NCBI GenBank assembly: GCA_021850325.1
Contig: JAJZMF010000026.1
Coordinates: 1-64,000 of the forward strand
Direction: 5' to 3'
DNA: 64,000 bases
Source: Actinomycetes bacterium
GTDB taxonomy: Bacteria > Actinomycetota > Acidimicrobiia > Acidimicrobiales > Palsa-688
The position numbers and the translations under genes are program-made. How positions within the stretch are numbered: position 1 is the first letter of the stretch; every line of letters begins with the position of its first letter. The notes beneath the pieces were generated by a model, which was given only the letters and a program-made list of their open reading frames with translations, was not told where the DNA came from and made no database searches. Shown here piece by piece: positions 1-64,000 of this stretch.

Positions 1-287
1 GCTGAGCCGGACAGCCACCCGGGCAGGGGTACCGCGTCATCGTTCAGGAGCGCCACCAGGTCCCCTCTGGCCAGGCCCAGCGCGCTGCACACGGCGGGGG
101 CGAAACCGCGGTTCACCCTGGACCTTATGACGCGTGCGCCAAAGGCGCGGCCCAGTTCCGAAGCCCTGGCGTCCTCCGACCCGTTGTCGACCAGGAGGAC
201 CTCGTCCGCCTGGGCCACGGTTGCTGCCAGGCACTCGGCCAGCCAGTCGCCGGGCCGGTAGGAGAGGACTACTACGGTGGTGCTCAC
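1..287 (-). CDS. Family 2 (GT-A) glycosyltransferase, 3' end outside window
   Basis: Only the N-terminal 95 residues are inside the window; the gene continues past the left edge. Translation from the GTG at 287 gives STTVVVLSYRPGDWLAECL, then LLVDNGSEDARASELG, NRGFAPAVCSAL and LVALLNDDAVPLPGW, the nucleotide-sugar-binding pattern of GT2 enzymes (V-D-N-x-S-x-D, N-x-G-F-x-x-A, L-N-D-D). Such enzymes transfer sugars from NDP-donors to surface polysaccharide or lipid carriers on the cytoplasmic face of the membrane. The GTG overlaps the stop of the upstream glycosyltransferase gene by four bases (GTGA), so the two are translationally coupled. The acceptor and donor sugar cannot be told from this fragment. 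Confidence 0.85.
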   Translation of the reverse strand, partial: MSTTVVVLSYRPGDWLAECLAATVAQADEVLLVDNGSEDARASELGRAFGARVIRSRVNRGFAPAVCSALGLARGDLVALLNDDAVPLPGWLSGS

Positions 288-1798
288 GCCGCCTGTTGGC
301 GCGCCAGGGCCAGGACGGCCCGCGCAGCGGCCTCGTCGTCCCCGTCGACAGAGGGCAGGGACAGCTCGGCCACCACAGCCAGCACCTCAGGGGACGTAGC
401 GGGGCCTGTGATCACCAGGCACCGGCCGGGCAGCGCCGTGGCGAGCTCCCTCAGTGCCGCCGAGCCGAGCTCACCGTCGCCGTGGGGGGACAGCACGACG
501 GCGTCGTAACCGCCCTGCCAGGCGCCGGTCAGTACGACGGCGGTAGCACTCGAAGGTGGCCAGGTGAACGAATCGCACACCAGCTCGGGTGACAACTGCT
601 CGGCCAGGGCGTCGGGGGCGCCGAACAGAGCCACCCGGGGTTTCGCCCGCCAGGAGCGCGGGTGCCGGCCGGCTTGTCGGAGCAGGTCCTCGAGGGCTTC
701 CGCGGCCTTGTCGGCTACATCGTCCCATGTAGGGGTCGGCTGTCTCACCAGCGCCATCAGACGGGCGCGGTGGGACGCGTCGTACAGGGCGCGCTCGATC
801 GCCTCGGCGATGGCCCACGGGTCCTGCGCCTGGAAGCGCGCCTCCCGTGGGAGGATCTCGCGTAGCGACGAGTTGTCACCGGCGATGGCTGGAGTCCCGC
901 AGGCCAGTGCTTCGACCACGGGGAAACCGAAACCCTCGTAGAGCGAGGGGAACACAGCCAGCTCGGCGGACTGGTTCAACGCCACGAGCACCCGTTCGGG
1001 GACGTAGCCCGGGATGAGGACGCGGTCCCGGCGCAGGCCGAGCTCCCGGGCCATCACGAGGTAGTGGTTGCGGGTCAGCGGCGGGGCCGAACATGCGATC
1101 ACCAGCTGGTGGTGCTCGATGACCCTGGGTGGCAGAGCCGCGTACCCGCGGACCAGGTTGTCCACGTTCTTGCGCGGGTCGAAGGCACCGGTGTAGAGGA
1201 GGAAGCCCTTCTTCAGCCCCTTGACCCGCGCCTTGGCCGCTGCCAGTGCCTTCTGGCGTGACGCGGCCGGGACGAAGGTCGAAGCCGTGCCCGTGCCCAC
1301 CACGCGGACGCGTTCCTCGGGCATGCCGAGCAGGGCCACAGTGTCCTCACGGGTGGACTCGGAGATGGTGAAGACGAGGTCTGCGGCACGCACCACTTCA
1401 CGCCCGGCGCGCCACCGGCGGCGCAGACCGGGGTCCTGGAGGTACCAGCCCGGGAAGAGCTCCGGTATCAGGTCGTAAACGGTGACCGCAGTGAGGAGGC
1501 CGTGCCTGGTCACCTCGGGGGGCCAGAAGAGCTTCACCGGCACTTCCGGTTCGAAGGCCGAGCTCAGGTGGACCACCCCGGCGGCCTCCCAATCGGGCGA
1601 GCTCGTCAGCCAACGGCCCAGCCCCGCCAGCTCCTCGGCATCCTCGAGCTCGGGGTGGACCACCATGGCCGTGACGAGCTCCGGGTGGCGCTCGCTGACC
1701 GCCTTTGCCAGTTCGAAGCTGTAACGGGCGATGCCCCGGCGCCGGTAGCTGGGGCTCTGCACGGCCACGAGGTCGAAGAGGACCCCCTTGGCCGTCAT
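284..1798 (-). CDS. Family 4 (GT-B) glycosyltransferase with C-terminal extension
   Basis: A 504-residue protein. The N-terminal half holds RRRGIARYSFELAKAV, a typical GT4 acceptor-domain opening, and the C-terminal Rossmann domain holds LLYTGAFDPRKNVDNLVRGY and the donor-binding signature LYEGFGFPVVEALACGTP (E-G-F-G-x-x-x-x-E-A). This is the mannosyl/glucosyl-transferase fold used in cell-surface polysaccharide assembly. About 120 residues follow the GT-B core (from roughly residue 385) and match nothing I recognise. The ATG overlaps the stop of the coiled-coil gene (ATGA, 1795-1798) and the stop overlaps the next glycosyltransferase start (GTGA), so the three genes form one coupled operon read leftwards. 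Confidence 0.9.
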   Translation of the reverse strand: MTAKGVLFDLVAVQSPSYRRRGIARYSFELAKAVSERHPELVTAMVVHPELEDAEELAGLGRWLTSSPDWEAAGVVHLSSAFEPEVPVKLFWPPEVTRHGLLTAVTVYDLIPELFPGWYLQDPGLRRRWRAGREVVRAADLVFTISESTREDTVALLGMPEERVRVVGTGTASTFVPAASRQKALAAAKARVKGLKKGFLLYTGAFDPRKNVDNLVRGYAALPPRVIEHHQLVIACSAPPLTRNHYLVMARELGLRRDRVLIPGYVPERVLVALNQSAELAVFPSLYEGFGFPVVEALACGTPAIAGDNSSLREILPREARFQAQDPWAIAEAIERALYDASHRARLMALVRQPTPTWDDVADKAAEALEDLLRQAGRHPRSWRAKPRVALFGAPDALAEQLSPELVCDSFTWPPSSATAVVLTGAWQGGYDAVVLSPHGDGELGSAALRELATALPGRCLVITGPATSPEVLAVVAELSLPSVDGDDEAAARAVLALARQQAA

Positions 1799-2661
1799 GC
1801 GGGTGGCAAGGTCCCCGGCGTCGTCGCGTGCAACGCCTCGGAGAGCTGGTCCACCTCGGTGGACAGCCGGGCGATGGTCCGGCCGAGCACCTCTGCCACC
1901 TGGTCTGCGGCGTCCCCCTGCATACGGAGCATCCTGGAAAGCTCGACCAGGTCGGACCGGAGCTTGTCGACCCGGTCCTCGAAACGCCGGACGAGCGATT
2001 CGACCGCTGCCGCCTGGTCGTCCATGGCGCCGCGCAGCTCGGCCTGCCTCGCTGCCTGGCCTTCGAGCTGGCGCACCACCCGGTCGGCATGGCCTTCGAA
2101 CGCCATGCCAGAGCGCTCCTCGCTGCCCCTCAGCTCGTCGGACATGCGGTTGGCGAACGCCTCGAACTGCTGGGAGAAGATCAGCTGCGAGCGCTCCTCG
2201 CTTCCCCTCAGCTCGTCGGACATGCGGTTGGCGAACGCCTCGAACTGCTGGGAGAAGATCAGCTGCGAGCGCTCCTCGCTTCCCCTCAGCTCGTCGGACA
2301 TGCGGTTGGCGAACGCCTCGAACTGCTGGGAGAAGATCAGCTGCGAGCGCTCCTCACTGCCCCTCAGCTCGTCGCCCACCCGGTTGCCGAGCGCCTCCAG
2401 GTCCTGTGCGACGGTGCGGCCCAGGCCTTCGAAGTCGCCCTTCAGCTCACGTTGCCTCTGCTCGATCTCGTCGAGGCGCCGTTCGACCGGGCCGAACCTC
2501 TGCTCCACCCCGTTCAGCCGGTCGTCCAGCGCCGGGACGGTGGCGTTGGCGGCATCACGGGCTGCCGTGATGACGGGCAGGGCGCGTGCCCACTGTTCGT
2601 CGAAGTAGTGCTGGATAAGGCGGTCCAATGCAGCCCGCGCGCTAACCTTCACGCCGTTCAC
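1795..2661 (-). CDS. Coiled-coil protein with 26-residue tandem repeats
   Basis: A 288-residue, probably cytoplasmic protein without membrane segment or signal peptide. The centre (residues about 100-190) is a tandem array of 26-residue units rich in E, R, Q and F (core QLIFSQQFEAFANRMSDELR); flanking heptad-like sequence suggests one long coiled coil. It is the first gene of a coupled operon with two glycosyltransferases, so a scaffold or length-control role in polysaccharide assembly is possible but unproven. Start chosen as GTG 2661 because a TAGGCT -10 box lies eight bases upstream; GTG 2652 is an alternative. Function unknown. Confidence 0.75.
   Translation of the reverse strand: MNGVKVSARAALDRLIQHYFDEQWARALPVITAARDAANATVPALDDRLNGVEQRFGPVERRLDEIEQRQRELKGDFEGLGRTVAQDLEALGNRVGDELRGSEERSQLIFSQQFEAFANRMSDELRGSEERSQLIFSQQFEAFANRMSDELRGSEERSQLIFSQQFEAFANRMSDELRGSEERSGMAFEGHADRVVRQLEGQAARQAELRGAMDDQAAAVESLVRRFEDRVDKLRSDLVELSRMLRMQGDAADQVAEVLGRTIARLSTEVDQLSEALHATTPGTLPPA
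2111..2344 (-). repeat. 78-bp in-frame tandem repeat, three near-identical copies
   Basis: Copies run 2111-2188, 2189-2266 and 2267-2344; the last two match at essentially every base and the first differs at about one. A degenerate fourth copy follows from 2345. The period of 78 bp equals 26 codons, so copy-number change would keep the frame. Confidence 0.95.
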
Positions 2662-2669
2662 GGAGGGTG

Positions 2670-2675
2670 AGCCTA
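2670..2675 (-). promoter_or_regulatory. -10 box (TAGGCT) of the coiled-coil/glycosyltransferase operon
   Basis: A TANNNT hexamer sits eight bases before the GTG at 2661 on the reverse strand, leaving no room for a 5' leader. No clear -35 element is visible. Consistent with a leaderless transcript. Confidence 0.4.
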
Positions 2676-2704
2676 CCGCGGGGCGCCAAGAGCCTTACTG
2701 ATGG

Positions 2705-2710
2705 TAAGTT
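2705..2710 (+). promoter_or_regulatory. -10 box (TAAGTT) before the hypothetical gene at 2719
   Basis: TANNNT hexamer eight bases before ATG 2719. It decides between ATG 2701 and ATG 2719: transcription would start too late to include 2701. Confidence 0.35.
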
Positions 2711-2718
2711 CTCGGATC

Positions 2719-3381
2719 ATGGCCGCTTGCGACGTCGCAGTGGTGGGTGGTTACCCGCCGGCCCCGGGACCGGCCACGGCGGCCACGCTCGCCGCTGTCA
2801 GGCGAGCCTGGTCCACCGGGGCCACGGTGCGGGTCGTCTCCTACCGGCCCGGGGCTGCAGACCTGGTCGTCCCCGTCGTCGGACCTCTGGCCGGCCGGAG
2901 GCTGGACCAGGTGAGGCGCCACTACCAGTGCCCGGAGCGGGTGGTGCTCGTGCTGCAGTACGGCGCGCCTTTCTCCGACCGGGCACCCGCGGCCCAGATG
3001 GCCACTGCTGCGGGCTTGGTCTTGGCGCTCCGGCACTTCGCACACGCGGAGGTTGTGGTCGGCGAGGACCCGGAGGTCCTGCCCCCCGTGCTGTGGGCGC
3101 TGGCCCTGGTGGCGTCGAGGTTCTCGGCTGCGTCCCCCGAGCTGGCCGAGCAGCTCCGCAAACGGTACAGGCTCATCTCCAAGAGAGTGGAGGTCGACAC
3201 GGTGGACGCCTACCCCCTCGTCGCCAATGGTACGAGCCCCTCCAGCTGGGGAGTGTTCGACCCCTCCGTGCTCCGGTCGTTGACGGTGGTCGAGACGTCT
3301 CCCATCTCGCTAACCCAGCGCCTCCGGGAGCGAGCGGGCTCGTCCCGGGTCACGGCGGTGCGCCGCCTGCGGGGCCGCTAG
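2719..3381 (+). CDS. Hypothetical protein, Rossmann-like N-terminus
   Basis: A 220-residue protein I do not recognise. The N-terminus, CDVAVVGGYPPAPGPATAAT, looks like the first beta-strand and loop of a GT-B or nucleotide-binding fold, and GAPFSDRAPAAQM with VVVGEDPEVLP recur in the middle; no glycosyltransferase donor motif follows. It is transcribed divergently from the glycosyltransferase operon and precedes the secreted subtilase by only a few bases. A link to polysaccharide synthesis is suggested only by position. ATG 2719 is preferred to ATG 2701 because a possible -10 box (TAAGTT) lies between them. Confidence 0.65.
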   Translation: MAACDVAVVGGYPPAPGPATAATLAAVRRAWSTGATVRVVSYRPGAADLVVPVVGPLAGRRLDQVRRHYQCPERVVLVLQYGAPFSDRAPAAQMATAAGLVLALRHFAHAEVVVGEDPEVLPPVLWALALVASRFSAASPELAEQLRKRYRLISKRVEVDTVDAYPLVANGTSPSSWGVFDPSVLRSLTVVETSPISLTQRLRERAGSSRVTAVRRLRGR

Positions 3382-3393
3382 GCGCGCGGCCGG

Positions 3394-5526
3394 TTGTCAA
3401 GCCCCGGAGCACAGTTGGCCTGGGCCGCCAGGAGGCGACCAGTCCTGCGCCTCTGGGCAGGTGCGGTCGGCGTGGCGGCCGTGGCCGGCTTCGCTGCCCC
3501 GTCGCCCGGAGCGGCGGGTGTTGTCAAGGTCGCTGTCGAGCAGGTGGTGGTACAGCTCTCGCGCCACGCCGAGGCTGACCCGGCAGCGCTCCTCGGGCGG
3601 GTGCCGGGAGGGGTGCCTCAGTTGCTGCCCGGCGACCGTTGGGTGACCGATCTCCCCGATGCCGAGGTGGCCGCTATGGCCGGCCCGCTCAGTGAGCGCC
3701 CAGGGGTCAACTACGTCTCCGTGGCGCACCAGGTGAGGGCCGCCGGGGAGGTGGTGCCGAACAACCCGTGCTATTCGTCGAGCTGCGGGCCGTCGCAACC
3801 GGTCGTGGTGGAGAACCCGGAGCTGGGGGCCGGTGCCACCCTGGTGCACCCGAACGGCCAGACAGACATGTGGGCGGTCAAGGCCGCTCAGGCGTGGGCG
3901 GTCACCAAGGGCAGCAGCTCCGTGCTGGTGGCTGTGCTGGACACGGGCGTCGACCCGAGCCAACCCCAGCTCAAGGGCAAGGTCGTGGTCGGCCCCGACG
4001 TGTGCCAGGCCGACAACGCTCTCTGCTCGTCGCCCTACGACAACAACGGTCACGGCACCTTCGTGACCGGTCTGGTCACGGCCCAGCCCAACGACGGCAT
4101 GGGGATAGCGGGCCTCGGCTGGTCGACAAGGGTGCTCGACATCAAGGTCCTGGCCGACAACGGCTACGGCACCACGACGGACGAGGCAACCGGCATCTAC
4201 GACGCGGTGAGCGCCGGGGCCAGGGTGATCAACCTCTCCCTGACAAGCAACCCGTGCAGCCAGTACCCGGGCGACTGCGGCCCCAACGCCGACGAGGAGG
4301 CGGCCGTGGCCTACGCGATCGCCCATGGCGTCGTAGTGGTTGCGGCTGCAGGCAACGCCGAGCCCGGCTCGGGGCCGTCCAAGGAGCCCCTGTACCCGGC
4401 GTCGTACCCTGGTGTGCTGAGCGTGGCCGCCAGCACGGACCAGGGACAGGTCAACCCTGCCGGTGGCGGGCCCTATCTGGACTTCTCCGAGTACGGCAAC
4501 GCGGCCAACATCGCTGCTCCCGGTGTAGGAGTCCTCTCGACGTGGTGGGACGGCAACTACGCCGTCGAGAGCGGTACCTCGTTCGCCGCGCCGCACGTCG
4601 CGGCGGCGGCCGCGCTCGTGATGGCGGCCGACCCCTCCCTGAGCGGGCCGGAGGTGGCCACTCTGCTCAGGGCCACGGCCACACCCCTCGTGCCCGGAGG
4701 GGACAGGATCAACGGGGGCTTGCTCGATGTGGCGGCCGCCGTCCAGGCCGCCGCCCGCCGGGCGCGCACACCATTGGACGGTTACGAGATCGCAACCGCC
4801 AACGGGAGCACGTACAACGCAGGCGTGGCGGCCCCGGGCGGTTCCTTGGCGGGCAAGCACCTGGCCGCACCCATCGTCGCCGTGGCCGAGGCGCCGGACG
4901 GCCTCGGTTACTGGCTCGCCTCCAGGGACGGGGGCGTGTTCGCCTTCGGCGGGACGGGCTACTTCGGGTCGGCGTCCCACGCCCACCTGGGTTCACCTGT
5001 TGTGGCCATGGCTGCCACCCCGGACGGGCGTGGCTACTGGCTGGCAGCGAGCAACGGCAGGGTCCTTGCCTACGGTGACGCCCGGACCTTGAGGGAGGCC
5101 GGTGGGCACCCTCCACCTGCGGGGCCCGTGGTCGCCATGGCAGCGACCCCGGGCGGACGTGGCTACTGGCTCGTCAACGCGCAGGGGGACGTCTACCCGT
5201 TCGGTAACGCCGGCTACTTCGGCCCGCGCACGTCCCTGCACCTGGCCGGGCCGGTGGTGGGCATCGCCCCCACCCGGGACGGTCGTGGCTACTGGCTCGC
5301 CTCCGGCGACGGGGGCGTGTTCGCTCTGGGTGATGCCACCTTCTACGGCTCCGCCGTCCAAGCCCGGCCCCGACAAGCCATTGTGGGCATAGCCACCAGC
5401 CCCTTCGGCCGTGGCTACTGGCTCGTCGGCTCGGGTGGGCGCGTACTGGCCAAGGGGGGCGCTGCCTACGAGCCGAGCTCGCTGACGGGGGCGCCACCGG
5501 CGCCCGTGGTAGCGATCAGCTCCTGA
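3394..5526 (+). CDS. Secreted subtilisin-like (S8) serine protease with C-terminal repeat domain
   Basis: A 710-residue exported protease. Residues 1-45 form a signal peptide: Arg-rich start, a hydrophobic Ala/Val stretch, then APSPGAAG. The propeptide-like region is followed by the S8 catalytic triad: Asp183 in VLDTGVD, His220 in NNGHGTFVTG and Ser396 in SGTSFAAPH. From about residue 490 the protein becomes five copies of a roughly 44-residue repeat with core DGRGYWLASGDGGVFALG, likely a beta-propeller or similar adhesive/wall-binding domain. The next gene carries the same repeat. The assigned start is TTG 3394 with a weak ribosome site, so the exact start is uncertain; the signal peptide argues it is close. 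Confidence 0.9.
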   Translation: MSSPGAQLAWAARRRPVLRLWAGAVGVAAVAGFAAPSPGAAGVVKVAVEQVVVQLSRHAEADPAALLGRVPGGVPQLLPGDRWVTDLPDAEVAAMAGPLSERPGVNYVSVAHQVRAAGEVVPNNPCYSSSCGPSQPVVVENPELGAGATLVHPNGQTDMWAVKAAQAWAVTKGSSSVLVAVLDTGVDPSQPQLKGKVVVGPDVCQADNALCSSPYDNNGHGTFVTGLVTAQPNDGMGIAGLGWSTRVLDIKVLADNGYGTTTDEATGIYDAVSAGARVINLSLTSNPCSQYPGDCGPNADEEAAVAYAIAHGVVVVAAAGNAEPGSGPSKEPLYPASYPGVLSVAASTDQGQVNPAGGGPYLDFSEYGNAANIAAPGVGVLSTWWDGNYAVESGTSFAAPHVAAAAALVMAADPSLSGPEVATLLRATATPLVPGGDRINGGLLDVAAAVQAAARRARTPLDGYEIATANGSTYNAGVAAPGGSLAGKHLAAPIVAVAEAPDGLGYWLASRDGGVFAFGGTGYFGSASHAHLGSPVVAMAATPDGRGYWLAASNGRVLAYGDARTLREAGGHPPPAGPVVAMAATPGGRGYWLVNAQGDVYPFGNAGYFGPRTSLHLAGPVVGIAPTRDGRGYWLASGDGGVFALGDATFYGSAVQARPRQAIVGIATSPFGRGYWLVGSGGRVLAKGGAAYEPSSLTGAPPAPVVAISS
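4864..5523 (+). repeat. Five GYWL/DGGVFAFG protein repeats in the subtilase
   Basis: Each unit is about 44 residues and pairs a P-x-G-x-G-Y-W-L strand with a D-G-G-V-x-A-x-G strand and a YFGS turn. They are diverged at DNA level, so this is an old domain rather than a recent duplication. Confidence 0.85.
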
Positions 5527-5532
5527 TGCGTT

Positions 5533-5538
5533 TAATAT
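5533..5538 (+). promoter_or_regulatory. Possible -10 box (TAATAT) upstream of the SpoIID-like gene
   Basis: An AT-only hexamer in otherwise GC-rich DNA just after the subtilase stop. It would give a leader of about 80 nt for the gene at 5624. Confidence 0.3.
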
Positions 5539-5623
5539 CAGGTCCCGGGCTGCCGAGAAGTTCCGTACCAGGGTCGGTGGCGGCCTCGACGACACGTCGC
5601 CTGTCCAGGTACGGGAGAAGCTC

Positions 5624-7978
5624 TTGTCGGTCTTACCCTCTCAGCAGCGGTGCGGGGTGGCCTTGCGGGCAGGGCGGCGGCTGAGCCGCCTGCTCGTCGT
5701 CGCTGCGTCAGTGGTGACGGGCCTGGTGGTGACGGCGGCACCCGGAGCTGCAGCAGCCTCCCTGGCCTTCCGGGTCACCGGTTTCGGGTACGGCCACGGG
5801 CAGGGCATGGGACAGTGGGGTGCGTTCGGTTACTCCTCCGAGTACGGCTGGGACTACCAGCAGGTACTTGCCCACTACTACGGTGGCACCGTCCTGGGCA
5901 AGCTCCAGGGCCCTGAGCCCGACGTGACCGTGGTCATCTCGGAACTGAGCGGCCACCCCACCATTGCCACGGCAGCACCGGGGGGCGACCTGGTGGCGAC
6001 CACTGCCGCCGGCCCCAGCTACCGCGCCGCGGCCTTCCTGGTCCGTTGGGCCGGTGGCGCCTCGACGCTGTTCGCAGGACAGGGTTGCGGCGGGCCGTGG
6101 TCGGTCGTGGCTGCAGGGGCAGGGCCGGTGACGATCGCCTCGGCCGGGCGCGGGGGGGCCACGTCCGCCGGCGCCGGCAGGCCCCAGGTCACGCTCTGCC
6201 TGCCCGGACTGGGCCAGAGGACCTACCAGGGGTGGATCGTCGCTCCTCAGCCGGGGCGGACCGAGAACATCGTGGGCTTGGAGGACTATGTGGACGGCGT
6301 CGTGCCGGCCGAGTCCCCGGTGAGCTGGGAGCAGAACGGAGGCCAGGCGGCCCTCGAGGCCCAGGCCGTGGCAGCCCGGAGCTTTGCTCTTGCCTATACA
6401 GCGGCCGCCGGTGCGATCTGCGACACCACCTACTGCCAGGTCTATGCAGGCCTCCCCAGCCAATGGGGCCAGACGGCGGACGCCCAGGTGGCAGCCACGG
6501 CGGGACAGGTCCTCTACTGTGCTCGAGGGACAGCGTGCGGCCCCGTGGGATCCGTGGCCATGGCCGAGTACTCTGCGTCCACCGGCGGTTACACAGCCGG
6601 TGGGGCCTTCCCTGCCGTGCCCGACCTTGGTGACGCCGTGCCTGCCAACCCGGTCCATTCCTGGACGGTAACCCTGTCGGCGGCGGCGGTGGCCCGACGG
6701 TTCCCCTCGGTGGGCGACGTCACCTCGGTGCAGGTCGTCGAGCGCAACGGGTTGGGCCAGATCGGCGGTCGGGTGCTGCTGGTGCGCATCAGCGGGACCA
6801 CCGGGGCCGAGACGGTGACCGGTGCCCGGTTCGCCGCGGCCCTTGGACTGCGAAGCGACTGGTTCCAGGTCGGAGCGGGGACCGGGGCCCCTCCCGCGGC
6901 CACCACTACCAGCCCCCCGCCCGCCGCCACCACGACCCGCCCGCCCGCAGCGACCAGCACCCGCCCGCCCGCAGCGACCAGCACCCGCCCGCCCGCAGCG
7001 ACCAGCACCCGCCCGCCCGGGGTGACGACCACGGCCCCAGCCACCACCACCACACGTCCTGTCCCGCCCGCCGCCACCACCCGGCCGGCTGCACCCACGA
7101 CCGCGCCGCCGGCGCCAGCAACTACGACGACCTCTGTTGTCGGCGGCGCCCCGGCGCCCACCGCGCCGGCCTCACCCGGGCCGGCCGGACCGGTGACGCC
7201 TTCGGCCCGCCAGGGGACGAGCTACTGGGTCGCCGACTCGGCCGGCGACATCCGGGCCTTCGGGCGCGCTCCCTACTACGGGACGGCGCGAGGCACGGCT
7301 CTGGCAGGCAGCCTCGTGTCCATGGCCGCCATGCCGGGCAAGGGAGGCTACTGGGTGGTCGGCAGCCGTGGAGGTGTGCTGGCGTTCGGCCATGCCCGGT
7401 GGTACGGCTCTGCGAGCCATGACCTGCTCAGAGCGCCCGTTGTGGCGATCGTGGCGATGCCGGGGGGCCGCGGGTACTGGCTTGCGACCCGGGACGGGAC
7501 CGTGTACGCCTTCGGGACAGCTGAGCTCTACGGCTCGCTGGAGGGGGCGCCGGGGCCGAGGCGGGTCGTGGGAATGGCAGCCACACCCGATGGCCACGGG
7601 TACTGGCTGGTCACCGCGCACGGGTCCGTCTTCCCGTTCGGTGACGCGGCTTACTTCGGGTCAGGGCCACCCCTGGCCCCGGGCAGGCAGGTAACCGGCA
7701 TAGTCCCCTCGGCCGACGGGCGGGGCTACTACCTCGTGGCGAGCGATGGCGGGGTTTTCGCCTACGGGGACGCACCCTTTGTCGGGTCGTTGCCAGGCGT
7801 AAGGGTGCGGGCACGGGTGGTCTCGGTGGCGCCCGCTCCCCGGGGCGGTTACTACGTACTGGCCGCCGACGGCCGCGTGTACAGCTTCGAGCAGGGCCGG
7901 GGCCCGGCTGGCCCGACCGGGCCGACCGGGTGGCCCCGGCCCGCCGGCCCGTCGGTCCTCACCGCTTGGCGCCCCTGA
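5624..7978 (+). CDS. Secreted SpoIID/LytB-domain protein with Pro/Thr linker and GYWL repeats
   Basis: A 784-residue exported protein. The TTG start is preceded by GGGAGAAG five bases upstream. Residues 1-40 are a signal peptide ending near AAPGAAAAS. The next ~380 residues carry SpoIID features: GYGHGQGMGQWGAFGYS, then the diagnostic NIVGLEDYVDGVVPAE and LEAQAVAARSFALAY. SpoIID proteins are lytic transglycosylases that cut denuded peptidoglycan in sporulating Firmicutes; in a non-sporulating actinobacterium a wall-remodelling role is inferred. A linker of Pro, Thr and Ala (about 420-520) includes three perfect RPPAATST units, and about six GYWL-type repeats follow (from residue ~530), as in the neighbouring subtilase. 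Confidence 0.9.
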   Translation: MSVLPSQQRCGVALRAGRRLSRLLVVAASVVTGLVVTAAPGAAAASLAFRVTGFGYGHGQGMGQWGAFGYSSEYGWDYQQVLAHYYGGTVLGKLQGPEPDVTVVISELSGHPTIATAAPGGDLVATTAAGPSYRAAAFLVRWAGGASTLFAGQGCGGPWSVVAAGAGPVTIASAGRGGATSAGAGRPQVTLCLPGLGQRTYQGWIVAPQPGRTENIVGLEDYVDGVVPAESPVSWEQNGGQAALEAQAVAARSFALAYTAAAGAICDTTYCQVYAGLPSQWGQTADAQVAATAGQVLYCARGTACGPVGSVAMAEYSASTGGYTAGGAFPAVPDLGDAVPANPVHSWTVTLSAAAVARRFPSVGDVTSVQVVERNGLGQIGGRVLLVRISGTTGAETVTGARFAAALGLRSDWFQVGAGTGAPPAATTTSPPPAATTTRPPAATSTRPPAATSTRPPAATSTRPPGVTTTAPATTTTRPVPPAATTRPAAPTTAPPAPATTTTSVVGGAPAPTAPASPGPAGPVTPSARQGTSYWVADSAGDIRAFGRAPYYGTARGTALAGSLVSMAAMPGKGGYWVVGSRGGVLAFGHARWYGSASHDLLRAPVVAIVAMPGGRGYWLATRDGTVYAFGTAELYGSLEGAPGPRRVVGMAATPDGHGYWLVTAHGSVFPFGDAAYFGSGPPLAPGRQVTGIVPSADGRGYYLVASDGGVFAYGDAPFVGSLPGVRVRARVVSVAPAPRGGYYVLAADGRVYSFEQGRGPAGPTGPTGWPRPAGPSVLTAWRP
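6938..7009 (+). repeat. 24-bp tandem repeat coding for RPPAATST, three copies
   Basis: Identical units at 6938-6961, 6962-6985 and 6986-7009, with a partial fourth copy. They lie in the low-complexity Pro/Thr linker between the SpoIID domain and the repeat domain. Confidence 0.9.
7210..7905 (+). repeat. About six GYWL/DGGVFAYG protein repeats in the SpoIID-like protein
   Basis: The same repeat family as in the upstream subtilase (cores GYWLATRDGTVYAFG, GYYLVASDGGVFAYG). Together the two proteins define a shared C-terminal module. Confidence 0.85.
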
Positions 7979-7980
7979 GC

Positions 7981-8007
7981 ACCGGGCCGGGCCCCGTGCA
8001 CCCCGGT
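7981..8007. terminator. Weak inverted repeat between convergent genes
   Basis: ACCGGG (7981-7986) pairs with CCCGGT (8002-8007) around a 15-base loop between the stops of the SpoIID-like gene and gmd. There is no T-tract; possibly a bidirectional Rho-independent-like terminator. Confidence 0.25.
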
Positions 8008-8014
8008 CCTGCGC

Positions 8015-9064
<1,050 letters not shown>

Positions 9065-9106
9065 CTAGTGTGCGAGAAGTCCGCCACCCCCTCGCAAGGA
9101 GAGCAC

Positions 9107-10255
9107 GTGGACCTGTTCGAGTACCAGGGCAAGCAGTACTTTGCCCGCTACGGCATCCCGGTGTCCCCCGGCGATGTCGCCCTAACGCCGGATGAGGTGG
9201 TAGCCACAGCCGACCGCCTCGGCTACCCCGTTGTCGTCAAGGCCCAGGTCCAGGTCGGTGGCCGAGGCAAGGCCGGGGGTATCAAGCTCGCCGGCGACGC
9301 TGCCCAGGCCCGGGCCCACGCCGAGGCGATCATCGGCATGGACATCAAGGGCCACAAGGTGAAGCGCGTCTGGGTCGAGCACGCTTCCGACATCGCCCGG
9401 GAGTACTACGCCAGCTTCACCCTGGACCGGGGGGCCAAGAAGCACCTGGCCATGGTCTCGGCCAAGGGCGGGGTCGAGATCGAGCAGGTGGCCGAGGAGG
9501 ACCCCTCCGCGATCGCCCGTCTGCACATCGACCCCTTCGAGGGCTTCAGCCCGGAGCAGGCCCGGCGCCTGGTGGAGGAGGCGGGACTGGACGAGGAGGC
9601 GAGGGCGGGGGCCACCGATGTGCTGCTCAAGCTGTACCGCTGTTTCGTGGAGGGTGACGCAGACCTGGTCGAGGTCAACCCGCTGGTCCTGACCCCGGAC
9701 GGCCGGGTGCACGCCCTCGACGCCAAGGTCACCCTCGACGACAATGCGGCCTTCCGCCATCCCGAGTGGGAGGAGCTGGCCGGTGTGGCCGAGATGGACG
9801 ACAGGGAGCGGTTGGCCCGCAAGCTCGGCCTCCAGTACGTGGGCCTGGACGGCTACGTGGGCGTCATTGCGAACGGGGCGGGCCTGGCCATGAGCACCTG
9901 CGACGTAGTCAACCAGGTCGGAGGCAGCCCGGCGAACTTCCTCGACATCGGTGGAGGTGCCAGTGCCGAGGTGATGGCCAACGCCCTGGAGGTCATCACC
10001 TCGGACCCGAACGTGCGCTCGATCCTGGTCAACATCTTCGGAGGGATCACGCGCGGCGAGGAGGTCGCCAACGGCATTGTCACCGCCCTGGCGCGGGTCG
10101 ACATAACAGTGCCGATGGTGGTGCGCCTTGACGGCACCAATGCTGAGCAGGGGAGGCAGATCCTGAGCACGGTGGAAGGCGAGAAGCTGGTCTCCGCAGC
10201 CAGCATGATGGAGGCCGCCCGCACGGCCGTCGAGCTTGCAGGGGTGCAGCGATGA
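9107..10255 (+). CDS. sucC: Succinyl-CoA synthetase beta subunit
   Basis: A 382-residue ADP/GDP-forming subunit that, with SucD, interconverts succinyl-CoA and succinate with substrate-level phosphorylation in the TCA cycle. The ATP-grasp N-terminus starts [18 protein letters not shown] and continues with [18 protein letters not shown]; the C-terminal CoA-ligase domain shows [18 protein letters not shown]. The GTG start is set by AAGGAGAG (9096-9103) just upstream and by alignment of the ATP-grasp start. The stop overlaps the sucD start (ATGA, 10252-10255). Confidence 0.96.
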
Positions 10256-11136
10256 GCATCTACGTGGACGAGAGCACCAAGGTGATAGTGCACGGCCTGA
10301 CCGGGGGCCAGGCCAGGTTCCACGGCCTGCGCAACCGGGACTACGGGACCAAGGTCGTTGCCGGCGTCAACCCGGCCAAGGGCGGTCAGGACGTCGAGGG
10401 CATACCTGTCTTCGCCACGGCGGCGGAGGCCCGTCAGGCGACCGGGGCCACTGCGAGCTTCATCTCGGTGCCGGCCAAGGTGGCGCCGGCATCGATACTC
10501 GAGGCGGCGGCGGCCGGTGTCGAGCTCGTGGTCTGCATCACCGAGGGCATCCCGGCCCAGGACGAGGCCCGCGTCTACAGCGAACTGCGCCACAACTACC
10601 CCGGTACCCGCCTCATCGGCCCCAACTGCCCCGGTCTCATCAGCCCGGGCAAGTGCAACATCGGCATAACCGCCGGGGACATCGCCCTGCCCGGTGGCCC
10701 GGTCGGTATCGTCAGCCGAAGTGGCACCCTCACCTACCAGGCTCTCTACGAGCTGAAGGAGATGGGCATCGGGGTGACCACCTGCGTCGGCATTGGGGGT
10801 GACCCCGTGCCGGGCACGACGTTCCTGGACTGCCTGGAAGCCTTCGAGGCCGACCCGGAGACGCGGGCGGTGATGATGATCGGTGAGATCGGTGGCACCG
10901 AGGAGGAGAAGGCCGCCGAGTTCATCTCCTCGCAGATGTCCAAGCCGGTGGTCAGTTACATCGCCGGGGTCACCGCGCCTCCGGGGAGGCGCATGGGCCA
11001 CGCGGGGGCGATCATCTCGGGGACAAAGGGCACGGCCAAGGCCAAGATGGACGCCCTGCGGGCGGCCGGGGCGCGGGTGGCCCTGAACCCGACCGAGGCC
11101 GGCCAGTTCATGGCGGAGGTCGTGAAGAGCCTCTGA
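10252..11136 (+). CDS. sucD: Succinyl-CoA synthetase alpha subunit
   Basis: A 294-residue subunit that binds CoA and carries the phosphohistidine intermediate. The CoA-binding Rossmann domain includes [16 protein letters not shown] and [13 protein letters not shown]; the active histidine is His250 in [21 protein letters not shown] and [10 protein letters not shown] are typical of the family. It is translationally coupled to sucC and is the last gene of the pair; the next gene has its own promoter. Confidence 0.96.
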
Positions 11137-11224
11137 GGCTCCCTGCGAGCGGCGCCTGTGGGCCGCCGGTCCCACCCGAGTGCCGTCGGTGACGGCGCCA
11201 GGGCGGCCCGGCGGGCCACTTCAC

Positions 11225-11230
11225 TAGGCT
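11225..11230 (+). promoter_or_regulatory. -10 box (TAGGCT) of the FAD/Fe-S dehydrogenase gene
   Basis: TANNNT hexamer eight bases before ATG 11239; suggests a leaderless mRNA. Confidence 0.45.
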
Positions 11231-11238
11231 GACCAGCT

Positions 11239-14184
11239 ATGTCCCGGCCAGCAAAGCTCGACGAGACCCGCCGCAGTGCTCTCGGCAGGCACCTGGGAGA
11301 AGTGCTCGAGGGCGAGGTGAGGTTCGACAACACGACCCGCGCCGCCTACGCGAGCGACTCCTCGAACTACAGGCATGTGCCTCTCGGGGTGGTGTACCCA
11401 CGGGGCCACGAGGACGTGGCGGCCGCGTCGAGGGTGGCCGCCGAGGCGGGGGCGGCGCTCCTGGCCCGGGGCGGCGGCACCAGCCTTGCCGGACAGGCCT
11501 GCAACGAGGCCGTGGTGCTCGACATGTCACGGCACATGGACCGTGTGCTGGAGATCGACTCCGAACGCCGCACGGCGCGGGTGCAGCCCGGAGTGGTGCT
11601 CGACGACCTGCGACGACAGGCCGAGCGCAGCGGTCTCACCTTCGGCCCCGACCCCGCCACGCACGCCTGGTGCACGATCGGCGGGATGGTGGGCAACAAC
11701 TCCTGCGGGACTCACGGCGTCTATGCGGGCAAGACAGCTGAGAACGTGGAGGCTCTGACCGTCGTCCTGGCGGACGGGGAGACGTTCGAGGCCCGCTGCT
11801 ACGACCAGCCCGGCCTGGCAGCCGCACTCGAGGGCGGGGGACGTTCTGCCGCCGTGCTCTCGGGGTTGGAGGCCCTGACCCGGCGCTACGGGGAGCAGGT
11901 GCGCCAGCGCTTCCCCGACATCCCGCGACGGGTGAGCGGGTTCAACCTCGACCAGCTGGCCACGCCGGAGGGGATGAACGTGGCCCGGGCACTGGTGGGC
12001 ACGGAGTCGACATGCGCCTTCACCACCGAGGCCCTCCTGCGCCTGGTCACCAGCCCCGCCCATCGAGCCCTGGTGGCCATCGGCTACGAGGACATCTACC
12101 TTGCCGCCGAGGCCGTCCCCGAGCTGCTGGTCCATCCTCTCCTGGCCCTGGAGGGCTTCGACCGCACCCTGGTGTCGCAGATGCAGGCTCATGGCCTCAA
12201 CCAGGCCGGGGTGGCACTGCTGCCTCCCGGTGACGGGTGGTTGCTGGCCGAGCTCGGAGGGCAGACGGCTGAGGAGGCACGCGAGAAGGCAGCCCGCCTG
12301 CTCCGGTCGCTCCCGTCGGGCACCAGCGCCACCCTCGTGGAGGACGCCGGTCAACAGCGTCTGCTCTGGGCGGTACGGGAGTCCGGGCTGGGCGCCACGG
12401 CGATCCGGCTCGACGGGCACCACAACTACGAGGGGTGGGAGGACGGAGCCGTTCCCCCGGCGCGCCTGGCCGAGTACCTGCGGGGTGTCGGGGGGCTGTG
12501 GCAGCGCTACGGCTATTCGGGGGCGTGGTACGGGCATTTCGGCCAGGGGTGTGTGCACACACGGAACAACTTCGACCTGGCCAGCCGGGAGGGCCTGGCC
12601 CGCTACCGGGCCTACGTCACCGAGGCTGCCGAGCTCGTGGTGTCCCTGGGCGGTTCGCTCTCCGGGGAGCACGGCGACGGCCAGAGCCGAGGGGAGCTGC
12701 TGGAGGTGATGTACGGGCCCGAACTGGTGGGAGCCTTCGCCGAGTTCAAGAGGACCTGGGACCCCCAGGGCCTCATGAACCCGGGCAAAGTGGTCGACCC
12801 GTACCCGCTCGACAGCAACATCAAGTACTTCGGGCTCTCGGAGAAGCCGGTGTTCCGCCGGGCCCGCTACGCCCTCGCCGCCGACGAGGGCTCGCTCCTG
12901 CATGCCACCCTGCGCTGCGTCGGGGTGGGACGCTGCCGACGTGACGACACGGCCACCATGTGCCCTTCGTTCCGTGTGACCCGCGACGAGGTGCACTCAA
13001 CCCGTGGGCGGGCGAAGGTCATGGCCGAGATGTTCAGGGGCGAACTGGTGCCGGCCACGTGGCGCAACGAGGAGGTACGGGAGGCGCTCGAGCTGTGCCT
13101 GTCATGTAAGGCTTGCGCCTCGGACTGCCCGACCCACGTGGACATGGCCACCTACAAGTCCGAGTTCCTCTCCCACTACTACCAGGGCAGGCTGCGCCCG
13201 GCGGTCATGTACGCCATGGGCCTGCTGCCCTGGGCGGCCAGGCTCACCTCGGCCTCGCCGGTGCTGGCCCGTCTGGCCAACGCTTCCCTGGCCTCGGACA
13301 GGCTCGGCCCCGTGCTGAAGAAGGCCGCCGGGATCGCTCAGAACCGGCCTGCGCCGAAGTTCTCGCCCTCGGGCGGGATGCGTTACCAGCTCCGGCGGAG
13401 CTCACCCGACCTGGCCCGGCACAAGGGCGCCAGTGTCGTCGTGTGGCCTGACACCTTCACCGACGCCTTCTCACCCCAGGTGGGCCGCGAAGTCGTCTCG
13501 ATGTTCGAACTGCTCGGCGAGCGTGTGGCTGTGCCGCAGGGTTGGGCCACCTGCGGGCGTACGTTGTACGACTTCGGGATGCTGGACCTCGCCCGGAGAA
13601 GCCTGCGGCGGTTGCTCTCGGTGCTCGGCCCCTGGGTCGACGCGGGCGTGCCCGTGGTGGTCCCGGAGCCGAGCAGCCTGGTGGCCTTCAGGGACGAGCT
13701 GCCCGCTCTCCTGCCCGGGGACCCCAACGCCAAGGCCCTCGCCGGTCTCGCCCGCAGCCCGGCCGAGCACCTGGTCGCCGAGGGCCACCTCGAGGAACTG
13801 CGCCGACGCGCCCCGTTGCCCGGAGCGGCGCGCCGTGCCCTGCTGCACCCGCACTGCCACCAGCGCTCGGTCGTGGGCACCGCGGCCGACGTGGAGGTCC
13901 TGGAGGCACTGGGCTACGAGGTCGAGGTCCTCGATGCCGGCTGCTGCGGCCTCGCCGGGTCGTTCGGGTTCAACGCCCGCCACGAGCCGCTCTCGCGCCG
14001 CATCGGCAACGAGATCTGGTTACCCAGGCTGCGCCAGGGTCTCGGGGCGGCCGGGGGCCACGAGGTGCAACTGGTGATGGACGGCTTCAGCTGCCGTACA
14101 CAGCTCTCGCACCTGGCGGACGAACTGGTCGACCGGGCTGCGAGCATACCTGCACTGGTGCAGGCGAGGCTGGTGGGCAGGTGA
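11239..14184 (+). CDS. FAD-linked oxidase fused to Fe-S (CCG-domain) protein, 2-hydroxyacid dehydrogenase type
   Basis: A 981-residue fusion. Residues ~40-460 form a FAD-binding PCMH/GlcD-type oxidase with LLARGGGTSLAGQACN and NNSCGTHGVYAGKTAENV. The second half is GlpC-like: a partial cluster motif CVGVGRCRRDDTATMCP near residue 560, a classical C-x2-C-x2-C-x3-CP at Cys620-Cys630 (CLSCKACASDCP), and a CCG domain with HPHCHQRS and LDAGCCGLAGSFG. This architecture is known from D-lactate and D-2-hydroxyglutarate dehydrogenases that pass electrons to the quinone pool or an ETF. Substrate cannot be fixed from sequence alone. The stop overlaps the next start (GTGA). A leaderless start is likely. 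Confidence 0.92.
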   Translation: MSRPAKLDETRRSALGRHLGEVLEGEVRFDNTTRAAYASDSSNYRHVPLGVVYPRGHEDVAAASRVAAEAGAALLARGGGTSLAGQACNEAVVLDMSRHMDRVLEIDSERRTARVQPGVVLDDLRRQAERSGLTFGPDPATHAWCTIGGMVGNNSCGTHGVYAGKTAENVEALTVVLADGETFEARCYDQPGLAAALEGGGRSAAVLSGLEALTRRYGEQVRQRFPDIPRRVSGFNLDQLATPEGMNVARALVGTESTCAFTTEALLRLVTSPAHRALVAIGYEDIYLAAEAVPELLVHPLLALEGFDRTLVSQMQAHGLNQAGVALLPPGDGWLLAELGGQTAEEAREKAARLLRSLPSGTSATLVEDAGQQRLLWAVRESGLGATAIRLDGHHNYEGWEDGAVPPARLAEYLRGVGGLWQRYGYSGAWYGHFGQGCVHTRNNFDLASREGLARYRAYVTEAAELVVSLGGSLSGEHGDGQSRGELLEVMYGPELVGAFAEFKRTWDPQGLMNPGKVVDPYPLDSNIKYFGLSEKPVFRRARYALAADEGSLLHATLRCVGVGRCRRDDTATMCPSFRVTRDEVHSTRGRAKVMAEMFRGELVPATWRNEEVREALELCLSCKACASDCPTHVDMATYKSEFLSHYYQGRLRPAVMYAMGLLPWAARLTSASPVLARLANASLASDRLGPVLKKAAGIAQNRPAPKFSPSGGMRYQLRRSSPDLARHKGASVVVWPDTFTDAFSPQVGREVVSMFELLGERVAVPQGWATCGRTLYDFGMLDLARRSLRRLLSVLGPWVDAGVPVVVPEPSSLVAFRDELPALLPGDPNAKALAGLARSPAEHLVAEGHLEELRRRAPLPGAARRALLHPHCHQRSVVGTAADVEVLEALGYEVEVLDAGCCGLAGSFGFNARHEPLSRRIGNEIWLPRLRQGLGAAGGHEVQLVMDGFSCRTQLSHLADELVDRAASIPALVQARLVGR

Positions 14185-14684
14185 GCACGCCGCGGTCGGT
14201 GACTGTCGACAGGTGCAGCCCGGCCGACGTCGTAGGCCTGCGCCACAGCGTCCTGCGCCCGCACACGACGGCCGACCAGGCTCTCTTCCCCGGCGACGAG
14301 AGACCTGTGAGCGCGCACTTCTGTGCCCGGAGCGCCTCGGGAGAGGTTGTCGGCGTGGCCACGGTGTGGCCCGAGGCCCCTCCCTGGGAGGTGCGCGGCG
14401 AGCCCGGCCCCCTCGAAGTGCCTGCCGGGGGAGCATGGAGGCTCCGGGGCATGGCCACGGCGCCTCATTGGCAGGGCCAAGGTGTCGGGGCACTGGTCCT
14501 GCGGGCGGCCCTGGCTCATGCCGAGGAGCAGGGTGGGTTGCTCCTGTGGTGCAATGCCCGTTGGGGGGCGGTCGAGTTCTACCGCCGGGCTGGTCTGGCG
14601 ACCTGGGGGGAGGTGTGGGAGGAGCCGGTCATCGGGCCACATGTCGTGATGTTCAAACGGCTAAGAACGCCGGTCGGGGGGTAG
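14181..14684 (+). CDS. GNAT-family N-acetyltransferase
   Basis: A 167-residue protein. Residues ~85-125 hold the acetyl-CoA-binding motif A: WRLRGMATAPHWQGQGVGA (R/Q-x-x-G-x-G/A pattern), followed by LLLWCNARWGAVEFYRRAGL, the motif B region with the conserved Y-R-x-x-G-F/L ending. The substrate is unknown. The GTG start overlaps the dehydrogenase stop, so the two are co-translated. It precedes otsA by 12 bases, so the three genes may share a transcript. Confidence 0.85.
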   Translation: MSTPRSVTVDRCSPADVVGLRHSVLRPHTTADQALFPGDERPVSAHFCARSASGEVVGVATVWPEAPPWEVRGEPGPLEVPAGGAWRLRGMATAPHWQGQGVGALVLRAALAHAEEQGGLLLWCNARWGAVEFYRRAGLATWGEVWEEPVIGPHVVMFKRLRTPVGG

Positions 14685-14696
14685 GGAACAATCCTG

Positions 14697-16298
14697 ATGA
14701 CTTCCGGGACCGCATACCCAGTGGCCGGCTCGAGCCTGGACGGGCCCACCGGCGGGGCACTGTTCGACTTCCTCGTCCTTTCCAACCGCTTGCCGGTGGA
14801 GCCGGGCCCGCTGGGGGACGGTGCACGTTGGCGGAGCAGCCCGGGTGGCCTGGTGACGGCCCTGCAGCCGGTGATCGCCAAGAGCGGTGGCGCCTGGGTG
14901 GGTTGGACCGGAGAGGCGGCCCCCTCCGCGGCCACGGCGCCCAGGCGGCGCGAGGGCCTGCCACCGGGCCTGTGGGAGGACACGGGCCAGGTCCGGGCAG
15001 TGACGGGCCCGGGCACCCCGCCGGCGGCCGCGGTGCAGGACGGGCGTGCCGGCGGCCCGGACCTGGGGGCCGGTGACGTCCATGCCATCTCCGTCGCGCT
15101 GAGCGAGGAGGAAGTGGACCAGTACTACGAGGGTTTCTGCAATGCCACCCTGTGGCCCCTCTACCACGACGTGACCGCCCCACCCGTCTATTCGCGTCGG
15201 TGGTGGCACGCCTATGTCGAGGTCAACCACCGTTTCGCCGCCACAGCTGCTGCGCATGCGGCGCGCGGTGCCACGGTCTGGGCCCACGACTACCACCTCC
15301 AACTGGTGCCTGCGATGCTGCGCGGGATGCGTGCCGACCTGCGCATCGGGTTCTTCAACCACATCCCCTTCCCGCCCTACGACCTTTTTGCCCAACTGCC
15401 GTGGCGGCGGGAGGTGGTCGAGGGCCTGTTGGGGGCGGACCTGGTCGGCTTCCAGACCGCTGACGGCGCCTCCAACTTCCTGCGTGCGTGCCGCAGGCTC
15501 ACCGACCACCATGTGCAGGGACCGCTGGTCAACATCCGTCGCCGGACGGGCGAGCAGGCCGTCGCCCGGGTGGGGGCCTTCCCCATCTCGGTGGACTCGG
15601 CGGGCCTGAGCGAACTGGCCCAGAGGCCGGAGACGATCGAGCGGGCGAGGCAGGTGCGCCACGACCTGGGGGACCCGGAGGTGGTCCTGTTGGGTGTGGA
15701 CAGGCTGGACTACACCAAGGGCCTCCTGCACCGGCTGCGGGCGTACGGGGAGCTGCTGAGGGAGGGCCGGCTCGGCCCACCGGGAGCGGTGATGGTACAG
15801 GTGGCGAGCCCGAGCCGGGGAGAGGTGGAGCAGTACCAGCGCTTGAGGGAGGAGCTGGAGCGGGTGGTCGGTGGCATCAACGGTGACTTCTCGCCTGTCG
15901 GCCACCCCGCCCTCCACTACCTCCACCAGAGCTTCCCCAAGGAGGAGATGGCAGCTCTCTACCTGGCGGCGGACGTTGCCCTGGTGACACCCCTACGCGA
16001 CGGGATGAACCTGGTGGCCAAGGAGTACGTGGCCTGCCGTTACGACCTCGGCGGGCGTCTCGTGCTCTCGGAGTTCACCGGTGCGGCGGAGGAGCTGCGG
16101 GGTGCCTTCCTTGTCAACCCGCACGACATCGACAGCCTCAAGGGGCAGATAATGGCGGCCGTGGAGGCCAGTCCCGCCCAGGCGGAGCGACGCATGCGCC
16201 GCATGCGCCAGCGGGTCTCCACCAACGACGTCCACCGTTGGGCATCTGAGTTCCTGGCCACCCTCAGTGGCGAGCAGCGTCGCCAACTGGCGGTCTGA
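14697..16298 (+). CDS. otsA: Trehalose-6-phosphate synthase
   Basis: A 533-residue GT20 enzyme that makes trehalose 6-phosphate from a nucleotide-glucose and glucose 6-phosphate. Family marks: LVLSNRLPVEPG near residue 30, VWAHDYHLQLVPAMLR, FFNHIPFPPYDLFAQLPW, GVDRLDYTKGLLHRLRAY and PLRDGMNLVAKEYVA, which cover both substrate sites. The partner phosphatase otsB is in this window at 43992, about 28 kb away, rather than next to it. A Ser/Gly/Pro-rich N-terminal tail of about 22 residues precedes the GT core, so a slightly later start is possible. Confidence 0.95.
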   Translation: MTSGTAYPVAGSSLDGPTGGALFDFLVLSNRLPVEPGPLGDGARWRSSPGGLVTALQPVIAKSGGAWVGWTGEAAPSAATAPRRREGLPPGLWEDTGQVRAVTGPGTPPAAAVQDGRAGGPDLGAGDVHAISVALSEEEVDQYYEGFCNATLWPLYHDVTAPPVYSRRWWHAYVEVNHRFAATAAAHAARGATVWAHDYHLQLVPAMLRGMRADLRIGFFNHIPFPPYDLFAQLPWRREVVEGLLGADLVGFQTADGASNFLRACRRLTDHHVQGPLVNIRRRTGEQAVARVGAFPISVDSAGLSELAQRPETIERARQVRHDLGDPEVVLLGVDRLDYTKGLLHRLRAYGELLREGRLGPPGAVMVQVASPSRGEVEQYQRLREELERVVGGINGDFSPVGHPALHYLHQSFPKEEMAALYLAADVALVTPLRDGMNLVAKEYVACRYDLGGRLVLSEFTGAAEELRGAFLVNPHDIDSLKGQIMAAVEASPAQAERRMRRMRQRVSTNDVHRWASEFLATLSGEQRRQLAV

Positions 16299-16340
16299 GC
16301 GGCCGGTGCGCTCCGGCCCCTGTACGGGCTGGAGGGCGTG

Positions 16341-17333
16341 ATGGCGCCGGGCCCACCCGGCGCGGCTCGCCCCATGTCGCCCATGCTCGCCGTGGGCGGC
16401 CGGGCCGGCGAAGCGGTGCTCCGCCCCGGGGCGCCGGTTAGCTGGCTGTTCGAGCCCAAGCTCGACGGCCTCCGCTGTCAAGCCGTCCGTAACGGCGGGC
16501 GCGTCGAGCTGTTCTCACGCAACGGCCTGTTGCTGGGGCCCCGGTTCCCCGCCTTGGTCGAGGCACTGGTGGCCGTAGCGGCACCTGACTTCGTGCTCGA
16601 CGGCGAGGTGGTCGGGCTGAAGGCCGGCCGCCCGGACTTCGGGGCCCTTCAGCGGGGGGAGGCCGACGAGGTCGCCTACTGGGTCTTCGACCTGCTCCAA
16701 CTGCTGGGCCGGGACACCAGGCCGCTCCCTCTCGAGGACCGCAAGGCGTTGTTGGCGCAGTTGATCGAGCCCCACGGCCCGCTGGTGCTCGTAAAGCCCC
16801 TGGTCGGCGAGCCACGGGCGCTCCTACAGGCCAGCTGCCGGGAGGGCTGGGAGGGACTGGTGGCCAAGAGGACCGGGTCGGCCTACCGGGGTGGCAGGTC
16901 CGGGGACTGGGTCAAGCTGAAGTGCTCCTGCCGCCAGGAGCTGGTCGTGGGCGGCTTCACCAGGCCCCGGGGCTCGCGGGCCGTGCTGGGCGCTCTCCTC
17001 GTCGGGTACTACCGGTCGTCGTGCCTGGAGTACGCGGGGCGGGTGGGGAGCGGCTTCGACGGGGCGGCCCTGGCCGACCTCGGCCGGCGGCTCGCGGCGT
17101 TGGAACGGCCCACCTCACCCTTTGCCGGGCCCGTGCCGGGCACGGGTGCCCTCTGGGTCGAGCCGGTCCTGGTGGCGGAAGTTGCTTTCAGCAACTGGAC
17201 CGAAGAGGGCCGCCTGCGCCACCCCAGCTTCCTCGGCCTGCGCCCGGACAAGCCGGCGCGCCAGGTGGTGCGGGAGGAGTGCCTGCCCCTGGGTGGTGGG
17301 CGTCGGGGTGGGGCAAGGGGAGCCCGGGCCTGA
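16341..17333 (+). CDS. ATP-dependent DNA ligase (LigD ligase-domain type)
   Basis: A 330-residue stand-alone ligase. The nucleotidyl-transfer motif I is WLFEPKLDGLR with the adenylated Lys at residue 40; later FVLDGEVVGL (motif III/IIIa), WEGLVAKRTGSAYRGGRSGDWVK split over motifs IV-V, and an OB-fold end WVEPVLVAEVAFSNWTEEG. No polymerase or phosphoesterase domain is fused, unlike full-length LigD of the NHEJ pathway; no ku gene is in the window. ATG 16341 is preferred over GTG 16338 because GGAGGG at 16331-16336 is at a workable distance. Confidence 0.9.
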   Translation: MAPGPPGAARPMSPMLAVGGRAGEAVLRPGAPVSWLFEPKLDGLRCQAVRNGGRVELFSRNGLLLGPRFPALVEALVAVAAPDFVLDGEVVGLKAGRPDFGALQRGEADEVAYWVFDLLQLLGRDTRPLPLEDRKALLAQLIEPHGPLVLVKPLVGEPRALLQASCREGWEGLVAKRTGSAYRGGRSGDWVKLKCSCRQELVVGGFTRPRGSRAVLGALLVGYYRSSCLEYAGRVGSGFDGAALADLGRRLAALERPTSPFAGPVPGTGALWVEPVLVAEVAFSNWTEEGRLRHPSFLGLRPDKPARQVVREECLPLGGGRRGGARGARA

Positions 17334-17420
17334 TGCCTGTGCCTGCCCGGCGATGGCGGCAGAGCAGCCGTGGGGGGCATCCCCCGCTCGGGCTGGGGGT
17401 GGGGGTGGCGTCGCAGCCGG

Positions 17421-17426
17421 TAGGAT
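17421..17426 (+). promoter_or_regulatory. -10 box (TAGGAT) of infA
   Basis: TANNNT hexamer; transcription would begin near 17433, leaving a leader of about 15 nt. The TAG inside this box is also the nearest in-frame stop upstream of infA. Confidence 0.45.
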
Positions 17427-17447
17427 CGGGGGGAGGAGGTAGGAGCA

Positions 17448-17678
17448 CTGTCCAATACCAACGCCAAAGAGCAGGCCATCCTGCTGGAGGGGACGGTAGT
17501 CGAGTCCCTGAAGAACGCCACCTTCCGTGTGAAGACCGACAACGGTCACGAGGTCCTGGCCCACAACTCGGGCAAGATGCGCATGCACCGGATCCGGGTG
17601 CTGCCCGGTGACCGGGTGCAGGTCGAGATCAGCCCGTACGACCTGAAGCGGGGTCGTATCACTTACCGCTTCAAGTAG
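17448..17678 (+). CDS. infA: Translation initiation factor IF-1, apparent CTG start
   Basis: A 76-residue S1/OB-fold protein that occupies the ribosomal A site during initiation. The reading frame shows [38 protein letters not shown] and [13 protein letters not shown], an almost canonical IF-1. There is no ATG, GTG or TTG in frame between the stop at 17421 and the conserved core; the only plausible initiator is CTG 17448, placed seven bases after a perfect AGGAGGT (17434-17440). It stands alone, not in the ribosomal-protein cluster where infA often lies. Identity is certain; the start codon is an inference from these signals. Confidence 0.92.
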
Positions 17679-17700
17679 GGCCCGATAGGGCCCGACCGAC

Positions 17701-17716
17701 CGGTCCAGAGGGACCG
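17701..17716 (+). terminator. Possible terminator hairpin after infA
   Basis: CGGTCC (17701-17706) and GGACCG (17711-17716) form a perfect six-base-pair stem with an AGAG loop, 23 bases after the infA stop. No T-tract. Confidence 0.3.
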
Positions 17717-18181
17717 CTGTCCCGGGAGTGCGGTCGGCGCCTGCCCGGTTGGTGCGAGCCGGAGGCCTTGTGCCGCCGGTTCGTGGCGCGTCCGGTGGCG
17801 CTCTGTCCCGGCGTGCTCCCCGTTTAGCCCGCGGACTGCACCGACCCAGGGCCAAACCCGTTGAGGCCGCTTTAGCTGCGGTCGTCCACCCGCAAATGGG
17901 TGCCGTGAGTTTGGGCCAAAACTATGGCAGGTGCGGCATTGCCTCCGCAACCTTTGGGTGCACCGAACAGTCCGCCGTGGGGATGCCGCACTGCTCCGTG
18001 GGCAGTGCCGGCCCCCGGCAGCCCTGCCCGGCACCCGTTCTGCGCCACCAGGTTGAAAGACCTCTTCACGGTGCCTGGCCAACTGGCAAAAAGGGGCAAA
18101 ATGGGACATCAACGCTAAAATAGAAGGGCCGTGCTCTGTTCCAGATATGCCCAGGCCAGAGCGCATCTTTGTGCGAAAAGC

Positions 18182-18210
18182 TTGACGCCGTTGCAATGCC
18201 GTATTAGCTT
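18182..18210 (+). promoter_or_regulatory. Promoter TTGACG-N17-TAGCTT upstream of the NlpC/P60 gene
   Basis: -35 TTGACG at 18182-18187, a 17-base spacer, and -10 TAGCTT at 18205-18210, the best consensus housekeeping promoter in the window. Transcription from here gives a leader of about 180 nt before the TTG at 18395. Confidence 0.55.
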
Positions 18211-18394
18211 GCCAAGAGACCAAAATAGAGTAGTCGGCGACGAGACAAATTCGTCACGGGGGCCGGATCGGGCGTAAGTGCCCGGCCCCGGGCCGGCTGA
18301 GCCGGGTGCAAGCTATGCGGCCGTAGGCGGCCGTACCCCGTGGTGGCACGCGCCTCCGCTTGTCCCGGCCACAGAGGACAAGGGGTTAGGGCTC

Positions 18395-18931
18395 TTGACT
18401 GCTCAGAGGTTCATCGGACGCGCCATCGCAGCGGGCTGCCTGGTTGCCGGGGCCATCGTCGGGGCTGCCGGCGCGGTGGGGGCGGCCCCGGTCCCGGCCC
18501 TCCCGAGCTCGGTGGACAGGGCCGGTCCAACTGCTGAAGCCCAGGCCCCGGCCCACACGGACGCCGGGGCCCTCGCTGCGCAGTTCGGCCTCGCCCAGGT
18601 GGGCCGGCCCTACGCGTACGGCGGCACGGGGCCCTATGCCTACGACTGTTCCGGCCTCGCCCTCTCGGCTTGGCGGACGGCCGGCGTCTACCTGCCCAGG
18701 ACGGCGGAAGAGCAGTACTATTCCGGCCCCCATGTGCCCCTCAGCCAGCTGCGCCCTGGCGACCTCGTCTTCTGGGCAACGGACCCCGCTGACCCGGCAA
18801 CGATCTACCACGTTGGCATTTCCCTGGGGGGTGACCGCACCGTGCAGGCGACGGTGCCGGGGGCCGGGGTGGAGGTCGTGAGCCTGTGGTGGGCGGAGGG
18901 CCTGGTGCCGCTTGCAACCAGGCCCGCCTGA
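18395..18931 (+). CDS. Secreted NlpC/P60-family peptidoglycan endopeptidase
   Basis: A 178-residue exported hydrolase. From TTG 18395 the protein begins LTAQRFIGRAIAAGCLVAGA, a signal peptide with Ala/Gly-rich core ending near GAVGAAPVPA; an upstream GTG at 18278 would put about 39 residues before it and is less likely. The NlpC/P60 catalytic Cys lies in YAYDCSGLALSAW, with GRPYAYGGTGPYAYD before it; the His is in IYHVGISLGGD. Such enzymes cut D-Glu/meso-DAP bonds in stem peptides. It has its own promoter and a long leader, hinting at post-transcriptional control. Confidence 0.9.
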   Translation: MTAQRFIGRAIAAGCLVAGAIVGAAGAVGAAPVPALPSSVDRAGPTAEAQAPAHTDAGALAAQFGLAQVGRPYAYGGTGPYAYDCSGLALSAWRTAGVYLPRTAEEQYYSGPHVPLSQLRPGDLVFWATDPADPATIYHVGISLGGDRTVQATVPGAGVEVVSLWWAEGLVPLATRPA

Positions 18932-18976
18932 GGCGGGCACCCGGGCCTGTCCGGCGGCAGCCGCGGAGGTCGGGGC

Positions 18977-19750
18977 CTAACGCTCGGCGGGCCACTGGCC
19001 CCGCTCGCTGAGCACCGCCCTGAGGACGCTGGGCCGGTCGGTCATGATGCCGTCCACTCCCATGTCCAGGAGCCCGTGCATCTGATCGGCCCGGTCCACG
19101 GTCCAGACGTGCACGGCCAGCCCGGCCCGGTGGCAAGCCCCCACGAAGCGGGGGGTCACGACAGCCAGACGGCCTTGCTTGAGGGGCACCTGCGCGGCCA
19201 CGGCCCGGCCCGGCCATCCCGGGAGCCCACCGAGCTGAGCGGTCGCCCACAGGGAGGCAACGGCCACCCGGCCTGCGCCGACGGCTACAGCACCGCCGAG
19301 GGCAGCAGCCGCCCGGGCTGACCGCCTCCCGGAGAACGAGGTGAGCACCACACGGTCCCGTGCGCCGGCGCGGCGTACCGCCTCCACGGTCGGCCCCACC
19401 ACCCCGTCCTCCTTCATGTCTATGTTCCAGGTGACCTCGGGAGCCCAGGCCAGGAGGTCCTCCAGGCGCGGCGGCGGCCTGCCGTCGCCCAGGGCGCACG
19501 TGCCCAGCTCGGTCGAGCTGAGCTGGGCCAGGAGCACCGGGCGCCCTGCCACCCGGTGCAGGCCGGGGTCGTGCAGCGCAATCGCCACGCCGTCCGCGGT
19601 GCAGCGGACATCTGTCTCCATGTGGCGGTAGCCCAGGGACCGCGCGTTCTCGAAGGCGGCCCAGCTGTTCTCAGGAGCCTCCTTGCCTCCGCCCCGGTGC
19701 GCGAACGCCAACGGGCCGGGCTGGTCGAGCCATGGGCTACGGGGCCGCAC
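18977..19750 (-). CDS. Glycerophosphodiester phosphodiesterase (GDPD family)
   Basis: A 257-residue TIM-barrel phosphodiesterase releasing sn-glycerol 3-phosphate from deacylated phospholipids. Family motifs: AFAHRGGGKEAPENSWAAF (catalytic H-R-G and E-N), HMETDVRCTADGVAIALHDP (metal-binding E-x-D and general H-D) and VHVWTVDRADQM near the end. No signal peptide, so it should be cytoplasmic like UgpQ. GTG 19750 is chosen because a TATGTT -10 box lies eight bases upstream; an in-frame ATG-type start at 19795 would lie before that promoter. It is divergent from the FHA-domain gene. Confidence 0.9.
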   Translation of the reverse strand: MRPRSPWLDQPGPLAFAHRGGGKEAPENSWAAFENARSLGYRHMETDVRCTADGVAIALHDPGLHRVAGRPVLLAQLSSTELGTCALGDGRPPPRLEDLLAWAPEVTWNIDMKEDGVVGPTVEAVRRAGARDRVVLTSFSGRRSARAAAALGGAVAVGAGRVAVASLWATAQLGGLPGWPGRAVAAQVPLKQGRLAVVTPRFVGACHRAGLAVHVWTVDRADQMHGLLDMGVDGIMTDRPSVLRAVLSERGQWPAER

Positions 19751-19758
19751 GATTGACG

Positions 19759-19764
19759 AACATA
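19759..19764 (-). promoter_or_regulatory. -10 box (TATGTT) of the GDPD gene
   Basis: TANNNT hexamer eight bases before GTG 19750 on the reverse strand; leaderless arrangement. Confidence 0.4.
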
Positions 19765-19820
19765 ACCGTCCGAGCGGGCGTCCCGGTCCTCCCACCGGGC
19801 GCGCGACGCTCCACCTCGGG

Positions 19821-19826
19821 TACGGT
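19821..19826 (+). promoter_or_regulatory. -10 box (TACGGT) of the FHA gene
   Basis: TANNNT hexamer seven bases before GTG 19834; leaderless arrangement. Divergent from the GDPD promoter about 60 bp away. Confidence 0.4.
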
Positions 19827-19833
19827 TTGTGCC

Positions 19834-20934
19834 GTGGTCAGCATCGACATCTCATCGGCCCGGCTGGTACCGGGCGCAGGCGACGACGGCTGGCTCTGCC
19901 GGCTGCCCAGCGCCTTGGTCTGGGCCCCCGGTCGTGGCCCTGCGGCGGCCGAACTGGTCTCGGTCTGTATGGCTGCTGCGAGCCCCCCCGAGCTGATCGG
20001 CCGCCTGGGCGCGCACCTGGCCGACCCGGAGGCGGCCCCCTGGCCACCGTTCGCCATCGTCGTGGCCCGGGGAGCCGACCTGGTCGCCGTGGTCCACGGG
20101 CCCGTCGAGCTTATGGTCGGCCATGCAGGGACCGAGGAGAGGCTCTACGGGGGCGATGAAGTGGGCTCCTGGCTCAACCGGGCACTGCACAACGTCTCGG
20201 TGCTGAGAGCCGGCGCCACGGTCACGGTCGACTCCCTGTCCGACCTGCGCCAGGGCGTGGTGCGGGCGGCCGGTTTCGTGCTCATGCCCGCCGGCGTCGG
20301 AGGAGGCGGCCCATCGGAGGTGCCCGGCGAGGGCGAAGCAGCCGAGGAGGTGGCGCCGGCTCCCGCCGCCAGGCCGGCCGCCGCCCGGCCGGCTCCCGCT
20401 CCGTCCGCCGAAGCCCCTGTCCTGGCTTCGCCCGCCGAGTCCTCGTTCCCCGTTCGTCGTTTCGCTGACGACGACTTCAGCCAGGTCGTCCCGGGTGGGG
20501 ACTTCTCGGCCGAGAGCCCCACGGTGGTGGAGCAGGCGGTTGACGTGAGCGCCCCCATGGGCGGTGAAGGGGCGTTCCTGGGCAGGTTGACCTGGGACAA
20601 CGGAGAGGTGGACGAGCTCCATGGCCCGGCGCTGGTGGGCCGCGATGTGGCTGCCGACGAATCGGTGCTGTCCGGGCGCCTCAGCCCCGTGGTGCCCAGC
20701 GGTCAGAACGACAGCATGTCGCGTGTTCACGCCGAACTGGGGGCCCACGACGGGCAGATGGTCGTGACCGACCGGGGCTCGACCAACGGCACGTTCATCT
20801 GGGACGAGGGGGTCAAGGCCTGGCAGCGCCTGGCCGCTGGGCAGCCTCAGGTCGTGGTCCCGGGTACCGTGCTGGCGTTCGGGGAACGTACCGCCACGTT
20901 CGAGGGGCCGGGGCCACTGCGCGTTGACGCTTAA
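19834..20934 (+). CDS. FHA-domain protein
   Basis: A 366-residue cytoplasmic protein. The first ~170 residues are an uncharacterised domain resembling a phosphatase-like or regulatory head (ARLVPGAGDDGWLCRLP, WLNRALHNVSVLRAGATV); an Ala/Pro-rich linker follows (about 185-220); the C-terminal ~110 residues are an FHA phosphothreonine-binding domain with LVGRDVA, SMSRVHAELGAHDGQ and VTDRGSTNGTFIW, the three signature loops. The N-terminal region has the length and layout of a PP2C-like domain but the metal-binding Asp pattern is not obvious. It likely reads Ser/Thr kinase signalling; no kinase is in the window. Start supported by the -10 box seven bases upstream. Confidence 0.87.
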   Translation: MVSIDISSARLVPGAGDDGWLCRLPSALVWAPGRGPAAAELVSVCMAAASPPELIGRLGAHLADPEAAPWPPFAIVVARGADLVAVVHGPVELMVGHAGTEERLYGGDEVGSWLNRALHNVSVLRAGATVTVDSLSDLRQGVVRAAGFVLMPAGVGGGGPSEVPGEGEAAEEVAPAPAARPAAARPAPAPSAEAPVLASPAESSFPVRRFADDDFSQVVPGGDFSAESPTVVEQAVDVSAPMGGEGAFLGRLTWDNGEVDELHGPALVGRDVAADESVLSGRLSPVVPSGQNDSMSRVHAELGAHDGQMVVTDRGSTNGTFIWDEGVKAWQRLAAGQPQVVVPGTVLAFGERTATFEGPGPLRVDA

Positions 20935-20973
20935 GGTTCTGTGAAGCCTTCTTCCCGGAGGCGGCCAGGGGCG

Positions 20974-20979
20974 TAGGGT
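20974..20979 (+). promoter_or_regulatory. -10 box (TAGGGT) of the sigma-factor gene
   Basis: TANNNT hexamer six bases before ATG 20986; leaderless arrangement. Confidence 0.4.
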
Positions 20980-20985
20980 GGCTGT

Positions 20986-21564
20986 ATGGCCGACCAGGCA
21001 CGTTTCGCAGAGCAGGCGATGCCCTACATGGGCTCGCTGTACAGCGCCGCGCTGCGCATGACGCGCAACAACGCCGATGCCGAGGACCTGGTGCAGGAGA
21101 CGTACCTCAAGGCCTACCGTGCCTACGGCTCGTTCCAGGAGGGCACCAACCTCAAGTCCTGGCTGTACAAGATCCTGACCAACACGTTCATCAACAGCTA
21201 CAGGTCACGGAGGCGTCGCCCCAACGAGACCGACCTGGAAGACGTCGAGGACCTTTACCTGTACCGACGCCTGGGCGGCCTGGAGGCGGCATCGGCTGGC
21301 CGCAGCGCGGAGGACCTGGTGCTGGACCGTTTCAGCGAGTCCGAGGTCAAAGAGGCTGTCGAGTCGTTGCCCGACCAGTTCCGCCTGGCTGTCCTGCTGG
21401 CTGACGTGGAGGGTTTCTCCTACAAGGAGATCGCCGAGATCCTCAACGTCCCCATCGGGACCGTCATGAGCAGGCTCCATCGGGGAAGAAGGGCGCTCGA
21501 GAAGGCGTTGTTCCCATTTGCCGAGGAACGCCGATTGGCCACCCCGGCTGACGTATCCAACTGA
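20986..21564 (+). CDS. ECF sigma factor, SigR/SigH type
   Basis: A 192-residue group-4 sigma factor. Region 2: [20 protein letters not shown], then [20 protein letters not shown] and [20 protein letters not shown]; region 4: [20 protein letters not shown] and [20 protein letters not shown]. The spacing and the sequence [11 protein letters not shown] closely follow actinobacterial SigR/SigH, which controls the disulphide-stress regulon. The next gene is a zinc-binding anti-sigma factor of the RsrA type, supporting this. A leaderless start is likely; the autoregulatory GGGAAT-type promoter known in Streptomyces is not obvious upstream. Confidence 0.9.
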
Positions 21565-21574
21565 TGGGGACCGG

Positions 21575-21964
21575 ATGGGTGAGCCGATGCAACCGCAGAG
21601 ACCACATGACCACCGTCAGGAGACTGAGCAGGTGAGCGTGCCCGCCGGGGACGGAGAGGCACTCCCCGTGGGGGACGTGTCAGGCCTCGAGGCAGAGGCG
21701 CGGGCTGTCGGTGGTCGCACCGTCACCGAGCCGTGCCAAGAGGCGATCGCCACCCTTTACAGCTTCCTGGACGGTGAGCTGACACCAAAGGTGCGCCGGA
21801 GGATCCAGGACCACCTGGACGACTGCGCCCCCTGCCTGAGCAAGTTCGACTTCGAAGCCGAGCTCAAGGCCCTCGTGGGCCGCAAGTGCCGTGACGAGGT
21901 ACCCGATTCGTTGAAGTCGCGCGTGGCCATGGCCCTGAAGCTGGCCGGAGACGTCCCGTCGTGA
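21575..21964 (+). CDS. Zinc-binding anti-sigma factor (RsrA-like)
   Basis: A 129-residue protein. The C-terminal half matches the mycothiol-system anti-sigma factors: a lone Cys in PCQEAIATLYSFLDGELTP, then the ZAS motif H-x3-C-x2-C as HLDDCAPCLSKFDFEAELKA, and ALVGRKCRDEVPDSLKSRV. In this family oxidation of the cysteines releases zinc and frees the sigma factor. About 45 residues of charged, Gln/Pro-rich sequence precede the domain, longer than in Streptomyces RsrA; a later GTG start at 21632 would shorten it. It follows the sigma gene by ten bases, forming a sensor-effector pair. Confidence 0.85.
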   Translation: MGEPMQPQRPHDHRQETEQVSVPAGDGEALPVGDVSGLEAEARAVGGRTVTEPCQEAIATLYSFLDGELTPKVRRRIQDHLDDCAPCLSKFDFEAELKALVGRKCRDEVPDSLKSRVAMALKLAGDVPS

Positions 21965-22024
21965 TTACGCGGGCGCCGGTGCGGGTAGATCGCCTCGTGC
22001 CCGGGAAGGAAGTCCCGCCCATAG

Positions 22025-22228
22025 GTGTTGGTGAGGGAGATGAGCGAACGATCACTCGGGGGCCACATGTTGAGCGGGGCCGAGCGGCCTTCCAAGTCGT
22101 TCGGGCGGGGCCGTACCTGCCGCCACCCAGGCTGCAACACGAGGCTCTCCATGTACAACAACGGGAAGTACTGCTTCCAGCACGAGCCGGTCACCGTGCC
22201 ACGTACCCGGGGCCGCAAGATCGCCTGA
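22025..22228 (+). CDS. Small zinc-finger-like protein
   Basis: At most 67 residues; candidate starts are GTG 22025, TTG 22028, GTG 22031 and ATG 22040. The conserved part is RTCRHPGCNTRLSMYNNGKY followed by CFQHEP: C-x4-C then 12 residues, C-x2-H, a compact zinc knuckle. The ends are basic (TVPRTRGRKIA). I know similar R-x-C-x-x-x-G-C-x-T-x-L-S-x-Y-N motifs only from small actinobacterial proteins and DNA-binding regulators, without an assigned function. Its place directly after the sigma/anti-sigma pair suggests a redox- or zinc-linked regulator, but that is a guess. Confidence 0.65.
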   Translation: MLVREMSERSLGGHMLSGAERPSKSFGRGRTCRHPGCNTRLSMYNNGKYCFQHEPVTVPRTRGRKIA

Positions 22229-22256
22229 GCGCGGTTGCGGCTGCTTGGGCCGGACG

Positions 22257-23366
22257 GTGAGCGACCACACCACAGGGCCGATCTCCTGGGACCTGGCGGG
22301 CCGAGTGGCGGCGAGGGTTGCCGGTAGGCAGCCGGTCATACCGCGGGGCCGTACCACGGTCCTGGAGGAGGACTTCGTCGAACTGACGGCCGAGGCCGAG
22401 GCACTGGTCGAGAGGGAGACCGGCCTGCGTTCCGGCTCCGGCCCGGCGCGCGCCAGGGTGACAGACCGCCCGGGCTGGGCACGGGCCAACATCTCCTCGG
22501 TGGAGAGGCTCCTCCGGCCCCTGAGCGACAAGCTCGACCAGGCGCTGGCAAAGCCAGGCCCCAGTCTCGGGCCGCTCCAGGTCAAGATGCCCGTCCAGTT
22601 GACCCGTAACGTGGCCGGGGTGCAGCTCGGCCTCCTACTCGGGTGGATGTCGGCACGGGTACTCGGCCAGTACGACCAGTTGCTGATCGAGGACGAGAAC
22701 CCCGAGGACCAGGACCTGGTCTACTACGTGGGCCCCAACGTGATCGAGCTCGAGGACCGCTTCGGCTTCCAGCCCCGCCAGTTCCGTCTCTGGATCGCGC
22801 TCCACGAGGTCACGCACCGCCTCCAGTTCACCGGTGTGCCCTGGCTCCGGCCTTACTTCTTGTCCCTGGTCGGCTCGTTGGTCGAGGGGGTGGACCCCGA
22901 CCCGCACCGCCTTGTCGAAGCGCTCAGGACGGCCGTCGCCGAGGCGCGCCACGGTCGTAACCCGCTCGACGAAGCCGGCCTGCTCGGCCTGCTCGCGTCG
23001 CCCTCGCAGCGTCAGGCCCTGGACCGGGTTGCCGGGCTGATGAGCCTGCTGGAGGGGCACGGCGACATCGTCATGAACCGCGCTGCAGCCGAGCGCATCC
23101 CCCAGGCCGAGCGTTTTGCCCGGGCGCTGAGCGAACGTCGCCACCAGCGCGGTGCGGCAAGGGTGGTGACCAGCCTGGTGGGCCTGGAGGCCAAGTTGCG
23201 CCAGTACGAGATGGGCGAGCGCTTCATCCAGGCAGTCGAGGCCCGTGGTGGCCGTGAGCTGTTCGACATGGTCTGGCAGGGGCCCGAGTGGCTACCGGGG
23301 CTGGACGAGATCAAGGACCCCGACCGTTGGGTGCAGCGGGCAGGGGGCCTCGGCCGTACGGCCTGA
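22257..23366 (+). CDS. Zinc-dependent metalloprotease-like protein (DUF2342 family)
   Basis: A 369-residue protein of the family often labelled coenzyme F420 biosynthesis-associated. The metal motif HEVTH (in LWIALHEVTHRLQFTGVPW) gives two His ligands and a catalytic Glu; further conserved blocks are YYVGPNVIELEDRFGF, LMSLLEGHGDIVMNRA and KLRQYEMGERFI. Family members in mycobacteria lie beside tilS, as here, but their substrate is unknown. The stop TGA is directly followed by the tilS GTG, so the two are coupled. The start is taken at GTG 22257; TTG 22245 is an alternative, and no strong ribosome site helps. Confidence 0.87.
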   Translation: MSDHTTGPISWDLAGRVAARVAGRQPVIPRGRTTVLEEDFVELTAEAEALVERETGLRSGSGPARARVTDRPGWARANISSVERLLRPLSDKLDQALAKPGPSLGPLQVKMPVQLTRNVAGVQLGLLLGWMSARVLGQYDQLLIEDENPEDQDLVYYVGPNVIELEDRFGFQPRQFRLWIALHEVTHRLQFTGVPWLRPYFLSLVGSLVEGVDPDPHRLVEALRTAVAEARHGRNPLDEAGLLGLLASPSQRQALDRVAGLMSLLEGHGDIVMNRAAAERIPQAERFARALSERRHQRGAARVVTSLVGLEAKLRQYEMGERFIQAVEARGGRELFDMVWQGPEWLPGLDEIKDPDRWVQRAGGLGRTA

Positions 23367-24308
23367 GTGGCCTGCGGGTTGCCCCGGGGCGGGCTCTGGC
23401 CCGGGCAGGTGCTCTCGCTGCTGCCCCGATGCCGGTTCCCGCCGTCCGGGTCCGAGGTGGTGTGCGCCGTTTCCGGCGGGCCGGACTCGTTGGCCCTCCT
23501 GGCTCTGGCCGTCGCCGCAGGGTGCCGGGCCGAGGCAGTGCACGTGGACCATGGCCTGCGCCCTTCGAGCGCAGCCGAGGCGGAGGTCGTCCAAGAGGCT
23601 GCCGAGCGACTGGGTTCAGCCTTCCGCCGGGTGTCGGTCCGGGTGCCCCCCGGGCCGGACCTCGAGGCCCGTGCCCGGCGGGCGAGGTACGGGGCCCTGC
23701 CTCGTGGCTCGCTCGTGGGCCACACCGCCGACGACCAGGCCGAGACCGTTCTGCTCAACCTCATGCGGGGGGCAGGCCTGGAGGGACTGGCCGCGATGCG
23801 CCCGTCAGGAGCCGGCCTCGGCAGCGTCGGCCGTCCCCTGCTCGCTCTGCGTCGCAGCGAGACCGAGGCGGTTGTGGCCGCTCTCGGCCTGCGGGTGGTA
23901 CGGGACGAGTCCAACTCGGACCTCCGCTTCCGGCGCAACCGGACGCGGCACCAACTGCTCCCACTGCTGGCGGACATCTCGGGGCGGGACCCGGTCCCCG
24001 TGCTCGTCCGCACGGCCCGCATCCTCGGGCAGGACTCCGAGGTCCTCGCCGCCCTGGCAGGCGACCTGGACCCGACCGACGTGCGCGCCCTGCGGGCGGC
24101 GCCGCGGCCTCTGGCCAACAGGGCGCTGCGCACCTGGCTCCGCCAGGGGCCGGACCGGCACCCGCCCTCCTCGGCCGAACTGGAGCGCGTCTGGGCGGTG
24201 GTGTCCGGTCAGGCCAAGGCCTGTGAGCTGGCCGGTGGGTGCAGGGTGAGCCGGTCGAAGGGCAGGTTGACGCTGTCCCCGCCTCTGCTCCCGCCCCTGC
24301 CGGTATAG
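23367..24308 (+). CDS. tilS: tRNA(Ile)-lysidine synthase
   Basis: A 313-residue PP-loop ATPase that modifies C34 of the tRNA-Ile(CAU) anticodon to lysidine, switching its charging to Ile. The PP-loop SGGPDS is at residues 36-41; VHVDHGLRPSS, GHTADDQAETVLLNLMRGAG and DESNSDLRFRRNRTRHQLLP are all strongly conserved in TilS. The C-terminal tRNA-binding part is short, as in other actinobacteria. The GTG start directly follows the stop of the metalloprotease gene. tilS-hpt is a widely conserved pair. Confidence 0.94.
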   Translation: MACGLPRGGLWPGQVLSLLPRCRFPPSGSEVVCAVSGGPDSLALLALAVAAGCRAEAVHVDHGLRPSSAAEAEVVQEAAERLGSAFRRVSVRVPPGPDLEARARRARYGALPRGSLVGHTADDQAETVLLNLMRGAGLEGLAAMRPSGAGLGSVGRPLLALRRSETEAVVAALGLRVVRDESNSDLRFRRNRTRHQLLPLLADISGRDPVPVLVRTARILGQDSEVLAALAGDLDPTDVRALRAAPRPLANRALRTWLRQGPDRHPPSSAELERVWAVVSGQAKACELAGGCRVSRSKGRLTLSPPLLPPLPV

Positions 24309-24323
24309 GTTTGTCAGCGTCCC

Positions 24324-24905
24324 ATGTCGCAGCGTCCCGCCCTCACCTCGACCGAGCAGCGCTGGGCCGACGAAGATCCGGACCTGGGCGAGGTGGTCGT
24401 GAGCGAGGCCGATATCCGGGGACGGGTGGCCGAGCTCGGCCAACGCGTGACCGAGGACTACGCGGGGAGGTCGCCTCTGTTGGTCGGCGTGCTCAAGGGA
24501 GCCCTCGTGTTCATGAGCGACCTGGCACGGGCCATCGCCCTGCCGGTGGAGTTCGACTTCATGGCCGTTGCCTCCTATGGGAGCAGCACGAGGACCAGCG
24601 GGGTCGTGCGCATAGTGAAGGACCTCGACACCGACCTGGCGGGCCGCCATGTGCTGGTCGTCGAGGACATCGTGGACTCCGGGCTCACGCTGGCCTTCCT
24701 CCTGCGCAACCTCGCCGCCCGGCACCCGGCCAGCCTGGCCGTGTGCGCGCTCCTGGCCAAGGGGCCCCAGGCCGACCTGCCGGAGCTCGCCTATGTCGGC
24801 TTCCGCATCCCGGAGCACTTCGTGGTGGGCTACGGCCTGGACGTGGGTGAGAGGTACCGCAACCTGGCCTGTGTCCGCCGCTACACCGGTGTGGCCGGGA
24901 CCTGA
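24324..24905 (+). CDS. hpt: Hypoxanthine phosphoribosyltransferase
   Basis: A 193-residue purine-salvage enzyme joining PRPP with hypoxanthine or guanine. The PRPP-binding loop is [37 protein letters not shown] and [19 protein letters not shown] are typical. It sits 15 bases after tilS with a weak TA-rich box (24304-24311) upstream, so it may have its own promoter as well as read-through. In mycobacteria ftsH lies in this neighbourhood before folE; it is missing here. Confidence 0.95.
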
Positions 24906-24908
24906 GCT

Positions 24909-25496
24909 GTGGCGGTCGACCAGCGCCGGGCGGAGATGGCCGTGCGCGAACTGCTGGCAGCACTGGGGGAGGACCCCGACCGGGACGGGCTCAGAGCCAC
25001 TCCGGCCAGGGTGGCGCGCATGTACGCGGAGCTCCTGGTGGGCAACGACGAGGCTCCCTCGGAGCACCTGAGCCCGACCTTCGAGGCCGGGCACGACGAG
25101 CTCGTGCTGGTCCGGGACATCAGGCTCTACAGCCTGTGCGAGCACCACATGCTCCCGTGGTTCGGGCGTGCCCACGTTGCCTACATCCCCAATGCAGACG
25201 GCCGGGTGATCGGCCTGTCCAAGCTGGCCCGGCTGGTGGACGGCTACGCCCGCCGCTTACAGGTGCAGGAGAGGCTCACCACCCAGGTGGCCGACTCCCT
25301 GGTGAGCGCGCTCGAGCCCCGCGGTGCACTGGTCGTGCTCGAGGCGGAGCACATGTGCATGTCGATGCGCGGGGTGCACGCTCCCGGGGCTACCACGGTG
25401 ACCTCGGCCGTACGGGGCCACTTCCTCACCAGCATCGCGGCGCGGGCGGAGGTCATGGGGTTCCTCCAGGGCCGGGGACGTCCCGGCCCGGGCTGA
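24909..25496 (+). CDS. folE: GTP cyclohydrolase I
   Basis: A 195-residue enzyme making 7,8-dihydroneopterin triphosphate from GTP, first step of folate synthesis. Zinc ligands are in [14 protein letters not shown] and [28 protein letters not shown] and [12 protein letters not shown] are family signatures. It starts with GTG only three bases after the hpt stop. folP, folB and folK follow downstream but a reverse-strand gene separates folE from them. Confidence 0.95.
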
Positions 25497-25552
25497 GCCC
25501 GTGCCCGGTCCGGCGTACCCACCGGCGGGGTTGACCGGGGGGCGGGGGCTGG

Positions 25553-25927
25553 TCAGAGGCGGGGGGCGACGGCGGCCAGGGTGCCCCCTACCAGGATGAG
25601 GACGGCCCCGACCCGGTAGAGCCAGTAGCCCACGAGCTCATAGAGCTCGGGTTCCAGCAGCTGGCCCGGCCCGAAGTAGCGGCGCCGCCAGCGGGCACCC
25701 ACCCCTGAGAAGGCGCACACGGCGCCCAGTGCGGCCAGGTTGGCCCCCAGGTGGGTGTGCAGGGCGGACATGGACCACAGGGTCGAGACGATCAGCACCG
25801 TCATCTTGGTCACAGCCCAGGCCCGGGTGAGGACGGTCCAGTGACGCCGGGGGCGCCTGGTGGCCGGTTGGAGCCGGTTCGGGACGGACCTTGGTACTGC
25901 GGTGTTACCGGCCTCCTCGAGATGCAT
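25553..25927 (-). CDS. Hypothetical small membrane protein between folE and folP
   Basis: About 124 residues from ATG 25927 (GTG 25996 would give 147). A basic N-terminus (RLQPATRRPRRHW) is followed by hydrophobic stretches VTKMTVLIVSTLWSMSA, ANLAALGAVCAFSGVG and RVGAVLILVGGTLAAVAP, so two to three membrane helices are likely. No known family is evident. It runs opposite to the folate genes and breaks their operon; codon use looks like the neighbours. Confidence that it is a gene is moderate, resting on the coherent hydrophobic pattern and the absence of any other gene there. Confidence 0.55.
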   Translation of the reverse strand: MHLEEAGNTAVPRSVPNRLQPATRRPRRHWTVLTRAWAVTKMTVLIVSTLWSMSALHTHLGANLAALGAVCAFSGVGARWRRRYFGPGQLLEPELYELVGYWLYRVGAVLILVGGTLAAVAPRL

Positions 25928-26098
25928 ATTGGCTGCCTGCCAGGCCGCCAGATTGGCGTCGGTGGGCCCGGTACTGCGGGCTGAGGGGGCTTCCACTGCA
26001 TTCGTGTCGGCTCGGCCCTCATGCGCCTTGAGGGTCGCTGTCCCGCGGCAGGGCCGGGACGTCGGGGGGTTGGCCCACCGATAAGCTGGCCGATTGCC

Positions 26099-26881
26099 AT
26101 GCCGCTCGTGATGGGGGTGCTCAATGTTACGCCGGACTCCTTCTACGACGGTGGGCGCTGGCAGGGTGCCGGTGCAGCGGTGGAGCATGGGCTCGAAATG
26201 TTCGACCAGGGTGCCGACATAGTGGACGTAGGTGGCGAGTCCACCCGTCCCGGGGCGCACCCGGTGGACGAGGCCGAGGAGGCGAGACGCGTGGTGCCGG
26301 TCGTGGCCGCCCTTGCCGGGCAGCTGCCCCAGGGCCGCCGCCTGTCGGTGGACACGCGCAAGCCGGCCGTGGCGGAGGCCGCACTGGACGCGGGGGCCTG
26401 CATCGTCAACGACGTGTCCGCTTCGCTTTGGCCCGTCGCCGCCCGTAATGGTGCCGGCTGGGTGGCCATGCACATGCGTGGGGCACCGGCCGACATGTCC
26501 CGTTACGCCCACTACGGCGACGTCGTGCTCGAGGTCAAGTCCTTTCTCGCGGGCCGCGCCGCGCTGGCCCGGGAGGCCGGGGTAGGCGAGGTGTGGGTTG
26601 ACCCTGGTATCGGGTTCGCCAAGTCGACCCGCCACAACCTCGAGCTCCTGGCCCGCTTGCCCGAGCTCGTCGCCACGGGCTGGCCGGTGGCCATCGGGAC
26701 ATCGCGCAAGAGGTTCACCGGGGTGGCCGGGCGCACGGAGGGCTCACCCGCCCCGCCCGAGGAGAGGCTCGAGGCATCGCTTGCCACTGCCGTGTGGGCC
26801 ATGGCGTCCGGGGCGGCCATGGTCAGAGTGCACGACGTCAAGGCCACGGCCGACGCGGCGCGCCTGGTCGGGGCGAGCTAG
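26099..26881 (+). CDS. folP: Dihydropteroate synthase
   Basis: A 260-residue TIM-barrel enzyme condensing p-aminobenzoate with the pterin pyrophosphate; the sulfonamide target. Signatures: MGVLNVTPDSFYDGG at the N-terminus, ADIVDVGGESTRPGAHPV, IVNDVSA, VWVDPGIGFAKSTRHNLELL and IGTSRKRFTG. ATG 26099 puts the first strand at the N-terminus; a TAAGCT box (26082-26087) lies 11 bases upstream, so it probably begins a new transcript after the reverse-strand gene. Confidence 0.95.
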   Translation: MPLVMGVLNVTPDSFYDGGRWQGAGAAVEHGLEMFDQGADIVDVGGESTRPGAHPVDEAEEARRVVPVVAALAGQLPQGRRLSVDTRKPAVAEAALDAGACIVNDVSASLWPVAARNGAGWVAMHMRGAPADMSRYAHYGDVVLEVKSFLAGRAALAREAGVGEVWVDPGIGFAKSTRHNLELLARLPELVATGWPVAIGTSRKRFTGVAGRTEGSPAPPEERLEASLATAVWAMASGAAMVRVHDVKATADAARLVGAS

Positions 26882-26890
26882 GCGGTCGGG

Positions 26891-27403
26891 GTGAGAGGGA
26901 AGTGGGCGGCCGGCATCAAGCCGAGGTTCTTCACCTGGGTGATCAAGGACAAGCTGGCCGTCTGCGAGCGGCCCGGTGGCTACGCCCGCAACCATCGCAA
27001 GGTCCGCCGACGGGAGGAGATCCTCTGGATCAAGTGCCAGGGGTTCACGAGGGTGGTCTCGCTCCTGCCCTCCCCGCACAACCTCCACGCCTACGACGAG
27101 GAGCAGCTCAGGTGGTCCCACGTGCCCTTCGCCGTCAACGACGACCCGGCAGCAGTGCTGCCCGACCTCTACCAGCAGCTCCGGGCGTGGCTGCGCGAGG
27201 ACGAAAGGGTGGTCGTGCACCAGGAGGAAGTGAGCGACCGGTTGATGGGGGTGGTGGCCGGTTACCTGCACTGGAGCAGGTTGGTCCCCGAGAGCGCTCA
27301 AGCCGTGACCATCGTGGAGCGGCTGTTCGCCCGCCAGATGGGGCCCGAGGGCCGCGAACTGGTGGCAACGGTGTCCTCCCTGCCGGGCGGGCAGGAGCAG
27401 TAG
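26891..27403 (+). CDS. Dual-specificity-phosphatase-fold protein with degenerate P-loop
   Basis: A 170-residue protein inside the folate operon. The layout follows small DSP-like phosphatases: FTWVIKDKLAVCERPG near residue 14, GFTRVVSLLP at 51, RWSHVPFAVNDDP at 74 where the general-acid Asp would be, then VVVHQEEVSDRLMGVVAGYL. In active enzymes this last segment reads HC-x2-G-x2-R; here it is His110-Gln111-Glu-Glu-Val114-Ser-Asp-Arg117, so the nucleophilic Cys and the Gly are lost while His, Arg and spacing remain. It is therefore probably a pseudophosphatase or phosphate-binding protein. Assignment rests on pattern, not on a search. It lies nine bases after folP and four before folB. Confidence 0.6.
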   Translation: MRGKWAAGIKPRFFTWVIKDKLAVCERPGGYARNHRKVRRREEILWIKCQGFTRVVSLLPSPHNLHAYDEEQLRWSHVPFAVNDDPAAVLPDLYQQLRAWLREDERVVVHQEEVSDRLMGVVAGYLHWSRLVPESAQAVTIVERLFARQMGPEGRELVATVSSLPGGQEQ

Positions 27404-27407
27404 CGGA

Positions 27408-27794
27408 GTGGAGGCGTGGGGAGCCTTACCGGACCGCATCGAACTGCGTGGCCTCCGCCTGCTGGGCACCCATGGTGCCCTGCCCGAGGAGAGCGACCGC
27501 CCTCAGCCGTTCGAGGTCGACATCGACCTCTTCATGGACCTGGGGCCGGCCGGCCGTTCGGACGACCTTGCCGCCACGGCTGACTACGGGCTCGTGTGCG
27601 AGGCTGCCCGCCGTGTGCTCGAGGGGCCGCACGTCGACCTGATGGAGGCGCTGGCCGAAAGGGTGGCGGCTGAGGTGCTGGAGAGCGCCGGGCCCGGTGG
27701 CCTGGCGGTGACCGTATGGGTACGCAAGCTGCGCCCCCCGGTCGGGTACCAGCTCGGCTGGGCAGGCGTGCAGGTGCACCGCCGCCGCTCGTGA
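27408..27794 (+). CDS. folB: Dihydroneopterin aldolase
   Basis: A 128-residue enzyme splitting dihydroneopterin to 6-hydroxymethyl-dihydropterin and glycolaldehyde. IELRGLRLLGTHGALPEE is the conserved start, FEVDIDLFMDL and DDLAATADYGLVCE follow, and LMEALAERVAAEVL carries the catalytic region. The usual VRKLRPPV segment precedes the C-terminus. The stop overlaps the folK start (GTGA). Confidence 0.93.
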   Translation: MEAWGALPDRIELRGLRLLGTHGALPEESDRPQPFEVDIDLFMDLGPAGRSDDLAATADYGLVCEAARRVLEGPHVDLMEALAERVAAEVLESAGPGGLAVTVWVRKLRPPVGYQLGWAGVQVHRRRS

Positions 27795-28243
27795 ACAGGT
27801 CTTTCGTCGCTCTCGGTTCGAACCTGGGCGACCGGTGGGCATACCTGCGGGGTGGGGTGGCACTGCTGCCCGGCCTGGTCGCCGCCTCCAGGGTCTACGA
27901 GACGTCCCCCGTCGGCGGCCCGCCCGACCAGGGCCCGTACCTGAACATGGTGGTCGAGGTGAGCCCTTCCACCCCTCCGTACGAGCTGCTCGAACAGGCG
28001 CGCCGCGCCGAGGAGTGGGCCGGGAGGCAGCGTGGGGAGCGTTGGGGGCCGCGGACACTCGACGTGGACCTGCTCATGGTCGCGGGCCACGTGGTCGACG
28101 ACCCCGAGCTGACCCTGCCGCACCCCAGGATGTGGCAGCGGGCGTTCGTCCTGGTACCGTTGGCGGACCTGGCTCCCGAGCTGGTGGCCGGCCATCTGGA
28201 GGCGGTCGGCTCAGAGGGCGTCAGGCTCGCCGGCCAGCTGTAA
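27791..28243 (+). CDS. folK: 6-hydroxymethyl-7,8-dihydropterin pyrophosphokinase
   Basis: A 150-residue kinase transferring pyrophosphate from ATP to the pterin. FVALGSNLGDRWAYLR is the HPPK start, VYETSPVGGPPDQGPYLNMV is the substrate loop and GPRTLDVDLLM holds the Mg-binding D-x-D; LPHPRMWQRAFVLVPLADLA is the C-terminal signature. Translationally coupled to folB. In mycobacteria several small genes separate folK from panC; here panC follows after ten bases. Confidence 0.95.
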   Translation: MNRSFVALGSNLGDRWAYLRGGVALLPGLVAASRVYETSPVGGPPDQGPYLNMVVEVSPSTPPYELLEQARRAEEWAGRQRGERWGPRTLDVDLLMVAGHVVDDPELTLPHPRMWQRAFVLVPLADLAPELVAGHLEAVGSEGVRLAGQL

Positions 28244-28253
28244 GAGGTCATCG

Positions 28254-29111
28254 TTGATCGTCACCTCACAACCCTCGGAGTTCTCGGAGCTGCTCGAGCA
28301 GGCGCGCCGTGCCGGCCGGACGGTCGGCTTGCACCCGACAATGGGCGCGCTGCACGCCGGGCATGCAGCGAACGTGCGCCGGGCCGCGCTCGAGTGCGAC
28401 CTGGCTGCGGTGACCATCTTCGTCAACCCTCTGCAGTTCGGTCCCGGGGAGGACTTCGAGGCCTACCCCCGGGACCTGGGCGTCGACCTCGAACTGGCGG
28501 AGGCGGCGGGGGCCGGGGTTGTTTTCTGCCCCTCGACAGAGGCGATGTACGGCCGCTCTCCTCTGGTCACTGTGGGCGTCAAGGGCCTGGCCGAACGGTG
28601 GGAGGGGGCGCGCCGCCCGGGCCACTTCGATGGCGTGGCCACCGTGGTGACCAAGTTGTTCGCCCTGGCCGGCCCGTGCACGGCGTACTTCGGGGAGAAG
28701 GACTACCAGCAACTGGTGGTCGTACGGCGCCTGGTCGAGGACCTCTCGTTGCCCGTACGGGTCGAGGCATGCCCGACGGTACGCGAAGCCGACGGCTTGG
28801 CCCTGTCGAGCAGGAACCGCTACCTGGGGCCGGAAGAGCGCGAGGAGGCGCCGGGCTTGTACTGGGCCCTACTGGCAGGCAAGCGGGCCATCGAGGAGCA
28901 GGGCGTTGCGGACGCGGCCCTGGTGGTGGAGGAGATGCACCGGGCTGTTCGTCGCCAGCCCCTGGTGGAGCTGGAGTACGCCGCCGTGGTGAGCCCCGAG
29001 GACCTCGAGCCCGTCGACGAGGTGAGCGGCCCGGCCCGGCTGCTCATCGCCGGACGGGTGGGCCTCGCACGCCTGATCGACAACGTGGCCGCCGAGAAGG
29101 AGGACGCCTAG
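28254..29111 (+). CDS. panC: Pantothenate synthetase
   Basis: A 285-residue ligase joining pantoate and beta-alanine with ATP. HPTMGALHAGHAANVRRA contains the HxGH nucleotide motif, VNPLQFGPGEDFEAYPRDL and CPTVREADGLALSSRNRYL (KMSKS equivalent) follow. The TTG start is supported by AAGAGGT at 28242-28248. The usual partner panD is not adjacent; panC is followed at once by coaX. Confidence 0.95.
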   Translation: MIVTSQPSEFSELLEQARRAGRTVGLHPTMGALHAGHAANVRRAALECDLAAVTIFVNPLQFGPGEDFEAYPRDLGVDLELAEAAGAGVVFCPSTEAMYGRSPLVTVGVKGLAERWEGARRPGHFDGVATVVTKLFALAGPCTAYFGEKDYQQLVVVRRLVEDLSLPVRVEACPTVREADGLALSSRNRYLGPEEREEAPGLYWALLAGKRAIEEQGVADAALVVEEMHRAVRRQPLVELEYAAVVSPEDLEPVDEVSGPARLLIAGRVGLARLIDNVAAEKEDA

Positions 29112-29903
29112 GTGCTGATGGCCATCGACGTTGGCAACACCCAGATCGTCGTGGGCTTGTTCGCCGACGGGGGGGCCGGGGTGGGGTCGGGCGACCTGGT
29201 GCACCACTGGAGGGTGGCCACGCACTCGACCTTCACCGCGGACGAGTTCGCCCTCCAACTGTCGCAGCTCCTGGCCCTGGAGGGCCTCGACCTCGGGGCC
29301 GTCAGCGGCACGGCGGTGGCCTGCGTGGTCCCACCGTTGAGGCTCGCACTGCGGGAGGTGATCGGCCGGCGGTTGCCCGGGCCCTCGGTCATCCTCGAGC
29401 ACGGGGTGCGCACGGGTATGCCGGTCCTGGTGGACAACCCACGCGAGGTGGGGGCGGACCGCATAGCCGACGCCGTGGCCGCCTACGAGCGCTACGGCGG
29501 GCCCACGATCGTCGTGGACTTCGGGACGGCCACCAACTTCGAGGTGGTCTCGGAGCGGGGGGAGTACGTCGGCGGTGTGCTCTTCCCCGGGTTGGAGGTC
29601 TCGCTCAACGCTCTCAGCGCCCGGGCTGCCATGCTGCCCCGGGTCGACATCGCCCCGCCGAGGACCGTCCTGGGCAAGAACACCGTGGAGCAGCTCCAGG
29701 CCGGTGTCTTCTATGGCTACGGGGCACTGGTGGAGGGTGTCTGCGCCCGGATCGTGGCCGAGGTCGGCCCGGCAACTGTGGTGGCCACCGGTGGGCTCGC
29801 CCCGTTGGTGCTGGGTGCCTCCCCGGTGATAGACCACTACGAACCCTGGCTGACCCTCTACGGGCTCCGGGCCATCTACGACCGCAACCAGGCCGATGAC
29901 TGA
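29112..29903 (+). CDS. coaX: Type III pantothenate kinase
   Basis: A 263-residue ASKHA-fold kinase for the first step of CoA synthesis. LMAIDVGNTQIVVGLF is the phosphate-1 motif, VGADRIADAVAAYERYG the pantothenate site and VVDFGTATNFEVVSERGEY the phosphate-2 region. Type III enzymes are not feedback-inhibited by CoA. Starts at GTG 29112 directly after the panC stop, or ATG 29118. Its last eight bases overlap lysS. Confidence 0.94.
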   Translation: MLMAIDVGNTQIVVGLFADGGAGVGSGDLVHHWRVATHSTFTADEFALQLSQLLALEGLDLGAVSGTAVACVVPPLRLALREVIGRRLPGPSVILEHGVRTGMPVLVDNPREVGADRIADAVAAYERYGGPTIVVDFGTATNFEVVSERGEYVGGVLFPGLEVSLNALSARAAMLPRVDIAPPRTVLGKNTVEQLQAGVFYGYGALVEGVCARIVAEVGPATVVATGGLAPLVLGASPVIDHYEPWLTLYGLRAIYDRNQADD

Positions 29904-31311
29904 TCCGCTCCCCTACCGGGTCGACGTGACGGCGCACGCCGGGGAACTGCAGGAGAGGTTCGCCTCCCTCGCCCCCGGTGAGGGCTCCGGGGCCGAGGTG
30001 ACCGTGGCCGGCCGGGTCGTCCTGCGGCGTGAGATGGGCAAGCTGACCTTCATGACCATGGCCGAGTGGACGGGCCAGGTCCAGTTGTTCGCCGGTGCCC
30101 AGTGGACGGAGCGCTTCGGCGAGCTCAACCATCTTTCGCTCGGGGACTGGGTGAGCGCCAGTGGTGAGGTCGTGCGGACGCGCACCGGTGAGCTCTCGGT
30201 ACGGGTGGCCACCTGGCAGCTGCTGGCCGAGGCCAAGCGGTCGTTCGGGGACAAGTGGCGCGGCATCAGCGATATAGACACCCGCTACCGGCAGCGGTAC
30301 GCCGACATGTGGTCGAACCCGGGTTCCCGCCAGGTCCTCCTGCAGCGCAGCCGCGCCGTCTCGGCCATCCGGCGTTGCCTGGAAGACCGTGGCTTTGTCG
30401 AGGTGGAGACACCGGTGTTCCACCCCGTCCCCGGGGGTGCCACGGCCAAGCCCTTCGTCACCCACCACAATGCGCTGGACATGGAGCTCTACCTGCGCAT
30501 AGCCCTGGAGCTGCACCTGAAGCGCCTCGTGGTGGGAGGCATGGAGCGGGTGTTCGAGATCGGGCGGGTGTTCCGCAACGAGGGCCTGTCCCCCCGTCAC
30601 AACCCGGAGTTCACGATGCTCGAGCTCTACCAGGCCTATGCGGACTACCACGACATGATGGACCTCACCGAGCAGATGGTGGCCGAGGTGGCCGTGGCCG
30701 TGACCGGGACGACCAAGCTGGGTTACGGCGGGCGGGACCTCGACCTGTCCCCTCCATGGCGCCGGGCCACACTGGTCGAACTGGTGGCCGAGCACTCCGG
30801 CCAGGAACTGTCCCTCGAGATGCCCGTCGGGGAGCTGGCCCGCCGGGCCGAGGGCCTCGGGGTGCCGGTCGAGGACCGCTGGGGCCCGGGCAAGCTCCTT
30901 CTAGAGATCTATGAGAAGACGACCGAGCCCCACCTGTGGGGCCCGGTGTTCGTCATGGACTACCCGAAGGAGGTGTCCCCGCTGGCCCGCGACCACCGCT
31001 CCTCACCGGGGATGGTGGAGCGCTTCGAGGCGGTGGTCGCCGGTCGCGAGCTGTGCAACGCGTTCTCCGAGCTGACCGACCCGGATGAGCAGCTGGCCAA
31101 CTTCGAGGCCCAAGCCTCGGCAAGGGCCGCAGGTGACGAAGAGGCAATGGTGGTCGACACCGACTATGTCAGGGCCCTCGAGTACGGGTTGCCCCCCACC
31201 GGTGGCCTGGGGGTGGGCGTGGACCGCCTCGTGATGCTCCTCACCGGGAGCGAGGCCATCCGTGACGTCATAGCCTTCCCGACGCTGCGCCCCGAGGTCG
31301 CGGGGGACTGA
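29896..31311 (+). CDS. lysS: Lysyl-tRNA synthetase, class II
   Basis: A 471-residue synthetase: N-terminal OB-fold anticodon domain (about 30-135) and class II core. Motif 2 is VFEIGRVFRNEGLSPRHNPE, motif 3 is GLGVGVDRLVMLLTGSEAIR. It lacks the membrane domain of mycobacterial LysX, so it is the housekeeping form. The ATG overlaps coaX by eight bases. The order coaX-lysS-clpC is as in mycobacteria, with the prenyl synthase gene intervening. Confidence 0.96.
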   Translation: MTDPLPYRVDVTAHAGELQERFASLAPGEGSGAEVTVAGRVVLRREMGKLTFMTMAEWTGQVQLFAGAQWTERFGELNHLSLGDWVSASGEVVRTRTGELSVRVATWQLLAEAKRSFGDKWRGISDIDTRYRQRYADMWSNPGSRQVLLQRSRAVSAIRRCLEDRGFVEVETPVFHPVPGGATAKPFVTHHNALDMELYLRIALELHLKRLVVGGMERVFEIGRVFRNEGLSPRHNPEFTMLELYQAYADYHDMMDLTEQMVAEVAVAVTGTTKLGYGGRDLDLSPPWRRATLVELVAEHSGQELSLEMPVGELARRAEGLGVPVEDRWGPGKLLLEIYEKTTEPHLWGPVFVMDYPKEVSPLARDHRSSPGMVERFEAVVAGRELCNAFSELTDPDEQLANFEAQASARAAGDEEAMVVDTDYVRALEYGLPPTGGLGVGVDRLVMLLTGSEAIRDVIAFPTLRPEVAGD

Positions 31312-31352
31312 GGGCCCGGGGTGTGGTGCCCCCTCCTGCCTGCCCTACGGCT

Positions 31353-32372
31353 TCAGCTGGCCCGCACGTCGAGGTCGTCGAAGAGGCGCTGGGCCAGGCC
31401 GGACAGGGTCTCCCGGGCCGTTGCGGCGCGCCGGGCCTCACCGTTGGCCGAGGGGCCCGGTGCCGGGAGCAGGGCGAGGGCCTCGGCCGCCTCCTCCGCC
31501 CAGCGGCGGCCTTCGTTGATCGAGCTGCGCACGGCGCCGGTTGCCAGGACCATGTCGCGCACCTTGTCCAGATCTGCCGGTTCGAGCGGCCGGCCGAGCA
31601 GGGCATCGATCTCGGGCCCCGTGTCGGGGTCCGCCAGCGCCCGGATCACGGGCAGGGTGTAGGTGCCCTCCAGGATGTCGTGACCTGCCGGCTTGCCCAG
31701 TTCCGCCTCCGTGCGGACCAGGTCGTTGACGTCGTCCCAGATCTGGAAGGCCATCCCGAAGGCGTGGCCGAACCGGGTGAGGGCCTCGACCGCCGCCGGC
31801 GGTGCCCCGGCGACCAGGCCGCCGATACGCGTGGAGGCCGCGAGCAGTGAGGCTGTCTTGGAGGAGATGGCGTCGAAGTACGCCACCTCGGTACGACCGG
31901 TCGAGTAGGAGTGGCGGAGCTGGACCAGTTCCCCCTGGCACAGGCGCCCGATGGTCGTCGCCAGCACCCTCACCACCTCGGTCCCCAGGCCGGCTGCGAT
32001 CTCCGACGCCTTGGCCAGCAGGAAGTCGCCGGTCAGGATGGCCACCAGGTTCCCCCAGCGGGCGTTGGCGCTCGGTACCCCTCGCCGTGAGCTGGCTTCG
32101 TCGATGACGTCGTCGTGGTAGAGCGAGCCCAGGTGGACGAGCTCGACCGAGACCGCCCCCAGGACGGGCTGGGCGCCCAGTGCGGCTCCGGCTGCGCTCG
32201 TGGCAGCGAGGAGCAGTGCCGGCCGCAGGCGCTTGCCACCTGCGGTGACGAGGTGTGACGCAACTTCGGACAGGACGGGCTCGGGTGCCGCCACCGCCTG
32301 GCGCAGCTCCGCCTCCACTCGGCTCAAGCCTTCATCGAGACCGGGAAGCTCGAGCAACTCCCAGACGTTCAT
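31353..32372 (-). CDS. Polyprenyl diphosphate synthase (trans-prenyltransferase)
   Basis: A 339-residue all-alpha enzyme extending allylic diphosphates with IPP, likely for the menaquinone side chain. First Asp-rich motif: LGSLYHDDVIDEASSRRG; second: FGMAFQIWDDVNDLVRTE; GGKRLRPALLLAA is the IPP-binding part. The residues before the first D-D-x-x-D are small (L-Y-H), consistent with a long-chain product. It is divergent from clpC. ATG 32372 has a TATCGT box six bases upstream. The exact chain length is not readable here. Confidence 0.92.
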   Translation of the reverse strand: MNVWELLELPGLDEGLSRVEAELRQAVAAPEPVLSEVASHLVTAGGKRLRPALLLAATSAAGAALGAQPVLGAVSVELVHLGSLYHDDVIDEASSRRGVPSANARWGNLVAILTGDFLLAKASEIAAGLGTEVVRVLATTIGRLCQGELVQLRHSYSTGRTEVAYFDAISSKTASLLAASTRIGGLVAGAPPAAVEALTRFGHAFGMAFQIWDDVNDLVRTEAELGKPAGHDILEGTYTLPVIRALADPDTGPEIDALLGRPLEPADLDKVRDMVLATGAVRSSINEGRRWAEEAAEALALLPAPGPSANGEARRAATARETLSGLAQRLFDDLDVRAS

Positions 32373-32378
32373 TACCAG

Positions 32379-32384
32379 ACGATA
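32379..32384 (-). promoter_or_regulatory. -10 box (TATCGT) of the prenyl synthase gene
   Basis: TANNNT hexamer six bases before ATG 32372 on the reverse strand; leaderless arrangement. Confidence 0.4.
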
Positions 32385-32630
32385 TGCCAATGTCACGGTC
32401 AAGTACGAACCGACCAGGTCGCCGGCCACCTGCGCGCTGCCGGCGCCGAGGGCTTCCGGAGGGTGCCGGCGCCAACGCTGATGTCGGGGGTGGCAGGTAC
32501 ACTGGGAGAAGCAAGAGCCCAAAAGAGAGGGTATGGATGACTTGCATAGGGAGCGGGGCTTCAGACGGCCTTCGGGACGCCGACCTACTCCAGGTGCGGA
32601 GCACCGGATCTGCTGAGGAGGCTGCGAGCG

Positions 32631-35123
<2,493 letters not shown>

Positions 35124-35150
35124 GCACGCACGGGGGCTGACCCCGGTCAA

Positions 35151-35186
35151 GCGGCGGCGGGGACGGGCCACTGTCCCCGCCGCCGC
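35151..35186 (+). terminator. Hairpin terminator after clpC
   Basis: A perfect 14-bp stem (35151-35164 with 35173-35186, core GGCGGGGAC/GTCCCCGCC) with an eight-base loop, 27 bases after the clpC stop. No T-tract, as is common in high-GC actinobacteria. Confidence 0.7.
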
Positions 35187-35246
35187 CTCGCGTCCGGGGC
35201 CCGGTAGCGGCCCTCCGGTGCCGCGGTGAGCGTCGCAGGCCCCGGT

Positions 35247-35252
35247 TAGCCT
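35247..35252 (+). promoter_or_regulatory. -10 box (TAGCCT) of radA
   Basis: TANNNT hexamer seven bases before GTG 35260; leaderless arrangement. Confidence 0.4.
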
Positions 35253-35259
35253 CGGGGCC

Positions 35260-36708
35260 GTGAGCAAGGCCCGTAGGTCCTACGCCTGTCAGGTTTGCGG
35301 CGCCGCCCAGCCCCGCTGGTCGGGCCGCTGCCCGTCCTGCGGCGAGTGGAACGCCATGGTCGAGCAGGCTGCGCCCACTTCCGGGAGCGGGCCGGCGGGT
35401 AACGCTGTTCCCGAGCTCCTTGCCCTGAACGAAGTGGACATGGACGGGCACCGGCCATTGCCCACGGGTATCGACGAGCTCGACCGTGTCCTGTCGGGAG
35501 GGCTCCTACCCGGCTCCGCCACCCTTCTCGGCGGCGAGCCCGGTACGGGCAAGTCCACTCTTCTCCTGCAGGCCCTGGCCTCGCTGGCCGCGTCCGGGCG
35601 GAGGTGCCTCCTGGTCGCAGCCGAGGAGTCGGCCCATCAGGTGCGTCGGCGCGCCCAACGGCTCGGTGCCGACGTGCCGGGGGTGTTCGTTGTGGAGGCT
35701 ACACAGCTCCCGGCCATCGTCGAGGCGGTGAGCCGTTCGGCGCCCGACGTCGTGGTGGTGGACTCGGTGCAAGCGGTGAGCGACCCGGCCGTGCCGGGGG
35801 GCGCCGGGTCGGTGCCCCAGGTCCGCGAGTGCGCACAGAGCCTGGTCGCGTTGGGCAAGGCCAGCGGTGCCGCCCTGGTACTGGTCGGGCACGTGACCAA
35901 GGACGGTTCCCTGGCCGGGCCGCGGGCACTCGAGCACCTTGTGGACACGGTCCTCAGCTTCGAGGGCGACCGCTACCTGTCCCTGCGCGCCCTGCGGGCG
36001 GTGAAGCACCGCTTCGGCCCCACGGGCGAGACGGGTCTGTTCGAGATGGGGGAGCAGGGCCTGAAGGGGGTGGCGGACCCGAGCGCGCTCTTCCTGGAGG
36101 ACCGTCGCGAAGGCTCGGCCGGCTCCACGGTGACCGTGCCGATCGAGGGCTACCGGCCCCTTGTCGTCGAGGTCCAGGCGCTGGTGGGCCGGGCGTCCCA
36201 GGTCCCACGCCGCTTCGTCACCGGCCTCGACCCCGGCCGCGTCGGCTTCCTGGTGGCGGTGCTCGACCGACGCGCCGGCGTGCCCCTCGGGGACTGTGAC
36301 GTGTACGTGTCGGTCACCGGGGGGGCGCGGGCGGCTGAGCCCGCCGCTGACCTGGCGATCTGCCTGGCGCTGGCCTCGAGCCTGGTGGGCGAGCCCGTGG
36401 CACCGGGCATGGTGGCGATCGGGGAGGTTGGCCTGGGAGGCGAGCTGAGGCGGGTCGCCGGCATGCCCAAGCGCCTGGCAGAGGCCCGTCGGATGGGCTT
36501 CACGAGGGCCCTGGTGCCGGCACCCGGGCCGGGGCACGGCCATAGGGCACCTGATGAGGTGTCGGTGGCGGCCAGCCTGCGCGAGGCGCTCGGTGCTGCG
36601 TTCGCCCGCGGCTGGCCCCTGGAGGGCGCCGGTCGCGGCGGCCGCAAGACGCCCCCGGGCAGCGCCGCGCCGGGTAGGACAGTCCACACGTTGCGTGGAA
36701 TGGGTTAG
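35260..36708 (+). CDS. radA: DNA repair protein RadA
   Basis: A 482-residue RecA-like helicase that promotes branch migration in recombination. Zinc finger C-x2-C..C-x2-C in YACQVCGAAQPRWSGRCPSC, Walker A in LLGGEPGTGKSTLLLQ, a RadA-specific motif that reads KHRFG here (canonical KNRFG) near residue 250, and a Lon-like C-terminal domain (ADLAICLALASSLVGEPVAP, IGEVGLGGELRRVAGMPKRL). radA-disA adjacency is conserved in actinobacteria. GTG start at 35260 with a -10 box seven bases upstream suggests a leaderless mRNA. Confidence 0.95.
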   Translation: MSKARRSYACQVCGAAQPRWSGRCPSCGEWNAMVEQAAPTSGSGPAGNAVPELLALNEVDMDGHRPLPTGIDELDRVLSGGLLPGSATLLGGEPGTGKSTLLLQALASLAASGRRCLLVAAEESAHQVRRRAQRLGADVPGVFVVEATQLPAIVEAVSRSAPDVVVVDSVQAVSDPAVPGGAGSVPQVRECAQSLVALGKASGAALVLVGHVTKDGSLAGPRALEHLVDTVLSFEGDRYLSLRALRAVKHRFGPTGETGLFEMGEQGLKGVADPSALFLEDRREGSAGSTVTVPIEGYRPLVVEVQALVGRASQVPRRFVTGLDPGRVGFLVAVLDRRAGVPLGDCDVYVSVTGGARAAEPAADLAICLALASSLVGEPVAPGMVAIGEVGLGGELRRVAGMPKRLAEARRMGFTRALVPAPGPGHGHRAPDEVSVAASLREALGAAFARGWPLEGAGRGGRKTPPGSAAPGRTVHTLRGMG

Positions 36709-36711
36709 CAT
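36706..36711 (+). promoter_or_regulatory. -10 box (TAGCAT) of disA
   Basis: TANNNT hexamer overlapping the radA stop, six bases before GTG 36718; leaderless arrangement. Confidence 0.4.
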
Positions 36712-36717
36712 CGCCGG

Positions 36718-37788
36718 GTGCCGGACCGGCTGAGCGCAGCGATGATCGAGGCACTGAGCTCGATCGCCCCCGGCCAGCCTCTCCGTGAGGGCCTGGACCG
36801 CATACTCCAGGCCAATATGGGTGGCCTCATCATCGTGGGGGACGGCCCCGAGGTGCTGTCGATCTGTTCGGGAGGTTTCCTCCTGGACTCGGAGTTCAGC
36901 CCCCAACGTCTGTCGGAGCTGGCCAAGATGGACGGGGCGATAATCCTGGCCAACGACGCCAGTCGCATCGCGCGTGCCAACGTGCACCTGGTGCCCAACC
37001 CGTCGGTTGCCACCGCAGAGACCGGTACACGGCACCGGACGGCCGAAAGGGTGGCGCGTTCCATAGACGTGCCGGTCATCACGGTGTCCGAGGACCGCTC
37101 CGTGATCACCGTGTACCGGGGGGACCAGCAGCGGCCGCTCGTGCCCGTGGAGAGGCTCCTGGCCCGGGCCAACCAGGCGCTGGAGACCCTGGAGGGTTAC
37201 CGGGACCGCCTCGACGTGGTGACCAATGCCCTGTCCGCCTTGGAGGTGGAGGACATGGTCACGGTACGGGACGTGGTCACCGTCCTGCAGAGAGCCGAGA
37301 TGGTGCGCCGCATCGCCGAGGAGGTGGACGGCTACAGCATCGAGCTCGGCACGGACAGCCGCCTCGTGCGCCTCCAGCTGGAGGAGATGTTGGCCGGCGT
37401 GGAGGAGGAGCGCCGCCTGATCCTGCGCGACTACCTGCCGGCAAGCCCCACCTGGGGGGTGCACGAAGCTCTTGGGGCCCTCAGCCAGCTGTCGACCGAG
37501 CGGCTCCTGAACCTGGCCAAAGTGGCCGACGTGCTGCGTATCGTGTCCAGCTCCGACCTGGAGGGCGCCCTGCGGCCCTTCGGTTACCGCCTCCTGTCCA
37601 AGATCCCCCGCCTACCCGACCAGGTTGTGACCAACATCGTCCAGCGCTACGGGGGGTTGCAGCAGATCCTGCGGGCAAGCGTGGACGACCTGGACAAGGT
37701 GGACGGGATCAGCGTGGCCGGTGCGCACTTCGTGAAGGAAGGCCTCGCCCGTCTGGCCGAGACCAGCATCCTGGACCGGCTGGGGTGA
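36718..37788 (+). CDS. disA: DNA-integrity scanning diadenylate cyclase
   Basis: A 356-residue c-di-AMP synthase. The DAC domain (1-140) holds the catalytic DGA (Asp72-Ala74 in AKMDGAIILAND) and the RHR triplet (105-107 in ETGTRHRTAERVA). A helical linker and a C-terminal HhH DNA-binding part (IPRLPDQVVTNIVQRYGG, DDLDKVDGISVAGAHFVKEG) complete the octameric scanner known from Bacillus and mycobacteria. No c-di-AMP phosphodiesterase is in the window. The stop overlaps the methyltransferase start (GTGA). Confidence 0.95.
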   Translation: MPDRLSAAMIEALSSIAPGQPLREGLDRILQANMGGLIIVGDGPEVLSICSGGFLLDSEFSPQRLSELAKMDGAIILANDASRIARANVHLVPNPSVATAETGTRHRTAERVARSIDVPVITVSEDRSVITVYRGDQQRPLVPVERLLARANQALETLEGYRDRLDVVTNALSALEVEDMVTVRDVVTVLQRAEMVRRIAEEVDGYSIELGTDSRLVRLQLEEMLAGVEEERRLILRDYLPASPTWGVHEALGALSQLSTERLLNLAKVADVLRIVSSSDLEGALRPFGYRLLSKIPRLPDQVVTNIVQRYGGLQQILRASVDDLDKVDGISVAGAHFVKEGLARLAETSILDRLG

Positions 37789-38456
37789 GCGGGTCACCGG
37801 GGCCCAGCTGGGAGGAGGTGGACTCCTACCTGGAGGCCACCCTGCTTGCACCCGACAGTGCCCTCGAAGACGCCAGGCAGGCCAATGGCCGCGCCGGGCT
37901 GCCCGCCATCGATGTCTCGCCACTTCAGGGCAAGCTCCTGATGTTGCTGGCCCGGCTCTGCGGCGCCCGGACTGTGCTCGAGGTGGGGACTCTGGGCGGT
38001 TACAGCACGACCTGGCTCGCCAGGGGCCTGCCTGAGGACGGCTTGGTGGTGTCGCTCGAACTGGAGCCCCGCCACGCCGAGGTGGCCCGCTCCAACCTGC
38101 AGCGGGCCGATGTCGCCGGACGCACCGAGGTCATCGTAGGCCCGGCGCTCGAGTCCCTGCCCCGGTTGAGCGAACACCGCGCTGTCCCCTTTGACATGTT
38201 CTTCCTGGATGCCGACAAGGACAGCAACACCGCCTACCTGGACTGGGTGGCCCGCTTGGGCCGCAGAGGCTCACTGGTCGTGGTGGACAACGTGGTCAGG
38301 CAGGGCCGGGTGGCTGTCGGTGGCCACCAGGGTGCGGATGGTGGCTCCAGGGCGGCGCTGGAGCTACTGGGCCGCGACGAGCGGTTCGAGGCCACGGCGC
38401 TGCAGACCGTGGGCTCCAAGGGCTGGGACGGGATGGCGTTGGCGGTGCTGCGCTGA
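37785..38456 (+). CDS. SAM-dependent O-methyltransferase (family 3)
   Basis: A 223-residue Rossmann methyltransferase of the catechol/caffeoyl-CoA type. SAM motif I is TVLEVGTLGGYSTTWLARGL; FFLDADKDSNTAYLDWVARL carries the metal-binding Asp and SLVVVDNVVRQGRV the second metal site (D-N). The substrate is unknown. It is translationally coupled to disA, an unexpected partner, which may just reflect dense packing. Confidence 0.88.
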   Translation: MSGSPGPSWEEVDSYLEATLLAPDSALEDARQANGRAGLPAIDVSPLQGKLLMLLARLCGARTVLEVGTLGGYSTTWLARGLPEDGLVVSLELEPRHAEVARSNLQRADVAGRTEVIVGPALESLPRLSEHRAVPFDMFFLDADKDSNTAYLDWVARLGRRGSLVVVDNVVRQGRVAVGGHQGADGGSRAALELLGRDERFEATALQTVGSKGWDGMALAVLR

Positions 38457-38492
38457 GCCTGCCGCTGGGCCGGCTCCCCCTACCCGCCCGGC

Positions 38493-39152
38493 TCAGCGGG
38501 CTCGCTGCGCCAGGCGCTCGCGGTTGAGGATCCGGTAGCGGCGTTCGGACTGCTCGATCCAGCGCAACCGGATGAAGGCGGCGATGGCCTTGTTTACCCG
38601 CTCCCGCGAGGCTCCGACCAGGCCCGCCAGCTCCTCCTGGGTGATGGGCAGGACGAACTCGTCGGCATCGCCCGACAGCTCCAGGAGACGCTTGGCGGTC
38701 CGCCCCGTCACGTCGAGCAACATGGCGTCCGCCAGAGCGTCGTCGGCTGCCCTCAGGCGTGAGGCGAACAGGCCGACCACGTGCCAGAGCAGGCCTGGCT
38801 TGGCTTCCAGTTCGGTGCGCACGACGTCGAAGGGCACCCGCACGACCTCTGACCGCTCCAATGCCCGGGCCGAGGCCGAACGGGTCTCCTCGTCGAAGAG
38901 CGGCATCTCCCCGAAGAGGTCGCCCTTTTCCATCAGGGCGACCAGGGACTCGCGACCATCGGGTGAGCGCTTGCCGATGGCGATCCGCCCGCTCAGTACC
39001 ACGAAGAGCTCGTTGGCCTCGTCACCCTCGTTGAACAGCGTGTCATTGCGCTCCAGGCGCACTGTGGAGGCCTTCATGGCGACACGGGCCAGCGCCGCCT
39101 CGTCCAGCGACGAGAACAGGTCCGACCCCGACAGCGGCGACACATCTTGCAT
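38493..39152 (-). CDS. Crp/Fnr-family transcriptional regulator
   Basis: A 219-residue regulator: cyclic-nucleotide-binding domain with ELFVVLSGRIAIGKRSPDG and phosphate-binding cassette LFGEMPLFDEETRSASARAL (G-E, R-S-A), a long helix, and a winged HTH with ITQEELAGLVGASRERVNKA. The layout is that of the actinobacterial Crp/GlxR group, so cAMP is a likely ligand. The gene lies opposite the carD cluster, divergent from it. An ATG at 39152 with a TAGCGT box nine bases upstream indicates a leaderless or nearly leaderless mRNA. Confidence 0.92.
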   Translation of the reverse strand: MQDVSPLSGSDLFSSLDEAALARVAMKASTVRLERNDTLFNEGDEANELFVVLSGRIAIGKRSPDGRESLVALMEKGDLFGEMPLFDEETRSASARALERSEVVRVPFDVVRTELEAKPGLLWHVVGLFASRLRAADDALADAMLLDVTGRTAKRLLELSGDADEFVLPITQEELAGLVGASRERVNKAIAAFIRLRWIEQSERRYRILNRERLAQRAR

Positions 39153-39161
39153 CGCAGCGAG

Positions 39162-39167
39162 ACGCTA
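39162..39167 (-). promoter_or_regulatory. -10 box (TAGCGT) of the Crp-like regulator
   Basis: TANNNT hexamer nine bases before ATG 39152 on the reverse strand. Confidence 0.4.
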
Positions 39168-39233
39168 GCCGCTGTCCTGCTCGCGCGCAGGCCCCGGGCT
39201 GCAGGTGGGTTGGACCAATGACCTCAAAAGGGC

Positions 39234-39250
39234 CTACCCTGGTTACCAGG
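39234..39250 (+). promoter_or_regulatory. Possible carD promoter and overlapping inverted repeat
   Basis: TACCCT (-10-like) at about 39234-39239 runs into CCTGG-TTA-CCAGG (39238-39250), a short inverted repeat at the expected transcription start. It could be an operator. Leader to carD about 50 nt. Confidence 0.3.
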
Positions 39251-39294
39251 CAATTCAGCTCCGGGCCCCCGCCCGGGATCTGTTCGGGAGTGTC

Positions 39295-39774
39295 ATGCCG
39301 TTCGACGTCGGTGACAAGGTTGTCTACCCCCATCACGGGGCAGCTGTCGTCGAGAGGAGGGAGGTCCGGGCGGACTTCGGTGACCCCCGTGAGTACCTTG
39401 TGCTCAGGTTGGCCTACGGCGACCTCACGCTGAAGGTCCCTGTCGACTCGACAGCCGACGTGGGCATACGCGAGGTGATCAACGACGAGGAGGTCGAGGA
39501 GGTGTTCGCCGTGCTGCGCAAAAAGGACGTGCGCATGCCGACGAACTGGTCCCGGCGCTACAAGAACCACGTGGAGAAGCTGAAATCGGGCGATATCTAC
39601 CAGGTGGCAGAGGTGGTCCGTAACCTGTCCAACCGGGACAAGGACAAAGGCCTGTCGGCGGGTGAGAAGCGGATGCTCAACCGGGCACGCCAGATCCTGG
39701 TGTCGGAGCTCACCTTCGCCATCGGCGTCTCGGAGGCGGAGGCCGAGAAGAAGCTGGACGAAGCACTGCCCTGA
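39295..39774 (+). CDS. carD: CarD-family RNA polymerase-binding regulator
   Basis: A 159-residue global regulator that stabilises the open promoter complex. The N-terminal Tudor-like RNAP-interaction domain begins PFDVGDKVVYPHHGAAVVER; the basic helical DNA-binding part carries MPTNWSRRYKNHVEKLKSGD and EVVRNLSNRDKDKGLSAGEK, very close to the mycobacterial protein. ATG 39295 follows GGGAG at the right distance. The stop overlaps the proposed CTG start of ispD (CTGA, 39771-39774). Confidence 0.95.
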   Translation: MPFDVGDKVVYPHHGAAVVERREVRADFGDPREYLVLRLAYGDLTLKVPVDSTADVGIREVINDEEVEEVFAVLRKKDVRMPTNWSRRYKNHVEKLKSGDIYQVAEVVRNLSNRDKDKGLSAGEKRMLNRARQILVSELTFAIGVSEAEAEKKLDEALP

Positions 39775-40442
39775 GAGCCGTCCGTTCCGAGGGTGCCCCG
39801 GCCATCTGGGCGGTCGTCGTGGCCGGCGGCAGTGGCGCCCGCTTCGGTGGGCACAAACAGTTCGCGTCACTGGGCGGCCGCCCGGTCGTCGACTGGTCGC
39901 TGGAGGCTGCCGGAGCGTCGTGCTCAGGTGTCGTCCTCGTCGTGCCGGTTCAGTTCTTGGCCGAGCACGAAGGGCGGGCCGACCGTGTCGTGGCCGGTGC
40001 CGGGTCGCGTGCCGGATCGGTCCGGGCCGGGCTGGAGGTGGTGCCGGCTGACGCTGTGGTGGTCGTGGTCCACGACGCGGCCCGTCCCCTTGCGAGCCCG
40101 GGGCTCTGGGCGGGCGTGATCGGTGCCGTGCTCGACGGTGCCGATGCTGCCGTGCCGTGCGTGCCCGTGACCGACACCATCAAGCAGCGCCAGCCGGACG
40201 GACGTCTGGTCACCCTGGACCGCTCCCTCCTGGTGGCTTCGCAGACACCGCAGGCCTTCTCGGCCACCGCCCTGCGGGCTGCGCACGCCTCCGGTGCCGA
40301 GGCCACCGACGACGCCGCCCTGGTGGAAGCCATGGGCGGCCGGCTGGTGGAAGTCCCGGGTGAGCCGTCGAACCTCAAGCTCACCGGCCCGGAGGACCTC
40401 CGCCTGGCCGGGGCCCTCCTGGAGGGACGCCTGTGCAGCTGA
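39771..40442 (+). CDS. ispD: 2-C-methyl-D-erythritol 4-phosphate cytidylyltransferase, apparent CTG start
   Basis: A 223-residue MEP-pathway enzyme making CDP-ME. Read from CTG 39771 the N-terminus is RAVRSEGAPAIWAVVVAGGS followed by GARFGGHKQFASLGG, giving the essential first beta-strand and CTP loop; starting at the first conventional codon (GTG 39819) would delete the strand AIWAVVV. VVVVHDAARPLASP, VPVTDTIKQ, SQTPQAF and TDDAALVE are family signatures. CTG overlaps the carD stop exactly as ATG/GTG do elsewhere in this window (xTGA overlap). ispF overlaps by ten bases. Identity is certain, start inferred. Confidence 0.92.
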   Translation: MRAVRSEGAPAIWAVVVAGGSGARFGGHKQFASLGGRPVVDWSLEAAGASCSGVVLVVPVQFLAEHEGRADRVVAGAGSRAGSVRAGLEVVPADAVVVVVHDAARPLASPGLWAGVIGAVLDGADAAVPCVPVTDTIKQRQPDGRLVTLDRSLLVASQTPQAFSATALRAAHASGAEATDDAALVEAMGGRLVEVPGEPSNLKLTGPEDLRLAGALLEGRLCS

Positions 40443-40903
40443 GAGTGGGCCAGGGGTTCGATATCCACCCCTTTTCGTCCGACCCTGCTCGACCCCTCCT
40501 GCTCGGCGGGGTGCAGGTGGAGGGCCGAGGCCTTGCCGGCCACAGCGATGCCGACGTCGTGTGCCACGCCGTGGCTGACGCGCTCCTGGGGGCATCGGGG
40601 ATGGGGGACCTGGGCTCCATGTTCCCCGACACGGACGAGCGTTGGCGCGGTGCGGACAGCACGGCGTTGCTCAGGGAGGTCGTCAGTCGGGTGACGGCAC
40701 ATTGGCAGGTCATGAACGTCGACTGCACGGTGGTGGCCGAGGCACCGCGCCTTGCCCCCTACCTCGCCCTCATGGAGCCCAGGCTGGGCGCCGTCGTGGG
40801 CGCACCGGTCTCGGTGAAGGCAAAGCGGGGCGAGGGCCTGGGGGCGCTCGGCCGTCAGGAGGGCATCGCCTGCCTGGCCGTGGCCCTGCTGTTCCAGCTG
40901 TGA
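40433..40903 (+). CDS. ispF: 2-C-methyl-D-erythritol 2,4-cyclodiphosphate synthase
   Basis: A 156-residue trimeric enzyme acting after IspD/IspE. VGQGFDIHPF gives the zinc D-x-H, LAGHSDADVVCHAVADALLG the third ligand region, GDLGSMFPDTDERWRGADS the substrate loop and GEGLGALGRQEGIACLAV the C-terminal CDP-binding part. GTG 40433 follows GGAGGG at six bases. Its stop overlaps the next start (GTGA). In mycobacteria cysS follows ispF; it is missing here. Confidence 0.95.
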   Translation: MQLRVGQGFDIHPFSSDPARPLLLGGVQVEGRGLAGHSDADVVCHAVADALLGASGMGDLGSMFPDTDERWRGADSTALLREVVSRVTAHWQVMNVDCTVVAEAPRLAPYLALMEPRLGAVVGAPVSVKAKRGEGLGALGRQEGIACLAVALLFQL

Positions 40904-41718
40904 GCAGCGGAGGCGGCCGCGGCGGCCACCGCCGCCCCTCCGGGTGGACCGGGGGGGACTTCCTGGGCGGGGACCAGGTGGAGGGCCACCATGCGGTGGG
41001 TGAGCTCCTGCGGGCGGGCCGTCGCCGGGCCTTGCGGGTCTGGGCGAGCTCGGCCCAAGCCGAACGGGGCCCGGTGGCCGAACTGGTCGCACTGGCCGGC
41101 CGGCGGGGTGTGCCGGTGGCGCTGAAGGCACCCGAGGCCCTGGCTTCAGCCGCTCAGACCGCCGCTCCCCAGGGCGTGGTCGCCTGGGCGGAGCCCGTCC
41201 GCTCGGCCGACCTGGACCTATTGGTGGCGGCGGAGACGGGGCACCCCCCTTTCCTGGTCTGCCTGGACGGCGTCACGGACCCGGGTAATTTCGGTTCCGT
41301 GCTCCGTACGGCACTGTGCGCAGGTGTGGACGGTGTCGTGGTGGGCCGCCACCGCTCGGCCCTGCTCACCCCGGCCGCTGTCAAGGCTGCAGCGGGGGCA
41401 GTGGAGCACCTCCCGGTCGCCGCTGTGCCCGGAGTGCCCGCCGCGCTCGCAAGGCTGTCCTCGGCCGGGATCTGGTGCGTGGGCCTCGACGCCGGCGCAA
41501 GCGCGGACATCTGGTCCACCCCGGTGCTCGGTGATGCCGTAGCCCTGGTCATGGGCGCCGAAGGCCGTGGCCTCTCTCCGCTCGCCGCACGGCGCTGCGA
41601 CACGCTGGTCCGCATACCGCAGTCCGGCTTGCTCGGCTCCCTCAATGTCGCCGCCGCCGCCGCCGTGGCCTGCTTCGAGGTTGCCCGGCGGCGGTACGGG
41701 GCTGAGAGCCGGGCCTGA
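40900..41718 (+). CDS. rlmB: 23S rRNA 2'-O-methyltransferase, SpoU/TrmH family (RlmB-like)
   Basis: A 272-residue SPOUT methyltransferase. The N-terminal substrate-binding domain starts DQVEGHHAVGELLRAGRRRA; the knot contains CLDGVTDPGNFGSVLRTALC (motif 1), LVMGAEGRGLSPLAARRCD (motif 2) and IPQSGLLGSLNVAAAAAVAC (motif 3; SLNV is diagnostic). RlmB targets G2251 of 23S rRNA in E. coli; other TrmH-type targets are possible. Coupled to ispF by GTGA overlap. Confidence 0.9.
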   Translation: MSSGGGRGGHRRPSGWTGGDFLGGDQVEGHHAVGELLRAGRRRALRVWASSAQAERGPVAELVALAGRRGVPVALKAPEALASAAQTAAPQGVVAWAEPVRSADLDLLVAAETGHPPFLVCLDGVTDPGNFGSVLRTALCAGVDGVVVGRHRSALLTPAAVKAAAGAVEHLPVAAVPGVPAALARLSSAGIWCVGLDAGASADIWSTPVLGDAVALVMGAEGRGLSPLAARRCDTLVRIPQSGLLGSLNVAAAAAVACFEVARRRYGAESRA

Positions 41719-41793
41719 GGCGGGGTCGACGGAGACCGCCTCCTCCCCGTTGGCCAGAGGTGGTGGCCGGTCGCCAGGGGTGGCTGAGCTGGC

Positions 41794-42003
41794 TCAGGCC
41801 CCGCTGCGGGTGCGGCTTGCCATGGCGGGCATGACCTGGAGGGCGAACATCGGCGTCTCCTGGACCAGGAACAGGAACCTGTGCTTGTTGATGACGGCGA
41901 GCGTGCAGTCGGTGACGGCGACGGCGGTGGCCGACCGGGGGGAGGAGCCCACCAGGGCCATCTCCCCGAAGATGTCGTCAGGGCCCAACAGCGTGCAGGC
42001 CAC
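41794..42003 (-). pseudogene. Truncated cyclic-nucleotide-binding domain
   Basis: From GTG 42003 the frame gives LLGPDDIFGEMALVGSSP, RSATAVAVTDCTLAVINKHR and PMFALQVMPAMASRTRSG: the second half of a cNMP-binding domain with the G-E and R-S-A-T cassette. The first half of the domain (usually ~60 more residues with the lid and beta-strands 1-5) is absent, because the mshB-like gene ends only 90 bases upstream. Similar sequence in frame runs a few residues further upstream (GAVRRARWRGCHVAC) without a start. Probably a remnant of a longer gene; a short functional protein is possible. Confidence 0.6.
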
Positions 42004-42092
42004 ATGACAACCCCGCCACCGGGCCCGCCTGACAGCACCTGTGCGCCGAGCTGTGGAGGTGTGCCCCGGAGCCGGTGGCGACGCCAGCAGTG

Positions 42093-42908
42093 TCAGCGAA
42101 GGCCGGCGAAAAGGTCGTCCTCGGGAGGGCCGGCCGCTTCCCCGTCCGAGCGGAGCGTGAAGTGCTCGGTCGACAGGACGAAGCTGAGGACGTCGGCAGG
42201 GAGCTGGGTGAGGAAGAAGTTCTCGGTCTGGCTGGCATGGGCGTGCAATGCCTCGAGCTTGGCGCCGACGTAGGCCGAGACATCGATCGCTGCGGTGACG
42301 AGCTCGTCGGGGGCCCCGAAGTCGTCGGGGAGGTCGAACCCGGCGATGTCGACGCCGGCAGCCTCGAGGCGCTGGCGCATGAGCCGGACGCCGCTGCGGG
42401 GTACGGCTGAGTAGTACAGCTTCGCCGGGATGCCGGTCGCCTCCGCCGCCGACACGGCGGCCCGGTGCGCCTGGATGTGGTCGGGGTGCCCGTAGCCGCC
42501 GTTGCTGTCGTAGGTGACCACCACCTGTGGCCGGTAACGTCGCATCAGTTCGGCCACGCGCCCCGCCGCTTCCGCCAACGGCACGTTGCAGAACACGCCG
42601 GGGTCCTCGTTGGCCCCCCAACCGGCCATACCCGAGTCCCGGTAGCCGAGCGTCTCCAGGTCGCTGACGCCCAGATAGGTGGCCGCTTTGCGCAGCTCGT
42701 CGGCGCGGGTGGCTGCCACCCGCGCCGGGTCATGGCCCTGGTCGCCCGGCTTGGCGCCACCAGGGCCGTCGCCCTGCTCCCCGTTGGTGCACGTGACGAG
42801 CACGGTGCGGACGCCCTCCGCCGAGTAGCGGGCAAGGACGCCGCCCGTTGCGATGGCCTCGTCGTCGGGGTGAGCATGGACGGCCATGAGGACAAGCGGT
42901 TGAGCCAT
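42093..42908 (-). CDS. mshB: PIG-L/LmbE-family deacetylase, MshB-like
   Basis: A 271-residue zinc N-acetylglucosaminyl deacetylase-type protein. AVHAHPDDEAIATGGVLARY gives the AHPDDE zinc/catalytic motif; LVTCTNGEQGDG, LGYRDSGMAGWGANEDPGVF and TYDSNGGYGHPDHIQAHRA are closer to MshB (GlcNAc-Ins deacetylase of mycothiol synthesis) than to Mca (which has GYPHPDH), but the two are related. Mycothiol production fits the RsrA-like anti-sigma factor in this window. ATG 42908 is the first sensible start; longer frames run into the tRNA gene. Confidence 0.85.
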   Translation of the reverse strand: MAQPLVLMAVHAHPDDEAIATGGVLARYSAEGVRTVLVTCTNGEQGDGPGGAKPGDQGHDPARVAATRADELRKAATYLGVSDLETLGYRDSGMAGWGANEDPGVFCNVPLAEAAGRVAELMRRYRPQVVVTYDSNGGYGHPDHIQAHRAAVSAAEATGIPAKLYYSAVPRSGVRLMRQRLEAAGVDIAGFDLPDDFGAPDELVTAAIDVSAYVGAKLEALHAHASQTENFFLTQLPADVLSFVLSTEHFTLRSDGEAAGPPEDDLFAGLR

Positions 42909-42960
42909 CTGGTCAGTCTGGCCGCAGAACGGACCGGGCCGGCCGGGTGGCCTGCTGGTG

Positions 42961-43031
42961 AGCCCGGGCGGAGAATCGAACTCCGATCGCCTGATTACAA
43001 GGCAGGTGCTCTGCCGTTGAGCTACCCGGGC
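42961..43031 (-). tRNA. tRNA-Thr (anticodon TGT)
   Basis: The reverse strand folds as a 71-nt cloverleaf: seven-base-pair acceptor GCCCGGG/CCCGGGC, D stem GCTC/GAGC, anticodon stem-loop CCTGC-CTTGTAA-TCAGG with TGT at 34-36, four-base variable loop, T stem CGGAG/CTCCG with TTCGATT. There is one mismatch at 31-39. The discriminator is T and CCA is not encoded. Confidence 0.95.
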
Positions 43032-43124
43032 CGGACTGCCGACCAAGAGCATGCCGCATCGGGCGGGGGCTTGTCAGGCGTGGGGTCCTTGATCCTGGTC
43101 GGGCCCGGTGGCAGGGTGGGCTCG

Positions 43125-43385
43125 ATGGCCCTCGGTGAACGTGACCGTGCCGTTATCGATGTCGAGCGGACCTGGTGGTTGGACGGGCGCACCAAGGCCG
43201 AGGTGGTCAGGGCACGGCTGGCTCTGTCGATGTCGAGGTACAACGAGCTGCTCGCCCACCTGGTGGCCGGCTCGGAGGCGGAGGACTACGATCCTCTCGT
43301 GGTGCGGCGCGTGCGGAGGGCCAAGGACCGGCGTCGGTGGGCGCTGCCGGGTACCGGCCCGCTCGGCGGCCGCAGGCACCGATGA
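43125..43385 (+). CDS. DUF3263 family protein
   Basis: An 86-residue basic protein: LGERDRAVIDVERTWWLDGR, TKAEVVRARLALSMSRYNEL and PLVVRRVRRAKDRRR. Members occur across actinobacteria, usually directly before a LytR_C protein, as here; the pattern of a short HTH (A-E-V-V-R-A-R-L-A-L-S-M-S-R-Y) suggests DNA binding, but no function is established to my knowledge. The stop overlaps the next start (ATGA). Confidence 0.85.
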   Translation: MALGERDRAVIDVERTWWLDGRTKAEVVRARLALSMSRYNELLAHLVAGSEAEDYDPLVVRRVRRAKDRRRWALPGTGPLGGRRHR

Positions 43386-43978
43386 GCACCACCGGCCCGG
43401 CTGGGCCACCGGGCAACCAGGGCGGTCGGCCGCGAGGCGCCGGGGTGCAGGCAGGCCGGGCCTTCCTGGTGGTAGCGGTTGCCCTGGTCATAGGTGTTGC
43501 CGTGCTGGCCCGCCAAGGCCCTGCGCCCCGGGCGTCTGCCCTGGTGGCACCGACGTCGACGACGGCGCCGCCCCGCTCCCGGCAGACGACCACGACCGCG
43601 GTGGCGCCGACAGTGGCACCCACCACGACCACGACGTTGGCCCCCTCGTCGGTCAAGGTCCTGGTCCTCAACGGGTGGACGACGGCTCACGGGGCGCTCT
43701 TCTTCCAAACCAAGCTCAAGGGTGAGGGCTACGACACGCTGGCTCCCTACAACGCCACCTCGTCGTCCATCACGAGCTCCGAGATCCTCTTCGCCAGCCC
43801 CCGCTACAGGGCCAACGCGATGGCGATCGCCGGTCAGCTCCTGGTGCCGACGTCGGCGGTGGTCGAGCTGACCTCGTCCAACGGTGCCCCGGTGCCCCCG
43901 ACCCTGGTCGGCCAGGCCTCGGTGGTGGTGGTCATCGGGCAGGACATCTCGAGCCAGGTGCCTGCGAACTACAAGTGA
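43382..43978 (+). CDS. Membrane-anchored LytR C-terminal-domain protein
   Basis: A 198-residue protein with a cytoplasmic start, one membrane helix (AFLVVAVALVIGVAVLAR, about 28-45), a Thr/Pro-rich extracellular linker and a LytR_C domain (VKVLVLNGWTTAHGALFFQT, GYDTLAPYNATSSS, VVVVIGQDISSQV). The domain lacks the LytR-CpsA-Psr catalytic part. It is coupled to DUF3263; the same pair lies near groEL2 in mycobacteria, as it does here within 4 kb. Role unknown, likely at the cell envelope. Confidence 0.88.
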   Translation: MSTTGPAGPPGNQGGRPRGAGVQAGRAFLVVAVALVIGVAVLARQGPAPRASALVAPTSTTAPPRSRQTTTTAVAPTVAPTTTTTLAPSSVKVLVLNGWTTAHGALFFQTKLKGEGYDTLAPYNATSSSITSSEILFASPRYRANAMAIAGQLLVPTSAVVELTSSNGAPVPPTLVGQASVVVVIGQDISSQVPANYK

Positions 43979-43991
43979 GGAAGGCACGGGC

Positions 43992-44807
43992 GTGAGCCCT
44001 GCCCCCGGCCGGCCGGACTGGTCGCCCTGGTGGGCGGCACCGGGACGCTCGGGGGTGCTCACGGACTTCGACGGCACTCTGGCCCCCATAGTCGAGGACC
44101 CGGCGCTGGCTGCGCCGCTGCACGGCGTGCCCCAGGTGCTGGCTTCGCTGGCGCGCCACCTGGCCGTGGTCGGCGTGGTCTCCGGACGGCCTCTCGACTT
44201 CCTGCAGCGTCACCTGGGGTCGGTCCCGGGCCTCCGGCTGTTCGGCCTGTACGGCATGGAGCGGGCTGTGGGGGACAGGGTCGAGGTGGGCCCCGAGGCG
44301 GCCGCTTGGCGCCCGGTCGTCCACGAAGCCGCGGCCCGCGCCCGGCGCGAGCTGCCCGCGGGGGCCGAGGTCGAGGGCAAGGGACTGGCGGTGGCCCTGC
44401 ATGCTCGCCGGCGCCCGGAACTGCACGGGGTGCTCCTCGAGTGGGCGGCCCGGGTGGCTGCCGGTTCCGGGCTGCGGGTGCAGCCCGGGCGCCTCTCGGT
44501 CGAGCTCCTGCCCCCGGTCGGCCCGGACAAGGGGAGGGTCGTGGAGGAGGTTGCGACCGGCCTGGGTGCCATATGCTTCTTCGGCGACGATGCTGGCGAC
44601 CTGCCGGCTTTCTCCGCCCTGGCCGGGGCGCGCCGAGCTGGCGCGGTGACGGTCGGGGTCGGAGTGCGGAGCTCCGAGGGGCCCGAAGGGCTTACCGCGG
44701 CGGTGGACTTCATGGTCGACGGCCCGGACGGAGCTCTCGGCAGCCTGCGGGCGCTGGCCCGCGGCCTCCAGCCCGATTTGGGTGTCCCGGTCCTCGACCG
44801 GCCATGA
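43992..44807 (+). CDS. otsB: Trehalose-6-phosphate phosphatase
   Basis: A 271-residue HAD hydrolase. The nucleophile motif is LTDFDGTLAPIVEDPALA; VVGVVSGRPLDFLQRHL, RLFGLYGMERAVGDRVEV and CFFGDDAGDLPAFSAL (motif IV) mark the OtsB family. It completes the trehalose route started by OtsA (14697). The GTG start follows GAGGAAGG about eight bases upstream. Confidence 0.93.
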   Translation: MSPAPGRPDWSPWWAAPGRSGVLTDFDGTLAPIVEDPALAAPLHGVPQVLASLARHLAVVGVVSGRPLDFLQRHLGSVPGLRLFGLYGMERAVGDRVEVGPEAAAWRPVVHEAAARARRELPAGAEVEGKGLAVALHARRRPELHGVLLEWAARVAAGSGLRVQPGRLSVELLPPVGPDKGRVVEEVATGLGAICFFGDDAGDLPAFSALAGARRAGAVTVGVGVRSSEGPEGLTAAVDFMVDGPDGALGSLRALARGLQPDLGVPVLDRP

Positions 44808-44814
44808 TGTGCAC

Positions 44815-45834
44815 GTGCCGACCCTGCTCGCCGCTCCAGACAAGTTCCGGGGGACGCTGAGCTCCCGCCAAGCAGCTGAGGCGATCGCCGCCGGTGCCCG
44901 GGCCGCTGGCTGGGAATGTGAGCTGGCCCCTGTTTCGGACGGGGGTGAGGGCTTCATCGACGCCTTCGCCGACGCGGCCCGGGACCGCTACACGACGGTC
45001 CTCGGGCCCTTGGGCAACCCCACCAGGGCACGCTGGGCGCTCTGGTCGCCACCGGGCGGAGGCGCCGTCGCCGTGGTCGAGTCCGCCCAGGCTGCCGGGA
45101 TAGCCCTGGCCGGGGGCGCTGAGCGCAACGACCCGGTCGGGGCCAGCACGCGGGGGGTCGGACAGCTCCTGCTCGCTGCCTTCGCTGAGGGCGCGGGCGA
45201 GGTACTGGTCGGTGTCGGCGGTTCGGCTACCACGGACGGGGGCCTGGGCGCAGTGGAGGCTCTCGGCCGTCTGGCCGGCCGGTTGCCGGCGCCGGTGACC
45301 GTGGCCTGCGACGTCACGACTCGGTTCATCGATGCCGCCTCGGTGTTCGGTCCCCAGAAGGGCGCCACCGCGGCCCAGGTGGAGTTCCTGCAGCGCCGGC
45401 TGCAGCACCTGGCGGAGATGTACCGGGAGCGCTTCCACCTGGACGTCACCGGCCTCGCCGGCGGCGGTGCGGCCGGCGGCCTTGCCGGTGGCCTGGCGGC
45501 AGCGGGGGCCAAGTTGGTACCCGGCTTCGAGGTGGTGGCAGAGCACCTGGGCCTGGCCGAGCGCATAGCCGGAGCCGACCTGGTCGTGACGGGTGAGGGC
45601 TACCTGGACGCCCAGAGCTTCCAGGGCAAGGCGGTAGGTGGGGTCTGCCAGCTGGCGGCGCGGGCCGGAGTACCCGTGGCAGTGGTGGCGGGCGACGCCG
45701 AGGACGACCTGCTGGACGGCCCGATGCGGCTGTCGCTGTCGCGCCAGATGGGCCGGGAGAGGTCCTTTGCCGATGCCGCGACCTGCCTGAGCACGGTCGT
45801 CGAGACCCTGTTGGGCCAGTTCGCCACCGGGTGA
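44815..45834 (+). CDS. Glycerate kinase (GlxK/GarK family)
   Basis: A 339-residue kinase phosphorylating D-glycerate (2-phosphoglycerate-forming type). Signatures: LLAAPDKFRGTLSSRQAAEA, APVSDGGEGFIDAFAD, GVGGSATTDGGLGAVEAL (the G-G-S-A-T-x-D-G-G loop), VACDVTTRFIDAASVFGPQK and LVVTGEGYLDAQSFQGK. GTG 44815 starts it seven bases after the otsB stop. It connects glyoxylate or serine catabolism to glycolysis. Confidence 0.92.
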   Translation: MPTLLAAPDKFRGTLSSRQAAEAIAAGARAAGWECELAPVSDGGEGFIDAFADAARDRYTTVLGPLGNPTRARWALWSPPGGGAVAVVESAQAAGIALAGGAERNDPVGASTRGVGQLLLAAFAEGAGEVLVGVGGSATTDGGLGAVEALGRLAGRLPAPVTVACDVTTRFIDAASVFGPQKGATAAQVEFLQRRLQHLAEMYRERFHLDVTGLAGGGAAGGLAGGLAAAGAKLVPGFEVVAEHLGLAERIAGADLVVTGEGYLDAQSFQGKAVGGVCQLAARAGVPVAVVAGDAEDDLLDGPMRLSLSRQMGRERSFADAATCLSTVVETLLGQFATG

Positions 45835-45893
45835 GCCGGGGAGGGGCCCTGGCGCCCGGGGGCACCTGCTGGCGCTCCGGTGCCCGGCTGCCC

Positions 45894-45899
45894 TAAACT
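45894..45899 (+). promoter_or_regulatory. -10 box (TAAACT) of the riboswitch-thrC transcript
   Basis: TANNNT hexamer placing the start of transcription at about 45905-45907, exactly where the riboswitch P1 stem begins. Confidence 0.5.
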
Positions 45900-45904
45900 G
45901 GTCG

Positions 45905-46010
45905 GACATCATCCAGAGCGGCTGAGGGACGGGCCCGTCGACGCCGCGGCAACCAGCGAGCCCGGGCCCCGGCCCGAGCGGCGCATGGTGCCAATGCCCG
46001 AGACGATGAG
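45905..46010 (+). promoter_or_regulatory. SAM-I (S-box) riboswitch
   Basis: All conserved SAM-I blocks are in order: AGAGCGGCTGAGGGACGGG (45915 onward, the P2/kink-turn region), GGCAACC (45948-45954) after GCC, a GC-rich P3, and GGTGCCAATGCC (45987-45998). P1 forms from CATCATC (45907-45913) and GACGATG (46002-46008), six of seven pairs. SAM-I riboswitches normally switch off methionine/SAM genes when SAM is high. Here the ribosome-binding site GGAGGG (46011-46016) lies directly 3' of P1 and no terminator fits before the GTG at 46021, so control of translation is inferred. Confidence 0.9.
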
Positions 46011-46020
46011 GGAGGGCAGT

Positions 46021-47262
46021 GTGCCGTTCGTGGAAGGGCTTCGTTGTCGAGAGTGCTCGCGCCGGTACCCGGCTGAGGCGCTGCATGTGTGCGAGTGGTG
46101 TTTCGGGCCTCTCGAGGTGGTCTACGACTACGAGGCGATCGCCTCGGTCATCTCACGCGAACGGGTAGCCGCCGGTCCCCAGACCATCTGGCGCTATGCC
46201 GACCTGCTCCCGGCCAACCCACAGGGTGCAGTGGACCTGGGAGCCGGGATGACCCCGCTGCTGCGTGCCGACCGGCTGGGCAGCGAGCTCGGGTTGCCCG
46301 AGCTCTGGCTGAAGAACGACACCGTCAACCCGACCGGCTCGTTCAAGGACCGCGTGGTCTCGGTCGCCCTCACCCGTGCCCGGGAGCTGGGGTTCAAGGT
46401 GGCCGCGTGTGCTTCCACCGGCAACCTGGCCAACTCGGTGGCCGCCCACGCTGCGCGGGCGGGGATGCGTTCTGTCGTCTTCATACCCTCGGACCTGGAG
46501 ACGCAGAAGGTCGTCACCACGGCCGTCTTCGGGGGCACCCTCGTGGCCGTGGACGGCACCTATGACGACGTGAACCGTCTGTGCGCCGAGCTGGCCAGCG
46601 AGTACCCGACGTGGGCCTTCGTCAACGTCAACGTCCGGAGCTACTACGCGGAGGGTTCCAAGACCCTCGCCTTCGAGGTGGCCGAGCAGCTCGGCTGGCA
46701 GGCCCCCGACCACGTGGTAGTGCCCATCGCCTCGGGCAGCCAGCTGACCAAGATCGCCAAGGGGTTCAGGGAGCTGCACAAGGTTGGGTTGCTGGAGGAG
46801 GAGCCCTCGGTGCGCGTGTCGGGCGCCCAGTCCGCCGGGTGCGCCCCGGTCGCCGACGCCTTCGTCAGTGGCGCCGACTTCGTCAAGCCGGTGAAGCCCA
46901 GTGGCATCGCCAAGTCGCTCGCCATAGGCAACCCCGCCGACGGTGGCTACGCCCTGCAGGAAGTGCGCGCTTCGGGCGGCGCCGTGGGCTCGGTCACTGA
47001 CGACGAGATCGTGGAGGGGATCAAGTTGTTGGCGAGGACCGAGGGTGTCTTCGCCGAGACGGCTGGCGGCGTGACGGTGGCGGTCCTGGCCAAGCTGGCC
47101 GCGTCCGGGGTCGTGCGGCCCGACGAGAAGGTCGTCGCCTATATAACGGGCAACGGCCTGAAGACCCTCGACGCCGTGGCAGCCAGCTGCGGCCCCACGG
47201 CAACCGTTGCCCCGAGGCTGGAGGCCTTCCAGGCGTCGGTCAACGTGGCAGACTGGCGTTGA
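46021..47262 (+). CDS. thrC: Threonine-synthase-family PLP enzyme under SAM riboswitch
   Basis: A 413-residue fold-type II PLP enzyme. An N-terminal zinc ribbon (LRCRECSRRYPAEALHVCEW, C-x2-C...C-x2-C) precedes the ThrC core: KNDTVNPTGSFKDRVVSVAL with the PLP Lys, ACASTGNLANSVAAHAARAG (phosphate loop), VPIASGSQLTKIAKGF and AVGSVTDDEIVEGIKLLART. Threonine synthases act on O-phosphohomoserine. A SAM-I riboswitch upstream and a CysO-like sulfur carrier downstream are unusual for a Thr enzyme and suggest it may make homocysteine instead or in addition. GTG 46021 is set by GGAGGG four bases upstream. Confidence 0.85.
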   Translation: MPFVEGLRCRECSRRYPAEALHVCEWCFGPLEVVYDYEAIASVISRERVAAGPQTIWRYADLLPANPQGAVDLGAGMTPLLRADRLGSELGLPELWLKNDTVNPTGSFKDRVVSVALTRARELGFKVAACASTGNLANSVAAHAARAGMRSVVFIPSDLETQKVVTTAVFGGTLVAVDGTYDDVNRLCAELASEYPTWAFVNVNVRSYYAEGSKTLAFEVAEQLGWQAPDHVVVPIASGSQLTKIAKGFRELHKVGLLEEEPSVRVSGAQSAGCAPVADAFVSGADFVKPVKPSGIAKSLAIGNPADGGYALQEVRASGGAVGSVTDDEIVEGIKLLARTEGVFAETAGGVTVAVLAKLAASGVVRPDEKVVAYITGNGLKTLDAVAASCGPTATVAPRLEAFQASVNVADWR

Positions 47263-47332
47263 GCCCTCCCCGGTCGGTGCACGGCCCGCAGGCGGGCGCA
47301 CCCACTCCCAACACCCCAGGAGCACTCCTCAT

Positions 47333-47611
47333 ATGAGCGTCAAGGTCCGTATCCCAACCCAGCTCAGGGCGCTGTCCGGCGGGGCCGGGGAGGTCGAGGT
47401 GGAGGCGGCGACGGTCGGGGACGCCCTCAAGGCCCTGGAAGCCGCCCACCCCGGGTTCGCCGAGCGGCTGTTCGACGACACGGGCAGCCTTCGCCGCTTC
47501 GTGAACGTCTTCATGGGCGAGGAGGACATCCGGTTCCTTGACGGGCTCGGCACACCCGTTCCCAGCGGTGCCGTGGTCTCGGTGGTCCCTGCCGTGGCTG
47601 GCGGCCAATAG
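47333..47611 (+). CDS. MoaD/ThiS-family sulfur carrier protein, CysO-like
   Basis: A 92-residue ubiquitin-fold protein: SVKVRIPTQLRALSGGAG, DALKALEAAHPGFAERLFDD, RFVNVFMGEEDIRFLDGL and VVSVVPAVAGGQ. It resembles mycobacterial CysO (same R-F-V-N-x-x-x-x-x-E-D-x-R-F and P-A-V-A-G-G end), whose C-terminal thiocarboxylate donates sulfur to a PLP enzyme. Here one extra Gln follows the Gly-Gly, so it would need trimming before activation. It lies 70 bases after the threonine-synthase-like gene in the same direction and is very probably cotranscribed. A CysO partner CysM and a JAMM-type protease are not in the window. Confidence 0.88.
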   Translation: MSVKVRIPTQLRALSGGAGEVEVEAATVGDALKALEAAHPGFAERLFDDTGSLRRFVNVFMGEEDIRFLDGLGTPVPSGAVVSVVPAVAGGQ

Positions 47612-47691
47612 TCCCTGCCAGCTGCCGTTAAGTCTCTTCTCAGGCGGACGGGCACCCAGCTTGCGCGCGAGCGCCCCGTTGCGCTGTAGTG

Positions 47692-47718
47692 TTAGCACTC
47701 GACCTGTGTGAGTGCTAA
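47692..47718 (+). promoter_or_regulatory. CIRCE element (HrcA operator)
   Basis: Perfect inverted repeat TTAGCACTC (47692-47700), nine-base spacer, GAGTGCTAA (47710-47718). A TAGTGT -10-like box (47687-47692) abuts it, so HrcA binding would block initiation of groEL. Confidence 0.97.
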
Positions 47719-49398
<1,680 letters not shown>

Positions 49399-49456
49399 GC
49401 ATCTCGGCCCCCCAGTGGACCGGGGCTCGCCGAGGCTGACGCCTGCGAGCCCATCG

Positions 49457-49488
49457 AGACGCCCCTCCTCCGGGAGGGGCGTCTTGCG
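49457..49488 (+). terminator. Rho-independent-like terminator after groEL
   Basis: A 12-bp perfect stem AGACGCCCCTCC/GGAGGGGCGTCT with a TCCG loop followed by TTGCGTT. Confidence 0.85.
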
Positions 49489-49621
49489 TTCTGGCACCTG
49501 CAGCGCGGGCGCCGACACCCCCCGTGGGGCCCAGGGGCGGGCACTTTTAGCAGCTCCCGGGCGCGGGGAGGATCTTCTCACAAGGCTGCCCACCCCGGGG
49601 CAGATGTCGTGGGAGGTTCGT

Positions 49622-50059
49622 ATGGTCAACAGGCAGGAGGGTGCCCCCGAGCCCTCCGTCCCGGCTGAGGACGTGAGCGGCGTCGCCCCGATCGGCGTCG
49701 AGCCGTTCGCAGACCGGTCCGCGCTGCAGACGGGCGCCGGCTCGAGCGCAGCACCGGGCTCCGAAGCCACCAAGGCGGGACCGGTTTGGACCGCGATAGC
49801 GGTCGGCATCGTCGTGCTGGCGGTTGTGGTGGTCTTCATGCTGGAGAACCTGCAGGAGGTGCGGGTGAGCTTCTTCGGTGCCCACTGGCGGGCACCGCTC
49901 GCTGTCGACCTCCTGCTGGCCGCGCTGCTGGGTGGCTCCGTCGTTTTCAGCGCCGGTACGGTGCGGTTCTTCCAGCTGAGGGCGCGGGACAGGAGGAGGA
50001 AGCGGGCTGCGCTGCCGGGAGGGCGGGCGGGTTGGCGGCATCGGCCCAGTCACGCCTGA
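49622..50059 (+). CDS. LapA-domain (DUF1049-like) membrane protein
   Basis: A 145-residue protein. About 55 acidic/Ala-rich cytosolic residues are followed by two membrane helices: PVWTAIAVGIVVLAVVVVFM and LAVDLLLAALLGGSVVFSAG, joined by LENLQEVRVSFFGAHWRAP, the LapA signature (E-N-x-x-x-V-x-x-x-F-F). A basic tail (RARDRRRKRAA) ends it. LapA proteins are involved in lipopolysaccharide assembly in proteobacteria; the role in actinobacteria is unknown. ATG 49622 follows GGGAGG at five bases. Confidence 0.82.
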   Translation: MVNRQEGAPEPSVPAEDVSGVAPIGVEPFADRSALQTGAGSSAAPGSEATKAGPVWTAIAVGIVVLAVVVVFMLENLQEVRVSFFGAHWRAPLAVDLLLAALLGGSVVFSAGTVRFFQLRARDRRRKRAALPGGRAGWRHRPSHA

Positions 50060-50094
50060 GGGGACAGGCTGTGCCCTTGGCCCTCACCCGCCCC

Positions 50095-50100
50095 TAGCAT
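50095..50100 (+). promoter_or_regulatory. -10 box (TAGCAT) of the hemQ operon
   Basis: TANNNT hexamer nine bases before ATG 50110; leaderless or nearly so. Confidence 0.4.
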
Positions 50101-50109
50101 TGGTGGGCG

Positions 50110-50799
50110 ATGAGCTTGTCGCCACTTGTGCCGGAACAGGGATGGGGAGTGCTCCACCTGTTCTTCAAGGCGTCTGCGCGCACCGACGCCGAAGCGGTCG
50201 TAGCGGCCGTCAAGTCTGCCCATGACCAGGAGCTGCAGGTGGTCCCCTTCGCAGTCCTGGGCCATAAGGCCGACCTCGGGGTCATGGTGCTCGGTCCTGA
50301 CCTGGTAGCGCTGAGAAGGGTGCAGAGCGCCATGTGCTCGACCGGCCTGGATCTGGTCGGTTCGTTCACGTCCCTCACCGAGGTGTCCGAGTACGCCAAG
50401 GGGATGCCGGCCGAGAGGCTGGAGCCACGCCTGCACCCCAAACTGCCGCCTGAAGGCAAGAGGGCCATCTGCTTCTACCCCATGTCCAAGCGCCGTGACG
50501 GTGACGACAACTGGTACCGCTTGCCGTACGAACGGCGTTTGGAGCTGATGTACGAGCACGGCACGAGCGGTCGTCGTTTCTCCGGACGGGTCCTTCAGCT
50601 GGTGACCGGGTCCACCGGGCTGGACGACTACGAGTGGGGGGTCACCCTGTTCGCCACCAGCCCTGACGACCTGAAGGACTGCGTCTACACCATGCGCTTC
50701 GACGAGGCATCGGCACGTTATGCCGACTTCGGGCCGTTCTACAGTGGTTTCGTGGGGGATGTCGAGGAGGTCTTGGTCACTTGCGGGCTCGTGCAGTGA
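50110..50799 (+). CDS. hemQ: Coproheme decarboxylase (HemQ/ChdC, chlorite-dismutase fold)
   Basis: A 229-residue enzyme finishing haem b by decarboxylating two propionates of coproheme in the coproporphyrin-dependent pathway of Gram-positives. Conserved blocks: ICFYPMSKRRDGDDNWYRLP with the catalytic Tyr, ERRLELMYEHGTSGR, STGLDDYEWGVTLFATSPDD and YTMRFDEASARYADFGPFYS. The true chlorite-dismutase distal Arg is absent in this group. No other haem gene is adjacent; the following larE overlaps the stop (GTGA). Confidence 0.93.
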   Translation: MSLSPLVPEQGWGVLHLFFKASARTDAEAVVAAVKSAHDQELQVVPFAVLGHKADLGVMVLGPDLVALRRVQSAMCSTGLDLVGSFTSLTEVSEYAKGMPAERLEPRLHPKLPPEGKRAICFYPMSKRRDGDDNWYRLPYERRLELMYEHGTSGRRFSGRVLQLVTGSTGLDDYEWGVTLFATSPDDLKDCVYTMRFDEASARYADFGPFYSGFVGDVEEVLVTCGLVQ

Positions 50800-51665
50800 G
50801 CGGTGCCGTCACGCCGCTGGTGGGTGGGCACCTGGAGCGGTTGCGCCAGAGGCTCGAGGAGCTGGCTCCCGTCGTCGTGGCCTTCAGTGGCGGTGTGGAC
50901 TCCGCGCTCCTGGCCTACGTGGCGCATGAGCACGTCGGTGCGGGACGCGCCCTGGCTGCGACTGCCGTGTCGGCCTCGCTGGCCGAGAGCGAACTGGCCG
51001 ACTGTCGTTCCATGGCCGCCCAATGGGGCCTCAACTACCGCGAGGTGACCACGGCCGAGGCGGAGCGCCCGGCCTACGTCGCCAACGGTGCCGACCGTTG
51101 CTGGCACTGCAAGGACGAGCTGATGCAGAGCCTGGCGGTCGTGGCTGCAGCCTTCGGCAGTACGGAGGACGGGCCGGCCCGGGTCCTGCTCGGGGTCAAC
51201 CTGGACGACCTCGGGGACTACCGGCCCGGGCAGGAGGCCGCCAGAGCGGCCGGGGCGGTGTTCCCGCTCGTCGAGGCGGGTTTCAGCAAAGCGCTCGTAC
51301 GCGAGGCGGCCCAGCAGCTCGGCTTGGCGGTCTGGGACAAGCCCGCTGCTGCCTGTCTGGCATCGCGGGTGCCCTATGGCACCCCCGTGACGCTGGGGAC
51401 CCTGGGTGCTGTGGCCAAGGCGGAGGCGGGCCTGCGGGCCCTCGGCCTGCGGGCGTTGCGTGTGCGCCACTACGGGGACCTCGCCCGGGTCGAACTGCCC
51501 CTGGAGCACCTCCAGCGGGCATTGGAGCAGCGGGAGGAGGTCGTGGAGGCCGTTCGTGCCGCCGGCTACAGGTACGTCACCCTGGACCTCGAGGGCCTAC
51601 GCTCGGGTAACCTCAACGCCTCGCTCGATGCGTCGATCACCGCTCGCCAGGAGGTAGCGCCGTGA
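50796..51665 (+). CDS. larE: LarE-family ATP-dependent sulfur transferase
   Basis: A 289-residue PP-loop enzyme. SGGVDSALLAYVAHE is the PP-loop; GADRCWHCKDELMQSLAVV gives C-x2-C, and DKPAAACLASRVPYGTPVTL the third Cys at the position of the sacrificial Cys of Lactobacillus LarE. LarE makes the nickel-pincer cofactor with LarB and LarC; neither is here, nor a lactate racemase. Three-Cys members are reported to carry an Fe-S cluster as sulfur source (from memory). Coupled by GTGA overlaps to hemQ and to the NIL protein. Its substrate in this organism is unknown. Confidence 0.88.
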   Translation: MSGAVTPLVGGHLERLRQRLEELAPVVVAFSGGVDSALLAYVAHEHVGAGRALAATAVSASLAESELADCRSMAAQWGLNYREVTTAEAERPAYVANGADRCWHCKDELMQSLAVVAAAFGSTEDGPARVLLGVNLDDLGDYRPGQEAARAAGAVFPLVEAGFSKALVREAAQQLGLAVWDKPAAACLASRVPYGTPVTLGTLGAVAKAEAGLRALGLRALRVRHYGDLARVELPLEHLQRALEQREEVVEAVRAAGYRYVTLDLEGLRSGNLNASLDASITARQEVAP

Positions 51666-51907
51666 CGCTCAAGTCGGTCCGTGCCCGTCTCACCTTCCCG
51701 GAGGACATGGTCGGCGAGCCTGTCATCTCCAGGCTCGCCCTGGACTACAAGGTGACCGCCAATATCCGCCGGGCGAACGTCGAGGAGCATGCGGGCTGGA
51801 TCGTCTGCGAGCTGGCAGGCGAGAGCGGCTCCCTCGACGAGGGGGTGGCCTGGCTCGCGGGCAGGGGCATCAAGGTGGACTGGCTGGACGCCCAGGTCGA
51901 GAGCTGA
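51662..51907 (+). CDS. Free-standing NIL-domain protein
   Basis: An 81-residue protein: SVRARLTFPEDMVGEPVISR, DYKVTANIRRANVEEHAG and ELAGESGSLDEGVAWLAG, the ferredoxin-like NIL domain found at the C-terminus of methionine ABC transporter ATPases (MetN), where it binds Met. Stand-alone NIL domains are also seen with ferredoxin domains in archaeal homocysteine synthesis. Coupled to larE by overlap. Suggests a Met- or sulfur-linked partner for LarE. Confidence 0.85.
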   Translation: MTLKSVRARLTFPEDMVGEPVISRLALDYKVTANIRRANVEEHAGWIVCELAGESGSLDEGVAWLAGRGIKVDWLDAQVES

Positions 51908-51923
51908 GCCCCGGCGCCCGCCC

Positions 51924-52265
51924 TCAGCGGCCGCGGCGCTTCTTCTTGTTCTTGCCGTTCCCCGGGCGCCCACCCCCGGCTCGTCCCCCACCCGCCTGGC
52001 CCGAGGGCCTGGGGCGCGCCGGGGGCAGGTCGGCCAGGCTCCAGGCGGTGTTGGTCATGGCCTGGTCACCTTCGCGTGCCCAACCGGTTGTGGACAGCTT
52101 CCTCTCCTCGAAGAACAGGCACCCGTCCGGGCACCGGAAGGGGAGCTCCGAGGCTGCACCGAGCCGGCAGCGCTCCACTGCGTCACCGTTGTGCGAGCTC
52201 CGCCGGAGGTAGTGCCGGCAGTCCTCCCGCGCGAAGTGGTCGGGTGTGCCCGGAGCGGTGCTCAC
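51924..52265 (-). CDS. Cys-containing hypothetical protein with basic tail
   Basis: A 113-residue protein without signal peptide. The N-terminal half has four cysteines (REDCRHYLRRSS, ERCRLGAA, FRCPDGCLFFEE) spaced C-x16-C-x10-C-x3-C, which could bind zinc or an Fe-S cluster. The C-terminus is Gly/Arg/Lys-rich (GKNKKKRRGR) and probably unstructured or nucleic-acid-binding. I recognise no family. GTG start overlaps the upstream gene's stop (GTGA), so it is coupled to the Thr-rich membrane protein. Confidence 0.65.
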   Translation of the reverse strand: MSTAPGTPDHFAREDCRHYLRRSSHNGDAVERCRLGAASELPFRCPDGCLFFEERKLSTTGWAREGDQAMTNTAWSLADLPPARPRPSGQAGGGRAGGGRPGNGKNKKKRRGR

Positions 52266-53752
52266 CGGCGCCCCGCGTGGCCCTTGCCGGCCCGGCGGCT
52301 GCGCCAGCTCAGTACCTCGAGCCCGAGCCAGGTGGCGAAGGGCAGCACAAGTGCGATCGTCAGGAGCACCGGTTCAGCCAGTGCGTCGTCCCCGCTGGTC
52401 GGCCTGAGGGCGACCTGGTCGGCGACCAGGGTCACAGACCTTGCCACGGAAAGCTTGCTGCCCAGTGCCGATGTGCCGGTGACCCGGATGGTGTGCTTGC
52501 CCGGCCCGCTCGCGGGGACGAGCACGGAGGCCTCGAAGGAACCCCCCGGCCCGGCTACGGTCTGGCCGACGACGACAGGCCGGGGCGCCTCGAAGACGAT
52601 CTTCACCGGGGTCCCGGCCCGGAAGCCGGCGCCGGACAGGTCGAGCAACTGGCCCGACTTGGCCTTGCTCGGTGACTGGACCGCGGGGGTGGCCACCATG
52701 GCCGGCGGGGGGGCGCTACGGGTCACCCGAGGTTCGCTGTCCCCGTTCGTGGTCGTCGTGGTGGGCCCGGGGGCCGTGCTGGAGCTCCGAGGCGGGGTGG
52801 TGGCGGCGGTGGACGGAGCACGAAGCACTCCTGGCCCGGGCGCCGGGTGGGCCGTGCTCGGTACGGGCCCGGGCAGTGAGCCGGTGCCGGCGGGCCCGAG
52901 GACGGGCAGCGTTGTGGTCGGCACGGTAGTCGCTGACGTGGTCGTCGTGATCGGAGCGTGGCCCTGCACAGTGCCCTGGGGTGGAGTCCTCGGCACCGTC
53001 GTCGTGCTGGCGGGCACGGTCGAGGTGGTGGTCGCAGCCCCTGTGCTGGGCGGTGGCCCGGTGACCCTGGGCGCTGTGACCTCGGGCGTCGTGCCCCCCG
53101 TGGTGGCGGGCACGGTTGTGGTCGTGGTGGCCCCGAAGGGGTTGGGCACGGTCGTGCCCGTCGTGGTCGCGGTGCCTCCCGTCGAGCGGGTGGTGGTGCC
53201 TGTGGTGCTCCTTGTGGTGGATGGCCCGGTCCCTGTCCCGGGCGGCCCGGTGGTGGTCGGGAGGGTGGTCCCTGTGGTGGGTGCTCCCGTGGTCGTAGGC
53301 AGCGTGGTCGTGGGCAGCGTGGTCGTGGGCAGCGTGGTCGTGGTCGGGCTCGGAGGCACCGTGGTGCTCGTCGACGTCCCCACCGTCGAGGTCGTGGTGC
53401 TCGTAGACGTCCCCGCCGTCGAGGTCGTGGTGCTCGCCGCGGTGCTTGTGGTGGACGTCGTGCTGCTGGTGCTCGAGGTCGGAGCCGGGTTCGAAGTCGT
53501 GGTCGCGCCGCCGGTGGTCGAGGTGCTTGCCGCAGTACCGGTCGTGGTCGTGGTGACGAGAGGTGAAGCCGGGCCGCGCCCGCTGGCCAGGGTTGTCACC
53601 GTGGAGCTCGTGGTGGCCTGGGCGGCCGGGGAGGTCATCTCCACCAGGACGGACCATGCGGCAAGGGCGTACACCGAGCCGATCGTGCGGCGCGGCCGAC
53701 GTCTTCCAGGCCTGGCAGGCGCAGGGCGCACCGCGGTCCGAGGTGTCGACAT
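52262..53752 (-). CDS. Thr-rich mucin-like surface protein with C-terminal Ig-like domain and membrane anchor
   Basis: A 496-residue exported protein. A basic start and hydrophobic segment (TIGSVYALAAWSVLVEMTS) act as signal anchor or signal peptide. About 280 residues are mostly Thr, Pro, Ser and Gly (e.g. TTTLPTTTLPTTTLPTTT), a stretch likely to be O-glycosylated. A globular part follows (SGQLLDLSGAGFRAGTPVKI, KHTIRVTGTS), resembling an IPT/TIG or Ig-like fold, then a C-terminal membrane helix (PVLLTIALVLPFATWLGLEV) and basic tail. Probably a cell-surface stalk. Upstream is the UPF0182 gene with a similar Thr-rich tail. Confidence 0.75.
   Translation of the reverse strand: MSTPRTAVRPAPARPGRRRPRRTIGSVYALAAWSVLVEMTSPAAQATTSSTVTTLASGRGPASPLVTTTTTGTAASTSTTGGATTTSNPAPTSSTSSTTSTTSTAASTTTSTAGTSTSTTTSTVGTSTSTTVPPSPTTTTLPTTTLPTTTLPTTTGAPTTGTTLPTTTGPPGTGTGPSTTRSTTGTTTRSTGGTATTTGTTVPNPFGATTTTTVPATTGGTTPEVTAPRVTGPPPSTGAATTTSTVPASTTTVPRTPPQGTVQGHAPITTTTSATTVPTTTLPVLGPAGTGSLPGPVPSTAHPAPGPGVLRAPSTAATTPPRSSSTAPGPTTTTTNGDSEPRVTRSAPPPAMVATPAVQSPSKAKSGQLLDLSGAGFRAGTPVKIVFEAPRPVVVGQTVAGPGGSFEASVLVPASGPGKHTIRVTGTSALGSKLSVARSVTLVADQVALRPTSGDDALAEPVLLTIALVLPFATWLGLEVLSWRSRRAGKGHAGRR
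53298..53342 (-). repeat. 15-bp tandem repeat in the Thr-rich gene
   Basis: Three identical units (53298-53312, 53313-53327, 53328-53342) coding for repeated TTTLP on the reverse strand. Confidence 0.85.
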
Positions 53753-53886
53753 CCGAGCACCAACTTTTTGTTCGGGGGCCGGAGAGGCCCCGGCCCGCCG
53801 ACCAGAACACGATCATATCCCACGGGTGGGCCGCCCACCAGGGTGCTCCTCGCTGACCAGGCCCGGAGGCGGCTGTCCCTGGACGC

Positions 53887-56800
53887 TCAGGTGCGCCTGG
53901 TCGTGGGCCGCGTCGTGCTCGTGGTCGCGGTAGTTGTGGTGGGGTGCGTCGTGGTGGGGCGCGTCGTGGTCGACGTGGGGCCCGAAGCCCGCGGCTGCGC
54001 CCGGGTAGCCAGGGCGACAGCGGCCTCGCCGGCCTGCACGTCGGCCTGGTAGGTGCCAAGGTCGCCCTGGGCGAGAGCAGCCTTGGCGAGTGCGAAGTCC
54101 TGCTCGGCGACCTGGAGGTCGTGAGCGACGGCCCCAGGGCCGGCGGCTACGGGCACACCCGTGGTCGTGGTCCTCACGGGTGGGCTGGTCCTGGTGACCC
54201 GGGGGGTGGTCGTAGTGGTCGTAGACGATGGCTGCCTGGAGCGCCCGGGGCTGGCGGTGGGTGGGTTACCGGTGGAGGAGGGCTGGGGTGCCTGGGCCGG
54301 GCACAGGGCAGCAAAGGGCCTTACCCCGTTGACCTGCACCCGGCACAGGGCGCCGTACACCGTCGGAGGGTTGCCCTGTCCCGAGTCAAAGGCCTTGCCG
54401 TCGTAGACGACGATCACATCGGCCAACCTGGGCGCTGTGGCCCCCTGGTTCGAGGTGCTGGGCTCCACGTACAGCGGCTGGAAGTACAGCAGGGTCTGGC
54501 CCAGTGGGACCATGGCCAGGTTGCCCAGGACCACCTTGGAGCCGTTCTGGTCCAGGAGGCTGATCTCCTCGGATATGGCCGTGTTCGTGAGCACTGCATT
54601 GGCCACATTGGACGGCCCGTAGACCGTGTGGCCGGCGGGGATCGTATAGACCGTGAGCTGGCCGTAGTCGTTGGGGTCGGACGAGGCCGTCATGAACGCG
54701 GTCAGGTTGGGCTTGTCACCGCTCGATGCTGGCGCAAAGGGCTGTACCAGCACGAAGCTCTGCTGTGCCGGGGCCTGGCCCGGGAGTGCGGTCAGCTCGT
54801 ACACGGGCGAGACAGCCCGCGATGAGGCTGTCCCTGCGCCCAGGGCACCCCCTGCCGCGCCGGACAGTTCCGAGGCCGCCGGGTCCTGTGGGATGCCCCA
54901 GGCGAGGGAGGAGGTGTAGAACACGCTGGCCTGTTGCTGGTGGTACGTCGCGTACATGTTGGTCTGTACCGTGAACAGGTCGCGGGGGTAGCGCCAGTGG
55001 GACGTGATGCCCGGTATGTCGGCGTTCGCCCGGGACATCGGCGTGAAGAGCCGTGGGAAGGCGCTCTCGTAGGCCTGGACGACAGGGTCCGTAGGGTCGG
55101 CGACGAAGAACCACATCCGGCCCGTGTAGGCGTCCACGACCGCCTTCACCGAGTTGCGCACGTAGTTGAACGGTTGGTTGCCGAGCCCCACGCCCGAGCC
55201 GGGCAGGCGCCCGGTGTTGGCCTGCTGGGAGTAGGGGTAGTTGTCGGTGGTGGTGTAGGCGTCCTCCACCCAGTAGAGGCGCCCGGAGAGGATGACCGGG
55301 TAGGGGTGGCTGTCGTAGGCGAGGAAGGGCGCCGCCTGGTGCAGCCGCTGCACCACATTGCGGTAGTACAGGACCCTCGAGGTCGAGGTGACCTGACCGG
55401 AAAGGAGGAAGTTGGCGTCACCGAAGCTGACGGCGAACGCCAGGCGTCGGAAGAACCCGCCCGCCGGCACCCCACCGTTGCCGTTGTAGTGGTTCGTGGC
55501 TTCAGCGTTGGTGGCCGGGTCCTGGTAGTCGACTTCGGGCTGGTTCGACCCGGCGATTATGTACCCCTGGGTTGAGCCGGGGTTGGTGCCGAAGTAGACG
55601 CGCGGTTGGACGTTGAGCGCCGGCTGGCCGGTGGTCGGGATGTCCGAGAGCGAGAAGTTGGGGTACCCGGCGGAGGTGATGCCGGCCTGGTCGGCCGGAG
55701 CGACGACCGCCCCGTAGCCGTGGGTGAACTCCAGGTGCTGGTTCACCCATGTCTGCGGCGCGCCACTGGAATTGAGCTCACGGGCCGAGATCAGCACCGG
55801 GGTCTCCTGCGCCTTGGAGCTCGTCCCGGTGACGAGGTCGTACCGGTCGATGCTCGGGCCGCTCATCGTGAAGTAACCCCGGAAGCCCTGCAGGCGGGTG
55901 AAGATCTTGTTGATATCGGCCGTCCCCGCGTCCAGGAGGGCGACATTGGCCAGGCTCTGGCGGTAGGCCACAGCCTGGGCCGAGCCACCTGTCAGCGTCC
56001 CGGGCGCGATGGTCGGGCTGCCCTGGAAGGTCTGCGTGGTCACGCCACCCAGGCCGTAGGCGGCGGTGGTGGCATTTATGTTGTCCTGTATGTAGGGCTG
56101 TTCCTTGACGTTCTGGCTCGGCTTGACCACCACCGACTGGACGATGGCCGGGTAGACGTTGGCCACCAGGGCCCATACCACGCCCCAGAGCACCACACCG
56201 GAGATGGGCAGCACCCATCCCTGGCGCCTCACGTTGTAGAGGAACAGGCCTGCGGCTATGGCCGAGATCGCCACGAGCAGGAGCAGGGCCGGCCCGACGG
56301 CATGCACGTCGGTGTAGGTTGCGCCGTCCACTGGCGGGTAGCGGGTGGACAGGACCAGGGAGAGGCGCTGGAGGTAGTAGTTGGCACCCTCGGTCAGCAC
56401 CATGGCGGCGAGCAGCACCGAGACGTGGGCCTTGACCCGGGGACCGACCCGGTCGGTGCTGACGTGGGGCCGGATGCCGCCGTTCAGGTAGTGGGCCACC
56501 AGGGACAACAGCAGGGCCACGACAAGGGCGGAGAAGAGCCAGTTGACGAACCAGCTGAGGAAGGGCAGCTCGAACACGTAGAAGCCGTTGTTCAGGTGGA
56601 ACAGGGGATCGGTGCTCCCCGGCCCGGTGAAGCTCTTGGCATTGGAGAACAGGAGCCAGTTGTCCCACTGGCTGTGGGCACTGGCCCCGCCCAGTCCGGC
56701 GAACAGCACGGCCAGCCCCAGGCGCAGCCATGCCCGGTGCTTCGCCATGACCAGTTGCCAGCGGGCTACCAGGTCGTCGGTGGGGCCCGGCGGGTTGGGT

Positions 56801-57078
56801 GCCAGTCGGTCGGCGAGCACGAGGTTGCCCCACACCAGCCCGAACATGAGGAGGCTGAACACGACGCCCAGCCCGAACTGGACCGTCAGCGTCTTCACCC
56901 AGACCGAGGACAGGCCGACCGAACGGAACCAGAGCAGGTCGGTGTAGAGCGAGGCCAGGCGTTGAGCGGAGGCCAGCAGCACCAGGAGCACTGCAATGGC
57001 CACCAGGACCACCAGGCGTCCCCGGTGCGTGCCCACGCCGAGCCGGCTGGGTATGTCTGACGGCGCGCGCATCGGCAT
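53887..57078 (-). CDS. UPF0182-family large membrane protein
   Basis: A 1063-residue protein. The first ~330 residues contain about seven membrane helices (GRLVVLVAIAVLLVLLASAQ, FGLGVVFSLLMFGLVWGNLV and others); the rest is a large domain outside with KPSQNVKEQPYIQDNINATT, the family block, and TEIPVLISARELN-like strands. A Thr/Pro-rich tail of about 110 residues ends it. UPF0182 proteins are common in actinobacteria and cyanobacteria and are uncharacterised. In mycobacteria the gene neighbours the PDZ/Lon-type protease, as here but with one gene between. TAAGCT (57084-57089) lies five bases upstream of ATG 57078; ATG 57072 is an alternative. Confidence 0.9.
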   Translation of the reverse strand: MPMRAPSDIPSRLGVGTHRGRLVVLVAIAVLLVLLASAQRLASLYTDLLWFRSVGLSSVWVKTLTVQFGLGVVFSLLMFGLVWGNLVLADRLAPNPPGPTDDLVARWQLVMAKHRAWLRLGLAVLFAGLGGASAHSQWDNWLLFSNAKSFTGPGSTDPLFHLNNGFYVFELPFLSWFVNWLFSALVVALLLSLVAHYLNGGIRPHVSTDRVGPRVKAHVSVLLAAMVLTEGANYYLQRLSLVLSTRYPPVDGATYTDVHAVGPALLLLVAISAIAAGLFLYNVRRQGWVLPISGVVLWGVVWALVANVYPAIVQSVVVKPSQNVKEQPYIQDNINATTAAYGLGGVTTQTFQGSPTIAPGTLTGGSAQAVAYRQSLANVALLDAGTADINKIFTRLQGFRGYFTMSGPSIDRYDLVTGTSSKAQETPVLISARELNSSGAPQTWVNQHLEFTHGYGAVVAPADQAGITSAGYPNFSLSDIPTTGQPALNVQPRVYFGTNPGSTQGYIIAGSNQPEVDYQDPATNAEATNHYNGNGGVPAGGFFRRLAFAVSFGDANFLLSGQVTSTSRVLYYRNVVQRLHQAAPFLAYDSHPYPVILSGRLYWVEDAYTTTDNYPYSQQANTGRLPGSGVGLGNQPFNYVRNSVKAVVDAYTGRMWFFVADPTDPVVQAYESAFPRLFTPMSRANADIPGITSHWRYPRDLFTVQTNMYATYHQQQASVFYTSSLAWGIPQDPAASELSGAAGGALGAGTASSRAVSPVYELTALPGQAPAQQSFVLVQPFAPASSGDKPNLTAFMTASSDPNDYGQLTVYTIPAGHTVYGPSNVANAVLTNTAISEEISLLDQNGSKVVLGNLAMVPLGQTLLYFQPLYVEPSTSNQGATAPRLADVIVVYDGKAFDSGQGNPPTVYGALCRVQVNGVRPFAALCPAQAPQPSSTGNPPTASPGRSRQPSSTTTTTTPRVTRTSPPVRTTTTGVPVAAGPGAVAHDLQVAEQDFALAKAALAQGDLGTYQADVQAGEAAVALATRAQPRASGPTSTTTRPTTTHPTTTTATTSTTRPTTRRT

Positions 57079-57083
57079 GTGGG

Positions 57084-57089
57084 AGCTTA
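57084..57089 (-). promoter_or_regulatory. -10 box (TAAGCT) of the UPF0182 gene
   Basis: TANNNT hexamer five bases before ATG 57078 or eleven before ATG 57072 on the reverse strand. Confidence 0.35.
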
Positions 57090-57144
57090 TTGTCCAGGGT
57101 GCTCAGCGCGTGGGCAGGGGAGGGCCGTCCTACGTCCTCGGCGG

Positions 57145-59583
57145 TCAGGCCTGGCCGTGACCGGCGCTCCCCGCAGCGGTGCCCCCGACGACCCGGGCGA
57201 GCGCGCAACGGCAGCCCGGGTGGGCCGGCGGGTACAACTGGCCCGTCGGCCAGGCCTCGCCCTTGCGCTGTGCGCCCGCCAGCGAGTTGTCGTCACAGTC
57301 GGGGCATGGGCCTTCATCCTCGCTGACCACCCACTGCAACATGGCGCCGTCAGGGAATGCCAGGTAGGCCCCCCGCGAGAACGCCGCGGCCACCTGGTCG
57401 TGGGCGGTCGCCTCGATCCGCTGGGTCTTCCATTCCCGGTAGGCGACCCCCAGGGCGTCGGCGACCTCGGCGCTGTCCTCACCGGCCGCGCTGAAGGCGG
57501 CCTCGAGGCGCTGGCGCAGTGGCCCGGCGATGGCCCTTCCCAGCTCTTCGGCCAGGTCCTCCACCAGCTCGGGACCGCCCGCCAGGCTCGTGCCGGTGCC
57601 GGCATAGACATCCCCGACCAGGGCGGCGCCGCTCCGGGCGGCCTCTTCGAGCAGCGGCCGGCCCACCTCAATGAAGCGGTCAGGCTGCTCCTCGGCGCTG
57701 GGGAGCGTGCCTGCCGCCGTAGGCGCGCCCTTGGTGCTGCGCAGGCGGTCCAGGAGGGAGTTCTGCTCGTCCTGCAGGGCTCTTTTGAGCTTGCGGGCGA
57801 GAGAAGCCTCCAGCCGGGTGGTCAACTGGTCACGGCGGGCGAAGAAGTCGGCCTGGGCGGCGGTGAGGGCGCGTTCCCGGAGCTCCTCGTCGGGGCCCGG
57901 GGCCGGTGCCGTCGGGAGGGCCTCCGCCCGGGCGCTGTCATCCCCGTGCACGCCCGCAGGAGCTTCCGCACCGGCCGGGCCCGACAGCGCCCGACGGGCG
58001 GAGGATGCCGCTTCCTCCCGTCCCGCACGTATCCGGGCGAACAGGCTCTGGACATCGCGCGGCTCGTCGCCTTGTGGCGTCGCCTCGCTGCCTCCCTCGC
58101 CCTCGCCCTCGCCCTCGCCGGCCTCGGCTCGGCCGGCCGCGCCCTCATCGGCCTCGCCCCCGCCGGCCTCGGCTCGGCCGGGGCGGGCGGGGGAGGCGAG
58201 GGCCTCGGCGTCGGGCTGGGCGGGCCCCGGAGCCGGAGCGCCTCTCTCGGGGCCCCCGGCCGCCCCGGGTGCTCCTGCCTCCTGCTTGCTGTCCCCTGGG
58301 CCGCCGTGCCCGGTCTCTGCATGCCCAGGGCTGCCTGCCCCCGGAGGGGGCGCGGCTTCGTTGTGCCTCTCCCTTCTCGGGGTGGTGGCGGGGGCTGCGC
58401 CTCTCAGGACCCGGACGCTTTCGACGACGTCACCCGGAGCCGAGCTGTCGAAGCCCGTGCCCGCCTGGTGGCGGGCGGCAGCCGGAGCATTGCTCCGGGA
58501 GGGCGCAGGTGCCACGCCCGGTCCCTGTTCCTCACCCGAGGGGCGGGGCTGCAACGTGCGGGCGGCCATCTCCGAGGCCTTGGGCGCCATGACGACGGGC
58601 GTGGTGGGGGGCTGGGCAGCCCCGGCCTTCGGTGGGGGCTCGGCTGCGGCGACCTGGGAAGGGTTCGCCCCGGCGGGCGCCGAGGCACGTCCCCCGGCGG
58701 CTGGGACCGGGGCCGGCTGCTCCTTCTGGTCACCGGCCCGGACGGGCGAAGGCTGCTCCTGCCCCGCGGGGGGACCGGCCGGCCAGGTCTCCTCGGTGCG
58801 AAGGTCGAGCGGTCCCCCCGCCTCGGCAGTGTGCTGCTGGCCGACCGCTTCCGACGCAGCCCTGGCTTCGGCGTCCGCCTTCTGCAGCTCGTCTGTGACC
58901 TCGTCGAGCGTCCTGCGCACCACGAGGTAGGCGTCGAGGAGCCGCTCCCGACCAGCCCGGAGCTGCTCGATCTGCACCATGGCCAGCTTGCGCCGGCGGG
59001 CGAGGTCGCTCAGTACCTTCTCGCGCAGGGCGCGGGCGGCCTCGACCATCTCGTCGTGAGCCGCGCGGCCCTCTGCCTCGAGGCGGGTACGCTCCGCCTG
59101 CGCTTCCTCACGCAGGGCGCCTGCCTCGGCCTCGGCGGTTGCCAGCTGGGCCGCGGCCGCTTCCTCGGCTTCCGCCAACCTCGATGCGAGGACCGAGCTC
59201 GCCTCGGCCAGCAGCCCTTCGGCCCGGGCCTGGGCGGAGCCCAGCGCCTCCTTGGCCGACGCCTCAGCCTTGGCCACTATCTCCTGAGCTGCGCTCCGGG
59301 CGCTGCGCAGGATCTGGGCCGTTTCCTCGCCCACCGCCGCCATCAGGGTGGCTTCGTCCAACCGGGGGTGCATCGCTCTTTGCTCGGCTTCCCGGCGAGC
59401 GGTCTCGGCTGCGTCGTAACGCTCTCTCAGTGAGCGCACCTGCGCAGCCACCTGGGCCAGGAAGTCGCGCACCTCCTCGGGGTCGAAGCCGCGCCAGGCC
59501 TGCCCGAACCGGCGCCCGGCTATGAGCTCCGCCGACATGTCCGTCAGGTCGCTGGTCCGGGGCACGAGGCGGTCGTTGGGCAT
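57145..59583 (-). CDS. DivIVA-domain coiled-coil protein fused to a phage Mu-F-like C-terminal domain
   Basis: An 812-residue protein with unusual architecture. Residues ~15-50 match the DivIVA N-terminus (AGRRFGQAWRGFDPEEVRDF: F-x-x-x-x-x-G-F-D-x-x-E-V-x-x-F-L) used to sense membrane curvature or lipids. A long coiled coil to ~250 and an Ala/Pro/Gly-rich disordered stretch to ~540 follow, then a second charged helix (~555-640). The last 170 residues end in C760-P-D-C763 ... YPPAHPGCRC (784-793), the zinc-like signature of Mu gpF/SPP1 gp7-type head-morphogenesis proteins. No phage genes surround it. Function unknown; the domain may be a protein cross-linking or ADP-ribosyltransferase-related fold. 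TAGGCT -10 box eight bases upstream of the ATG. Confidence 0.8.
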   Translation of the reverse strand: MPNDRLVPRTSDLTDMSAELIAGRRFGQAWRGFDPEEVRDFLAQVAAQVRSLRERYDAAETARREAEQRAMHPRLDEATLMAAVGEETAQILRSARSAAQEIVAKAEASAKEALGSAQARAEGLLAEASSVLASRLAEAEEAAAAQLATAEAEAGALREEAQAERTRLEAEGRAAHDEMVEAARALREKVLSDLARRRKLAMVQIEQLRAGRERLLDAYLVVRRTLDEVTDELQKADAEARAASEAVGQQHTAEAGGPLDLRTEETWPAGPPAGQEQPSPVRAGDQKEQPAPVPAAGGRASAPAGANPSQVAAAEPPPKAGAAQPPTTPVVMAPKASEMAARTLQPRPSGEEQGPGVAPAPSRSNAPAAARHQAGTGFDSSAPGDVVESVRVLRGAAPATTPRRERHNEAAPPPGAGSPGHAETGHGGPGDSKQEAGAPGAAGGPERGAPAPGPAQPDAEALASPARPGRAEAGGGEADEGAAGRAEAGEGEGEGEGGSEATPQGDEPRDVQSLFARIRAGREEAASSARRALSGPAGAEAPAGVHGDDSARAEALPTAPAPGPDEELRERALTAAQADFFARRDQLTTRLEASLARKLKRALQDEQNSLLDRLRSTKGAPTAAGTLPSAEEQPDRFIEVGRPLLEEAARSGAALVGDVYAGTGTSLAGGPELVEDLAEELGRAIAGPLRQRLEAAFSAAGEDSAEVADALGVAYREWKTQRIEATAHDQVAAAFSRGAYLAFPDGAMLQWVVSEDEGPCPDCDDNSLAGAQRKGEAWPTGQLYPPAHPGCRCALARVVGGTAAGSAGHGQA

Positions 59584-59591
59584 GGCCCATC

Positions 59592-59597
59592 AGCCTA
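59592..59597 (-). promoter_or_regulatory. -10 box (TAGGCT) of the DivIVA fusion gene
   Basis: TANNNT hexamer eight bases before ATG 59583 on the reverse strand. Confidence 0.4.
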
Positions 59598-59651
59598 TGT
59601 CCGGCCATCCGGAGGTCGGGGAACCTGCTGCAGCCGTGGGCCTCAGAAGGT

Positions 59652-60833
59652 TCAGTGCCGGGGCAGGGGGCTACCCCCGAAGCGGTGCTGCAGGACGGCC
59701 AGTGCCTGGGCCAGGCTTGCGACGGGCACAACCCGGAGGCTCTTGCCGGCCAGGGGCTCGGCTTGTGAGTACTCGGCGGCGGGCACGAAGAAGATCTGAG
59801 CGCCCGCCTGGCGGACGGCCACGGTCTTCTCGCGCACCCCTCCGACCTGGCCCACGGCGCCGTCCGGGGAGATGGTGCCCGTGGCCGCGACCCGGTGCCC
59901 CCCGGTCAGGTTGCCGTTGCCCAGGCTGTCGAGGATGGCCAGGGTGAACGCCAGGCCCGCCGACGGCCCACCGATGCTGCCCGCGTTGACCGAAACCGGG
60001 AAAGGCAGCACCGGGCGCAGGTCGGTCTGCGTCTCGACCCCCAGGAACGAGCGGTCGCTGAACCCCTGGGCGACCAGCTTGGCCGGGGGGGCGGCCAGGG
60101 TGACCCTCACCTCCTGCGCCCTCCGCGTGCCACCGGGCCGGTCGGTCAGGGTCACCCGGGTGCCTGGAGCCAGGTTGGCCAGGTAGCGGGTGAGGCTGGC
60201 GGCGGTGCGGACGGGCTGGCCGTCAACGGCCGTGATGAGGTCGTTGCACTTGACCCCTGCCTCCCAGGCGGGCGAACCGGCCAGCACCCCCACCACCTGC
60301 GCGCCCAGTTCCCGGCCGCCCACGGGGTAGTGCAGCGCCTGCAGGGCGGCGAGGGCCGCGTTCTCGTTCGCGGAGCTCATCTGCTGGGCGTCCTGGCAAC
60401 CCAGCTCCGAGGCAGGGGTGTTGCCCGCGTAGGCAGCCACGGGGACCATCTCCCGCTCACGCCCGAGCAGGCCGAGCTCGTACTCCGCCCACTGCAGGGG
60501 GCTGGCCTGGCCGACCTCCACGTCCACCATCAACAGGCGCCCCGTCGAGCGGTGCGCACGGTGGGCGGGCACCTCGAGCCTGACACAGGGCGACCCGCCC
60601 GGCAAGGACAGGCTCCCCTGGTCGAGACGGCACGAGGCGCTGGTCGTGATCACCGGGGCCGTGCCCGGGGAGAAGACGAAGAACGTGCCGGCCTGGTGGA
60701 CGGCCAAGCCGGCCAGGGCCGCCACCACCGCCACCGCCGCCACCAGGGCAGGCACGGCCCCGGCCCGTCGCCGTCGGGGCCGGGGCGACGCCGGGGCCGT
60801 CCCCGCGGGTACAGTCGGCCAGATGTCGCTCAT
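59652..60833 (-). CDS. Membrane-anchored PDZ/Lon-type serine protease (YlbL family)
   Basis: A 393-residue protein: signal-anchor helix AVPALVAAVAVVAALAGLAV (26-45), a PDZ domain (about 175-245; AGSPAWEAGVKCNDLITAVD), and an S16 Lon-like peptidase domain with Ser291 (IGGPSAGLAFTLAILDSLGN) and Lys336 (GGVREKTVAVRQAGAQIFFV) as the dyad. The active site faces outward. Two cysteines and a Ser/Gly-rich stretch lie between helix and PDZ. The mycobacterial equivalent neighbours UPF0182; here the DivIVA fusion gene lies between the two. Confidence 0.9.
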   Translation of the reverse strand: MSDIWPTVPAGTAPASPRPRRRRAGAVPALVAAVAVVAALAGLAVHQAGTFFVFSPGTAPVITTSASCRLDQGSLSLPGGSPCVRLEVPAHRAHRSTGRLLMVDVEVGQASPLQWAEYELGLLGREREMVPVAAYAGNTPASELGCQDAQQMSSANENAALAALQALHYPVGGRELGAQVVGVLAGSPAWEAGVKCNDLITAVDGQPVRTAASLTRYLANLAPGTRVTLTDRPGGTRRAQEVRVTLAAPPAKLVAQGFSDRSFLGVETQTDLRPVLPFPVSVNAGSIGGPSAGLAFTLAILDSLGNGNLTGGHRVAATGTISPDGAVGQVGGVREKTVAVRQAGAQIFFVPAAEYSQAEPLAGKSLRVVPVASLAQALAVLQHRFGGSPLPRH

Positions 60834-60923
60834 CGGGCGTCACGGGTCATGGTCCCCCCAGGTTGCCACGGAAGCCCCCGGACGCGGCAGCCGGCGCCAT
60901 GGACCGGCGCACAGGGGCTCCCG

Positions 60924-61112
60924 ATGAGCCCCCGGGAGGTGTTCGGTGGCCCACGCCTGAGGGTGCGCACAGCGGTGATGTCGCGGTTGCGTGCCTTGGT
61001 GGCCCTGGTCGCGCTGGGAGTGGTGGTGGGTTTGGCCGTTGGCGCCGGCCTGTCCGGGGGTGTGGGCTACGCCGTGCAGGCGCTGTTGCACTCGCTGCGC
61101 TCCGGTGGTTGA
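60924..61112 (+). CDS. Small single-pass membrane protein
   Basis: A 62-residue protein: basic start (SPREVFGGPRLRVRTAVMSR), one helix (ALVALVALGVVVGLAVGAG) and GYAVQALLHSLRSGG. AGGGG at 60912-60916 is well placed for ATG 60924. The HEAT-repeat gene overlaps its end. No family recognised; size and layout suggest a regulatory or assembly peptide. Confidence 0.6.
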   Translation: MSPREVFGGPRLRVRTAVMSRLRALVALVALGVVVGLAVGAGLSGGVGYAVQALLHSLRSGG

Positions 61113-61800
61113 GGCAGTGCCCGGGGAGGGACAGGACGCGCCGTCCTACCGGGCGGGGGGCGACGAAGTCGCCATGCGCCGCCGGGCTGTGGTCATGAGC
61201 GGCCACGAGGGGCGGCCCGAGGTGGCACGCCAGGCTCTGGGGGACCCGGCCGCCACGGTGAGGGCTGCGGCGCTCGGGGCGCTCGGCCGGACAGGGTCCC
61301 TCAACCCCGAGGACCTGGCCTGCGCCCTGGACGACCCTGCCCCGGTGGTGCGCAGGCGGGCGGCCCAGTTGGCACCGGGCATCCTCGCCGACCAGGGTGT
61401 GGACGCGGAGCTGATGGCCCACCTGGTCAGGGCCATGGGCCAGGAGGACAGTTCGGTGTGCGAGGCCGTATGCCATGCCCTCGGAGAGGTCCCAGCCGAG
61501 ATGGTGGGCACGGACGTGGTCGCCGCCCTGGTCGGCGTGGCCCGTGGTCGGCCGGAGCCCCTGTGCCGGGAGGCCGCCGTGGCAGCCCTCGGCTCCCTGG
61601 GCAAGCCGGAGGGCCTGCCTGCGGTGCTCGAGGCCATGGCCGACAAGCCGGCTGTGCGCCGTCGGGCCGCCGTCGCCCTGGCCGCCTTCGAGGGCCCCGA
61701 GGTGGAGGAGGCGCTCCAGAGGGCGAGCACCGACAAGGACTGGCAGGTCCGTCAGGTGGCGGAGGACCTCCTCGGTGCCCGGGCCCGGCCCCCCGGCTGA
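61105..61800 (+). CDS. HEAT-repeat protein
   Basis: A 231-residue all-helical repeat protein: EVARQALGDPAATVRAAALG, EDLACALDDPAPVVRRRAAQ, REAAVAALGSLGKPEGLPAV and AVRRRAAVALAAFEGPEVEE are successive HEAT/PBS-lyase-type units. Such scaffolds mediate protein contacts. The GTG start overlaps the small membrane protein gene by eight bases; GTG 61117 is an alternative. It converges on mreB, whose stop is 12 bases away. Confidence 0.8.
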   Translation: MVEAVPGEGQDAPSYRAGGDEVAMRRRAVVMSGHEGRPEVARQALGDPAATVRAAALGALGRTGSLNPEDLACALDDPAPVVRRRAAQLAPGILADQGVDAELMAHLVRAMGQEDSSVCEAVCHALGEVPAEMVGTDVVAALVGVARGRPEPLCREAAVAALGSLGKPEGLPAVLEAMADKPAVRRRAAVALAAFEGPEVEEALQRASTDKDWQVRQVAEDLLGARARPPG

Positions 61801-61812
61801 GCTACGCCCCTC

Positions 61813-62808
61813 TCAGCTCATCAGCAGGTCGTGCACTGCATCGAAGTTCTCGATGCACTTGCCCGCACCCATCACAACGGACTCGAGGGGTGCTTCCACG
61901 AGGTGCACGGGCAGACCGGTCTCCTCGGACAGACGGCGGTCGAGGCCCTTCAGCATGCCGCCCCCGCCCACCAGGTGCAGGCCCTGGCTGAGCAGGTCCT
62001 GGCTCAGCTCGGGAGGGGCCGCCCCGAGGCAGCGCAGGACGGCGTCGACGATGGCTCCCACCTGCTCCTCGATGGCTTCGCGCACCTCTTCGGGGGCCAG
62101 GATGACGGTCTTGGGGAGGCCGCTCATCAGGTCCCGGCCTCTGACCTCGGCCTTGACCCCGTCGTCCATCGGCCACGCTGAGCCGATGGCCACCTTGATC
62201 TCCTCGGCTGTGCGCTCCCCGATGGCGATGCCGTACTCCCGCCTGACGTAGGCCTGGATGGTGGCATCTATGTCGAAGCTGCCCACTCTGATGGCCTCGA
62301 GGGCCACTACGCCGCCGAGCGATATGACGGCAGTTTCCGTCGTGCCCCCACCGATGTCGCACACCATGTTGCCCAGAGGCTGGTGTATGGGCAGCCCGGC
62401 ACCGATGGCGGCCGCCGTGGGCTGCTCGATCAGGCTCACGCTGTTGGCCCCGGCCGCCCGCGCCGCCTCCTCCACCGCCCGACGCTCGACGGCCGTTATC
62501 GCTGAGGGCACACAGATGAGCACCCTCGGGCGCCCGAACCGGGATATGCCTGCCCGCTTGAGGAGCAGCTCGATCATGCGCTGGGTGATGTCGAAGTCGG
62601 TGATGGCCCCTTTGCGCAGCGGCCTCACGGCGACGATGTAGCCCGGCGTCCGCCCGATCATCTGCCATGCCTCGCGGCCCATGGTCAGCACCGTGTTGGT
62701 GCGGCTGTCGAGCGCGATCACCGTGGGCTCGTTGAGCACTATGCCCCGGCCCTTGGCGTAGACCAGGGTGTTGGCCGTACCGAGGTCGATGGCGAGGTCC
62801 CTAGACAG
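61813..62808 (-). CDS. mreB: Rod shape-determining protein MreB, apparent CTG start
   Basis: A 331-residue bacterial actin that guides peripheral wall synthesis. From CTG 62808 it reads SRDLAIDLGTANTLVYAKGR, the conserved phosphate-1 region of MreB; the first conventional start (GTG 62739) would drop this strand and loop. LIEQPTAAAIGAGLPIHQPL, MVCDIGGGTTETAVISLGGV and LHLVGGGGMLKGLDRRLSEE complete the actin fold. GAGGGGAG (62823-62816 on the reverse strand) lies seven bases before CTG. No mreC/mreD in the window. Start codon inferred. Confidence 0.93.
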   Translation of the reverse strand: MSRDLAIDLGTANTLVYAKGRGIVLNEPTVIALDSRTNTVLTMGREAWQMIGRTPGYIVAVRPLRKGAITDFDITQRMIELLLKRAGISRFGRPRVLICVPSAITAVERRAVEEAARAAGANSVSLIEQPTAAAIGAGLPIHQPLGNMVCDIGGGTTETAVISLGGVVALEAIRVGSFDIDATIQAYVRREYGIAIGERTAEEIKVAIGSAWPMDDGVKAEVRGRDLMSGLPKTVILAPEEVREAIEEQVGAIVDAVLRCLGAAPPELSQDLLSQGLHLVGGGGMLKGLDRRLSEETGLPVHLVEAPLESVVMGAGKCIENFDAVHDLLMS

Positions 62809-63112
62809 CTTCGGTCTCCCCTCTACGAGCCCGCAACGGGCTCTCGTCGTACTTGGCCGTCGGCCCTAGCTGGACGTGGTCGCCGCTCGGGCGTTGCCCC
62901 AACCGGTGCACCGGTGCGACAGCCTGCAACGAGCGCGAGAACTCGGCGATGCCGTCCTCCATGGACTTGGGCCGGCGGGACAGGAGGACGATGACAGCGA
63001 TTATGAGGGTCGCAGCCACCGCTGCCCCGGCGATCCAGGCCAGTGTCGCCCACTGGACCGACGTGTGCGCTGTGGGAGTGCGCGCCGCTGCGGCGCCGAG
63101 CAAGGCATGCAC
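62801..63112 (-). CDS. Small single-pass membrane protein upstream of mreB
   Basis: A 103-residue protein: one membrane helix (WIAGAAVAATLIIAVIVLLS), then RRPKSMEDGIAEFSRSLQAV and a Gly/Arg-rich cytosolic tail. I recognise no family. Start taken at GTG 63112; an upstream in-frame start would overlap moaE. Its stop (TAG, 62801-62803) lies inside the first codons of mreB, so it may couple to mreB and affect its CTG initiation. Confidence 0.6.
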   Translation of the reverse strand: MHALLGAAAARTPTAHTSVQWATLAWIAGAAVAATLIIAVIVLLSRRPKSMEDGIAEFSRSLQAVAPVHRLGQRPSGDHVQLGPTAKYDESPLRARRGETEAV

Positions 63113-63116
63113 GGCT

Positions 63117-63581
63117 CTAGCTCCTAGAGGGTTCCAATGGGCGGGCGTCGAGGCCCCAGCCCGAGCCACCCTCCCAGCTCTCACGCTTCCAGATGGGCAC
63201 GCTCGCCTTTATCTCGTCGATGCCGGCACGGGCGGCTTCGAACGCCTCGGGCCGGTGCGGTGCCGAGACGGCCACCACGACAGCGACCTCGGTCAGCGAC
63301 AACAACCCCGTCCTGTGCAGGGCTGCCACTCGTCCCAGGCCCGGCCAGCGCTCCCGTAGCCCGCCCACGACGCCCTCCATCCGCTGTCTGGCCACCCGTT
63401 CGTAGGCCTCGTACTCCAGGGTCGTCACCCCGGGACGTCCCTCGGCATGGTCCCGCACCGTGCCGACGAAGAACACGGACGCCCCACAGCTCGGCAGCAC
63501 GACCCACTCGGCCACCTCGGCCACGGGGAGGACCGAAGGACCGATGAAGACCCAGTTGTCCCCGGGGGGAGCCGACGCCAC
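63117..63581 (-). CDS. moaE: Molybdopterin synthase large subunit
   Basis: A 154-residue subunit that with thiocarboxylated MoaD inserts sulfur into precursor Z. Conserved blocks: GASVFFVGTVRDHAEGRPGV, TTLEYEAYERVARQRMEGVV, VAALHRTGLLSLTEVAVVVA and ASVPIWKRESWEGGSGWG (active-site Lys). Its partner MoaD is not adjacent; the MoaD-like protein at 47333 is CysO-like and is unlikely to be it. A TAGGAT -10 box six bases upstream of GTG 63581 suggests leaderless transcription. Confidence 0.93.
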   Translation of the reverse strand: MASAPPGDNWVFIGPSVLPVAEVAEWVVLPSCGASVFFVGTVRDHAEGRPGVTTLEYEAYERVARQRMEGVVGGLRERWPGLGRVAALHRTGLLSLTEVAVVVAVSAPHRPEAFEAARAGIDEIKASVPIWKRESWEGGSGWGLDARPLEPSRS

Positions 63582-63587
63582 CGGGCA

Positions 63588-63593
63588 ATCCTA
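63588..63593 (-). promoter_or_regulatory. -10 box (TAGGAT) of moaE
   Basis: TANNNT hexamer six bases before GTG 63581 on the reverse strand. Confidence 0.4.
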
Positions 63594-63672
63594 CGTTGCC
63601 CGGCCAGCTGAGGTGCAAAGGAGAGGCCGACCTCAGCGTCAGATGGCAGGTGGGTAACCTCGGCGTACAGCT

Positions 63673-64000
63673 ATGGGCCCGGACGACCAAGAGGAACAGG
63701 GGCCGGGCGACGATTTCGAGGACGAGGGCCCGGCTTCGGCGTGGTTGCCGCCAGACGACCGGCTCTGGCGGCACCCGTCGGAGGTGGCAGGAGGCGCCGG
63801 TCCCACCACTGGGCCGGGGCCGCAGCAGGGCCGGCGACGGGCCGGTCCGTACGCCAGCCCGTTGCTGGTGGGCCTGGCTTCCGGTCTGGCCGGGGCGCTC
63901 CTGGCGGTGGGGGTGCTCGTCGGTTCGGGCGTGGTCGACGGAGGGGCGCCCGTGGCCACGCCGGTGAGGACCCAGGCCACGGTCAACAGCACCCGTCCGG
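63673..64000 (+). CDS. HtrA/DegP-type (S1C) serine protease, N-terminal part
   Basis: A partial gene running off the right edge; 109 residues are visible. An acidic cytosolic start (GPDDQEEQGPGDDFEDEGP) is followed by AWLPPDDRLWRHPSEV, a segment typical of actinobacterial membrane-anchored HtrA proteases, a Gly/Arg-rich stretch and a membrane helix (PLLVGLASGLAGALLAVGVL) before VATPVRTQATVNS. The catalytic domain lies outside the window, so assignment is by N-terminal pattern only. TAACCT at 63655-63660 is a possible -10 box. Confidence 0.6.
   Translation, partial: MGPDDQEEQGPGDDFEDEGPASAWLPPDDRLWRHPSEVAGGAGPTTGPGPQQGRRRAGPYASPLLVGLASGLAGALLAVGVLVGSGVVDGGAPVATPVRTQATVNSTRP

Follow-up and report, generated by a model that had tools for sequence, protein, structure and literature searches.

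The open reading frame at the centre of this study lies between folP and folB in the window (the whole 64,000-nucleotide stretch that was analysed), in surroundings where Pfam names tilS, a phosphoribosyltransferase (hpt), folE, folP, folB, folK, panC and coaX. The genes and motifs used below are:

23367..24308, forward strand: tilS (Pfam), the neighbour retained beside the pseudophosphatase gene in family f7
26102..26881, forward strand: folP (Pterin_bind; Pfam), the upstream neighbour
26891..27403, forward strand: the putative pseudophosphatase gene with a predicted dual-specificity phosphatase (DSP) fold, 170 aa, GTG start, TAG stop (reading frame and translation, starts of homologues, dN/dS)
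26969..27019, forward strand: near-invariant charged loop R-P-G-G-x4-H-R-x-V-R-R-x-E-E, residues 27-43 (alignments)
27218..27241, forward strand: degenerate P-loop HQEEVSDR, residues 110-117, with H110 and the acids at 112 and 116 conserved, 111 free and R117 variable (alignments)
27408..27794, forward strand: folB (Pfam), the downstream neighbour
27791..28243, forward strand: folK (HPPK; Pfam)

The gene is tightly packed between folP and folB, as an earlier sequence-only reading of the locus had described; the distances are 9 nt from folP upstream and 4 nt from folB downstream, and Pfam confirms both neighbours. Its start position is common to the homologues and it is under purifying selection (dN 0.09-0.13 vs dS 0.68-2.7 with four relatives). 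A random reading frame is ruled out by this selection and by the occurrence of the protein in relatives and throughout the class; a mobile or plasmid origin is ruled out as well, the plasmid search being without match and the PHROG search of the window protein likewise. Further upstream, the gap between folE and folP measures about 600 bp in the window and is much shorter in several relatives; it holds a short hydrophobic reading frame of 83 aa on the opposite strand (25553-25804, reverse), for which no Pfam match was found.

Fold and degenerate catalytic loop

Direct family searches leave the protein without a name. No Pfam family matched it at E <=10, DSPc (PF00782) included, and nothing in the window's genome scored above the curated cut-off for DSPc; weak DSPc matches appear in three of 36 family members (best E 0.004). 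NCBIfam gave no match at 0.01 among the same 36, and a match of the window protein to a prephenate dehydrogenase model of that collection (E 0.034) is regarded as chance. A profile of 36 homologues, on the other hand, matched the DSP family protein in PDB 25xa (E 3.8e-8, positions 13-146), with HQEELSDR aligned onto its HCRAGYGR. The claim that HQEEVSDR (110-117) is a degenerate HC-x5-R loop that lost its Cys and Gly is therefore more than a chance resemblance. Similarity to 25xa extends over the whole domain, including a common WVI..KLA...PGG start and a common placement of the P-loop, but the loop reads HCRAGYGR there and HxExxxDx here, and the charged stretch that follows PGG (YxxNHRxVRRxEE) is longer here than in 25xa. 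Because the matched part of 25xa in turn finds DUSP23 (E 3.2e-24), the ancestry of the family can be put near the DUSP23-like branch; this suggested sequence link runs solely via 25xa as intermediate, DUSP23 itself being absent at E <=1 from the search with the 36-homologue profile.

Structure prediction followed by a search against DSP families, as the sequence-only reading had proposed, returned a DSP/PTP match. The best AlphaFold2 model, made from a 10-row alignment of close relatives, has a mean pLDDT of 75.1 and a pTM of 0.74, the other four of the five models having means of about 49-54; within the best model, residues 1-12 and 28-44 fall below 50, the second of these stretches being the charged loop. 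With this predicted model, Foldseek placed Tk-PTP at the top (E 9.3e-8, TM 0.70) and the best VIA-align superposition covered 142 residues (Z 16.8, rmsd 2.4). Likeness of fold to Tk-PTP, ShufPTP and DUSP23 (VHZ, 2img), with Z values of 16.8, 16.3 and 16.0, comes with an identity of 18-19%, and the nucleophile and Arg of these proteins are not conserved in the family of the window protein. The predicted structure thus places the window protein in the DSP/PTP fold.

An intact Cys in close relatives would have pointed to a recent loss. None was found: Cys is absent from position 111 in all 55 aligned order-level homologues, and among 140 distinct sequences none joins Cys111 to Arg117, the pair that marks the HC-x5-R catalytic loop. 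Position 111 holds 14 residue types over these 140 sequences, Cys being missing in 133, so the former site of the nucleophile drifts freely. The seven exceptions (five f53 sequences, which keep HCD...E, G204 and G451) carry W, K or Q at the Arg site; the two that belong to the class read HCEEVSDK (G204) and HCDDIDDQ (G451), and family relatives of G451 carry HGDDVDDL and HSDDVDDE, so that Cys is simply among the residues which this unconstrained position accepts. The loop was also said to have kept its spacing and its Arg, which is true of the window protein itself, but Arg117 is no trait of the family, being present in 87 and missing in 53 of the 140 sequences. A recent loss of Cys was rejected once the order, the class and one further family had been compared. 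On a tree rooted on f53, a weak rooting, two Cys changes account for the pattern, meaning that Cys may have persisted in the ancestor shared with f53. In the DSP/PTP superfamily an Asp serves as general acid; at the aligned position 82 it is found in 5 of 135 class sequences, and the nearby D84 (70) and D85 (77) could be shifted. With the catalytic motif missing and its loss old, the protein can be classed, as judged from its sequence, as a pseudophosphatase.

A conserved charged site

While the catalytic loop decayed, charged residues in two parts of the protein remained nearly invariant. The N-terminal motif, read with its preceding Glu, is ERPGGxxxxHRxVRRxEE, in which R36 is found in all 140 distinct sequences, R39, R40 and E43 in 139, H35 in 138, R27 in 137 and E26 in 136; in the old P-loop, H110 is present in 140/140, an acid at 116 in 139/140 and an acid at 112 in 135/140. 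The two acids interchange between Asp and Glu among family members, family f120, whose genomes are small, has lost H35, and the first 50 positions have a mean net charge of +5.6. In the distant family f53, ERPGG..HR..RR (with ERPG in G137) and H-x-D-x-x-x-E are both retained while the rest has diverged, as expected if both parts belong to one site. We infer that the N-terminal loop and the old P-loop make up a single functional site, and the alignments argue that this site is new, not merely degraded.

Such a site could be catalytic. In the main rival to the binding role that we propose below, H110, E/D112, D/E116 and the Arg loop would form a new active site in the DSP scaffold, that of a metal-dependent or acid-base hydrolase or transferase working on a phosphate ester. 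About ten charged residues almost invariant over the class are commoner in an active site than on an adaptor face, and the single-copy, near-universal presence of the protein in the class fits an enzyme too. However, searches of Pfam, NCBIfam and PHROG matched no metal-site or enzyme family, and the Asp/Glu swaps at 112 and 116 and the loss of H35 in f120, if tolerable, are unusual for catalytic residues; we hold new chemistry to be rather unlikely.

Distribution and the folate neighbourhood

Occurrence was assessed on a sample of one genome per species, with relatives searched inside the phylum and, beyond it, in PDB, plasmids and phage families. The protein is found in 57 of 61 genomes made up of its own and 60 relatives (35/35 of those of good quality), in 373 of 394 genomes of the class, as a single copy, and in 43 of 396 genomes of the phylum, of which five belong to f53 and one is a partial match in G264. 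The f53 matches cover the first two thirds of the protein only, at 63-78 bits; the G264 match (E 2.6e-4), confined to positions 83-146, was discounted and left out of the counts. The class genomes without the protein are 16 of family f31, G643, G761, G463, G502 and one further, and family f120 keeps it in all eight genomes listed, 0.9-1.1 Mb in size. Some individual matches have peculiarities: one internal stop in each of G032, G048 and G453; two equal-scoring copies at L207 (G740), oppositely oriented and separated by about 1.1 kb, which may be an assembly artefact; and, at L013 (G006), a frame that runs on without a stop into acidic sequence and into what by eye we take to be a tyrosinase-like region.

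The neighbours were surveyed in 130 genomes with the window proteins at E 1e-4, a threshold that very diverged neighbours could escape. folP is the nearest tested upstream neighbour, within <=300 nt, in 98 of the 107 class genomes outside f7, and folB or folK comes next downstream in most of the 107. This place in the operon is ancestral, and it speaks for the role first suggested from the sequence, that of a protein which regulates or scaffolds the handling of pterin pyrophosphate together with FolP, FolB and FolK. In families f36 and f37 (L102, L103, L105-L107) the order is folP, homologue, folK without folB, a second HPPK gene lying beside FolB elsewhere in the genome.

A pterin-specific role is not supported by comparison across genomes. 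The protein is kept in 15 genomes in which HPPK is undetectable (G128, G182, G204, G634, G743, G551, G561, G628, G657, G699, G701, G707, G708, G711 and G716), which are 90-98% complete, bearing in mind that absence of HPPK from a draft can reflect incompleteness; G452, where HPPK is also missing, was excluded because the contig ends beside the pseudophosphatase gene. Family f31 presents the reverse, with HPPK present and the protein missing in 16/16 genomes examined. FolP could not be used as a pathway marker since the Pterin_bind family also matches other enzymes. The protein is retained without FolB in some genomes, and in G139 folP and folB abut with no pseudophosphatase gene between them. 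In f7 the gene stands behind tilS in 18/18 genomes, with no tested fol gene inside the stretch fetched, and in f53 (L108-L112) the fol genes, tilS and the other tested neighbours are not nearby in 5/5 genomes, the genes around it giving no functional lead. In f7 genomes such as G037 (C1:2326201-2326956), FolK and FolB match places near each other in open frames of equal length (420 aa), which may mean that the two are fused as FolB-FolK.

The protein is thus not consistently present with the folate pathway and lost with it, and the double dissociation from HPPK argues that folate synthesis can do without it and that it still has work to do where the pathway is gone. It probably has a housekeeping job other than folate synthesis, and the pterin scaffold becomes improbable. 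The strong operon link to folP could nevertheless reflect a role in using or salvaging folate, one that outlasts synthesis. The same genomes bear on a more specific proposal, a phosphatase that acts on dihydroneopterin monophosphate and takes off its last phosphate; folate pathway maps usually assign no gene to this step. The DSP fold and the site between folP and folB would suit it, but Cys and Arg never occur together in the loop, the protein persists in genomes that lack HPPK and in some that lack FolB, and f31 has HPPK only; we give this proposal hardly any credence.

Candidate function and wider meaning

The position of the gene directly behind tilS in f7, with the fol genes elsewhere, raises the alternative of a TilS-linked or nucleic-acid (tRNA/RNA) binding protein whose basic loop grips RNA phosphate. 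The positive charge of the first 50 positions would fit such a protein, as would a fold common to RNA 5'-phosphatases (Foldseek). In f39 the homologue is extended at its C-terminus, in 3/3 genomes (L217, L218, L093), by a histone-H1-like 278-301 aa that include 84-87 lysines, and G571 (L126 / L176) has a tail of 80 aa with K/P/A repeats; proteins that bind nucleic acids usually have lysine-rich tails like these, which is what brings RNA binding into view, rare as the tails are in the family. However, such tails occur in two lineages only, other members having short or acidic ones (acidic in f20), and that of G571 is missing from its four congeners; the f53 relatives are not beside tilS, and the position behind it may be passive. 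RNA or TilS binding consequently strikes us as an outside candidate.

The reading that we favour, tentatively, is that of a DSP-fold pseudophosphatase acting as a housekeeping regulator or adaptor that binds an anionic ligand non-covalently in a predicted pocket. A DSP protein of the DUSP23-like branch would have lost the residues of protein-tyrosine-phosphatase chemistry, and a rebuilt charged site would have replaced that chemistry: an Arg/His-rich N-terminal loop (R27, H35, R36, R39, R40, E42, E43) may close over the old P-loop, now made up of His110 and the acidic residues 112 and 116. The pocket so formed could hold an anionic or phosphorylated ligand, whether nucleotide, phospho-metabolite or RNA end, and by binding it the protein would act as a regulator or adaptor. 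Its gene travels in the tilS-hpt-fol neighbourhood, but the protein would not be a folate enzyme. In a broader form, to which we give slightly less weight, a dead DSP scaffold may have been remodelled by the time the class arose, or earlier, and have become near-essential through a new putative active or ligand-sensing site, composed of the HRxVRRxEE loop and H-x-[ED]-x-x-x-[ED] and kept even in genomes of ~1 Mb.

Pseudophosphatases are, to our knowledge, known mainly from eukaryotes. PTPRU and the pseudophosphatase domain of PTPRK likewise have a PTP-superfamily fold without a working activity motif, but those are domains of animal receptors, whereas the present protein would be a free bacterial protein with a family of its own and a new conserved charged site. 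No paper on the window protein was found among the matches listed for bacterial pseudophosphatases, bacterial DUSP23 or Acidimicrobiia, nor among those for hypothetical genes with folP/folB/folK or for dihydroneopterin monophosphate phosphatase (passages of PMC5041015 included), though one may still exist.

What emerges is a putative bacterial pseudophosphatase that is single-copy, occurs in almost all genomes of its class and carries neither a Pfam nor an NCBIfam name. Its ancestral place in the operon invites a folate annotation against which the phylogenetic pattern speaks, f31 being a natural knockout and the HPPK-less genomes the reverse case, a warning about guilt by association. Should the scaffold indeed have been rebuilt, bacteria would possess a hitherto undescribed pseudophosphatase family that serves a core function of the cell.

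Follow-up and report, generated by a model that had tools for sequence, protein, structure and literature searches.

The protein encoded on the minus strand at 57145..59583 of the window (the whole stretch of 64,000 nucleotides analysed, positions 1 to 64,000 of contig JAJZMF010000026.1) joins a DivIVA membrane-targeting N-terminus to a C-terminal module homologous to the MuF head-morphogenesis proteins of phages, and its gene is directly followed by that of a UPF0182 membrane protein. We observe that the fusion is ancient and vertically inherited across several actinobacterial classes, with a confidently predicted MuF fold and a fixed gene pairing. Both domains are already known, and the fusion is best described as a DivIVA-family scaffold carrying a domesticated phage domain. 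MuF domains have been described almost exclusively in phages and prophages (PMC5576092), and no papers joining DivIVA with MuF, or DivIVA with Acidimicrobiia, were found among the open-access papers searched. Papers pairing DivIVA with head morphogenesis were judged unrelated on the basis of their titles and abstracts. The features of the locus are as follows.

57145..59583, minus strand: DivIVA-MuF fusion gene, 812 aa (ORF translation, profile matches, orthologues)
59371..59583, minus strand: residues 1-71, DivIVA membrane-targeting head (PF05103, TIGR03544, model, alignment to 2wuj)
58831..59370, minus strand: residues 72-251, long helix/coiled coil (full-length model)
58054..58830, minus strand: residues 252-510, Pro/Ala/Glu/Gly-rich linker, predicted disordered (pLDDT mostly <50, composition)
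57982..58053, minus strand: residues 511-534, short helix with conserved V-x-x-L-F-A-R-I-R (conservation, model)
57190..57894, minus strand: residues 564-798, MuF-like module, a helical bundle with a small Cys-rich beta end
57202..57306, minus strand: residues 760-794, C-x2-C and P-P-x-H-x-G-C-x-C, presumed metal site (conservation)
53887..57078, minus strand: UPF0182 membrane protein, 1063 aa, next gene downstream after 66 bases (PF03699, 4.9e-230)
59652..60833, minus strand: PDZ-Lon (S16) protease, 393 aa, next gene upstream after 68 bases (PDZ and Lon_C)

The fusion ORF runs from an ATG at 59583 to 57145 with no internal stop and is present in a single copy in the source genome, where the genome profile search returned one MuF match in all. 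A second protein scoring over the DivIVA cut-off, of the ordinary kind, is encoded elsewhere in the same genome (an open frame of 375 aa on contig C12). An antisense ORF at 57079-59433 on the plus strand was rejected as a real gene, being a high-GC by-product, with conservation following the minus strand.

The initial annotation had read the N-terminus as DivIVA from the sequence, and the profiles bear this out: PF05103 (Pfam) scores 44.2 bits against a cut-off of 28 (E = 2.4e-11, residues 21-127), TIGR03544 (NCBIfam, DivI1A domain) exceeds its own cut-off at residues 17-48, and the domain is found in all 34 full-length orthologues at E up to 0.01. The best solved-structure matches of the N-terminus are 2wuj, 2wuk and 7o39, with 2wuj, a DivIVA structure, at the top. 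DivIVA heads bind curved membrane, and it is solely the DivIVA domain that suggests a polar or septal location for the fusion protein. In the alignment to 2wuj, W30-R31 fall on Phe17-Arg18 of Bacillus subtilis DivIVA, so that a hydrophobic residue (W30, opposite F17) occupies the lipid-inserting loop, a position that not all orthologues keep as such; a role in lipid binding has been reported for Phe17 (PMC7340271). The full-length model has a pLDDT of 69 overall and was hence read region by region. It shows a short loop region and helix at the N-terminus, a single helix predicted at 86-251 behind the DivIVA head (pLDDT about 83 to 91), disorder up to residue 510, the 511-534 helix bearing LFARIR, and a confident MuF module at 564-798. 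The fusion shares with DivIVA/Wag31 (PF05103, TIGR03544) and GpsB the crossed-loop head with G-[YF]-D-x2-E-V-x2-F and the coiled coil behind it, but is far longer than these proteins and adds the disordered linker, the LFAR(I/L)R element and the MuF head.

The linker element V-x-x-L-F-A-R-[IL]-R is probably a binding motif. The pattern occurs in 98 of 113 ORFs of the class, persists in loci that have lost the MuF head and was not found in loci outside the class. LFARIR as a genome-wide motif was rejected, since the degenerate pattern matches three places, of which one is the fusion gene itself, a second reads LFASIR inside an ABC-transporter ORF, and the third lies opposite another ORF, none of the others being such a motif in a recognised gene.

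Of the two Pfam profiles proposed for checking at the outset, the DivIVA profile scored over its cut-off, while for the C-terminus PF04233 (Phage_Mu_F) matched residues 704-795 with only 20.9 bits (E = 6.3e-4), below its cut-off of 29.6, and with 26.3 bits in the genome search. Matches to TIGR01641 (NCBIfam, SPP1 gp7; 1.6e-3) and to the head-morphogenesis families of PHROGs (6e-4) were similarly weak. Because the Pfam match is sub-threshold, we claim fold-level homology rather than Pfam membership, and a single-sequence profile search is by itself insufficient to settle the identity of the module. It is settled by a 45-sequence alignment, a confident fold and a viral fold search. The 235-aa module, modelled alone by AlphaFold with 45 orthologues, reaches a pLDDT of 90.6 and has 24 invariant columns. 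In the viral fold search, 64 models matched with E values no higher than 0.001, the lowest being 1.7e-6. The leading matches extend over the entire module (TMq 0.73-0.75), and those that carry a name are for the most part portal (including portal-MuF), head-morphogenesis and minor capsid proteins. Searches of solved structures (PDB) with the MuF model and with profiles gave no meaningful match, and a single-sequence phage search, with E values of 8e-5 to 2e-2 only, was superseded by the alignment. The homology of the C-terminus to MuF domains is therefore established despite the sub-threshold single-sequence Pfam score, and the fold that might have proved unrelated to Mu gpF did not.

Phage contigs encode relatives across the same span (e.g., query residues 2-230 in L124). 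Four of these contigs were inspected, and in them the relatives adjoin genes for portal, terminase or head proteins; none of 80 viral ORFs has the DivIVA N-terminus of the fusion family. Phage MuF proteins (Mu gpF, SPP1 gp7; PF04233, TIGR01641, PHROG 2468/4728), with which we group portal-MuF fusions such as Arthrobacter phage Sonali gp3 as a comparable system, have the same whole-module fold and helix order and share with the cellular head the end C-x2-C ... P-P-x-H-x-G-C-x-C, reading like DERVCPTCGPLNGK...YPPAHPGCRCFV in phages and GPCPDCDDNSLAG...YPPAHPGCRCAL in the cellular fusion. A close phage architecture for comparison is found at L124:4510-6693, where a portal protein carries a MuF module fused to it. 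In contrast to phage MuF, the cellular gene is chromosomal, has no adjoining portal or terminase gene and no toxin, and its head sits at the C-terminus of a DivIVA protein. No toxin domain lies behind the module, which ends at about residue 798 of 812 with no other Pfam domain present. Since the neighbours encode PDZ-Lon and UPF0182 rather than portal or terminase, we regard the module as a domain homologue and not as a phage head protein.

The Cys/His motifs noted initially are present in the window protein as C760-P-D-C763 and P785-P786-A-H788-P-G-C791-R-C793, and the final C-x-C, whose lack of conservation would have counted against a MuF reading, is retained in 144 of 145 orthologous modules. 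All four cysteines are found in 106 of the 145; the second is missing in 24 and the first in 13, so that one cysteine of the first pair is absent from about a quarter, and the whole Cys end has been lost in some lineages. A new nearby cysteine, located either ahead of the first-strand Trp or within the following loop, occurs in 19 of the 24 modules without the second cysteine and in 2 of the 106 intact ones (loss with a new close cysteine: L027, L096, L098-L101, L109, L112, L256-L258, L260, L262, L263, L270, L271, L277, L278 and L280). The replacement is no more than suggestive of a moved metal ligand, since only about 2 independent events are supported and the events are related. With that number of events it was not accepted as proof of a metal site. 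Metal binding by the putative Cys site is likely. The suggestion that the head might modify proteins was not upheld, as no catalytic signature or other sign of an enzyme was found and MuF in phages serves as a structural domain that binds the portal.

With the window sequence alone as query, 231 of 395 genomes of the class match, and with the alignment as query the fusion is present in a single copy in at least 142 of 197 class genomes that are at least 90% complete, a lower bound given that two inspected "negatives" (L230 and L236) carry the gene with its Cys end. The fusion, whose spread within Acidimicrobiia had been raised as a check, is thus found in most of the class and in other classes too. 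A phylum-wide draw of 397 genomes gave 54 with a match, including 18 that lie outside the class (families f69, f91, f93, f96, f98 and f117). A DivIVA-type N-terminus is seen in most of the full-length outside-class loci (L198, L199, L200, L202, L204, L205, L207 and L215), while L201 and L203 are without the DivIVA loop motif in the frame read, and the N-terminus is ambiguous in f91 and in short outside-class loci. The fusion is also carried by a contig of a named isolate record, Acidiferrimicrobium sp. IK (L041). In the tree, a single branch with support of 100/99 separates the cellular MuF domains from those of phages; the long branches within the cellular set and the placement of families f31 and f36 are unsure.

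With respect to gene neighbourhood, the order in the window is PDZ-Lon, fusion and UPF0182, all on the minus strand. The earlier description of the neighbours as envelope rather than phage genes holds, with the fusion tied to UPF0182: this gene lies directly downstream on the same strand in all 69 loci with room for it, at an estimated median gap of about 19 bases. UPF0182 is present in 188 of 197 class genomes, and the only MuF-positive genome without it (G036) has a contig that ends about 20 bases behind the gene. PDZ-Lon, which in the window gives a SepM-like match below the cut-off, precedes the fusion gene on its own strand in 27 of the 41 loci, in 20 of these within about 200 bases. MuF and UPF0182 distance matrices are correlated (Mantel r = 0.68, with 0 of 2000 permutations as high), which fits joint vertical descent and, partly reflecting shared phylogeny, is not alone proof of interaction. 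The link of the fusion to UPF0182 is shown by genomics, and no prophage genes were found around the fusion gene. These observations support the earlier view that the domain has been adopted for a cellular role.

The PDZ-Lon/UPF0182 gene pair of Actinomycetota has the same neighbours and strand as the fusion locus but, in other lineages, occurs without the fusion gene. UPF0182 and PDZ-Lon persist without it in many genomes, so the fusion is accessory rather than core. Seven genomes without the fusion gene (L218-L223 and L229) have PDZ-Lon abutting UPF0182, as clean natural deletions, and in L226-L228 UPF0182 has neither neighbour. Partial losses are seen as well: in L224, L225 and L232 the MuF module is gone while the DivIVA head, the coiled coil and an LFARLR, LFARIR or LFSRLR element stay in place, and in L233-L235 and L212 the MuF helices are kept and the Cys end is gone. 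That the DivIVA part and the linker motif stay when MuF is lost or reduced indicates that these are tied to the locus. Some loci have a WalK-like sensor kinase upstream of the fusion (L060:420-4255, L198:1-3401 and L199:6084-8499; also L040, L041 and L047). In L060, L198 and L199, the interval between the two genes encodes a lipoprotein-like protein of about 405 aa that matches no Pfam family, and these three proteins are homologous (BLASTP, 4e-8 and 2e-28).

We propose that a single capture brought a phage MuF module of Mu gpF/SPP1 gp7 type into an early actinobacterial lineage, where it was attached to the C-terminal side of a DivIVA coiled coil. Through its DivIVA head the protein would be anchored and clustered at pole or septum, where the membrane is curved, on the cytoplasmic side, and the coiled coil and disordered linker with LFAR(I/L)R would hold the MuF head out. 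The head would act as a Cys/His-stabilised docking module that recruits or organises the UPF0182 membrane protein, with the PDZ-Lon protease brought along at growing or dividing sites, and the protein may in this way affect growth or division. We give this full reading, including the recruitment of UPF0182 and PDZ-Lon, about an even chance. As the Cys end is lost in some lineages, a docking role cannot rest on it everywhere.

These same losses, of Cys ligands and of entire heads with the DivIVA part kept, would also suit a non-specific membrane or coiled-coil scaffold in which the MuF head is merely a stabilising or oligomerising cap without a specific partner. This is rather unlikely, given that the head has 24 invariant columns and is retained by most lineages, and it leaves the fixed position beside UPF0182 unexplained. 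The fusion could instead regulate PDZ-Lon or an envelope-stress pathway as the cytoplasmic part of a kinase/lipoprotein signalling unit, as the kinases and homologous lipoprotein-like proteins upstream in several lineages and classes, and the frequency of PDZ-Lon upstream, would suggest; yet in the window neither the kinase nor the lipoprotein directly adjoins the fusion gene, a PDZ-Lon resembling SepM would face outside and the sole constant partner is UPF0182, which makes such a role distinctly improbable. Equally doubtful, and if anything slightly more so, is a DNA tether, in which the head binds DNA and the DivIVA part ties the chromosome to pole or septum. The title of Stiege 2003 (cited in PMC5576092) describes SPP1 gp7 as DNA-binding, and the first helix of the module is net positive with invariant K/R positions, but taken as a whole the module is acidic (a net charge of -10 in the window protein and a median of -10 across 45 orthologues) and its gene partner encodes a membrane protein rather than par functions. 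A prophage remnant, misassembly or chance Cys motif is scarcely credible and is refuted by synteny and tree: although about 96% of muf genes on bacterial chromosomes lie in prophages or remnants (PMC5576092), there is no adjoining phage gene, the gene holds the same place in many lineages, including the Acidiferrimicrobium contig, and fold and phylogeny speak against it.

Returning to the docking scaffold, we know of no function for UPF0182 proteins, of which mycobacterial Rv3193c is one. A TnSeq study of the divisome mutant rv0954 lists Rv3193c with rodA, pbpA, perM and fhaB among underrepresented genes for membrane proteins (PMC8093794). SPP1 gp7 acts by docking on the portal oligomer (PMC6316719). 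By analogy, the cellular MuF head might reuse this contact by docking on an oligomeric UPF0182 ring or channel, the complex being placed at septum or pole by DivIVA; we consider this specific version unlikely. If true, a UPF0182-docking MuF would be a captured phage assembly contact within the actinobacterial growth machinery.

With one ancient cellular MuF, passed on vertically and joined to a DivIVA scaffold, the fusion clearly exemplifies a virion component recruited into cell architecture, and it appears that the cell-envelope machinery of a large actinobacterial group has incorporated an element of phage origin. The uncharacterised UPF0182 family, whose mycobacterial member has a genetic interaction with a divisome gene, gains a constant cytoplasmic partner and hence a concrete route to testing its function.
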